A stretch of DNA of 33,431 bases. Origin: Desulfobacterales bacterium (lineage in GTDB: Bacteria > Desulfobacterota > Desulfobacteria > Desulfobacterales > JAAELO01). The notes beneath the pieces were generated by a model. It ran no database searches. It had not been told where the DNA came from and was given only the letters and a program-made list of their open reading frames with translations. The position numbers and the translations under genes were made by a program. Every line of letters starts with the position of its first letter. Within the stretch, counting starts at the first letter, position 1. The DNA is taken from contig JAAELO010000526.1 in assembly GCA_024226555.1 (NCBI GenBank), positions 1-33,431 on the forward strand, in the 5' to 3' direction. Shown here piece after piece: positions 1-33,431 of this stretch.

Positions 1-47
1 AAAAAATGCTGGTAAGGTTAGAAACCTTAATAAATGAGAGGACATAA
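1..47 (+). CDS. 3' end of the TM/coiled-coil lysis protein (partial, continues from 33337)
   Basis: Read circularly, this is the last part of the gene annotated at 32996-33337. The frame begins at base 3 and runs to the TAA at 45-47, which overlaps the amidase ATG by one base. It is a duplicate view caused by the terminal overlap, not a separate gene. Confidence 0.9.
   Translation, partial: KMLVRLETLINERT
13..29 (+). other. 7-bp hairpin upstream of the amidase ribosome-binding site
   Basis: Bases 13-19 (TAAGGTT) pair perfectly with 23-29 (AACCTTA) around an AGA triloop. It lies inside the end of the upstream gene, about 7 nt before the GAGAGGA ribosome-binding site of the amidase at 47. It could modulate coupling between the two lysis genes. 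The helix is short and may be coincidental. Confidence 0.35.
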
Positions 48-751
48 TGAATAATTTTGATAAAATAGCAGAAAGTGTAAAAGATGCTAAAAGATTTGAT
101 GAATATATAATAAGAAATTTAGAAGAATATACCCAAAAAGGTATAAAAAATATAGCTTCTTATTTAGCAAAAGAAATAAAGAAGGTGGACGGCAAAGAGT
201 ATCCAGTAGGAATTGAGAAAGAGATACTAATAATTGACATGATTGGAAAGCTGAGAACAAATGGGAAATATCCTGATAGACTAATGACAGCAATAGAACA
301 GGTCGTAATCCACCAAACTTGGGGAAAAGCATACAGATTGCGTAGTAATACAAAAGCGGTCAATGAATACCATATAAACGAATATAATTGGGCTGGTATT
401 GCATACCATCTTGTCATAGATTTAGATAGCTCAGGGGTTGAGCTTTGTAATGCTTTAGATACAATCACAAACGGAGCAGGAGGCAACAATAATAAAAAAT
501 CAATTCATATATTGGTATGTGGAAAGTTTGACTATATAGATAAAAATGGATCATTGGTTATTGGAGGACAAGCACCAACTTTAGACCAACTGGGAAGATT
601 GAAACAAACTATTGAATATATTATTAGTCGTTCAGATATTCCTAATGTCAAGGGTTGGGAGGATATTAAAGGGCATATTGATATTACGGGTAAAAGAAGT
701 TGTCCTGGAATAGTTGTAATGGAGAATTTAAAAAGATGGAGAAAAGAATAA
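47..751 (+). CDS. N-acetylmuramoyl-L-alanine amidase (Amidase_2/PGRP fold endolysin)
   Basis: Probable endolysin that cleaves the amide bond between N-acetylmuramic acid and the stem peptide. The 234-residue protein has an N-terminal helical region (about 1-80) and then an Amidase_2 domain. The zinc ligands expected for this family are visible: H89 in VVIHQ, H210 in GHIDI and C219 in the SCPG motif. WAGIAYHLVID (115-125) is the family's central strand, and PTLDQLG (177-183) precedes the last helix. No signal peptide is seen, so export would need a holin. The ATG overlaps the stop of the upstream TM/coiled-coil gene in the circular map, and GAGAGGA precedes it. The N-terminal extension may be a wall-binding part; no known binding repeat is recognisable. 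Confidence 0.85.
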   Translation: MNNFDKIAESVKDAKRFDEYIIRNLEEYTQKGIKNIASYLAKEIKKVDGKEYPVGIEKEILIIDMIGKLRTNGKYPDRLMTAIEQVVIHQTWGKAYRLRSNTKAVNEYHINEYNWAGIAYHLVIDLDSSGVELCNALDTITNGAGGNNNKKSIHILVCGKFDYIDKNGSLVIGGQAPTLDQLGRLKQTIEYIISRSDIPNVKGWEDIKGHIDITGKRSCPGIVVMENLKRWRKE

Positions 752-1740
752 GGCTTTATAAAGGTGATTGCTTAATTGAAAGCGAAAAAATAGAAAGCGG
801 GAGCGTTGATTTAATATTAACTGATTTGCCTTATGGAACTACTGCTTGTAGTTGGGACGAAATAATACCATTTGATGAATTATGGAATGTAATTTACAGA
901 ATATTAAGACCAAATGGTTTTATTGTTTTGACTGCATCACAACCATTTACAAGTAAATTAGTAAGTAGTAATATCAAAAACTTTAGTCATAATTGGGTAT
1001 GGAATAAAAAAAGAGGTACTGGTCACTTGTTAGCTAAAAAAAGACCAATGATGGCAAGCGAAGATATAGTTGTTTTTACTAATGAGCATAGTCACGATTT
1101 TACTTTTAAAAGTCCATTAAGAGCATACACAAAGAAATTATTTAAAAGTTTAGATAAAAAGAAAAAAGAAATATTTGCAGATATGGGAAATCAAAGCGTA
1201 TGTCATTTTATGAGAACTGAAAGCACTCAATTTAGTTTGTGTACTAAAAAATGCTATAACAGTTTAATTGAGTTATATAAAATAAATGATTTAGATTTTT
1301 TTATTGAATACGATAAATTGAAAAATGAAAATATAGAATGGCTTCAAAGCTTTCCAAGAACATATAACCCACAAATGAGAAAAAGAGAAAAAGCAAGAAA
1401 AAGCAAAATGAAATCATCATATAATACTTGTTATGGTGATTTAGGTGGTTATGATGGCGATATTTTAGAGAAAAAATACCCTATTAATATAATAGAATTT
1501 GACAAAAGTGGACACAATAATATGTTACACCACCCAACACAGAAACCTATTGAGCTACTCGAGTATTTAATAAAAACTTTTAGTAATGAAAATGATTTAG
1601 TAGTTGATCTCACTATGGGAAGCGGGTCAACCGGTGTTGCCTGCGTTAACACTAACAGAAACTTCATAGGTATAGAATTAGACAATAATTATTTTGAGAT
1701 AGCAAAAAAAAGAATATTAAATGGAGTAACAAATGAGTAA
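736..1740 (+). CDS. site-specific DNA methyltransferase, N6-adenine/N4-cytosine type (beta class)
   Basis: Protein of 334 residues. Catalytic motif IV DLPYG is at about 30-34, HPTQKP at about 266-271 and the SAM-binding motif I (DLTMGSGS) at about 291-298. Motif IV before motif I is the order of the beta class (N6_N4_Mtase, PF01555). The central region, about 100-250, is probably the target-recognition domain. I chose ATG 736 because GGAGA stands about 10 nt upstream and homology starts at once; an in-frame ATG at 700 would add 12 residues inside the amidase gene. The gene overlaps the amidase by 16 nt. No partner restriction gene is present, so it probably protects phage DNA or acts as an orphan methylase. 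The target site cannot be read from the sequence. Confidence 0.85.
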   Translation: MEKRIRLYKGDCLIESEKIESGSVDLILTDLPYGTTACSWDEIIPFDELWNVIYRILRPNGFIVLTASQPFTSKLVSSNIKNFSHNWVWNKKRGTGHLLAKKRPMMASEDIVVFTNEHSHDFTFKSPLRAYTKKLFKSLDKKKKEIFADMGNQSVCHFMRTESTQFSLCTKKCYNSLIELYKINDLDFFIEYDKLKNENIEWLQSFPRTYNPQMRKREKARKSKMKSSYNTCYGDLGGYDGDILEKKYPINIIEFDKSGHNNMLHHPTQKPIELLEYLIKTFSNENDLVVDLTMGSGSTGVACVNTNRNFIGIELDNNYFEIAKKRILNGVTNE

Positions 1741-1888
1741 AACAATAGAAGAATATATTATAAAATGTCCTCAATGTTCGCATCTAAACAGCACCTTTTC
1801 AGATGTTGTTCATGTTTGCGGAAACTGCAAACATATCATAGATGTTGTAGGTTTGAATAAAAAGTTAGATCAGGGGTTGACAAAATAG
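1733..1888 (+). CDS. zinc-ribbon mini-protein, 51 aa
   Basis: A small gene whose ATG overlaps the end of the methyltransferase. The product has two CxxC knuckles, CPQC at 12-15 and CGNC at 29-32, separated by 13 residues, which is the layout of a zinc ribbon. Function is unknown; such proteins often bind nucleic acid or a host enzyme. Its last codons (Leu-Thr-Lys-stop) are formed by the TTGACA box of promoter P1, so the gene's end and the promoter share sequence. There is no separate strong SD site, so translation is probably coupled to the upstream gene. Confidence 0.75.
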   Translation: MSKTIEEYIIKCPQCSHLNSTFSDVVHVCGNCKHIIDVVGLNKKLDQGLTK

Positions 1889-1904
1889 AAAAACTCATTA
1901 TCTT
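1877..1904 (+). promoter_or_regulatory. promoter P1 (TTGACA-N16-TATCTT)
   Basis: TTGACA at 1877-1882 is followed by 16 nt and TATCTT at 1899-1904, preceded by GGGG. The same two boxes at the same spacing occur at 2006, 6516 and 10758. The predicted start near 1911 falls exactly where a 5'/3'-pairing RNA begins (1912). No protein gene follows before the next promoter. Confidence 0.75.
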
Positions 1905-1911
1905 TATATAT

Positions 1912-1996
1912 GAGGTAACAATAGTTTAATGTAGCTACAAACAAAGCGGGAATGTCCAGTTGAGGGTGAAAATCCCTCTTGTTATCTCTTTTTTTA
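1912..1996 (+). ncRNA. putative structured small RNA, about 85 nt
   Basis: It begins at the predicted start of promoter P1 and ends in a T-run (T7ATTTT, 1989-2000) typical of intrinsic termination. The ends pair: GAGGTAACA (1912-1920) with TGTTATCTC (1980-1988), nine pairs including one G.U. Inside, GAGGG (1962-1966) pairs with CCCTC (1974-1978) around a seven-base loop, and GTAGCTAC (1931-1938) is a palindrome. No reading frame of useful size lies within it. The class is not recognised. It could act as an antisense or protein-binding RNA. Promoter, compact closed fold and terminator together make a real transcript likely; its function is unknown. Confidence 0.6.
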
Positions 1997-2005
1997 TTTT
2001 CCCCC

Positions 2006-2033
2006 TTGACAAATCTTAAAAATTGATTATCTT
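2006..2033 (+). promoter_or_regulatory. promoter P2 (TTGACA-N16-TATCTT)
   Basis: TTGACA at 2006-2011 and TATCTT at 2028-2033, spacer 16 nt, preceded by CCCCC. It directly abuts the T-run that ends the small RNA. The predicted start is near 2040. It drives the structured leader and the methyltransferase gene at 2239. Confidence 0.75.
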
Positions 2034-2040
2034 TTAATAT

Positions 2041-2238
2041 GATGACAAATTAAAAAAGGGATGTAAAACAATGCAGAGTTATCCTCTCTGCCTTCAACAA
2101 ATATTATGAAAAAGTGTAAAAATATATATCAAAAAAATAATAATAAATATACTTTCGGATTGACCTCCTAAAGTACCAGCTTCCTGTTTTTCCTTACACT
2201 TTTTAACAGGGGGCTGGTTTAAATAAAAAGTGGGTAGT
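2041..2238 (+). promoter_or_regulatory. structured leader E1 with a hairpin whose loop pairs upstream
   Basis: About 200 nt of untranslated leader between P2 and the methyltransferase start. Three pairings are visible. GCAGAG (2073-2078) pairs with CTCTGC (2086-2091). A 14-bp hairpin joins 2175-2188 to 2205-2218, with two U.G pairs in the middle. The 11 bases TTACACTTTTT (2194-2204) in its 16-nt loop are exactly complementary to AAAAAGTGTAA (2109-2119). The 3' half of that loop can instead pair with AAAAAGTG (2225-2232) just before the start codon. A pseudoknot or two-state switch controlling translation is possible. The remaining bases hold no gene. Confidence 0.6.
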
Positions 2239-2904
2239 ATGATAAATTGGTACAACATGGACTGCATGGACTTCATGAGAGATGTCCCGGATAATAAATA
2301 TGATTTAGCAATAGTTGACCCACCTTATGGGATTGGATGGGATGGGGACAACTTAAAAGAATATAACTCCACCTCTTGTGAAAGTTGGAAACATAGAAAA
2401 CCAAAAGGTTATACTGAGAAAAAATGGGATTCAGAAAAACCACCGATTGAATATTTTGAAGATTTGCAAAGAATATCTAAAAATCAGATTATATGGGGTG
2501 GAAATTATTTTACAAATATGTTGGAAGTTACTGGTTCTTGGATTGTGTGGGATAAACAAGTAGTAATGCCCACATTATCAGATGGGGAACTCGCTTGGTG
2601 TTCAATAAATAATTCTGTTAAAATTGCAAGATTTTTATGGGCTGGATATTTAAAATGCGAAAAAACAAACAGAATCCACCCAACCCAAAAACCAGTTGAA
2701 TTATATAGATGGCTCTTAAACAACTATGCAAAACCAGGAGATAAAATAATAGATACACATGGAGGTTCTGGAAGTATAGCACTTGCTTGTGATGTAGAAG
2801 GCTTTGATTTAGATATTATTGAACTGGACAAAGAGTATTTTGAAGATGCAAAGAAAAGGTTTGAGATACATAAAGAACAATTAACTTTATTTGACAATGT
2901 ATAA
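2239..2904 (+). CDS. DNA adenine-type methyltransferase (beta class), second copy of the function
   Basis: A compact methyltransferase of 221 residues. Motif IV DPPYG is at 27-31, HPTQKP at 147-152, and the SAM-binding motif I (DTHGGSGS) at 172-179. The order IV before I is again beta class. DPPY is the usual motif of N6-adenine enzymes. The target-recognition part between the motifs is short (about 110 residues), as in many phage methylases. ATG 2239 is preferred; an in-frame GTG at 2230 would add three residues, and neither has a strong SD site. It is the first gene behind promoter P2 and leader E1, so its synthesis is probably regulated. It shares little sequence with the methyltransferase at 736 beyond the motifs. 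Confidence 0.85.
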   Translation: MINWYNMDCMDFMRDVPDNKYDLAIVDPPYGIGWDGDNLKEYNSTSCESWKHRKPKGYTEKKWDSEKPPIEYFEDLQRISKNQIIWGGNYFTNMLEVTGSWIVWDKQVVMPTLSDGELAWCSINNSVKIARFLWAGYLKCEKTNRIHPTQKPVELYRWLLNNYAKPGDKIIDTHGGSGSIALACDVEGFDLDIIELDKEYFEDAKKRFEIHKEQLTLFDNV

Positions 2905-3325
2905 AAAAACACAATACAACAACCTCTTAAATGCCTATGATACTTCATTGGTTGCCGATGTTTCATACGGAACTATAAGAAAGTATATGCGAAAAGGGAA
3001 TATCCCTTATTTCATGCAACCACAAACAAAAAGGACAATATATTATATATACATCCTTTCTAAAAGAGTGCAAAGAATGATTGAGAAATATAAAAAGATG
3101 CACCAGTACCAAGATAAACATGTAGAGAATTACAAATACAAGGTTAATAAATTGGCAGAGAAGGATATAACCTTGCTGGATGCAAAAAACAGGCTTATTT
3201 TTGAGATTAGACACTATCTTGAACATCACAGCAAAGAGGAGGTGTATAACAAATACAAAGAAAAGATAGGATGCTTGTTTGAGAACGCAGAGGATGTATT
3301 GAATTATTATGGATTAGGAGGATAA
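2897..3325 (+). CDS. hypothetical protein with possible N-terminal helix-turn-helix
   Basis: Not recognised. The 142-residue product is basic, rich in Lys and Tyr, and mostly helical by composition. The first 45 residues (TSLVADVSYGTIRKYMRKGN) look like a small helix-turn-helix or excisionase-like fold in which a recognition helix follows a SYGT turn. The rest (about 60-130) is a charged helix. ATG 2897 overlaps the end of the methyltransferase by 8 nt without a clear SD site, which suggests translational coupling. A DNA-binding role is an inference. Confidence 0.6.
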   Translation: MYKKTQYNNLLNAYDTSLVADVSYGTIRKYMRKGNIPYFMQPQTKRTIYYIYILSKRVQRMIEKYKKMHQYQDKHVENYKYKVNKLAEKDITLLDAKNRLIFEIRHYLEHHSKEEVYNKYKEKIGCLFENAEDVLNYYGLGG

Positions 3326-3760
3326 ATGAAAAACTGTAAAGAATGTAATTTCAATTTCTTCCAAAGGTTAATAGCTTGTAGGAATTGTAGAGGGAAAAAA
3401 GAAAATCAAAGTTGTATAAAATTAAAAAAATATGATAAATTGAAAGAAGAAATAAAAAAGAAAGATAAATTCAACTGGTTCAAATTAAAAAATCCTGATA
3501 GATTGGACAGGTGGAGTATAGGGCATTTTGGCTTAGGAATGATCGCAGGGATGTTGGCTGTTGTAAATCCATATATTGGCTTCACAGCGTTTAATTTAAT
3601 CCTTTTATGGGAGTTTATTGAATACTGGTTGTCACAAAAAGTGGATGCTGAGAAATACTGGCTTGATCCTGCAGGAATATCTTTAACTGACATGTGCCTT
3701 GATTGTTTAGGTTTTGCAGTTGTACTTATTTTCTCAGGTGTTTTTAATTGGAGGGTTTGA
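3326..3760 (+). CDS. membrane protein with N-terminal zinc-binding cysteines
   Basis: The protein has 144 residues. CxxC pairs at C4/C7 and C18/C21 suggest a small zinc knuckle. A basic linker follows, then hydrophobic segments at about 65-80, 84-99 and 124-141. The pattern GHFGLG, WEFIE and a later TDMxxDxxG resembles small integral membrane proteins found widely in bacteria; no function is assigned. AGGAGG stands 5 nt before the ATG, a strong site. The last 15 codons are duplicated about 330 bp downstream. Two or three membrane spans next to lysis-type genes make a holin-like role conceivable but unproven. Confidence 0.65.
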   Translation: MKNCKECNFNFFQRLIACRNCRGKKENQSCIKLKKYDKLKEEIKKKDKFNWFKLKNPDRLDRWSIGHFGLGMIAGMLAVVNPYIGFTAFNLILLWEFIEYWLSQKVDAEKYWLDPAGISLTDMCLDCLGFAVVLIFSGVFNWRV

Positions 3761-3763
3761 ATG
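3713..3763 (+). repeat. imperfect 50-bp direct repeat, copy A
   Basis: It matches 4042-4091 over about 50 bases with few differences. It encodes the C-terminal FAVVLIFSGVF plus the ribosome-binding site of the next gene. See the second copy for the consequence. Confidence 0.85.
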
Positions 3764-3940
3764 AAAAGAAATAAAATTGCAGCAGCAAGAGCAACAATAG
3801 AAATAATGGAAAGGATAGCAAAAGCGAAGGTAGCAGCAGCAATAATAAAAATAATAAATGATTTTATGATACCTAAAACTAATGATAAAATTAAAATTAA
3901 AGATGAGATATACACAATAATAAAGGCAGAAAAACATTGA
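3761..3940 (+). CDS. small basic helical protein, 59 aa, unknown function
   Basis: Preceded by GGAGGG at 8 nt. The product is rich in Ala, Ile and Lys and would form an amphipathic helix over about 5-35; the second half is mixed charged. No motif is recognised. The reverse strand has a long open frame here, but it is a by-product of the Ala/Ile-rich codons. The gene fits the pattern of short, separately initiated accessory genes in this stretch. Confidence 0.55.
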   Translation: MKRNKIAAARATIEIMERIAKAKVAAAIIKIINDFMIPKTNDKIKIKDEIYTIIKAEKH

Positions 3941-4089
3941 GAATAACTAAAAATTTATATATACAGTTTGGAATATCAGGCTGGATTAAGCTATATAAGA
4001 TTGGGGCTGTTTGGAGAAATTTAAACGAATATCCATTATGCTTTGCAGTTGTTCTTATTTTCTCAGGTGTTTTTAAGTGGAGGTTTTGA
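3937..4089 (+). CDS. short ORF carrying a duplicated membrane-protein tail (possible remnant)
   Basis: An open frame of 50 codons starting at TTG 3937, with only a weak purine-rich site before it. Its C-terminus CFAVVLIFSGVFKWRF repeats the end of the membrane protein at 3326 almost exactly. The first 30 residues are unlike that protein. It may be a real single-span membrane peptide, or debris from a duplication that mainly delivered the ribosome-binding cassette for the gene at 4089. Its TGA overlaps that ATG by one base. Confidence 0.35.
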   Translation: MRITKNLYIQFGISGWIKLYKIGAVWRNLNEYPLCFAVVLIFSGVFKWRF

Positions 4090-4091
4090 TG
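4042..4091 (+). repeat. imperfect 50-bp direct repeat, copy B
   Basis: Second copy of the sequence at 3713-3763, ending in GGAGGTTTTGATG, which serves as SD site plus start codon. The same 13 bases occur exactly at 4289-4301 and 4645-4657, so the right end of this repeat is a recurring initiation cassette. Confidence 0.85.
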
Positions 4092-4283
4092 GATGAATAT
4101 ATAAAAAAAGATATTCCAAAAGAAATTAAACAGGAGGGCGTGTGTTATGTATCACGACCAAAACCAGATGAACTCAACGGCACAACTTCTTGTAATAACT
4201 TTATAGGGAAAGACCAACTCCAATTAGGGTGGTTGGATAGATGCCCTTATTGCGGAAGAAAATTAAAAATGATATGGAATTAA
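4089..4283 (+). CDS. zinc-knuckle mini-protein with CPYCG motif, 64 aa
   Basis: ATG 4089 stands 5 nt after GGAGG in the repeated cassette; a GTG at 4077 would put the SD site inside the gene and is rejected. The C-terminal half contains RCPYCGRKLK, a half zinc ribbon, with upstream cysteines (C19 and C35 by my count) that could complete the site. CPYCGRKL-ending mini-proteins are common in phages, where most are of unknown function. Confidence 0.65.
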   Translation: MDEYIKKDIPKEIKQEGVCYVSRPKPDELNGTTSCNNFIGKDQLQLGWLDRCPYCGRKLKMIWN

Positions 4284-4298
4284 AAAGTGGAGGTTTTG

Positions 4299-4460
4299 AT
4301 GGTTTTAAAAGAATTAAATAATATTTGCGAAGGACTATATGAAGGGGATATTTTAACAATTAATAACATTAAATATAAAATTGTAAATACTGAATGTAGT
4401 TTTAAAAGTTATGAAAAGAAAGCTGAAATTGTTAAAGTTTATAAATTAGAGAGGGTTTAG
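4299..4460 (+). CDS. small protein of unknown function, 53 aa
   Basis: The start is set by the third use of GGAGGTTTTGATG (4289-4301). The product has the alternating pattern of a small beta-barrel (GDILTINNIKYKIV followed by a second strand pair ending EIVKVYKLE). No family is recognised; the GDI..IN..KYKIV pattern resembles small OB- or SH3-like folds. Confidence 0.55.
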   Translation: MVLKELNNICEGLYEGDILTINNIKYKIVNTECSFKSYEKKAEIVKVYKLERV

Positions 4461-4461
4461 A

Positions 4462-4662
4462 ATGAAGATAATAAAACTTAAAACAACAGATATTGAAACA
4501 GAAGAAGTGCCAACAGAATTTGTAAATTGGGTATGCCCAGAATGTGGGAAGATACAAAGAACAATAGAATGGAACATAGAGAATGAGGAATTGTGGTGTT
4601 TAAAATGTAAAATAGCTTTTAAAATTTCATGGGAAAACATAAACGGAGGTTTTGATGACTGA
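4462..4662 (+). CDS. zinc-ribbon protein, 66 aa
   Basis: Two CxxC knuckles, CPECG at about 25-29 and CLKC at 46-49, separated by a WNIENEELW strand pair, give a classic zinc-ribbon layout. The ATG follows a GAGAGGG site. The end of the gene contains the GGAGG site of the lytic transglycosylase, so the two are probably translated together. Function is unknown. Confidence 0.65.
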   Translation: MKIIKLKTTDIETEEVPTEFVNWVCPECGKIQRTIEWNIENEELWCLKCKIAFKISWENINGGFDD

Positions 4663-5212
4663 AAAGCAACATACTTTTAATTTTATTACAGTAGCTATAT
4701 TATTTATTATTTTAACTATTGTATTGAATATTCAATCTAATAGACAACCCACAACTAACAAGACAAAAACAATCATAGATACAATATATATTCCTACTAC
4801 AACCTTTGACACAATCCAAGCGAAAAACTGGCTGTATTCCAAAGCAGGCTCAGAAAGAGATAGTATTATAATTGCTGCTGTATATCATTCAGACAGCTTA
4901 ATTAATCCAGTAACGAGAATATTAGCTATATGTTATTTAGAAACAAGATTCAAACAAGGGATCATAAACAGTGCTTCAGGTGCTAAAGGTTTAATGCAAG
5001 TTCTCAGATCTTCAGCAATAGCCTGTGGATTGAATTATGACAGCCTTAATAATATTGACTATGAGATATTAGCAGGGTGTAGAGTAATGAGAGTGCATTA
5101 TAGCTTCAGCAAGACCTTAAATGGTGCTATTAAAGGATATTCAGGAGGAGCTTATTCAATATGGAAGTTAGCAGATACAGAAAGGAATAGAGTTTGGGGG
5201 TTTTTGTTTTGA
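4655..5212 (+). CDS. membrane-anchored lytic transglycosylase (SLT fold)
   Basis: The 185-residue protein has one N-terminal membrane segment (about 8-26), a linker with DTI repeats, and an SLT-type domain from about 85. The catalytic glutamate is E96 in CYLETRFKQG, followed by ASGAKGLMQV (107-116), the family's second motif, and AIKGYSGG (158-165), a version of the usual AYNaG motif. It would cleave the MurNAc-GlcNAc glycosidic bond from the outer face of the inner membrane. A role at lysis or cell exit is likely; it sits in the accessory region, far from the amidase. ATG 4655 has GGAGG 6 nt upstream. Confidence 0.8.
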   Translation: MTEKQHTFNFITVAILFIILTIVLNIQSNRQPTTNKTKTIIDTIYIPTTTFDTIQAKNWLYSKAGSERDSIIIAAVYHSDSLINPVTRILAICYLETRFKQGIINSASGAKGLMQVLRSSAIACGLNYDSLNNIDYEILAGCRVMRVHYSFSKTLNGAIKGYSGGAYSIWKLADTERNRVWGFLF

Positions 5213-5610
5213 GAAAAGAATTAAGAATAAAAGTTTGGGAGAAATACAATAAGCATTGTTCTTATTGTGGAAAGACATTAGCATATAAAGAAATGCAAGT
5301 TGATCATTTATTCCCAAAACATTTAACGCATTTATTAGAAAATAATAAATTAAAAAAGTTATTAAACATTGACATTAGTAACATTAATAGTTTTACAAAT
5401 TTAATGCCAAGTTGCAGAAGGTGCAACTATTACAAAGGAGGGATGCAATTAGAAGATTATAGAAAATATATGTTATCTTTGCATAGTAGAATTAAAAAAG
5501 ATTATAAATTTAAAGTTGCTATAGACTACAAAATACTAATTGTTAGTAAATTTGATGGTAAATTTTATTTTGAAAGAACAAAAGATGAATGGAGGTTTTT
5601 GTTTAAATGA
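5209..5610 (+). CDS. HNH endonuclease
   Basis: The 133-residue protein has the zinc-stabilised HNH layout. CSYCG is at 17-21, VDHLFPK at 31-37 with H33 as the likely general base, NLMPSCRRCNYYKG holds N64 and the second CxxC (C69/C72), and the rest is C-terminal strands. I chose TTG 5209, which overlaps the transglycosylase stop and lies 8 nt after GGGGG; an earlier TTG at 5194 would overlap more and waste that site. It is a free-standing nuclease, probably a homing-type element or a DNA-processing enzyme. It is not next to the terminase genes, so a packaging role is less likely. Confidence 0.8.
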   Translation: MRKELRIKVWEKYNKHCSYCGKTLAYKEMQVDHLFPKHLTHLLENNKLKKLLNIDISNINSFTNLMPSCRRCNYYKGGMQLEDYRKYMLSLHSRIKKDYKFKVAIDYKILIVSKFDGKFYFERTKDEWRFLFK

Positions 5611-6527
5611 AAATTGGTTTGTTAGATTTAGATAATTTGTATAAGAAAATGAATAGATCTAAAATCTTTCCAAATATTCCATTGATGAAAATATCACAGT
5701 ATCATAAAAATAAAAAAGACAATGTTGAATTTGTCAATAATTTTTATGAGTATGATATAATTTATAAATCTAAAATATTTACATTTACAACTGAAGAAAA
5801 ATATTGTTTACAAGCAGATAAAATAATTCAAGGGGGAAGTGGTTATGATCTAAAAAACAAACTTCCTGAATATATTTATAATCAATACCCAGATTATGAT
5901 TTATATAATATTAAAAATATTGCTTATGGAGAATTGACAAAGGGTTGTCCAAGAAATTGTAGTTTTTGTATTGTTTCAGAAAAGGATGGGAAGAAATCAA
6001 AGAAAGTGGCAGATTTAGAAAACTTTTGGAAAGGTCAAAAAGAAATAATATTATTAGATAGCAACTTACTTGCTTGTAAAGAACATAGAGAAGATTTATT
6101 GAAACAACTAATAAAAAGTAAGGCAAGTGTTAAATTTTCACAGGGTATAGACATAAGACTAATGACAGACAAACTATGTAAATTGTTCAATCAAATAAAA
6201 ATAAAAAGAATATATTTCGCATGGGATGATCCAAATGATTTATTTACAAAATCAAAATTGTTATATTTTAAAGACAAATTAAATTTACATTATAGCAAAA
6301 AAGCAGTATATGTATTAACAAATTTCAATTCTAAATTTGAAGAAGATTTATATAGGGTTAAGTGGTTGAAGGAAAATAATTATGATCCCTATGTTATGAT
6401 TTATAACAAAGATAAATTAGACAAAGGGCATATATTAAGAAAGCTACAAAGATATGTAAATAATAAATTTATATTTAGAAAAGCAAAAAGTTTTAAAGAA
6501 TATTCAACAACCCCCTTGACAAAATGA
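5607..6527 (+). CDS. radical SAM enzyme of unknown substrate
   Basis: The [4Fe-4S]-binding CxxxCxxC motif is clear: C114, C118 and C121 in TKGCPRNCSFC. The 306-residue protein has an N-terminal region (1-100) resembling the truncated cobalamin-binding-like half found in some radical SAM families (MKIGLLDLDN opening, glycine loop GGSGYDL). The radical SAM barrel follows, with GIDIRLM and AWDDP segments. It would cleave S-adenosylmethionine to a 5'-deoxyadenosyl radical. Substrate is not identifiable; base or tRNA modification and peptide modification are all possible. ATG 5607 overlaps the HNH gene. The last codons (PLTK-stop) contain the -35 box of promoter P3. Confidence 0.8.
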   Translation: MKIGLLDLDNLYKKMNRSKIFPNIPLMKISQYHKNKKDNVEFVNNFYEYDIIYKSKIFTFTTEEKYCLQADKIIQGGSGYDLKNKLPEYIYNQYPDYDLYNIKNIAYGELTKGCPRNCSFCIVSEKDGKKSKKVADLENFWKGQKEIILLDSNLLACKEHREDLLKQLIKSKASVKFSQGIDIRLMTDKLCKLFNQIKIKRIYFAWDDPNDLFTKSKLLYFKDKLNLHYSKKAVYVLTNFNSKFEEDLYRVKWLKENNYDPYVMIYNKDKLDKGHILRKLQRYVNNKFIFRKAKSFKEYSTTPLTK

Positions 6528-6543
6528 AAAAAGTCGTTATCTT
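6516..6543 (+). promoter_or_regulatory. promoter P3 (TTGACA-N16-TATCTT)
   Basis: TTGACA at 6516-6521 and TATCTT at 6538-6543, spacer 16 nt, preceded by CCCCC exactly as in P2. The -35 box encodes the last residues of the radical SAM gene. The predicted start is near 6550. It drives leader E2 and the replication module. Confidence 0.8.
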
Positions 6544-6549
6544 ATAGAG

Positions 6550-6692
6550 TGTATGGATAAATTAAAAAACATAAAAAGTCAAATCACAAAACAAATATAT
6601 ATTAAGCATACTTAATCCCTATCAGTTTTTTAATCTTTGGTTGACTGCCTATGTTTTTTTAACTGGTAGGGGTTAAGCTGTAGAGGTGAATT
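6550..6692 (+). promoter_or_regulatory. structured leader E2 with a 17-bp hairpin whose loop pairs upstream
   Basis: A 17-bp hairpin joins 6611-6627 to 6661-6677 without a mismatch (two U.G pairs). Its 33-nt loop holds TTGACT (6641-6646) and TATGTTTTTT (6650-6659), exactly complementary to AGTCAA (6577-6582) and AAAAAACATA (6564-6573) upstream, in the correct antiparallel order. This repeats the layout of leader E1. The hairpin ends 6 nt before the GAGGTG site of the gene at 6693, so folding could gate translation. A 20-codon frame (6553-6615) starts close to the transcript's 5' end without an SD site. Confidence 0.65.
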
Positions 6693-6956
6693 ATGATTTA
6701 TTGCCCAAAGGGACATGATATGACAGAGGTTATGAAATCAACATTATATCCAAAATATTTTTATTGTCATCATTGTAAAGAAATTTATGTCACAGCCTTA
6801 ACAAAGATTGTTAAAGATGTGATGGATAGAGAGTATTGTACAGATAGATATGGAGAATTAGTAAGGCTTGCAGAGATAATAAAAGCAAAAAAAAGAGTTA
6901 AAGTAAAAGACCTTGTAAAATTAGGATATTTGGATAAAAGTTATCTTGAAAAATAA
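6693..6956 (+). CDS. zinc-ribbon protein, first gene of the replication module
   Basis: The 87-residue product has a CPKGH opening (C4, H8) and CHHC at 25-28, together a likely four-ligand zinc site. A basic helical half follows (about 50-87, RVKVKDLVKLGYLDKSYLEK) that looks like a winged-helix or helix-turn-helix tail. GAGGTG stands 4 nt before the ATG. As the first gene behind P3 and the structured leader, it may be a small regulator of replication or transcription; this is inference. Confidence 0.65.
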   Translation: MIYCPKGHDMTEVMKSTLYPKYFYCHHCKEIYVTALTKIVKDVMDREYCTDRYGELVRLAEIIKAKKRVKVKDLVKLGYLDKSYLEK

Positions 6957-7725
6957 TATCCCATACTATCAACATTATTCAGATGCAGACCAACATCCTA
7001 AATTTAAAATGTTGAGGGTTAAATATGGATGGGCTGGAGAGGGTAAATTTTGGGCTTTAAATAATAGGATTGCTTTAGCTGAAAATTGTTTATTGGATTT
7101 GAGTAAAAAATTTAATATAGCAAGTATAGCAGATGATCTTAATTTTAATGTTGAAGATTTTGAACAATTTATTGAATATTTGATAACTGATTGTGAATTG
7201 ATCCAGCGTAAAAACGGATTTATTACCTCTGATATAATACAAGATAATTATGAGAAAGTAGCTGAAAAGCGGAAAAAGAATGCTTTAAGCTACAAAAAAC
7301 GACATTCAGATAATTTCAGAAACATTCAGACAGCTGAAAGTGAGATTCAGACAGCTGAATTTATACAAAGTAAAGTAAAGAAGAGTAAAGAAAAGAAAAG
7401 TATATTAAATATAGACTTGCTAAAGCAAGTTGTTGATTATCTCAATACTAAATTATCTTCTAAATATAAATACCAATCTAAGAAAACTCAGGACTTGATT
7501 AATGCAAGATTTAAAGAAGGATTTACTTTTGAAGATTTTAAATATGTTATTGATATTAAGTATAAAGAATGGAGTAGTGATCCTAAACAATATATGTATT
7601 TAAGACCGGAAACTCTTTTTAGTAATAAATTTGAAGGTTATAGGAATCAGAAAGAGAAGGCTGAAGCTAAAAAAATAAATTGGTTGGAAGATTATGCAAT
7701 AGAGGAGGATAAAAATGATAAATGA
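6946..7725 (+). CDS. replication initiation protein (DUF4373-like N-terminus, Phg_2220_C-type C-terminus)
   Basis: A protein of 259 residues starting at TTG 6946, overlapping the previous gene by 11 nt. The N-terminus (about 5-110; YYQHYSDADQHPKF then KYGWAGEGKFWAL) matches the pattern of phage and plasmid initiators with a winged-helix domain. A Lys-rich linker follows. The C-terminal domain at about 158-235 (VVDYLN, LINARFKEGF, LRPETLF at 219-225) fits the conserved phage C-terminal family PF09524, usually found on DnaD/lambda-O-like initiators. It would bind an origin and recruit host helicase. The origin itself is not identified; it may lie within this gene, as in lambda. Confidence 0.75.
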   Translation: MKNNIPYYQHYSDADQHPKFKMLRVKYGWAGEGKFWALNNRIALAENCLLDLSKKFNIASIADDLNFNVEDFEQFIEYLITDCELIQRKNGFITSDIIQDNYEKVAEKRKKNALSYKKRHSDNFRNIQTAESEIQTAEFIQSKVKKSKEKKSILNIDLLKQVVDYLNTKLSSKYKYQSKKTQDLINARFKEGFTFEDFKYVIDIKYKEWSSDPKQYMYLRPETLFSNKFEGYRNQKEKAEAKKINWLEDYAIEEDKNDK

Positions 7726-8233
7726 TATACAGATTGTTTTTGAGGAGCTTTGCAAACTCACAGGTGCAGATATTGACAAATATCAAAATATACTTGGTAC
7801 AAGATATAAAAATCTTAAAAATAAAGGTGCTAAAGATAGTGAGATTGTAGAGATGTTAAAATATTTAATTGATTATCCTGATTCTAATTATTTTCCTTCT
7901 TGGAAGGCGTTTAAAGATGCTATGCAAAAAGCACAGTCATATAAAAAACATCGTAAAATAGATATATCAGAAGTGCCGATGATCTGCAAGTGGTGTTATT
8001 TTAGTTCTTCTGTTAGGACTGATAATACTGAATTAAAAAACTATTGTTTGGAGAAAAGAGAAGTTGGAGCATTTGTTGAAGGATCTGAAAGCTGTATCCA
8101 TTTCCTCTGGTATGAAGACCAAGATGGTATTGATGTTTGGCAAGAGAAGCAGAGAGAGCAGACAAGAAAAGAGAAGTCTGAACAGATAGCACAGGATGAA
8201 GTTAAGAGGATTGCAAAAAGTTATGAGATGTAA
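7715..8233 (+). CDS. replication-module protein with four cysteines, unknown
   Basis: The 172-residue protein follows the initiator with an 11-nt overlap and a GAGGAGG site. The N-terminal half is helical (NYFPSWKAFKDAM, 58-70). The central part contains C91xxC94, C111 and C127, spaced like a zinc site. The C-terminus (140-172) is a charged helix. Its position directly after an initiator is where helicase loaders usually lie, but no AAA+ motifs are present, so a loader-like adaptor role is only a guess. Confidence 0.6.
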   Translation: MINDIQIVFEELCKLTGADIDKYQNILGTRYKNLKNKGAKDSEIVEMLKYLIDYPDSNYFPSWKAFKDAMQKAQSYKKHRKIDISEVPMICKWCYFSSSVRTDNTELKNYCLEKREVGAFVEGSESCIHFLWYEDQDGIDVWQEKQREQTRKEKSEQIAQDEVKRIAKSYEM

Positions 8234-8243
8234 GGAGGTTGAT

Positions 8244-8627
8244 ATGAGAGAATTTAAATTTAGAGCATGGTGCACAAAAGAAGGAGACAATCATTTTCAA
8301 TATTCAGGTGATTATGAAAATAGGTTATATTATTTTTTTGAGGGGTTAAGTAAATTAAAGAAAGAAGGTTATGAAAATGAATTAATGCAATTTACAGGGA
8401 AGAAAGATATAAATGGTAAAGATATTTATGAAGGGGATATTGTGAAAGTAGGGATTAAGGAACTTGAGCGTAAAATATCTTGGAGCAATGTTACTTTTGG
8501 CTGGATGTTTAAAAAAGATGGTAAAAATAGTTGGTCAGCAGGATTATATAATTATTGTTCGCAGGATGTAGAAATAATTGGTAATATCTATGAAGGAATA
8601 TTAACCACAAACAGCCATCAGGCTTAA
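8244..8627 (+). CDS. YopX-family protein
   Basis: The family signature is clear. The start is MREFKFRAW, then LMQFTGKKDINGKDIYEGDI at about 47-66, and the end is VEIIGNIYE. YopX (PF09643) proteins occur in very many phages of Bacillota and Bacteroidota; their function is unknown. ATG 8244 is preferred because it sits 5 nt after AAGGAGG and begins the conserved motif; an in-frame ATG at 8196 would add 16 unrelated residues inside the previous gene. Confidence 0.85.
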   Translation: MREFKFRAWCTKEGDNHFQYSGDYENRLYYFFEGLSKLKKEGYENELMQFTGKKDINGKDIYEGDIVKVGIKELERKISWSNVTFGWMFKKDGKNSWSAGLYNYCSQDVEIIGNIYEGILTTNSHQA

Positions 8628-8681
8628 AATTAGCAACTTTATTGAGGTTGTTGGTATGTTTGTATTAAACAGGAGGAGAAA

Positions 8682-8927
8682 ATGAGTGAAAAAAAGAAAT
8701 ATATAGGTGGGTCAATTAAACAGATAAATACCCAGTATGGGACTTTGTTGAATTGCAATCTTAAATTTGGTGATCAATGGTTTAAGTTTACCATTGCAGA
8801 GAGAAAAACCCCGAGCGAAAAATCAACTCATTACGCTTGGGAAAATGAGTACAACAGACAAACACAGGCAGAGAAGGAAGAAAGAGAACCAGGATCAGAA
8901 ACAGATGACTTTGATTGTCCATTTTAG
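8682..8927 (+). CDS. small single-stranded-DNA-binding-like protein
   Basis: The 81-residue product has a beta-rich first half (IGGSIKQINTQYGTLLNCNL, WFKFTIAERK) and an acidic tail ending DDFDCPF. An OB-like strand region plus an acidic tail closing in Pro-Phe is the layout of bacterial and phage SSB proteins, though this one is short and only the tail is persuasive. AGGAGG stands 6 nt before the ATG. Its place between initiator and recombination genes fits a role on single-stranded DNA. Confidence 0.5.
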   Translation: MSEKKKYIGGSIKQINTQYGTLLNCNLKFGDQWFKFTIAERKTPSEKSTHYAWENEYNRQTQAEKEEREPGSETDDFDCPF

Positions 8928-8936
8928 GGGGTGGGT

Positions 8937-9011
8937 ATGATTGAAGTAATAGCTGGAATAATAGTAATAATAGCTGTTCTTGCATTGGCAAGGGAGTTAT
9001 TAAAATGTTGA
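8937..9011 (+). CDS. 24-aa transmembrane micro-protein
   Basis: A very short gene with a GGGGGTGGG site before ATG 8937. The product is essentially one hydrophobic helix (IAGIIVIIAVLALA) with a short basic end (RELLKC). It overlaps the next gene by 7 nt. The matching small gene at 9243 has the same design, which supports that both are real. Function is unknown. Confidence 0.5.
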   Translation: MIEVIAGIIVIIAVLALARELLKC

Positions 9012-9241
9012 GAGAAATAAAATATAGAATAAAACCTATATATGATTTTGCAATAGAAGAACACTTATATATAAAAGATAAATATTATACTATCCATGAA
9101 AAAGTTTATTTGGAAATAAGAAACAAACATAGATTCTATATTCAAAAAGTATGGATAGAAGAAAATACAATATATAAACAATATATTTTAAATGAATATT
9201 ATAGAACAAGAAAAAATAATATTTATATAGGGAGTTGTTAA
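9005..9241 (+). CDS. hypothetical protein, 78 aa
   Basis: It starts at the ATG of the sequence AGGGAGTTATTAAAATG, which recurs with one change at 9229-9245. The product is rich in Tyr, Ile and charged residues and probably folds as alternating strands (about 20-65). No family is recognised. Confidence 0.5.
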   Translation: MLREIKYRIKPIYDFAIEEHLYIKDKYYTIHEKVYLEIRNKHRFYIQKVWIEENTIYKQYILNEYYRTRKNNIYIGSC

Positions 9242-9242
9242 A

Positions 9243-9335
9243 ATGTTGATATGGATAATAGTTGGTGTTTGGCTTGGATTGAATGTTGTGTTGTTGATCT
9301 GGGCTGTTATTAGGTATTTTAAGAAAGAGGAGTAA
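9243..9335 (+). CDS. 30-aa transmembrane micro-protein
   Basis: ATG 9243 lies behind GGGAG in the duplicated initiation sequence. The product is a single hydrophobic helix (IIVGVWLGLNVVLLIWAVI) followed by a basic and acidic tail (RYFKKEE), which predicts a cytoplasmic C-terminus by the positive-inside rule. Function is unknown; possibilities include membrane targeting of a partner or a toxic peptide. Confidence 0.5.
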   Translation: MLIWIIVGVWLGLNVVLLIWAVIRYFKKEE

Positions 9336-9337
9336 AA

Positions 9338-9457
9338 TTGAAACATATATATAGAAAATGTCCTTATTGTGGAAGATATATTCCAATTGAATATAATTTT
9401 GAAGAGCATAAAAAGATGTGTAAAAATGTATATACAAAAAAGAGGAGTAAAATATGA
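9338..9457 (+). CDS. zinc-finger mini-protein, 39 aa
   Basis: It starts at TTG 9338, 7 nt after GAGGAG. The product contains CPYCGRY at 8-14 and an HKKMC segment near 24-28, a C2HC-type zinc finger in a very basic peptide. The CPYCGR motif matches the mini-protein at 4089. Likely nucleic-acid or protein binding. Its end overlaps the next ATG. Confidence 0.5.
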   Translation: MKHIYRKCPYCGRYIPIEYNFEEHKKMCKNVYTKKRSKI

Positions 9458-9669
9458 GTAAAAAAAAAGATTCGATAGAAATTAATAAAAATAAAAGATT
9501 TGTAGAAATACAAGACAGTCTTAATGAATTTAGGCCGAATGAACAATGTATGAAAAAAGGTAAGTTTGCAGATTTTGGTGGGTATATAGAATTTTACAAG
9601 ATTATGAAACCAGTTATGGAGTTTATGTTAGATCAGTTGGCTAACAAATATATGGAGGTGCATGAATAA
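9454..9669 (+). CDS. hypothetical protein, 71 aa
   Basis: Preceded by GAGGAG, the same initiation sequence as the gene at 9338. The charged, mostly helical product has an FADFGGYIEFYKIMKP centre. No family is recognised. It overlaps the neighbour on each side by 1-4 nt, so it belongs to the same transcript. Confidence 0.55.
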   Translation: MSKKKDSIEINKNKRFVEIQDSLNEFRPNEQCMKKGKFADFGGYIEFYKIMKPVMEFMLDQLANKYMEVHE

Positions 9670-10259
9670 TGAAAGATAAAGATTATATTAAACATCTTGA
9701 AACAGAAATTAATGGGTTAGAAAAAACTATAGAGAGGTACACGGAAATATTTTTTAACTTAGGGGAAGAAATAAATCAACTAAAAACAGCAAATGAAAAT
9801 TTAAGAGTTGATGGTGATAAACTTCATGCAGAAAATAAAAAGCTAAAACAAGAAAACAAACGATTGAAATATGAAATACAGATAGGGAAATATCCTAAAG
9901 TTAATCCAGCATTAAAAATACTTGAATCTTTAAAGGAAATTGAATTAAATGATTTAAAAGAAGAATACAACAAACTAAAAGAAAAACAAAGAAAAGCAGG
10001 GTTGAGAATTAAGGGGCTGAAAGAGGAGTTGAAGAGGGAGAAAAGAGGGTATAATATTGCAGGTGGTGGACTTGATCTCTTCTCTTTTAGCAGTTATTCA
10101 ATACCGAATAATGAGAAGGAAACGATGCTGCATTATGCAAGAGATTTGAAAAAATATTGTAAAAATAGGGGATGTAAAGGATGTGTATTTAATACCTCTA
10201 AAGATATTAATTTTACTTGGTGTAGTATAGAAGACTGTCCTGAAGACTGGGAGGTTTGA
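9669..10259 (+). CDS. coiled-coil protein with Cys-rich C-terminal domain
   Basis: The first 145 residues are strongly heptad-like and charged (ETEINGLEKTIERY onward), a long coiled coil. The C-terminal 40 residues carry CKNRGCKGCVF and then WCSIEDCPEDWEV. The same arrangement (CxxxGCxxxCxF ... C ... P.SWEV) closes the otherwise unrelated protein at 12198, so it is a module used twice. The cysteines probably bind zinc. The ATG overlaps the previous stop by one base. Confidence 0.6.
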   Translation: MKDKDYIKHLETEINGLEKTIERYTEIFFNLGEEINQLKTANENLRVDGDKLHAENKKLKQENKRLKYEIQIGKYPKVNPALKILESLKEIELNDLKEEYNKLKEKQRKAGLRIKGLKEELKREKRGYNIAGGGLDLFSFSSYSIPNNEKETMLHYARDLKKYCKNRGCKGCVFNTSKDINFTWCSIEDCPEDWEV

Positions 10260-10260
10260 A

Positions 10261-10689
10261 ATGACAGCAGAACAAAGACTACAAGAGGCAGTAATTAAAT
10301 ATATTAAATTACAATATCCTGATGTTCTAATTTATGTTGACTCTGGAGCTGGTTTAAAAATGAGTATTGGTAATGCTAAGAAAAGAAAGAGGTTGGCAGG
10401 GGATAGAGGAATGCCGGATATTTTTGTGTGTAAAAGAAAATATAAACAAGATAGATGTATTGTTGATGCAAATGAAATACAAGTTAATATATATGCAGAA
10501 TATTCAGGACTTTTTATGGAATTAAAAGCTGAAGGTGTAATACTAAAAACTAAAAAAGGGACATTCACAACCAAGCATTTTAAAGAACAAGCTGAAATGC
10601 TGGAGAAATTAAGGGCTGCTGGATTCCATGCTAATTTTTATGTAGGATTTGAAGAGGCGAAAGCAATAATTGACTGGTATTTGAGTTAA
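10261..10689 (+). CDS. VRR-NUC domain nuclease
   Basis: The 142-residue protein has the PD-(D/E)xK core of VRR-NUC enzymes. GMPDIFV is at 50-56 (D53), MELKAEG at 86-92 (E87, K89), and a KEQAEMLEKLRAAG helix follows, with the closing strand and helix AIIDWYL. This family (PF08774) comprises small phage nucleases, some of which cut Holliday junctions. It may resolve recombination or replication intermediates before packaging. Its site GGGAGG lies just before the ATG, in the end of the previous gene. Confidence 0.85.
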   Translation: MTAEQRLQEAVIKYIKLQYPDVLIYVDSGAGLKMSIGNAKKRKRLAGDRGMPDIFVCKRKYKQDRCIVDANEIQVNIYAEYSGLFMELKAEGVILKTKKGTFTTKHFKEQAEMLEKLRAAGFHANFYVGFEEAKAIIDWYLS

Positions 10690-10830
10690 TAAATTTATCA
10701 ATAATATGTAAGTAACCAATCTTCATAAACTATTTTAAAATAAATTGCATTTACCCCTTGACATTTATATAAAACTCACTATCTTTTATAGTGTAAGGTT
10801 AAAGTTTTTCAAACAAACAGGAGGTCAAAA
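10690..10830 (+). other. intergenic spacer carrying promoter P4
   Basis: These 141 bases hold promoter P4 (10758-10785) and a short leader with AGGAGG before the next gene. The first 65 bases are AT-rich with no hairpin or reading frame that I can support. Unlike P2 and P3, the leader shows no long hairpin. Confidence 0.6.
10758..10785 (+). promoter_or_regulatory. promoter P4 (TTGACA-N16-TATCTT)
   Basis: TTGACA at 10758-10763 and TATCTT at 10780-10785, spacer 16 nt, preceded by CCCC. The predicted start is near 10792, giving a leader of only about 40 nt with a strong AGGAGG site. It probably drives the recombination module from 10831. Confidence 0.8.
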
Positions 10831-11007
10831 ATGAAAGAATTGACAAGAAGTCAATATATGAGATTAGAGGACTATTACTCTAATCTATTTAAATCTGAAA
10901 CTGAAACTGACATCTTTCCCATCTGGGAAATACAAGAAAAAATGATTAAGAATATGCCAGCATTGGCATATTGGTCAGCGTTTATTAGAACAGGAGGACA
11001 AAAATGA
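10831..11007 (+). CDS. 58-aa protein of unknown function, first gene behind P4
   Basis: ATG 10831 with AGGAGGTCAAAA directly before it. The product is soluble and mostly helical (ELTRSQYMRLEDYYSNLF; EIQEKMIKNMPALAYW). Its last residues GGQK are encoded by the ribosome-binding cassette of the next gene. As the first gene of a strong-looking transcript with a short leader, it may act early against the host; that is inference. Confidence 0.6.
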   Translation: MKELTRSQYMRLEDYYSNLFKSETETDIFPIWEIQEKMIKNMPALAYWSAFIRTGGQK

Positions 11008-11582
11008 TATATAGAGTAGAGCTCCTCTGTAAAAGAGGAAAAACTTCCTCTTTTAGAGAGGAGTCAAATGATCAAAGGAGAAGTGACCAGATGGGAGGAG
11101 AATATTCCATCCTTGCTTTTTCAATAAAAGTCACAGAGCTTTCTACTAATCAAGATGCTCTGTTGGCAAAAAAATTTAAAGAATATGAAGAAAAAATATA
11201 TTCTTTGAATAGATTTCTTGGGGCTCTTAATGCTCATTCAGCAGAAAGGAAATTTTTTGCTGAAAATTCAACAGCAATAATAAAAAAAGAAGACTTTGAA
11301 AAAGAAGTCTATGCAGAAAAAAATCCTGACATATCTGTCGAAAATTATCCTTTTGGGATGGATATTTTGATAGAAATTCATCACGGAATAAGAGGCTCTT
11401 ATATAAAAAGAGCGATGGAGTTCAATGGACAAAAAACAGGACTTCCTGTTGAGTCTTACAAAAAAGAATTTATACCTTATCTTAATGAGAAATTGGATGA
11501 AAAATATAAAGATTTGATTCAATACATAGAAGAGGTATATATAGATGATAAATGGGATGAAAGATACCCATATTTTAATTAA
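11004..11582 (+). CDS. hypothetical protein, 192 aa
   Basis: Not recognised. AGGAGG stands 7 nt before the ATG, which overlaps the previous stop. The N-terminal 30 residues are Arg/Ser-rich and polar. The rest is mixed helix and strand with many Lys and Glu (EIHHGIRGSYIKRAMEF, then EKYKDLIQYIEEVY). No catalytic motif is evident. It lies between P4 and the annealing-protein gene, so a role in recombination or takeover is possible. Confidence 0.6.
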   Translation: MIYRVELLCKRGKTSSFREESNDQRRSDQMGGEYSILAFSIKVTELSTNQDALLAKKFKEYEEKIYSLNRFLGALNAHSAERKFFAENSTAIIKKEDFEKEVYAEKNPDISVENYPFGMDILIEIHHGIRGSYIKRAMEFNGQKTGLPVESYKKEFIPYLNEKLDEKYKDLIQYIEEVYIDDKWDERYPYFN

Positions 11583-11596
11583 CCAGGAGGTCAAAA

Positions 11597-12208
11597 ATGA
11601 AGAAAATTAAAATTAGAGGGAAGGATTATATCGAAGTCCACGAAAGAATAAAGGAATTTCGATCTAATCAAAAATATAAAGGTTGGAGCTTAACAACCAA
11701 TATTATCAAAAATGATAATGGTATTGTCTTAATGAAAGCATCAATTAAAGATGCACAAAATGGAGAGATAGCAACTGGTTACGCTCAAGAGAAAGATGGA
11801 AGCACCTATATCAACAAAACATCTTATATTGAGAATTGCGAAACTTCCGCATGGGGCAGAGCTTTAGGATGTCTTGGAATCGGTGTTGATACTTCAATAG
11901 CTTCAGCCGAAGAGGTTGGTAATGCTATAATACAACAAGAACAACCACCTAAAAAAGAAAAGAAAGTTGATTTATTAAAAGCTATTAAAAAAGGTTTGAT
12001 TAACAATCTTGAGAAGAACAAATTTAATATTAAGTTTGCTATTGATTATTTAAAAAGATGTCAATATGACAAAGAGGAGTTGTTGGAACTTGATAAAGAG
12101 TTGAATGAGTATAAAGAATCAGGAGAGCTTGGAAAACATTTAAAGGACATGCAAGATTTTGCAAATATGGACAATTTAAACATGATGGAGGTCAAAAGTG
12201 AAAAGTAA
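11597..12208 (+). CDS. putative single-strand annealing protein (Rad52-superfamily-like)
   Basis: The N-terminal 110 residues follow a pattern seen in many phage proteins beside recombination genes: YIEVHERIKEFR, a two-strand segment ending ATGYAQE, then NKTSYIENCETSAWGRALG (73-91) and a conserved SIASAEEV. The ETSAxGRALG helix is the part usually matched to Rad52/Sak3-type annealing proteins. The C-terminal half (115-203) is a charged helical tail. It probably coats and anneals single strands, working with the VRR-NUC nuclease and the SSB-like protein. A generic DNA-binding role cannot be excluded. The ATG follows AGGAGGTCAAAA. Confidence 0.55.
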   Translation: MKKIKIRGKDYIEVHERIKEFRSNQKYKGWSLTTNIIKNDNGIVLMKASIKDAQNGEIATGYAQEKDGSTYINKTSYIENCETSAWGRALGCLGIGVDTSIASAEEVGNAIIQQEQPPKKEKKVDLLKAIKKGLINNLEKNKFNIKFAIDYLKRCQYDKEELLELDKELNEYKESGELGKHLKDMQDFANMDNLNMMEVKSEK

Positions 12209-12416
12209 ACTAATAGCAGCTGCAATATTAATAAAAAATAATTGTGTAGAAAATGGATGTAAAGAAGATTGTCCATTCTACATCAGACATGGTCACAACA
12301 AATGTAAATTAGGGTATTGCAGCCCAGAAAGCTGGGAAGTTGGTACAGTTGAAATTGATAGTGTAATGATGGAATGTTTAAAACCTTTTATAGGAGGTCA
12401 AAATGAAGACAAGTAA
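12198..12416 (+). CDS. Cys-rich small protein (zinc module shared with 9669)
   Basis: It starts at GTG 12198, with GGAGG 6 nt upstream. The 72-residue product contains NCVENGCKEDCPF, then KCKLGYCSPESWEV, the same cysteine module as the C-terminus of the coiled-coil protein at 9669. After the module, 23 further residues are acidic. Likely zinc-binding; function unknown. Confidence 0.6.
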   Translation: MKSKLIAAAILIKNNCVENGCKEDCPFYIRHGHNKCKLGYCSPESWEVGTVEIDSVMMECLKPFIGGQNEDK

Positions 12417-12627
12417 AGAACAAAGACTAATCAAGACAGAAACAAAAAGAATTGAAGATTTAAAGACAGATATTGGAACGCTTTTAAAAACTTTATATGA
12501 TCTTGACTATTTCAATAATTTAAAAATAGTTAAAAGAATATCTAATAATATTTCAACAAAAGCTGCTGAGTTGCTTTATTCAGAACAACGGCTAAATATA
12601 TTATATGAACTCAAGGGAGAAAAGTAA
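12403..12627 (+). CDS. hypothetical helical protein, 74 aa
   Basis: ATG 12403 follows AGGAGGTCAAA. The product is charged and helical throughout and lacks motifs. It lies between the Cys-rich gene and the Gp157-family gene and overlaps each neighbour, so it belongs to the recombination transcript. Confidence 0.6.
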   Translation: MKTSKEQRLIKTETKRIEDLKTDIGTLLKTLYDLDYFNNLKIVKRISNNISTKAAELLYSEQRLNILYELKGEK

Positions 12628-13127
12628 TGAATTTATATGATATAAACAAAGAATTGGTAATGAAACTTGAAGCAGCGGTTAATCCAGAAACTGGAGAGAT
12701 CGAAGGAACTGCTGATATTGAGATGTTAGAGATAGACAGAGCTATTAAAATATCTAATATAGCAAAGTATATTAAGAATTTGGCTGCTATGGAAGTAGCT
12801 TTAAAGAATGAGAAGAAAAGTATTGATAACAGGATCAGAACAAATCATAATAAAGTTGAATATCTTAAAAACTATCTTCAGGACAATCTTGAAGCTGGGG
12901 AGAAAATATCTGATCCTCAGTTTAAGATCAGTTGGAGGAAATCCAGTAGTGTAAAAATTGATTGTGAAAAGTTGACAGCACAAGAACTTTATGATGACAT
13001 ACCTGGACTCGTTAGATATAAGGAAAGTTTTGAGTTTGACAAGAAGGGCATTAAAGAATATCTGAAAGAGGGCGGAGAATTGGAAGGTGCTGGAATAGTT
13101 AATAAAATAAAGGTGGTGGTGAAATGA
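12627..13127 (+). CDS. siphovirus Gp157-family protein
   Basis: The family pattern (PF05565) is clear over the 166 residues: LYDINKELVMKLEAAVNPETGEIEG at the start (two segments, about 3-27), a central coiled coil with KISNIAKYIKNL and EKKSIDNRI, the strand FKISWRKSSSVKID at about 103-116, and the closing IKEYLKEGGELEGAGI. Members are common in siphovirus replication/recombination clusters. Their role is unclear; resistance to host defence or a role beside recombinases has been proposed for some. The start overlaps the previous stop. Confidence 0.8.
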   Translation: MNLYDINKELVMKLEAAVNPETGEIEGTADIEMLEIDRAIKISNIAKYIKNLAAMEVALKNEKKSIDNRIRTNHNKVEYLKNYLQDNLEAGEKISDPQFKISWRKSSSVKIDCEKLTAQELYDDIPGLVRYKESFEFDKKGIKEYLKEGGELEGAGIVNKIKVVVK

Positions 13128-13315
13128 GGGTATATACAACAAAAGATTTATCTAATTTTGAAAAGGTAGACAGGAAGCTCTTGAAAAGAGATAGAGGGGC
13201 TTATTTCTATATCTCACCCAAGACTTTGGAGCACATGGGATGGGATCAGGATCAGAAAGTATGTGGAGTGGCAGACAAATCAACAGGGCATATAACTATA
13301 TGGAGGAAGAAATGA
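13124..13315 (+). CDS. small hypothetical protein, 63 aa
   Basis: It overlaps the Gp157-family gene by 4 nt and lies behind GGTGGTGG. The product has a basic first half and a strand-rich second half (GAYFYISPKTLEHMGW, VCGVADKSTGHITIW). The pattern recalls small AbrB-like beta proteins, but the match is too weak to name. Confidence 0.55.
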   Translation: MRVYTTKDLSNFEKVDRKLLKRDRGAYFYISPKTLEHMGWDQDQKVCGVADKSTGHITIWRKK

Positions 13316-13692
13316 AACAAGTATTTTTAACAATAATAATTATTGCAATCATTATGAGTGGTTGTAGTAAAAGCAACAATGTAGCAGTCAGATATGAAGT
13401 CAACAGTTATGCTTTGGACTTCAATAATCAAGACAGTTTAGCAAGTGCTGATGTGGTTATATCATATTGGCAGAATCATAGCTTTGTAGTGTATTATGAT
13501 ACTTTTGAAACACCTTTCAACATCTTCTTTGAAGCCGAACAAGGGGACAGCGGATATATTTATATTAAATCTTTAGATAATGATATCAAGTATGAAGCTA
13601 TAATATACAGAGATGGAGAAAATATCAAATCAGGTACTATTGAAAGGGATTTGTATAACTTATTTTCTCTTGTATTATACAAAAGACTATAA
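13312..13692 (+). CDS. phage lipoprotein
   Basis: The first 17 residues are a signal peptide (MKQVFLTIIIIAIIMSG) ending in a lipobox, with C18 as the lipidated cysteine. The mature part (about 108 residues) is acidic and strand-rich with no known domain. It would sit on the periplasmic face of a membrane. Candidate roles are superinfection exclusion, as for other phage lipoproteins, or an outer-membrane spanin subunit, though it is far from the amidase. ATG 13312 is chosen for its GGAGGA site; an upstream in-frame ATG at 13240 would bury the signal peptide. Confidence 0.75.
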   Translation: MKQVFLTIIIIAIIMSGCSKSNNVAVRYEVNSYALDFNNQDSLASADVVISYWQNHSFVVYYDTFETPFNIFFEAEQGDSGYIYIKSLDNDIKYEAIIYRDGENIKSGTIERDLYNLFSLVLYKRL

Positions 13693-13708
13693 AACTTATA
13701 TATCTTAA

Positions 13709-13740
13709 AAGGGGTGTATCTAACATCCCTTATCTTCTTA
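13709..13740 (+). terminator. weak hairpin terminator candidate after the recombination module
   Basis: AAGGGGTG (13709-13716) pairs with CATCCCTT (13724-13731), 8 bp with one G.U and a seven-base loop, followed by ATCTTCTT, which is T-rich but not a pure T-run. It lies between the lipoprotein gene and promoter P5, where a module end is expected. Confidence 0.4.
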
Positions 13741-13775
13741 AAATAAAAAAAAATAAATAAATTTTCAAAAATGAC

Positions 13776-13803
13776 TTGACATTTGATCCTGATTGTGTAA
13801 TAA
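13776..13803 (+). promoter_or_regulatory. candidate late-module promoter P5 (TTGACA-N16-TAATAA)
   Basis: TTGACA at 13776-13781, a 16-nt spacer and TAATAA at 13798-13803. The -35 box and spacing match P1-P4, but the -10 box differs and the C-run before the -35 is missing. It lies in the 205-bp gap before the morphogenesis genes. The rest of the gap is AT-rich. CTTTTAG (13836-13842) could pair with CTAAGGG (13886-13892) at the next gene's SD site, but weakly. Confidence 0.55.
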
Positions 13804-13897
13804 AATTTAAAAAGGCTTTTCTTTTTACTGTTTTTCTTTTAGAAATTCTGTATTTAAGAAGTTGTATTTTATATTTATATTATAGCTAAGGGGTTAT

Positions 13898-14302
13898 ATG
13901 ATACAAACAGTCAGGGATAATCTTGAATCGGTATTGACTACAGCAGGATATACTAAAACATACTTGGCAAGAAAAACAAGTACTAAGAAAAATCTCACTT
14001 ATTATATCTTGTCCACCCCATCGGTTGAATATAACTATTTAGGAACTTACAACGAGTATGAATACTCTCTATTCTATGATCTGGTATTTTATAAACTATT
14101 ATCTTCAGCTAATCAAAAAGCGAAAGATAATTCAATAGATACTTTAATAGATACTCTTTTTAATCTTCTCAATAAAGTGTCCACTTCTTACGCAGGTACA
14201 AGAACAAGAACTTTATCAGTTGAATCTGAATTGAACTTTGACGAAACTGAAATTGCTATATTATTCAAGGTTGTTATAACTGGAAGTATTACGGTTACAT
14301 GA
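13898..14302 (+). CDS. tail terminator/completion-like protein
   Basis: The 134-residue protein has a helix-strand arrangement typical of small tail-completion proteins: VRDNLESVLTTAG at the start, a long strand pair (LTYYILS, YSLFYDLVFYKL), the helix SIDTLIDTLFNLLNKV and two closing strands (RTLSVESEL and EIAILFKVVITGSI). It is the first gene behind P5, with AAGGGG before the ATG. The assignment rests on fold pattern and context. It is unusual for such a gene to lie upstream of the terminase. Confidence 0.4.
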   Translation: MIQTVRDNLESVLTTAGYTKTYLARKTSTKKNLTYYILSTPSVEYNYLGTYNEYEYSLFYDLVFYKLLSSANQKAKDNSIDTLIDTLFNLLNKVSTSYAGTRTRTLSVESELNFDETEIAILFKVVITGSITVT

Positions 14303-14862
14303 ATAAAATAGAGAAGATGAAAAAACAAACATTAATAGCAATTAATAAATATAAATTATCAAAAATAGAACATATTTTCCCTCATGTACCATTTTGCAAA
14401 ACAACATATTATTCTTATAAGTTAAATCAAGATAAAAAAATAACGGATGTTCTTGAAAAAAATAGTATAAATAAAGCAAAACATACTACCCAAAAAGAAA
14501 AAACAATAAAATTGTTAAAAAATGCTGGTAAATATGGAATTGGTTATGAAAATGGGTATGTATATATAATAAAAGAAGTTGATAACAATTATTATAAAAT
14601 TGGCGTATCAAGAATGAAACCATTTAATAGAATGTCAAATATGCAAACTGGAAACCCAAGAGAGTTAGAATATGTAGGTATTTATTTAATAAATAATTAT
14701 TGGGAAGTAGAAAAAATAATACATAGAAAATATGATAGATATAATATTAGAGGGGAATGGTTTGAATTTGATGACAATATGATAAATGAGATTAAGCAAG
14801 AATTGAAAGCGAATGAAATAGATAACGATAGAGGGTTGTTATATTATGCCTATAAAGATTAA
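14299..14862 (+). CDS. GIY-YIG-type nuclease (T5orf172/MUG113-like)
   Basis: The 187-residue protein has a basic N-terminal region (1-75) including PHVPFCKTTYYSYKLNQDKK, likely a DNA-binding helix-turn-helix. A nuclease domain follows from about 90: GYVYIIKEV, YYKIGVS, R..NMQTGNPREL and EKIIHRKYDR..GEWFEF. These are the hallmarks of the T5orf172/MUG113 branch of GIY-YIG proteins, with E152 in GEWFEF as a probable metal ligand. It sits inside the packaging and head region, as homing endonucleases often do; a packaging-linked nuclease is also possible. It overlaps the previous gene by 4 nt. Confidence 0.75.
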   Translation: MNKIEKMKKQTLIAINKYKLSKIEHIFPHVPFCKTTYYSYKLNQDKKITDVLEKNSINKAKHTTQKEKTIKLLKNAGKYGIGYENGYVYIIKEVDNNYYKIGVSRMKPFNRMSNMQTGNPRELEYVGIYLINNYWEVEKIIHRKYDRYNIRGEWFEFDDNMINEIKQELKANEIDNDRGLLYYAYKD

Positions 14863-14871
14863 AGAGTTGAT

Positions 14872-15264
14872 ATGAAACCAGCATCAAAAAGCAAGAAAGC
14901 AATGGATGGATTAATCAAGAAGATTATAAGAGCTATTGAAGTTAATGATTTATGTTTTATGTGTGAAATACCTTTGTTTGTACCTTACTCTTTGAGATAC
15001 CTATATGATAAAAAGCTGCATGAATTGCAAGATATAAAAGTAGCATTAGACAAAAATAAAATAAATAACAAAATGCAATATAGAAGGAATTGGCTCAACT
15101 TTACAGCAGCCCCCACTTTACAAATAGCAGGGTATAAATTAATAGCAACTGAAGATGAACTAAAACGACTATCAAACAAACCTGAGATTAATATAAATAA
15201 TGTCCCAGTTGAAATACCTAAGCGGGTTATATACAAAGCTAAAAAAGAGAAAGATAATGGATAA
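14872..15264 (+). CDS. putative terminase small subunit
   Basis: Directly upstream of and overlapping the large terminase by 8 nt. The 130-residue protein is basic at its N-terminus (about 1-20, where a DNA-binding helix would lie). Its middle has YRRNWLNFTAAPTLQIAGYK, like the conserved NxTLQIxxxK segment of small terminases. The C-terminus is a charged helix and Lys-rich tail. The small subunit binds packaging sites on the concatemer and hands DNA to the motor. Confidence 0.55.
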   Translation: MKPASKSKKAMDGLIKKIIRAIEVNDLCFMCEIPLFVPYSLRYLYDKKLHELQDIKVALDKNKINNKMQYRRNWLNFTAAPTLQIAGYKLIATEDELKRLSNKPEININNVPVEIPKRVIYKAKKEKDNG

Positions 15265-16660
15265 TGTAGTTGAAGTGACAGCATCTCAGGAGTGGATTTT
15301 AGAACAATCTGGAAAGTTCGCAGATTTGCAGGGTTATATGGGTGGTAAGACTTATGGAGGTTTATTAAAAATAGATTATGAAGCTGCTGAAAACAAGATA
15401 GCGGTAGCTAAAAATGAAAAGGAAAGTCTGTATAAGGGAAAAAACAGTTCTTGGCTTGTTGTTGAGCCTGTTAGCTCAATGATAGATTCTGTATTAATAC
15501 CAAAGATTGATGAATTTTGCAGAAATATGGGTTATAATTGGGAGTTTCTCAAGAAGTCAAAACCTACTGATATACAAATTGATGCTCATGGGTATTCATA
15601 TATTTTATATTTAAGATCGGCTCAGAACTATATGAGATGGGAAGGTATGCAAGGGACTATTGATTATCCTATACTTGGAGGCTGGATTGACGAAGGTGCA
15701 AGCATTGACTATCCTGCAATGTGGGAGTATTTTGTAAGAAGGGTAACAAGATTCAACACTAATGCTATTAGGTTTATTACAAGCACTCCGCCTGTACCTC
15801 AAATGAGGACTTATTCAGGTGGCGACAATTACTGGATTTATAAGAAAATTGATAATATACATGAAGGTACAACAATGGAGAATGTATTCATGCCTGATGC
15901 TAAAGGTTACGCCGAACAAATTGAAATGGAAGTTGGAGAGCTTTTAGCACAAGCATTAGTATATGGAAAGAAAGTTGTTACTACAGCAGGAAAGCTTTTC
16001 TGGGCTTTCAATGAAGACAAGCATGTAATATCAGATATGCCTTTTGATTATAACAGATTGAAAAATATTAATCTGGTATTTGATTTTAATATTAGGCCAA
16101 TGTCATGTTTTGCGTGTCAATTATTTGATGGTGTGATATATATATTCAAGTTCTGGAGAGCTTACGGATTAAATACAAGATTGTTCATGAATGAAATATT
16201 GGGCAGTGGATTTTTAAAGACCTTCAATGGTGGTATTGAAATATATGGTGATCCTTCTGGTAAGCGATCAGTTACTTCAGGGGACACATCTGAAACCATG
16301 CAAACAACATTGTCTGATTATGATATAATAATGGATGTATTAAAAAAGCATAAAAAGAAAGCTGAATTAAGGGCTGCATCGGTGGCACCAACTGTTAGTG
16401 GTTCTGCTGATGTTGTAAATATAGCATTTACTAAAGGGATTGTAAAGATATATAACAAAGACAAAGAACATATTGAACTTGTACTGGATCTGAAAGAAGA
16501 GCCGAACGAATCAAAAGAGCGTGACAGATGGAAATTAAATTATAGCGATAGATCCCATTTTTCGGATTGTTTAAGATATTTAGTTTTTGCATTGTTCGGT
16601 GATGTTAGAAGTTTTAATAATGAATACAGGCAACTGGTATACAATAGGATGTCAGCTTAA
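15257..16660 (+). CDS. terminase large subunit (packaging ATPase and nuclease)
   Basis: The 467-residue motor protein. The ATPase half has a variant Walker A, GYMGGKT (26-32), a Walker B WIDE (143-146) and the coupling motif TSTPP (175-179). The nuclease half shows the RNase H-like acidic residues: D276 in LVFDFN, D332 in IYGDPSG, and a C-terminal SDCLRYL aspartate near 437. The length is slightly below the common 480-600. ATG 15257 fits the motif spacing; an upstream ATG at 15200 would overlap the small subunit by 65 nt. The packaging mode (cos or pac) is not decided by what I see. Confidence 0.9.
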   Translation: MDNVVEVTASQEWILEQSGKFADLQGYMGGKTYGGLLKIDYEAAENKIAVAKNEKESLYKGKNSSWLVVEPVSSMIDSVLIPKIDEFCRNMGYNWEFLKKSKPTDIQIDAHGYSYILYLRSAQNYMRWEGMQGTIDYPILGGWIDEGASIDYPAMWEYFVRRVTRFNTNAIRFITSTPPVPQMRTYSGGDNYWIYKKIDNIHEGTTMENVFMPDAKGYAEQIEMEVGELLAQALVYGKKVVTTAGKLFWAFNEDKHVISDMPFDYNRLKNINLVFDFNIRPMSCFACQLFDGVIYIFKFWRAYGLNTRLFMNEILGSGFLKTFNGGIEIYGDPSGKRSVTSGDTSETMQTTLSDYDIIMDVLKKHKKKAELRAASVAPTVSGSADVVNIAFTKGIVKIYNKDKEHIELVLDLKEEPNESKERDRWKLNYSDRSHFSDCLRYLVFALFGDVRSFNNEYRQLVYNRMSA

Positions 16661-16671
16661 CAGGAGTATAT

Positions 16672-18150
16672 ATGAGTGATGAAGTTATAAGTAGCCAACA
16701 AGTAAGTTTTGAAACTTTCCAGGTGTTAGCAGCTATGAAAAGTCTGTATAAAAAGCAGATATGGTTTCCATCTGAAGAAGCAAGGATGGGTAATGCAAAA
16801 GTAAGGGATGTTTATTATACAGGTAGTATTGATGACTATGAGGCAGAGATAAAAAAGATATTAGATAGTAAATTAGATATGGATGAAACAGACAGGGAGA
16901 AATTTCCGATTGTATTGTTAAGAGATGCTATGAAAAATATAGGTAGGCTTGCAATGGTTTATAAATTCCCACCTAAAAGATGGGTAGAAATAAATGATAA
17001 ACTAAATCCAAAAGATACTGAAAGCTTAAACAATTTCTATTCAAATATTAATATTAATTTAATAATGAAAGAAGTCAATGAGAAGATGTTATTACATAAT
17101 ACTGAGCCTGTTAAAATTGATTATACCTTTAACAGATGGGGAGAGAATACTATACAATTTTATATTCATAGTCCTGCCGATGTTATAGTGGCAGCTAATC
17201 CAGAAAATTATTTCATACCTGATGTGGTCGCAGTTAAGCAGCTTAATTCTAAAGGTGAAAATATATGGAAGGTTGAAACTAAAGAGATAACAAGGGAACT
17301 TGATTATGGAGGTTCTTTAATATCAGGAAGCGAACAGCCGAACGAGTATGGTGTGATAAGATGGGCTTTTGCAAGATATAAAAGAGGTGATACATTTTGG
17401 GAAGGATTGAATGCAGATGATCTTATTAATCAACAAGCATATACTTCTATTTTAAAGAGTGGTGGAGTTGAATCAGGTGTTTTTAATTTGTTTCCTATAC
17501 TTATGCTATTAAATTTAGATAAGAGCGAGTTTAAAAGGTCACCAAGAAAGGTTATTAGTGTTAATAAACTAAGAGAAAGACAAGGCGACTATGCCCCAGA
17601 TATAAAAGCAATAGATCTTCATGCTGATCTTGATAAATTAGAAAAGTTTGTACAAAATTACAGGATGCAGACAGCATTAAATAGAAACTTGCCACGATCA
17701 TCTGTTGGGCTTGAGTCTGCTATGCCTCAAAGTGGTTATCAAGAGCATTTAGAGAACTTGGCATTGATGGAAAGCAGAAACAATCAAAGGGCTGCAATGT
17801 TTGATTTTGAGGTTGAGGTTTTTGAAATATTAAAAAGAATGAGTGCAAAGGATAAAAATATACTTGGTTTTGTTATTCCGGAGAATGCAAAGCTGAAGAT
17901 TGACTATGTTGAAGACCATATTGAAATGTCAGCTATAGAAAATCTTGAACTCTGGGAAAAAAAGATTAATATGGGAGTAGCTACATTAGTTGATTTCTTG
18001 ATGTCTGAAAATCCTGATTTATCAAAGGAAGACGCAGAGGAAAGAGTATTTGAAATAAAAGAAGTAAATGATAGATTGAAGAAGAAAGCAAGTGTATTTG
18101 ATATATTTGAAGCTGAAGAAGAGGGAATTGAGGAAGAACAAGAGATATGA
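16672..18150 (+). CDS. portal protein
   Basis: The 492-residue protein follows the large terminase after 11 nt, with AGGAG before the ATG. It has the usual portal features: a mixed N-terminal clip/wing region, a long central helix region with repeated Arg/Gln/Asn (EHLENLALMESRNNQRAAMF), and a very acidic C-terminal tail (FEAEEEGIEEEQEI). Portal proteins form the dodecameric DNA gate of the head. The position between terminase and head morphogenesis genes supports the call. Confidence 0.8.
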   Translation: MSDEVISSQQVSFETFQVLAAMKSLYKKQIWFPSEEARMGNAKVRDVYYTGSIDDYEAEIKKILDSKLDMDETDREKFPIVLLRDAMKNIGRLAMVYKFPPKRWVEINDKLNPKDTESLNNFYSNININLIMKEVNEKMLLHNTEPVKIDYTFNRWGENTIQFYIHSPADVIVAANPENYFIPDVVAVKQLNSKGENIWKVETKEITRELDYGGSLISGSEQPNEYGVIRWAFARYKRGDTFWEGLNADDLINQQAYTSILKSGGVESGVFNLFPILMLLNLDKSEFKRSPRKVISVNKLRERQGDYAPDIKAIDLHADLDKLEKFVQNYRMQTALNRNLPRSSVGLESAMPQSGYQEHLENLALMESRNNQRAAMFDFEVEVFEILKRMSAKDKNILGFVIPENAKLKIDYVEDHIEMSAIENLELWEKKINMGVATLVDFLMSENPDLSKEDAEERVFEIKEVNDRLKKKASVFDIFEAEEEGIEEEQEI

Positions 18151-18386
18151 ATATAAGAGATATTGAAAATAATATGGAGAAGATACATATTGAACAAGAT
18201 GAATTTGTTAAAAATAATTATAGGGAAGCGTTGGCAAAGGTTATTAATAAGATTGGATTTGATAAATATAGGATTATAGAATCATTTGAAACTGAAGATA
18301 TCGCTGATGCTGTGGGTTTTATATTAGCAAAAAAGATGTTACCGATGTTAAAAAGGCATGATGCAATTATCAGGAGAATGAGTTAA
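18147..18386 (+). CDS. small protein in head cluster, 79 aa
   Basis: It overlaps the portal stop by 4 nt. The charged helical product (IEQDEFVKNNYREALAKV; FETEDIADAVGFILAKKM) has no recognised domain. Its position suggests a head-assembly accessory factor. Confidence 0.5.
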   Translation: MNIRDIENNMEKIHIEQDEFVKNNYREALAKVINKIGFDKYRIIESFETEDIADAVGFILAKKMLPMLKRHDAIIRRMS

Positions 18387-18877
18387 TGCAAATGGATCTT
18401 GAAATAGATTTTAAATTTAAAGATATTAAGAATATTGATTTCAGTTATACTTTTAAACATTTATTAAGAGATCCAAACAATGGAATGATAGAGGATTTAA
18501 AATTTCATATAATGATGCGAAAACAAGTTGACGGCTCACAGGTCAGAGATAATTCACCTTTTACTCAGAAATTAAAAGGAAAAAATCATTGGTCGGTTGA
18601 TACTGAGGAGTTTGTTAATAATGCTTTTAAAGGCAAATCAACTAAAGATTATTCTGAAGTTAGATTGTCAAACAACGCACATCAAGGGAGTAGCGGACAA
18701 TATACATATAAAAGTTTAGCTATGAGATTGAATGAATATGCAGATGCTAAACAGTTTGGAATAACAAAAAGAATCAAGAAGTTTATTAAAAGTAATACAT
18801 TTAAAAAATGGGTTGTGTTTGATATTAAAAGAGCTATTGCTAAAGCTCAAGAAAAGAGAAAGAGGGTTAAGATATAA
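18386..18877 (+). CDS. virion morphogenesis-like protein
   Basis: The 163-residue basic protein overlaps both neighbours by one base. MMRKQVDGSQVRDNSPFTQK and a later YADAKQFG recall the layout of Mu gpG/HK97 gp10-like virion morphogenesis proteins, in which a polar substrate-like motif precedes a tG..F segment and a hqfG motif. The match is by pattern only. A tail-completion or minor head role is likely from position. Confidence 0.45.
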   Translation: MQMDLEIDFKFKDIKNIDFSYTFKHLLRDPNNGMIEDLKFHIMMRKQVDGSQVRDNSPFTQKLKGKNHWSVDTEEFVNNAFKGKSTKDYSEVRLSNNAHQGSSGQYTYKSLAMRLNEYADAKQFGITKRIKKFIKSNTFKKWVVFDIKRAIAKAQEKRKRVKI

Positions 18878-19341
18878 TGACTGATCGGGTAAGAATAAGA
18901 ATATTAGCTAAAGAAATATCAGAAAAGATAATGCCTATTATTTTAGCAGATAGAATATTGACAGCGGCACAGATAGCTGAATGGGTCAACTCAGGTTTTG
19001 CAAGCGGTACAATAAATAATTTACTTAATCTTGCATTGATGGGACAAGGTACAGGAGCTTTTGAAGTATTGAAAAATATTAAATCTGGATTAACTTCATG
19101 GATTGGAGTAACAACAGATAAAACATTTTATACTACTCAAGGTATTAAAAACAATACAATGATGACTTGGGTTATTGAAAGTGGCAACCCCTGTCCAGAT
19201 TGTATTGATAGGAATGGACAAGTAAAGACCTTCCAAGAATGGGTAGGACTTGGCTTGCCGAGAGAAGGAGCAACAATATGTGGAGCATATTGCAAATGTG
19301 AATTACATGAAACTGCAACAATTAACAATAAGGAGGCTTGA
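18877..19341 (+). CDS. minor head/head morphogenesis protein (Mu gpF-like C-terminus)
   Basis: The C-terminal 60 residues show the cysteine-rich motif of the phage head morphogenesis family. WVIESGNPCPDC (98-109) precedes NGQVKTFQEW. GLP.EGATICGAYCKCEL follows, with C106, C109, C135, C139 and C141. The N-terminal half is helical. The whole protein (154 residues) is much shorter than Mu gpF (about 420), so it keeps mainly the terminal domain. Such proteins occur at few copies in the head and may be ejected with DNA. Confidence 0.7.
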   Translation: MTDRVRIRILAKEISEKIMPIILADRILTAAQIAEWVNSGFASGTINNLLNLALMGQGTGAFEVLKNIKSGLTSWIGVTTDKTFYTTQGIKNNTMMTWVIESGNPCPDCIDRNGQVKTFQEWVGLGLPREGATICGAYCKCELHETATINNKEA

Positions 19342-19913
19342 TGCCTACACCAGAAGAGCAAGAAGCTCAGAAAGCAGCAGAGGAACAAGTAAATCATGAT
19401 AAACTAAAGAGTTTAAGTGATGAGGAAAAAACAAGGGATATAATAAGACTAAGGAAAGAGAACAAAGAAAGAAGATTAGCATTTGAAGATTTAGAAACTA
19501 AATTTGATGTTTTAAATTCTAAACTAACAGATGTAGCAGACAAAAAGAAAATTGAAGATGGGAAGGCTCAGGAACTTGCAGCAGAGTACAAAATAAAGAA
19601 TGAGGCTTTGACAAAAGAGAATAACATTTTTAAAGATTTGTACACAAAGGATTTAGATTCAATATCTGAGAATTTAACAGCAGATCAAAAGGTATATTTA
19701 GAAAAGTTGCCTTTATCTGATCGGGTAGGTTTTGCAAGAGAGATGTTCGGAGCTAAGAATGATAAAATGAAACATGATAAAATCACTCCAACCTCTACAA
19801 GTCTTGAGGATCAATATCAAAAGGCTTTGGAGAAAGCAAGCAGCGGGATGCCTCAGGACATGATGGCTCTTGCAATAATTGAAAAGAAGTTATTAGAACA
19901 AAATAAAAAATAA
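19341..19913 (+). CDS. scaffolding protein
   Basis: The 190-residue protein lies directly before the major capsid gene, the usual place for a scaffold. It is highly charged and coiled-coil over about 20-100 (RLRKENKERRLAFEDLETKF), with a helical C-terminus (EDQYQKALEKASSG, IIEKKLLEQNKK) that would contact capsid protein. ATG 19341 is chosen because GGAGG ends 4 nt before it; the TTG at 19338 is in frame but less likely. Confidence 0.75.
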   Translation: MPTPEEQEAQKAAEEQVNHDKLKSLSDEEKTRDIIRLRKENKERRLAFEDLETKFDVLNSKLTDVADKKKIEDGKAQELAAEYKIKNEALTKENNIFKDLYTKDLDSISENLTADQKVYLEKLPLSDRVGFAREMFGAKNDKMKHDKITPTSTSLEDQYQKALEKASSGMPQDMMALAIIEKKLLEQNKK

Positions 19914-19931
19914 ACCCATCAAATAGGGTTT
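19912..19931 (+). other. 6-bp hairpin between scaffold and capsid genes
   Basis: AAACCC (19912-19917) pairs with GGGTTT (19926-19931) around an eight-base loop. No T-run follows, so it is not a classical terminator. In a polycistronic transcript it may be a processing or stability element that favours capsid mRNA. The remaining bases to 20015 hold only the AAGGGAGA ribosome-binding region. Confidence 0.3.
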
Positions 19932-20015
19932 GGGTACAGACTACCTGTCAACTGCTTTTAGAAAGATTCTTAAAGTAAAAACAAGAAAACAACATTTAAA
20001 AAGGGAGAAAGTAAA

Positions 20016-21146
20016 ATGGCTTTTACTGGAAAGAATTTTGATGACACTTATGCTTATTCAAACCCATATCTTTTTGGGAGAATTAAAACAGTACAAGGGA
20101 CACACAAAAGGATTTTAGATCAGATTCCAATGGGTCTTGAGCCTTTAGGAACTGAGAAAGACACTTATTATGATGATGAGTATATGAAAATGTCGTCATT
20201 ACTTGATGGTGCTTATACCGCAGCAACAGATACAACAGTTGATGTAACAGCAGGCGAAGGAACTTATTTCAGACCCGGGGACCAGATACAATTTGGAGCT
20301 GCAAACATCACTTATAAAATAGATTCAATATCAACTGACACTTTGACAATCGGAGCTGCAGCTCACTATGGAACTAAAGCTAATGCCTCAAGTGGTGCTG
20401 CTGTAAGAATAGTTGCAAGGGCTGAACTTGCTGGTGAAGATGCTTTAGTAGCTGCAAGAGATATGACAGCCGACCCATTAGAGAGAACATGTCACAGTGC
20501 CTTGATTAAGCAGACAATATTAATTTCTAAAGATGCTTGGACACAGGCAACTAAATATGGTAAATCTGGTGCTGCAAGAATAGCAATGGAAGAGAACAAG
20601 GCTATCAATGCAGGTATTAGAAATTTAGTCGGTCAGGTTATTATGGGTTATTCAGCAGCCTCAGAAAGTGCAACAGTTCGAGGCTCAATAGATGGATTGC
20701 TGCCTACTTTCAAAGATGCGAACACTATCAGTGGTGGGTCACTGGCAATAGGAACTATCATTAAATCATTTACTACAGCCCAGGGATTAGGGATGGAGAA
20801 CTGTGATTTAGTTTTTGTTTCACCTGATATGTTCGGAGAAGTAGCCGCTGCATTTACAGGCAACCTTTATACAGATGCAGGGAAACCAATAGCTGGGATG
20901 GCGATTCATAATGCTAATACAGTTTTTGGTGATACTAAGATTGTTAGTTGTCCATTAATCAGATCAGTTAAAACCATGCTTATGTGTGACACTTCATTAA
21001 TAAGTTTGCATAATAAAGAGGGCATGGCATTCCAGATCGATCAACTGGCAAGAGCTGGGGACTATTACAAAGCTCAGTTAATTGGTAGATATGGACAAAA
21101 GATTTACGGAAGAGTTTACAGACACGCCTACGTAACATTTAGTTAA
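20016..21146 (+). CDS. major capsid protein (HK97 fold, SU10-like family)
   Basis: The 376-residue protein has the sequence style of SU10-type major capsid proteins. The N-arm is MAFTGKNFDDTYAYSNPYLF. An inserted beta domain sits at about 65-120 (DVTAGEGTYFRPGDQIQFG). The spine region carries QTILISKDAWTQATKYG. The C-terminal part includes DLVFVSPDMFGEV, VFGDTKIVSCPLI and YKAQLIGRYGQKIYGR. It has relatively high Ala and Gly and few Cys. The SD site AAGGGAG lies before the ATG. A strong hairpin terminator follows, which would raise capsid over downstream tail gene expression. Confidence 0.85.
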   Translation: MAFTGKNFDDTYAYSNPYLFGRIKTVQGTHKRILDQIPMGLEPLGTEKDTYYDDEYMKMSSLLDGAYTAATDTTVDVTAGEGTYFRPGDQIQFGAANITYKIDSISTDTLTIGAAAHYGTKANASSGAAVRIVARAELAGEDALVAARDMTADPLERTCHSALIKQTILISKDAWTQATKYGKSGAARIAMEENKAINAGIRNLVGQVIMGYSAASESATVRGSIDGLLPTFKDANTISGGSLAIGTIIKSFTTAQGLGMENCDLVFVSPDMFGEVAAAFTGNLYTDAGKPIAGMAIHNANTVFGDTKIVSCPLIRSVKTMLMCDTSLISLHNKEGMAFQIDQLARAGDYYKAQLIGRYGQKIYGRVYRHAYVTFS

Positions 21147-21151
21147 TATAT

Positions 21152-21170
21152 GGGGGCTTTGCCCCCTTTT
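21152..21170 (+). terminator. intrinsic terminator after the capsid gene
   Basis: GGGGGC (21152-21157) pairs perfectly with GCCCCC (21161-21166) around a TTT loop, followed by TTTT and AAAGGGAGA. It is the most stable hairpin visible in this AT-rich window. The short T-run suggests partial termination, letting some transcripts continue into the connector and tail genes. Confidence 0.75.
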
Positions 21171-21184
21171 AAAGGGAGAAAAAA

Positions 21185-21412
21185 ATGATTAGAATTAAAA
21201 GAATAGGAAGAGGGAATTTATGTTTTTCAACAAGGTCAATATGTAGTTTAAGATATGGAGAAATAACAGAATTTCCAACTAATGCACATGGCATGGCTGG
21301 GGTGAAATTGTCTGAAATAAAACACTTAATCAAAGACAGATTTTTTGATGAGATTGAAAAACCAATAAGTGTTTCAGGCACAAGTATTCCTAAAGGTAAA
21401 AAGAAAAAATAA
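21185..21412 (+). CDS. small protein after the capsid gene, 75 aa
   Basis: It starts 14 nt after the terminator, with AAGGGAG before the ATG. The very basic product (RIKRIGRGNLCF at the start, PKGKKKK at the end) has a strand-rich middle. No family is recognised. The position suggests a head-tail joining or head-decoration factor. Confidence 0.55.
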   Translation: MIRIKRIGRGNLCFSTRSICSLRYGEITEFPTNAHGMAGVKLSEIKHLIKDRFFDEIEKPISVSGTSIPKGKKKK

Positions 21413-22059
21413 TGTTATTCTTTCCGATTGCACAACAAGACTTGGAGGACAGGCACCCCGATCTTGAGGATGATCTATGGGCTTCATATACAGCGGTTGA
21501 TAAAGGTGATTCTGATAATGTGACTTTAACATTTGTATCAGGTAATGAATGGACTTTAGAAGATACCGATGCTGCATTTGATGCAGGAGCTGCAGGACTT
21601 TATGGTGTATTGTCTGGGTTTTGGGGTTTTAAGATAAAAACAAGAGATTCAGCAACAGTCTTGACAGTTATCAAAACTGGTTATCCTGTTTCTATTGTTC
21701 AGGCAGATGTAACAGCTTCACTTCTTGGTAAATATTCAATCGGAGGTTATGCAAGACAAATAATTTCAGCGGGTGAGGAAATTGTAAAAGATTTTACAAA
21801 TATGAAATTATATCCTGAGGCTTTTGACTGGTCTGAAAGAAATAGATTCCAGTTAGAATCATTGTTTGTCTATAAAACATTATCAATAATATTCCAAGAT
21901 ATGATTGCAAGTCCTGAAGATAGATGGGATCGGATGTTTCAATATTACGATATGAAATATAAAAATGAATTAAACACTATAAGGATTAGTTATCAGGCTG
22001 AGAATGCAGAGGATGACAATGATAATTTTATAATTCCAGAGGTATTGGTTAGGAGGTAA
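21412..22059 (+). CDS. head-tail connector-like protein
   Basis: The 215-residue protein has an N-terminal helix (DLEDRHPDLEDDLWASY), then an inserted beta domain at about 35-95. A C-terminal helical part (LESLFVYKTLSIIFQDM, then RWDRMFQYYDMKYKNEL) resembles the bundle of HK97 gp6-type adaptors. It sits between capsid and tail tube, as connectors do. It begins without a strong SD site at a stop/start overlap. Confidence 0.55.
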   Translation: MLFFPIAQQDLEDRHPDLEDDLWASYTAVDKGDSDNVTLTFVSGNEWTLEDTDAAFDAGAAGLYGVLSGFWGFKIKTRDSATVLTVIKTGYPVSIVQADVTASLLGKYSIGGYARQIISAGEEIVKDFTNMKLYPEAFDWSERNRFQLESLFVYKTLSIIFQDMIASPEDRWDRMFQYYDMKYKNELNTIRISYQAENAEDDNDNFIIPEVLVRR

Positions 22060-22064
22060 ATAAA

Positions 22065-23039
22065 TTGGGATTTTTATATGATGACAAGACAGTTGTAGCA
22101 ATAAAGAAGGAGGCAGTTAATGGAACTTGGCTTGCTCCTGATGCAACTTCAACGGATGAATGTTTACAGGTGTTAAGAGGTTTAACAATAGATGGGCTGC
22201 CTTCTGAATCAGTTGATATTGATGCTTATGCGGGCAGTGTAGTAGATAAAAACGCAGTATATAATGGGAAGAAAATGCCGAAAATCAGCTTTTCAACATA
22301 TCTGAAATTGAAAGATGATGTTATTGTTGAATCAACATCTGATTGGAATGCTATATTTACATTGTTTCAAATATGGGCACAGGATGATATGGTTTATGAT
22401 GCAGGCAACAACAAACTTACATGGACTTTCGGGGATAAAATAAATGAGAAAACAGCAAGCTTGGCAGTATATCAAGACGGACATGTCTGGCAGTTCAAAG
22501 GCTGCAAAGCTGAGGTAACAATTAAAGCAATACCCGGACAAAATGTTGTTTGTGATTGGGTCTTAACTGGATTGTATCATGGAGGCACAACAGCAGCATT
22601 ACCGACCCCGAGTATATGGGGAGATCATTATGTAGTTGGGAAAGATCATACAGCAGCAGGGGTGACTTCAGAAACAGTTGAGGGCTGGGAACTCTCATCA
22701 GGTGGTACTATTGACTATGTTGAAACAGCATCTTCAGCTTATGGAGTAGAAGAAAATTATAGGGATAAATATAGATTTACTATTAAATTTACAAGCGTTG
22801 TTAATGCAGCAACAAGAGTATCAAGCGAAGAGGTTGGGGATACCATGGGCATTACTCTTGAAACTGATAGCTCAACATTACCACAACTGGTTTTTGAATT
22901 AACATCAGGAACTGAAATTGATGGTTATGTGAATGTAAGAAAACAGAAAGCAGATAAAGGCTTGCAGAAATTTGATAATGAGATAATTGGAAACAACATT
23001 GACGGAGTGAGCTTAGTCTTTACTTCAGTCACAGCATAA
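22065..23039 (+). CDS. major tail (tube) protein
   Basis: The 324-residue protein starts at TTG 22065 behind AGGAGG. It is beta-rich: TVVAIKKE, FSTYLKLKDD and AEVTIKAIPGQ, followed by an Ig-like second half (FTIKFTSVV, LETDSSTLPQLVFEL). The opening DKTVVAIKKE plus a substantial central barrel fits phage tail tube proteins of non-contractile tails. It is followed by the two-frame chaperone gene, the standard order. Confidence 0.75.
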   Translation: MGFLYDDKTVVAIKKEAVNGTWLAPDATSTDECLQVLRGLTIDGLPSESVDIDAYAGSVVDKNAVYNGKKMPKISFSTYLKLKDDVIVESTSDWNAIFTLFQIWAQDDMVYDAGNNKLTWTFGDKINEKTASLAVYQDGHVWQFKGCKAEVTIKAIPGQNVVCDWVLTGLYHGGTTAALPTPSIWGDHYVVGKDHTAAGVTSETVEGWELSSGGTIDYVETASSAYGVEENYRDKYRFTIKFTSVVNAATRVSSEEVGDTMGITLETDSSTLPQLVFELTSGTEIDGYVNVRKQKADKGLQKFDNEIIGNNIDGVSLVFTSVTA

Positions 23040-23113
23040 CAAGGCAGAGAACAAAAATAAGCAACTTTAATTAGATATTAGGGTATAAACATTAAACAAA
23101 GAGGTTTTTATCA
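23040..23113 (+). other. 74-bp gap before the tail chaperone gene
   Basis: AGCAACTTTA (23060-23069) and, 25-36 nt on, TTAAACA plus GAGG also occur in the same order before the gene at 8682 (8632-8676). No hairpin is obvious. It is probably a leader for the chaperone gene, with GAGG 9 nt before its ATG. Confidence 0.3.
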
Positions 23114-23419
23114 ATGATTGATTTTAAAACTATAATAAAACATAAAATAGATAAATCTTCATACTTGGAAATAGAGTTATCAAGTAGAAGTGAGATATTG
23201 CAAGTAACAAAAGAGAAAGATACAGGCAAAGCATTAGAAGATTTTGTGATAAAGAGTATAAAAGGCTGGGGCGGTATAACTTTAAATGGGAAAAAACTAA
23301 AATACACTAATGAAGTCTTAAAAAAGTTACCGCTTCCAGCCATGAAAAGATTATTTGAATATGTAATAAATGCGAATACAGCAATAGGGAAAGTTAATAA
23401 AAAAAAGTTAAAATCCTGA
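23114..23419 (+). CDS. tail assembly chaperone, short (gpG-like) form
   Basis: The 101-residue protein lies between tail tube and tape measure. It has an N-terminal beta domain with LEIELSSRSEILQV and a helical second half (NEVLKKLPLPAMKRLFEYV). A slippery heptamer near its end lets a fraction of ribosomes shift and make a longer form. The short form coats the tape measure before tube polymerisation, as lambda gpG does. Confidence 0.8.
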   Translation: MIDFKTIIKHKIDKSSYLEIELSSRSEILQVTKEKDTGKALEDFVIKSIKGWGGITLNGKKLKYTNEVLKKLPLPAMKRLFEYVINANTAIGKVNKKKLKS

Positions 23420-23733
23420 TATATGCAGGAGTAGAAGGTCTTGATTGTAATGCTTGCAATGACAAAGATAAAATATATCTTGGATGCAATAATAAAGCTA
23501 AAGGGGTTATTGATATTGGAGATGGTGAATATTATGAAAGGTGTCCGATGTTACAGATTAGAAATAATGAGTTGATAAATATGTATTTAAGTATAAAGAA
23601 TATATTAAAATATGTTAATTTAAGTTTAAGGGAAGCTATGCGAGAAATACCAAACCTTTATTATATAATAGATAATATAGTTGAGAATGAGATAACAGAG
23701 ATACAAAAGAAAAGGCAGGCGAAAATTGGCTGA
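23114..23733 (+). CDS. tail assembly chaperone, -1 frameshift long (gpGT-like) form
   Basis: A -1 slip at A_AAA_AAG (23401-23407) gives the first 98 codons plus a 108-residue extension (GTT at 23407 to the TAG at 23731-23733). The -1 frame is open all the way, while the +1 frame stops at once. The extension carries four cysteines (CNAC, LGC and ERC), perhaps a zinc site, and a helical tail (LSLREAMREIPNLYYII) ending 8 nt past the tape-measure start. This is the conserved G/GT arrangement of long-tailed phages. The extension has its own internal ATG (23548), but nothing suggests independent use. Confidence 0.85.
23401..23407 (+). other. programmed -1 ribosomal frameshift slippery site
   Basis: A AAA AAG in the zero frame of the chaperone gene, the canonical X XXY YYZ heptamer and the same one used in E. 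coli dnaX. It lies four codons before the zero-frame stop. No strong downstream hairpin is obvious in the next 60 bases. Confidence 0.85.
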
Positions 23734-25375
23734 TTTAATGACAGGTGAAATTAAAATAAAACAGAAAGGTGCTAAAAAAACTACCAGTGCAATATCAAAT
23801 TCTTTTAAAAAAATTGCCGCTACAGCGATAACTTTATATGGAGTAAAAAAGGCTTTTGATTTTATTTCTGGTGCAATAAAATCAGCTAATGAACAACTGA
23901 AAATAAATGCTTTGATGTCTGCAAGTATATCAAATTCTTATGGATTGCAAGGTGAAGAACTAAATGAATTAACAAACTCATATATTAATTATTCAACTCA
24001 GATGGCATATAGTTCTAAATTTTATGATGAAGAAATTGCTAAATCTATGCAATTATCTGTTAATATGGGTGTTCAACAAGATCAAATGAAACGAGTTACT
24101 CAAGTTATAATTGATATGTCAACAGCTTTAGATATGGATTTAAAGTCTGCTACAAGATATGTTAATTTAGCTCTTGGCGGTCAAGTATCTATGTTAAAAA
24201 GGTATGGTGTAGAACTCGATGCCACAGGTGATATTGTTGAACAACTATCTGATAAGTTTGGTGGCATGGGGAAAGCTGCAATGGAATCAGGAGCTAACAG
24301 CTTGCAGTATTTGAAAAAAGCAGTTATAGATTTGAAAGAAGGTTTAGGTATAGGGATTATACAAAGTTCTTTTTTTCAAGAAACTATGGAGGCAATGACT
24401 GATAGTGTTACTGATAATGCTTTGACAATGGAAGAAAAAACTATACAGGCAACTAAGAATTTTATGGAAAATATAAGAACTTTTGTTGATGGTCTTGTAA
24501 TAGGAATTTATACAGTAGTTGGTAATATTCAAAATGTATTAGTCGGTTTTGTAAGTGGTGCTATTGCTATGTTGGCAACTGGAATGGACAATTTAAGAAA
24601 AGCTATAATGCAAATACCAGTTGAAGTGTTTCAGTTTTTAGGTGAGGGGGCGTTGGCTGCAAGGGATGCTATATCAGGAAATATGACAAGTGCAATAGTA
24701 ACATTGAAACAAACATCAAGAGAGATAGCAACTATCAAAGGTGACATATTATCAACAAGGGATGCTTTAAGAGAAAGTAGCATTGACAGAATAGTCGAAG
24801 TAGAAACAGAAATAGAAACTCAAGAAAATTTAGCAACTTCAATTATAAATACCAACAATCAAATAGCAAGAAGCTCAGGAACTACAACCCAAAGAGTTTT
24901 GGCAGATTTAGAAAAGGTTGCTGATAAAGTAGCTGATTCAATCAATGGTATAATTAATTTAACTAAAAAGAATTTAAACAGTCTAAAAGGGAAAGCTGAT
25001 GAGATAATGTCTGGGACTGCATCAAAACTCATGGAAGATGCAACAACAACAGGAACGGATGTAGGTATGACTTTAGGACAAAATATATTCAGTTCTTTAG
25101 AGGCAATGAGCGGGAAAGGTAATACTGAGGTAATGGATATTATCTGGAAATTTATGAAAAGTTTAATTAAAATGGCTTTGGATAAGTTTATGGACACAGT
25201 ATCAGGTGGACTTTGGGGCTTTGTTGGTGGATTAGTAGGTAGTCTTTTTGGTGTAGGTGAAGTTGCTGGAGGTGGTGCAATGGTTGTTAATAATATTAAT
25301 GCTATGGATGTTGAAAGTTTTAGAGAATACAACTACAGTTACGGACAACAGTCTGAACTTCAAGGGTGGTTATAA
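23726..25375 (+). CDS. tail tape measure protein
   Basis: The 549-residue protein is the longest helical protein of the tail cluster and follows the chaperone pair. It begins with a basic helical stretch (GEIKIKQKGAKKTTSAISNSFKKI, in two segments), then the family-type segments NALMSASISNSYGLQ and ATRYVNLALGGQVSMLKRYG. Hydrophobic segments sit at about 255-285, and a Gly-rich hydrophobic end is near 490-515. At about 0.15 nm per residue it predicts a tail of roughly 80 nm, short for a siphovirus. It starts at TTG 23726, overlapping the chaperone extension by 8 nt; an ATG at 23738 is an alternative. Confidence 0.85.
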   Translation: MADLMTGEIKIKQKGAKKTTSAISNSFKKIAATAITLYGVKKAFDFISGAIKSANEQLKINALMSASISNSYGLQGEELNELTNSYINYSTQMAYSSKFYDEEIAKSMQLSVNMGVQQDQMKRVTQVIIDMSTALDMDLKSATRYVNLALGGQVSMLKRYGVELDATGDIVEQLSDKFGGMGKAAMESGANSLQYLKKAVIDLKEGLGIGIIQSSFFQETMEAMTDSVTDNALTMEEKTIQATKNFMENIRTFVDGLVIGIYTVVGNIQNVLVGFVSGAIAMLATGMDNLRKAIMQIPVEVFQFLGEGALAARDAISGNMTSAIVTLKQTSREIATIKGDILSTRDALRESSIDRIVEVETEIETQENLATSIINTNNQIARSSGTTTQRVLADLEKVADKVADSINGIINLTKKNLNSLKGKADEIMSGTASKLMEDATTTGTDVGMTLGQNIFSSLEAMSGKGNTEVMDIIWKFMKSLIKMALDKFMDTVSGGLWGFVGGLVGSLFGVGEVAGGGAMVVNNINAMDVESFREYNYSYGQQSELQGWL

Positions 25376-26149
25376 ATGAGTTTAACACGAACTAAGAGCT
25401 TAATATGCAAGACTTTTCTTGATTTAGATGCTACTTCAGCTCATAATGTTGCTGGTTATCCTGCCTCTAATTTAGAAACTAATTTCAGAGGTCAATACTG
25501 GAAATCAACAGCAGGATATAAATTCAAACTAACAAATAATACAGGTGGGAGTTTAGGCTGTGATTATTTATTATTAGTCAATCTATGGGTTAGCGGTACA
25601 TTTACAAATATACAAATATACAATTCAGATGATGTTTCAACACAAATACTTACAAAATCAGATTTCGCATGGTATAAAGGACAAGCGTTTATTTCTTTAG
25701 ATGCCCCAACTATTGATAATACTAAATTTTTTGAAATTTATGTGAATACAACAGGCACAGCTTATTGCGGAGTAGCAAGAGGGATTGATGAAAGTGATAT
25801 TAGAACAGCTTCAATTAATTATAAAACAGATAGAACTGCACAAATAAGAAACAAACCCAATATATTTGAAACAGAAGGCGGTGCTATATATACAAGAGAG
25901 AAAGGAACTTTATTAAGAAATTGGAGTTTAAATTATGATTTCCATGCTTTAAGTGATTGGGACAACTTTAATTTTGATACAGGATTGAATGAAACAATGA
26001 CAACTTGCGGTCTATATATACCGAATACCAGAACGGATGTTTTGGCTTCTCATAGTGCTATATGGGGAAAAATTGTTGATAAATCTGAAACTGAAACCTC
26101 TAAAGGTGGTTCAAGAGTATCAGGCAACATTAAAATAATGGAGTTATAA
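25376..26149 (+). CDS. distal tail/minor tail protein
   Basis: The 257-residue beta-rich protein begins right after the tape measure stop. It has a galectin-like strand pattern (LGCDYLLLVNLWVSGTFTNI, then FFEIYVNTT) and a tail-fit C-terminus (GTLLRNWSLNYDFHAL, KGGSRVSGNIKIMEL). Genes at this site usually encode the ring that closes the tail tube and attaches the tip. The assignment is from position and fold pattern. Confidence 0.6.
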   Translation: MSLTRTKSLICKTFLDLDATSAHNVAGYPASNLETNFRGQYWKSTAGYKFKLTNNTGGSLGCDYLLLVNLWVSGTFTNIQIYNSDDVSTQILTKSDFAWYKGQAFISLDAPTIDNTKFFEIYVNTTGTAYCGVARGIDESDIRTASINYKTDRTAQIRNKPNIFETEGGAIYTREKGTLLRNWSLNYDFHALSDWDNFNFDTGLNETMTTCGLYIPNTRTDVLASHSAIWGKIVDKSETETSKGGSRVSGNIKIMEL

Positions 26150-29100
26150 TTGGCTTTATGGTCTAATGATTTCCAACAGTATGCAGTTTTAGCAAAGATA
26201 ACTGATACTAATTCCAGCAGTAAGTATTATGCCGATGCCCCAGTTTCAGATTATGGAGCTAATTCATATACTGAAAAGCTAAGAATAACAGGAAGTATAT
26301 CGAACAGGATGCCTTTATTCTGGGAGAATAACTTTCCAAGAAGTATTGCTAAATTTCAGATATTGGATGCTGATAATACAGAATTAAGTTTTTTCCAAAG
26401 TAAATATATAATCAATGCTGAAGTTGTTATTTATTATATTGAAAGACATGCCTCAGCAAGTGCTTTAGCAGATGCAATCTTTAAAGGTATTATACCAATG
26501 AACGCTGTAAGAATAAGTAATGGGATAATTGATGTTTCAGCAATAGCTTGGATTGATACCTTTGATAAACTATATCCTTTATCAGATATACAGATGACTG
26601 AAGGGAGTTTAGTAAAAGAATATATAACTAAAGAAAAGAAAAAATGTATTATTCCGATCATTTATGGGAACTTTAATCCAGATGATTCAGGTGATTGGGA
26701 TGCAGTCAAGACAACAGAATATGATGGAGATGACAGCGTTATTGAAGCTATTAATTATACTCAAATAGCAACTTATTCAGCCGAGAAAGAATATGAGAGC
26801 CCAGATATTTTTGGAAGTTTAGAAAGACAATTAGTTGGCATGGTTGATTTATCTGGTTATGGTTATGATGGTTTGAGTGCTAATACTAATTTAAGAGGGG
26901 CTGTTGATTATAAAACATTTGATAAAAACCTTGATTGGGAAAACAACAGCATTGAAAGTATTGACAACAGGAAAGAAGGAAGCGAACAACCAACAGGTGA
27001 TGGGAAAACTCTTGAGGTTGGAGCTATGCACAAAGTAGCATGGAAATGGTTTGAGGATGTTGAAGCTAATATTGAAATATTAGCAATCGGTTATAAAATG
27101 GGCTGGGATTGTGCTGAAGGCGAAACATCATTCAGAGATGCAGGATTTAATGTTGTATTTTTAAATAGTGATATTGATCGGATATGTTGTACTATGTTAG
27201 ACAGCTCAGGAAGGATTGGAGTTGATGGTAATTATTATGAATCAGGAGGCACAAGCTGGTACAGGGTTTTATTAGATACAGATCAGTCAACCCCTATCAA
27301 TACAAGCACAATCACTCAATTTACTTGTTGGAAAAAACTAAATATTGGAGCTTTCTATTCAAGGGAAGCGTTGTTTTTCTTCTTTGCTTATAATGATAGT
27401 GGAGGCGACGGGCATATTTGTTGGGCTTCACTTAAAAAAGATAACACAACTACAATATTTTTTGTATATGAAGAACTAACATCAAACAGTTATGATATTA
27501 CAGGCTGTAAAATTCAATTTGCAGATGCAACTTTATCAGCAGAGGGAGCGAGGATATATTTTGATGCTGCACCAATACCTTTATCAACGGCTTTCGCTTG
27601 GAAAGGAACAGCGGGACATTCAACTGCAAATTTACCTTATTCATTAATAGGTTGCGAGAGTTTATGTATGGAAAGCAAGTTAGCAGATTATAAAGACAAC
27701 TATCAGACATGGGCGGATCAATATGATAATTATTTAACAAATGAAAATTCAGAGGACAGGATTCCTTATGTTTCTTATTATAGTGCTAATAATGTTTATG
27801 TTTATTATTGGACAGTTGTTGGCTCTCCTGCTATTAAATCAACAATAGCAACAGGATTGGGGGTTGCTCTACAAATGGTAGGGCTGGTTATGTATGAAAC
27901 TCAGGGATCTGCTTGGCAACATTATTATACATTTGCTAATGATAGGACAAATGATAAAGCATATATGTTGACAGATGTTTATGATGGTCTTGCAAGAGAT
28001 CAAAGGGTTATCAGGTTGAGATTTTGTGATGTTATATATGATGTATGCACAGTAACAAGAAGTAAAAGCGAATGTTATTTATTTGTAGCAACTAATGAAG
28101 GTGTATTTTTCTTTGAAATGATGTCAACAATGTATCTTGATGATTCAGTTTTTCAGGCAACAACTGAAGCTGATAGCTGGACAGATGCAGAAATAAACGC
28201 AGGATTCCAACTATATTCAGATGTGGTTGTTAATACTTTAACAGCAATTAAAAAAACTCAGGTTTTATGGGGTTATGATGATCTAAAAACAGCCCCAGCA
28301 TCAATTACAGGTTTGCCGACTACATCAAGATTTAAACATGATTTAATTGATTTATATTTAGCAGGCGGAGCATTTGATGATCAATATGGTAAAATACAAT
28401 ATGAAAGCCCAGATGCAGAAGATGGTTATATCAGATTTTCAAGTAAATATTCAAGTCTTGAAGAGATTGGCTGGTTTGGAAATATGTCAATTGGTAGTTC
28501 TGAAATGGCTTACTGGGAAAGGTTGCCGATGTGGTTGCTATGGAGAGCCGAAGGGAATACAGCGTTTCCATTAGCAGGTGGTACAAATCCTGATTGTGTT
28601 GACTGGACTTCTTGGGAAGCTCAGAAAGCAATAAGAGATAATTATTCAACGGGTAATATTAGAGTTTATATAGATCAAAAAGACCGCGTTATTAATCATG
28701 TATGGAGGCTTCTCAGACAAATGGGTCATTATATGTACTTGGCATTTTCAGAAAGTGGAGCTGCATATCCTTTAATTAAATTGAAATATATGTTTCAGAA
28801 AGAAGGGGTTACAAAAACTTTTGATAAATTTAATTGTAAAGTTATATCTGTAAAGAGATATGAAAACTATATTGATTTAGTTAATATCAATTTTAACAGG
28901 TTAAATGATACTTATTTTAGCAAGGTCACGAATGAGGTTACGACTAAATACTCAAAAAAGAATTATGATTTTGATGCAAGTATTTATATTAAAGATACAG
29001 ATGGATTGATTTCAGCAGATGGAGCCAATGCTGCTTGGCAGACAATACAAAACTTCATATTAAATTCACAATCAAACGAAGATTCAGAAAATTCAACATC

Positions 29101-29302
29101 TGAAAATCCTTTGAAAATAATTGAATGTTTGGTAACACCTGATAATAAAGACTTGGAATTGTCTGATATATTTAGTTTTAATTCAACTGATTTTCCAGAA
29201 GGTGAAGGGGACAGTTTTATATTATTCAGTAAAGAATTAAATTTAAAGGTTGGTTATTTAAAATTGAAACTTTTACAAATAAGTGAGGGAAACTATGTTT
29301 AA
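26150..29302 (+). CDS. tail tip/baseplate hub protein
   Basis: The 1,050-residue protein is the largest in the window. It starts at TTG 26150, after AATGGAG. The first 300 residues (LAKITDTNSSSKYYAD, FWENNFPRSIAKFQIL, KKKCIIPIIYGNF) resemble the N-terminal hub region of tail-tip proteins. The middle (about 400-700) is rich in Tyr, Trp and Thr strands, like carbohydrate-facing beta domains. The C-terminal part has KRYENYIDLVNINFNRL. It is likely the lambda J/Tal analogue that anchors fibres and may contact the receptor. Confidence 0.65.
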   Translation: MALWSNDFQQYAVLAKITDTNSSSKYYADAPVSDYGANSYTEKLRITGSISNRMPLFWENNFPRSIAKFQILDADNTELSFFQSKYIINAEVVIYYIERHASASALADAIFKGIIPMNAVRISNGIIDVSAIAWIDTFDKLYPLSDIQMTEGSLVKEYITKEKKKCIIPIIYGNFNPDDSGDWDAVKTTEYDGDDSVIEAINYTQIATYSAEKEYESPDIFGSLERQLVGMVDLSGYGYDGLSANTNLRGAVDYKTFDKNLDWENNSIESIDNRKEGSEQPTGDGKTLEVGAMHKVAWKWFEDVEANIEILAIGYKMGWDCAEGETSFRDAGFNVVFLNSDIDRICCTMLDSSGRIGVDGNYYESGGTSWYRVLLDTDQSTPINTSTITQFTCWKKLNIGAFYSREALFFFFAYNDSGGDGHICWASLKKDNTTTIFFVYEELTSNSYDITGCKIQFADATLSAEGARIYFDAAPIPLSTAFAWKGTAGHSTANLPYSLIGCESLCMESKLADYKDNYQTWADQYDNYLTNENSEDRIPYVSYYSANNVYVYYWTVVGSPAIKSTIATGLGVALQMVGLVMYETQGSAWQHYYTFANDRTNDKAYMLTDVYDGLARDQRVIRLRFCDVIYDVCTVTRSKSECYLFVATNEGVFFFEMMSTMYLDDSVFQATTEADSWTDAEINAGFQLYSDVVVNTLTAIKKTQVLWGYDDLKTAPASITGLPTTSRFKHDLIDLYLAGGAFDDQYGKIQYESPDAEDGYIRFSSKYSSLEEIGWFGNMSIGSSEMAYWERLPMWLLWRAEGNTAFPLAGGTNPDCVDWTSWEAQKAIRDNYSTGNIRVYIDQKDRVINHVWRLLRQMGHYMYLAFSESGAAYPLIKLKYMFQKEGVTKTFDKFNCKVISVKRYENYIDLVNINFNRLNDTYFSKVTNEVTTKYSKKNYDFDASIYIKDTDGLISADGANAAWQTIQNFILNSQSNEDSENSTSENPLKIIECLVTPDNKDLELSDIFSFNSTDFPEGEGDSFILFSKELNLKVGYLKLKLLQISEGNYV

Positions 29303-29531
29303 AGGTTATAGAAAAGTAATAATGCTGGTTGTTTGTATAGCTGCTGGTATTGTCTTGAAAATATTTAATCTTCTTGATGGAGTGATAGCAGGGATAATTA
29401 TTTCAGGCATGGGCTTTTTTGCAGCAGCGAACACTTGGGAGCATTATGAAGATACAAAAAAGAAAGAGCTGGAAATTAATGATAAAAATAAAATTATTAA
29501 AAATTATGACAATACAGGAGGGATAGGATAA
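29295..29531 (+). CDS. two-span membrane protein, holin candidate
   Basis: The 78-residue product has two hydrophobic helices (about 8-24 and 29-46) separated by a short DG turn, a basic N-terminus and a charged tail. That topology is common among small holins. It lies among tail-fibre genes rather than next to the amidase, so the call is tentative. ATG 29295 is preferred, with GAGGG 6 nt upstream; a GTG at 29283 would lose that site. It overlaps the hub stop by 8 nt. Confidence 0.5.
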   Translation: MFKGYRKVIMLVVCIAAGIVLKIFNLLDGVIAGIIISGMGFFAAANTWEHYEDTKKKELEINDKNKIIKNYDNTGGIG

Positions 29532-29875
29532 TGGCTTTTGGTTTATTGACTGATAATGGGACATTGACAATAGGTTATCAAAAAATATCCGATTTGATTA
29601 CTATTAGCACAGAAATGGAATCAAAGGTGGAGCATATAGAGATACAAAATATTGGTACTGCTGGAGCTGCAACAGGTTATATTGAAGTAGAATTTACAGC
29701 AAGTGGAGGCAGTACACCGACCACAGCAGGGAAGAAAGTAACATATTTGAGTGACTGGCATGATAATATATTTATATCTGATACAGATATATGGGTACGA
29801 GCTGAAACAGCTAACACAGTTGCTAAAATAGTAGGAAGACCAATAAGAAGAAAGGGGGTAAGAAGTGCCGATTAA
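29531..29875 (+). CDS. small virion-associated beta protein
   Basis: The 114-residue product has a beta pattern (GTLTIGYQKISDLITI, VEHIEIQNIGTAGAATGYIE) with repeated small residues. It resembles short structural proteins between tip and fibre genes. Its GGAGGGATAGGATA site precedes the ATG, and its end overlaps the next gene. No specific family is recognised. Confidence 0.5.
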   Translation: MAFGLLTDNGTLTIGYQKISDLITISTEMESKVEHIEIQNIGTAGAATGYIEVEFTASGGSTPTTAGKKVTYLSDWHDNIFISDTDIWVRAETANTVAKIVGRPIRRKGVRSAD

Positions 29876-31781
29876 TCACAGCCCATATATAGAAGTTGAT
29901 GGAGTTGATTCTGCTGATAATGTTTTTGTTAGTGATGTAATAGGAAATAAAAGTGATACCACAGGTGGTGATTCTTTAGTTTCTCTTAGCAAAACAATAA
30001 TAACATATTTAGGTGGCACAGCTATTCAATTAAGGTCCACACAATCAGAAAGCGGTCGAGTTGAGGAAGATGGAATAATAAATTTCAATATATCAATAAT
30101 CGATATAGATGCTGGTCCAATTGTGTTAGCTGATATTGATATAACAAGTATCTCAGCAGTAATGGAGAAATCAACAGGTGGAGGTGCTTTTAGTACCGCA
30201 GGAATAACACAACCAACTTTTGCAAAATCTGATGGGCTTGTTTCAGATGACTACAGGTTTTTAGCTGCTGAGTGGGCGAATGGTGACCTGTATAAATTGG
30301 TTGTTAAAGGTATAACAGTAACAATTGAAGGTGATACTGGTTATGTTATACCATATACTTGGTCAAGTGTTATATCTGAGTATCAGAATATAGAAACAAA
30401 AATTGATAATATTCAAACAGATACTACAGCTATTATTGCAGATATAACAGCAGCAGTTGATGAGCCTCCAACAGCAAAAAGTTTACATGATACACTTCAC
30501 AAAGACGGCTCATATACCTATGATAATACAACAGACAGTCTTGAAGCTATATCAGACAAAGTAACAACAGTTGATACTGTTGTTGATGCAATCCAAACAG
30601 ATGTTGGTGATCCTTCAGGAAGAACAAATTTACAAAATCTTGAGGACATGATGGGAAATCCTGACACAGCAGGAAAGACTTTATATGAAGCTATCAAGAA
30701 CATAAGAGAAACAGCAATAAATGGAAGTTCATTACCTATAGCTAACACTATATCAGATATTTTACATAAAGATGGAAGCTATACATATGATAATACTACT
30801 GATTCTTTAGAAGCTATATCAGATGCTGTGTCTGCTGCAGCGGGGGATGTTACTGAAATCCCATCAGAAACAAATGCAAAAACATTTAATGCAACAGCTC
30901 TTGCATCAATAGAGGCAGAGGCAACAGATGCTTTAGAAGCTGAACATTTAGATCATTTTCTACAGTTAGATGGAGCAACCCAGAAATATCCAGAAAATTG
31001 TGAAACTGATTCAATACTTGCTAAAATATTGGTTAAAGCTGATCCAGCCGTTCCTTCTCAATATGATAATAGCACGGATTCACTTGAAGCTATAAGAGAT
31101 AATATAGACACTTTAAATGCAGCCGATCAAGTGGATTTAGATGCAATAATAGTTGGCACAATAACAAATGCGACTGGTGCGGATGTAGCAACTGATGTTG
31201 TTGCAGTCAAAGGTGTAGTTGACAGCATTGAAACTAAAGTTGATACAGTTGATACAGTAGTTGATGGAATACAAACAGACCTTGATAATGCGACTGATGG
31301 GCTTGGAGCTTTAAAAACCTTAATAGATGCAAATAAAACAGTAATTGATACCATTGATGACTTTGTGGATGGAACTACAACAACCCCTACAGCTTACAGA
31401 AGAGAGTACGGAGTCACACAAATCAAAGAGGTTAGCATAACAGCAGCAGCCAATGCAGGCGTAACAACAGTAGCGACAATAACAACCCAACCTTGTTTAA
31501 TAAAATCAGTTGTTATACATGCAGATGCAGCCCAGACAGGGGACATGACAACATGCGGATTATATGGTGGTACAAATCAAGTAGTTGAATTTCTTGGAGT
31601 TGCTGATGCTACTCAAGCAAATTTAAATGCTGCGGATATGCAGGTTAGTTGGACAGGTGCGGTTAGATTTGCTGCAAGTGATACCATTGCTATTGATCTT
31701 CAAGGTACAGGAGCAACAGCAGTTGATTTAACAATAATAATTGAATATATAAGTTGCGTTGATGGTGGATATTTAGCATAA
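29865..31781 (+). CDS. tail fibre protein with internal repeats
   Basis: The 638-residue protein starts at GTG 29865, 8 nt after GGGGG. A motif reading HKDGSYTYDNTTDSLEAI occurs near residues 212 and 301, and a shorter relative (YDNSTDSLEAIRDNI) near 400. YDxxTDSLEAI repeats are common in phage fibre and virion proteins. Between them are helical Asp/Thr/Val stretches typical of trimeric coiled coils. The last 130 residues (SITAAANAGVTTVATITTQ onward) form an Ala/Thr-rich beta domain, the likely tip. Probably a side fibre that meets the receptor. Confidence 0.7.
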   Translation: MPINHSPYIEVDGVDSADNVFVSDVIGNKSDTTGGDSLVSLSKTIITYLGGTAIQLRSTQSESGRVEEDGIINFNISIIDIDAGPIVLADIDITSISAVMEKSTGGGAFSTAGITQPTFAKSDGLVSDDYRFLAAEWANGDLYKLVVKGITVTIEGDTGYVIPYTWSSVISEYQNIETKIDNIQTDTTAIIADITAAVDEPPTAKSLHDTLHKDGSYTYDNTTDSLEAISDKVTTVDTVVDAIQTDVGDPSGRTNLQNLEDMMGNPDTAGKTLYEAIKNIRETAINGSSLPIANTISDILHKDGSYTYDNTTDSLEAISDAVSAAAGDVTEIPSETNAKTFNATALASIEAEATDALEAEHLDHFLQLDGATQKYPENCETDSILAKILVKADPAVPSQYDNSTDSLEAIRDNIDTLNAADQVDLDAIIVGTITNATGADVATDVVAVKGVVDSIETKVDTVDTVVDGIQTDLDNATDGLGALKTLIDANKTVIDTIDDFVDGTTTTPTAYRREYGVTQIKEVSITAAANAGVTTVATITTQPCLIKSVVIHADAAQTGDMTTCGLYGGTNQVVEFLGVADATQANLNAADMQVSWTGAVRFAASDTIAIDLQGTGATAVDLTIIIEYISCVDGGYLA

Positions 31782-31795
31782 GGGAGGTTAAAAAA

Positions 31796-32290
31796 ATGGC
31801 AATATTTACAAATGGAGTTGAGAAAGTGAAACAGTATGCAAAAATAGAAGATAGAAAAATTGCTGAAACTCATGGGGGTACATTCACTCAAGATGCTTGG
31901 CAGACAAGAGATTTGACAGATTGTTATTCAAATTGCGGTATTTCTATATCTTCAAATCAAATAGAATTTGAATATGCTGGAAACTATTATATTAAATGTA
32001 TAGCACCGGGTAATCAAGTAAACAGGCACCAATCTAAATTATATGATATTACAAACACAGCAGACAAGACAGATATAAATGGAGAAGATGTTTTAGGTGG
32101 AACTGTATCTTCTCACGGATCAAGTGCTTCTGTTACTAATAGTATATTTGAAGCGATAATAACAGTTGTTGCAGGTGATATATTTGAAATTAGACATTAT
32201 TGTCAAACAACAAAAGCAACAAGCGGGTTTGGAATATCTGGAAGTTGGGGAGAAGGTGTATTTACTCAAGTTTATATAGAAAAATTGTAA
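31796..32290 (+). CDS. putative receptor-binding/adhesin protein (jelly-roll-like)
   Basis: The 164-residue protein begins MAIFTNGVEKVKQYAKIEDR, a helix, then a beta domain with IEFEYAGNYYIKCIAP, ASVTNSIFEAIITVVAGDIF and a closing GEGVFTQVYIEKL. The order of strands and the YYIKCIAP/VYIEKL ends recall C1q/TNF-like jelly-roll tips of phage fibres. It follows the fibre gene with AGGGAGG before the ATG. Receptor binding is an inference. Confidence 0.6.
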   Translation: MAIFTNGVEKVKQYAKIEDRKIAETHGGTFTQDAWQTRDLTDCYSNCGISISSNQIEFEYAGNYYIKCIAPGNQVNRHQSKLYDITNTADKTDINGEDVLGGTVSSHGSSASVTNSIFEAIITVVAGDIFEIRHYCQTTKATSGFGISGSWGEGVFTQVYIEKL

Positions 32291-32297
32291 GGTTATA

Positions 32298-32846
32298 ATG
32301 AAAAAAACAGTATCATATCTTGTTATTTTTGCAATTATTTTATTTTTTTGCTTACTCCTTTATAACACACTATCAAGAAATAAAAGTGATTTTAGCAAGA
32401 TAGATACTTTAACAATCACTATAACTCAAAAAGATACAATCCATATTTCAGATACTTTAATAATTACTGAAACTGATACAATAAACAATATAGTATTCCA
32501 TTCCTTCAACTATGAAGATAGCAATATTTACATCAGAGGGTCAATAGAGTGTCTATCTAATAAAACTAATATAAGTTATTACATAAAACCAATAACTGTT
32601 GACGTGGTCGCTCTGACACCTGATAGTATTGAAATAACAACAAATGAGAATTATAATATCGATGTTAGTGGTGGTTTGACTATTCAAAGAGTTTATAGAT
32701 CAGGTTTTTTTGCAAGTGCTGGTGTTGGTTGGAATAAAAATCAATATTCTCCAGTTCTAAATTTAGGTTATAATTTTGGCAAGATTGGAATAAGTGCAGG
32801 AATAACTAAAGATATTTTGACAGGGAGTTTGATTTATTATTTTTAA
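32298..32846 (+). CDS. membrane-anchored protein with DTI/DTL repeats and outer-membrane-like end
   Basis: One N-terminal membrane span (about 5-24), then a stretch of IDTLTI, KDTIHI, SDTLII and TDTINN units at about 33-65. A long beta region ends in alternating aromatic/small strands (GYNFGKIGISAG and a terminal Phe), as outer-membrane barrels do. The DTI-type repeats echo the linker of the lytic transglycosylase at 4655. It may span the periplasm at lysis or alter the surface against superinfection. No family is recognised. Confidence 0.55.
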   Translation: MKKTVSYLVIFAIILFFCLLLYNTLSRNKSDFSKIDTLTITITQKDTIHISDTLIITETDTINNIVFHSFNYEDSNIYIRGSIECLSNKTNISYYIKPITVDVVALTPDSIEITTNENYNIDVSGGLTIQRVYRSGFFASAGVGWNKNQYSPVLNLGYNFGKIGISAGITKDILTGSLIYYF

Positions 32847-32867
32847 CAATTTAAAAAGGTGGTTAGC

Positions 32868-32999
32868 ATGTTTGGCAATCCTAACGAAGACACTTTTGGA
32901 AATGAATGTAGAGCTATGGAATTTAGATGGGATGAATATAACATCAGGGAGGCAATCCATGAAGAGTTTGAGGATATATTTTGGGAACTGTTGGAATGA
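32868..32999 (+). CDS. 43-aa acidic mini-protein
   Basis: It starts at ATG 32868 behind AAAGGTGG. The product is strongly acidic (EEFEDIFWELLE) with no motif. Its stop overlaps the start of the TM/coiled-coil gene by 4 nt, which supports its reality. Confidence 0.5.
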   Translation: MFGNPNEDTFGNECRAMEFRWDEYNIREAIHEEFEDIFWELLE

Positions 33000-33337
33000 T
33001 TGATTATAAATTTATAATCGCTTTAGCTGTCCAATCCAGCATTTTCGTTGCCGGACTTTGGAAAACAACATCTATACAAGCAGAAAAGCAGAAAGTTGCT
33101 AATAACAGGATAGTAGATTTAGAAAACATAGATAAAGAACTTGTTAAAAAAATAGATTATGTGAGAGAACAACACTTAAAGTGTGATTATAGAGCTTCCG
33201 ATTTTGATAACTTAAAACTGAATAATATGCGAGTGATTGAATCTATGCAAAAGACAATTGATGACTTCCAGCCAAAAATGGTAAAAATAGAAAAAATGCT
33301 GGTAAGGTTAGAAACCTTAATAAATGAGAGGACATAA
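32996..33337 (+). CDS. TM plus coiled-coil protein of the lysis cassette (i-spanin- or holin-like)
   Basis: The 113-residue product has an N-terminal membrane span (about 5-22) and a long coiled coil (about 30-110, with DLENIDKELVKKIDYVREQH). This is the layout of inner-membrane spanins. It sits directly upstream of the amidase in the circular map, sharing a TAATG overlap at 33335-33339. ATG 32996 overlaps the mini-protein stop; an upstream TTG at 32981 is less likely. If the host has an outer membrane, a spanin role is attractive; otherwise it may be a holin partner. The lipoprotein at 13312 could be its distant partner. Confidence 0.6.
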   Translation: MIDYKFIIALAVQSSIFVAGLWKTTSIQAEKQKVANNRIVDLENIDKELVKKIDYVREQHLKCDYRASDFDNLKLNNMRVIESMQKTIDDFQPKMVKIEKMLVRLETLINERT

Positions 33338-33431
33338 TGAATAATTTTGATAAAATAGCAGAAAGTGTAAAAGATGCTAAAAGATTTGATGAATATATAA
33401 TAAGAAATTTAGAAGAATATACCCAAAAAGG
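33291..33431. repeat. 141-bp direct terminal repeat, right copy
   Basis: Identical to bases 1-141. It carries the end of the TM/coiled-coil gene and the start of the amidase gene, and shows how the window closes into a circle. Confidence 0.95.
33337..33431 (+). CDS. 5' end of the amidase gene (partial, continues at 142)
   Basis: The first 95 bases of the amidase gene, cut by the window end. The complete gene is annotated at 47-751. It is the same gene seen twice because of the terminal overlap. Confidence 0.9.
   Translation, partial: MNNFDKIAESVKDAKRFDEYIIRNLEEYTQK

Follow-up and report, generated by a model that had tools for sequence, protein, structure and literature searches.

Twin leaders of a small phage genome share a promoter type and a predicted pseudoknot topology

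The phage contig analyzed in this study (the window, that is, the whole 33,431-nt stretch of DNA examined) bears identical 141-bp ends. Two leaders, E1 and E2, derive from this one small, uncharacterised phage. On the plus strand, a promoter consensus match, TTGACA-N16-TATCTT, with CCCCC just 5' of it, precedes E1 at 2006..2033, and its start site probably lies near 2041; a near-identical match, likewise with CCCCC just 5', precedes E2 at 6516..6543. Both leaders carry AAATTAAAAAA, at 2047..2057 in E1 and at 6559..6569 in E2, where it overlaps the segment S1a described below. The preliminary description had noted the common promoter type and the common motif, and both were found as claimed. 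The window contains five copies of the pattern TTGAC-N17-19-TATCTT, where 0.12 would be expected, and 0 of 100 shuffles reached five; four copies lie on the plus strand (1877, 2006, 6516, and 10758), and the fifth match, at 32544 on the minus strand, has a longer spacer. The promoters resemble a heat-shock class, and a promoter class like theirs adjoins hsp20 genes within the order to which the bin belongs. A bacteroidote host, first guessed from the promoter, was dropped.

The downstream genes of the two leaders are different. E1 is followed on the plus strand by an N6/N4 DNA methyltransferase gene (2239..2904; PF01555, phrog_67), and E2 by a gene encoding an 87-aa protein (6693..6956, plus strand) and then by a replication-initiation-like gene (6946-7725). 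The 87-aa protein had no Pfam or PHROGs match at E values up to 0.001, and tblastn against phage records returned no match for it.

Each leader is predicted to be able to form an H-type pseudoknot, in which the loop of a hairpin (S2) pairs with an upstream segment (S1). All segments lie on the plus strand. In E1, the 14-bp S2 joins the 5' arm S2a (2175..2188) to the 3' arm S2b (2205..2218), and an 11-bp S1 joins S1a, AAAAAGTGTAA (2109..2119), to S1b, TTACACTTTTT (2194..2204), which forms the 3' portion of the hairpin loop. In E2, S2 comprises 17 bp (S2a, 6611..6627; S2b, 6661..6677), and S1a (6564..6582) pairs with S1b within the hairpin loop (6641..6659) through a main part of 10 bp, AAAAAACATA (6564-6573) with TATGTTTTTT (6650-6659), and an extension of 6 bp, AGTCAA (6577-6582) with TTGACT (6641-6646). 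The gap between S1 and the 3' arm of S2 is 0-1 nt in both leaders. The G-runs reported for the 3' arms do lie inside S2b (GGGGG at 2209-2213 and AGGGG at 6668-6672), but their placement "directly before the gene" was loose: between S2b and the ATG there are 20 nt in E1 (A+U-rich) and 15 nt in E2. A Shine-Dalgarno-like sequence of E2, AGAGGTGA (6682-6689), lies beyond the hairpin, inside the 15-nt remainder. At a pseudoknot penalty of 9.6 kcal/mol, the structures were estimated at -1.6 (E1) and -4.2 kcal/mol (E2) relative to their pseudoknot-free alternatives, and at a penalty of 12 the E1 value became +0.8 kcal/mol; the estimated stability of both is thus marginal.

A geometry scan of the window ranked E1 and E2 first and second (-42.9 and -39.8), with the next match at -28.6. 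Their S2 helices were the only hairpins in the window with at least 12 bp, -22 kcal/mol, and a loop of 14-40 nt, and in both cases a promoter of the same type lies no more than about 190 nt from the hairpin end. When each leader was shuffled with its dinucleotide content kept, as the preliminary description had proposed, the observed score was reached in 0 of 3000 shuffles for E1 and in 0 of 3000 for E2; the claim of a long hairpin whose loop pairs with an upstream segment held for both. Shuffling the whole window 60 times produced a single case at -40.1 and no case with two matches. The natural control consisted of about 1.83 Mb of loci with a G+C content of at most 42%, nearly all viral, scanned on both strands; it contained three matches at or below -39.8, a threshold chosen after E1 and E2 had been seen, which corresponds to an expectation of about 0.05 for the window, where two were observed. 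GC-richer loci reached -40 to -43 (L003, L007, L018, L073, L075, and L078), the score being uncorrected for G+C. The shuffles and the natural AT-rich DNA render it improbable that E1 and E2 are merely two coincidental structures in AT-rich, run-rich intergenic DNA, although the whole-leader RNAfold z-scores are only -2.3 and -2.2, the likeness between the leaders is weak, and homologues were not found in the searches made. The observation of twin leaders with a pseudoknot topology was confirmed, and the sharing by two leaders of one genome of a promoter type and of a topology in which S1b abuts S2b, beyond the controls, is supported.

S1 given the hairpin provided poorer evidence than the full structure, with p values of about 0.003 (E1) and 0.02-0.06 (E2). 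An S1 of equal stability within 1 nt of S2b arose in 61 of 20,000 shuffles of loop and upstream sequence for E1 and in 392 of 20,000 for E2; shuffling the upstream part alone equalled the E2 helix in 1110 of 20,000. The caution that A/T runs inflate the odds was correct. Pairing at any loop position equalled the S1 of E2 in 497 of 3000 shuffles. For a loop-upstream duplex at any position, p was 0.024 (E1) and 0.053 (E2); taken by itself, this pairing is no more than moderately unusual. These moderate values favor an explanation in which the hairpins alone matter: S2 would stabilise the mRNA from its 5' leader or be a site of processing, and S1 would be a by-product of A- and T-runs. S2 is indeed exceptional by itself, and an S1 at least equal to that of E2 occurred in 4 of 57 natural strong hairpins; however, none of the 57 matched the S1 of E1, and S1b lies 0-1 nt from S2b in both copies. 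We consider this explanation rather unlikely, but a serious candidate.

E1 and E2 are only weakly similar in sequence: local and global alignments were at least equalled in 81 and 452 of 2000 shuffles, respectively, and those of the hairpins alone in 325 and 1118 of 2000. The tool alignment of the leaders kept 10 of 11 S1 pairs with three adjacent double substitutions, and MAFFT --auto and L-INS-i gave the same result; in --auto alignments of shuffles, at least 10 pairs were kept in 1 of 400, and three double changes in none. Under other MAFFT settings, 1 (default), 4 (G-INS-i), and 2 (E-INS-i) of the 11 S1 pairs were kept and the double substitutions were gone, and MAFFT did not align the hairpins arm to arm. 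Column shuffles of the tool alignment reached the observed values in 50 of 500 cases, and two sequences permit little more. As had been described, the helix sequences differ between the copies while pairing is retained in both. This difference bears on a DNA-level element, that is, inverted repeats that a phage protein binds or that function in replication. At the DNA level, S1 and S2 do constitute inverted repeats, and a non-coding region rich in repeats occurs in another phage with the same promoter type (L023); nevertheless, one protein binding both would be expected to require the same repeat sequence, and both elements lie between promoter and gene on the same strand. Such an element is very improbable.

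Several searches were made for further members. Rfam 15 at the gathering threshold gave no match in the window, and the scans at relaxed settings yielded sub-threshold matches (8 and 3) to unrelated families. A promoter probe of viral contigs identified 47 loci, none of which contained an E1/E2-like pseudoknot; three of these loci (L025, L027, and L044) end 42, 279, and 200 nt past the promoter, and totals of -30 to -39.5 came from GC-rich loci. The motif probe CCT-N5-TTTTTAAC-N-GG-NN-G, common to E1 and E2, revealed no member among at least 120 viral loci (best score, -24.6). The 5'-motif probe likewise revealed none among at least 118 loci listed, the top one of which (L226, -33.6) is a near-perfect palindrome without the promoter. 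Searching 389 genomes of the bin's order for the leaders with blastn, and scoring two candidates for each genome, revealed no third member; 141 (E2) and 201 (E1) genomes matched at E values up to 0.1, and the matches listed, the window itself excepted, were all partial and at most 45.5 bits. Among 50,697 phage records, E1 had no match and E2 matched 11 over about 40 bases of linker, with a best E value of 0.01 among those listed. Pseudoknot-like matches in L003 and L005 were rejected because they lie inside ORFs. Six phage-record regions taken from relatives were also scanned for pseudoknots, and the best candidates (L075, -42.9; L078, -43.1) lie in GC-richer DNA and were not accepted as members.

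Protein queries yielded the following relatives. Neither terminase nor portal matched a viral contig; terminase matched 6 phage records and portal 3 genomes, all distant. Viral loci were matched by the replication gene (2), the methyltransferase (9), and a radical SAM query (5). Among phage records, 712 matched the methyltransferase, 15 the radical SAM query, and 307, partially, the replication gene, which also matched one genome (Desulfospira joergensenii). Because no close phage relative turned up, the absence of a third member says little. An undescribed phage leader-RNA family, as initially proposed, is not established by the Rfam, promoter, motif, and blastn searches, and neither is a multi-member family with compensatory changes across genomes; a lack of members in related phages, which had been named as evidence against the family, was neither demonstrated nor excluded, a closely related phage not having been found.

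Both leaders also contain a short ATG ORF on the plus strand. That of E1 (2106..2171; 21 codons), possibly encoding a leader peptide, holds S1a in codons 2-5 and stops 3 nt before S2a; that of E2 (6553..6615; 20 codons) holds S1a in codons 4-7 and stops just within S2a. An ORF of at least 15 codons ending within 6 nt of S2a arose in 134 (E1) and 107 (E2) of 5000 shuffles, and one anywhere in the leader in 3457 and 968 of 5000. Competing pairings that would cover the ribosome binding site join loop 2197-2204 to 2225-2232 in E1 and 6576-6581 to 6694-6699 in E2; the one in E1 would itself create a pseudoknot in which a linker of 6 nt spans a stem of 13-14 bp, a geometry that may involve steric strain. 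The short ORFs and the alternative pairings were both noted post hoc. An intrinsic terminator or attenuator is disfavoured: S2b is followed by TTAAATAAAAAG (E1) and CTGTAGAGG (E2), with no U-run. The terminator scan took loops of 3-8 only and could not list the E1/E2 hairpins. A further candidate, E0 as an antisense RNA to E1, E2, or E3, performed no better than mononucleotide shuffles and was rejected.

Computation established the promoter matches, the two possible helices, the abutting geometry, and the excess over shuffles and natural AT-rich phage DNA. We infer that the helices form in the cell, and we tentatively interpret E1 and E2 as cis-acting H-type pseudoknot 5' leaders of two early phage transcripts, most likely controlling translation initiation, with a probability of roughly 0.45. 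The pseudoknot would lie immediately 5' of the ribosome binding site and influence, in cis, initiation at the methyltransferase gene (E1) and at the operon headed by the 87-aa gene and including the replication initiator (E2). S1b and S2b would form a continuous strand with S1 stacked on S2, and the U-run opening the loop could lie along the A-run of S1a as a U.A-U triplex. The ribosome binding site would be free in the pseudoknotted state, because the competing pairing in each leader would cover that site; a ligand, a protein, or a ribosome on the short upstream ORF might decide between the states.

A ligand-sensing leader, either a riboswitch or an RNA thermometer, is another candidate. A-run/U-run pseudoknots are found in known riboswitches, and the pseudoknot with its A/U triplex potential, the S-adenosylmethionine-using methyltransferase after E1, and the heat-shock-like promoters with their hsp20 counterparts in the same order are consistent with such sensing. 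However, no Rfam family exceeded threshold, the gene downstream of E2 has no known link to methyl transfer, and the Shine-Dalgarno-like sequence of E2 lies beyond the hairpin. The melting-prone stem of an RNA thermometer holds the ribosome binding site; here, the ribosome binding regions lie outside S2, and weak alternative pairings cover them in the minimum-free-energy folds of E1 and E2. A leader of this kind is, in our estimate, quite improbable.

Among known systems, the translational pseudoknot leaders proposed here may best be compared in kind with the T4 gene 32 leader. A review describes that leader as a coaxially stacked pseudoknot upstream of the ribosome binding site that acts as an autogenous translational operator of a single-stranded DNA-binding protein gene, located 67 nt upstream of the start and followed by an A+U-rich stretch with UUAA(A) repeats (PMC3014915). 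E1 and E2 resemble it in that each phage mRNA leader is predicted to hold a pseudoknot 5' of the ribosome binding site. They differ in that the distance from S2b to the start is 15-20 nt and in that the downstream genes encode a methyltransferase and a protein without a Pfam or PHROGs match, whereas T4 gene 32 encodes a single-stranded DNA-binding protein; the 87-aa product may conceivably be an unrecognised leader-binding protein. Moreover, two copies exist here. In the T4 type, a long, unstructured, A+U-rich run lies between the pseudoknot and the start; the corresponding intervals here comprise 20 A+U-rich nt in E1 and 15 nt with AGAGGTGA in E2. SAM-II and preQ1-II are H-type pseudoknot riboswitches with A/U-rich loop-stem contacts in the 5' leader, features that E1 and E2 would share, but the latter have no Rfam match, an S2 of 14-17 bp, and a zero-length junction on the S1b-S2b side. 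In leader-peptide attenuators, a short ORF overlaps a strand of competing helices and stops at the next hairpin, much as the putative ORFs overlap S1a and stop at S2; in contrast, S2b lacks a U-run and no control codons are evident.

In a broader and speculative interpretation, which we regard as improbable, E1 and E2 would be the first members of a phage leader-RNA class having a linkerless S1-S2b pseudoknot with a U.A-U triplex, toggling with the ribosome binding site or the 20-codon ORF, and transcribed from host heat-shock-type promoters, so that DNA modification and replication genes would be tied to host stress and translation state. If functional, two leader pseudoknots of the same design in one small phage would provide another case of such control with an internal replicate, and the heat-shock-type promoters would raise the testable question of whether early phage genes are tied to a host stress sigma factor.

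The sequence TTGAC-N17-19-TATCTT matched the window five times, against 0.12 matches expected, and the motif TTGACA with a spacer of 16 was matched at four plus-strand sites. These predicted promoters lie upstream of E0, a small structured RNA (1877; GGGG instead of CCCC), the leader RNAs E1 (2006) and E2 (6516), and a short leader (10758). The promoter region at 1877-2000 continues into a compact structured RNA of approximately 85-90 nt, for which RNAfold predicted a long closing stem, internal hairpins, and then TTTTTTTATTTT (z -2.68; 1 of 200 shuffles as stable). So folded, E0 resembles an independent small RNA of the phage that carries its own terminator and stops shortly 5' of the E1 promoter. 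Among the leaders of the four promoters, the pseudoknot was confined to E1 and E2.

In the predicted H-type pseudoknot, the loop of a leader hairpin (S2) pairs with an upstream segment to form S1. In E1, S1a (2109-2119) is followed by the loop L1, S2a (2175-2188), the loop L2 (TTTCC), S1b (2194-2204), and, with 0 nt between, S2b (2205-2218); in E2, the corresponding order is S1a (6564-6573 plus 6577-6582), L1, S2a (6611-6627), L2 (TTTTAATCTTTGG), S1b (6641-6659), and, after 1 nt, S2b (6661-6677). S1 could stack on S2 through the continuous S1b-S2b strand. In both leaders, L2 starts with a U-run parallel to an A-run at the start of S1a, and this polarity would be that required for U.A-U Hoogsteen triples. 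The thermodynamic gain from the pseudoknot was small and varied with the assumed penalty.

A geometry scan of both strands ranked E1 first (-42.9) and E2 second (-39.8), with the third candidate at -28.6. The observed score was matched by 0 of 3000 leader shuffles for E1 and 0 of 3000 for E2; 1 of 60 whole-window shuffles reached -39.8, and none of the 60 did so twice. In the natural control, defined as loci with a G+C content of at most 42%, no match at or below -39.8 occurred in 349 kb, and three occurred in 166 viral loci (1.48 Mb); the score is uncorrected for G+C, and GC-richer loci attain -40 to -43. Among 57 strong natural hairpins (1.84 Mb), S1 was at least equal to that of E2 in four and to that of E1 in none. 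With the hairpins given and S1 placed within 1 nt of S2b, shuffling the loop and the upstream part attained S1 in 61/20000 (E1) and 392/20000 (E2) cases, and shuffling the upstream part alone in 48/20000 and 1110/20000; with S1 allowed anywhere in the loop, the counts were 25/3000 and 497/3000. Most of the surprise comes from the hairpins, and S1 contributes further.

The preliminary description had proposed E1 and E2 as members of one leader family. Local alignment of the leaders, which placed the S1a regions together, was equaled by 81 of 2000 shuffles (the 4% level); global alignment (452/2000) and alignment of the hairpins alone (325/2000 and 1118/2000) revealed no similarity. In one alignment of E1 and E2 (A1), 10 of 11 S1 pairs were kept, three with both bases changed, and pairing of 95% fell to 41-64% once one strand was slid by 1-3 columns; the observed values were attained in 50 of 500 shuffles of the columns. 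MAFFT --auto and L-INS-i gave the same pair retention, which was lost under the default, G-INS-i, and E-INS-i alignments. In the MAFFT --auto shuffles, at least 10 pairs were kept in 1/400, and at least 10 with three double changes in 0/400. This pattern is suggestive, short of proof. No third member was found, and a narrow family remains compatible with this failed search because the material searched held no near relative of the phage.

An identical 141-bp direct repeat occupies both window ends (1-141 and 33291-33431), which is why the window is probably a complete phage genome of approximately 33.3 kb, circular (circularly assembled) or terminally redundant. The contig is C525 of a 7.7-Mb bin, and its genes include those for an amidase, two DNA methyltransferases, a radical SAM protein, an HNH endonuclease, a replication initiator, a Gam-like protein, and a terminase. 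The methyltransferase genes and the phage radical SAM gene (phrog_9298) lie at 700-2904 and 5607-6527, 5' of the replication operon, and Bacteroides phage BI-TP1 has similar genes near one another. For the replication gene, the search of named genomes found a single relative, in Desulfospira joergensenii (59% identity, first 109 residues); relatives in phage records are more distant. Because terminase and portal queries matched no viral contig, and elsewhere gave distant matches only, the phage is isolated within the collections searched.

Among 388 other genomes of the order Desulfobacterales, 16 carried CCCCTTGAC-N17-TATCTT, with 17 sites in all (reversed pattern, 1). Pfam analysis of 8 proteins from the 17 downstream regions identified HSP20 (five), FKBP, cold-shock, and Zn_ribbon_8 (one each); some of the other 9 sites overlap ORFs. 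The window promoters at 1877, 2006, 6516, and 10758 resemble the sites preceding HSP20, FKBP, and cold-shock genes, and that gene context suggests a heat-shock (RpoH-like) promoter class; the phage possibly uses the host heat-shock sigma factor. Three observations, however, count against this class: the bin yielded one HSP20 gene, and the stretch read upstream of it lacks the motif; a looser motif showed no excess in the bin outside the phage contig (6 sites vs 14 control sites); and the window promoters differ in the -10 part from the published delta-proteobacterial sigma-32 consensus, CTTGAAA-N11/16-CCCCAT (PMC545781).

Promoters of the window's type also occur in other viral loci. The L023 phage has two, and its region 5150-5870, possibly an origin, holds short ORFs only, many TTACATACTTTT / AAAAGTATGTAA repeats, and strong hairpins (5650-5870, z -4.8). 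In L068 (1215-1350), such a promoter precedes a leader whose ends, AGGCTTGTAG ... CTGCAAGCCT, seem by eye complementary just 5' of the start codon.

Attenuation by termination is unlikely in E1 and E2, since no U-run directly follows S2b in either leader. Pairings that compete with the pseudoknot touch the ribosome binding site in E1 (2197-2205 with 2224-2232) and, in the MFE fold, in E2 (6576-6581 with 6694-6699). Each leader also holds an ORF of 20-21 codons, with S1a in the early codons and the stop at the S2 foot; a ribosome initiating on this ORF would prevent S1 pairing. These features, noticed post hoc, point to E1 and E2 as candidate controls of translation initiation, with putative ORF translation and binding. 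The T4 gene 32 leader (PMC3014915) is the nearest known case in form.
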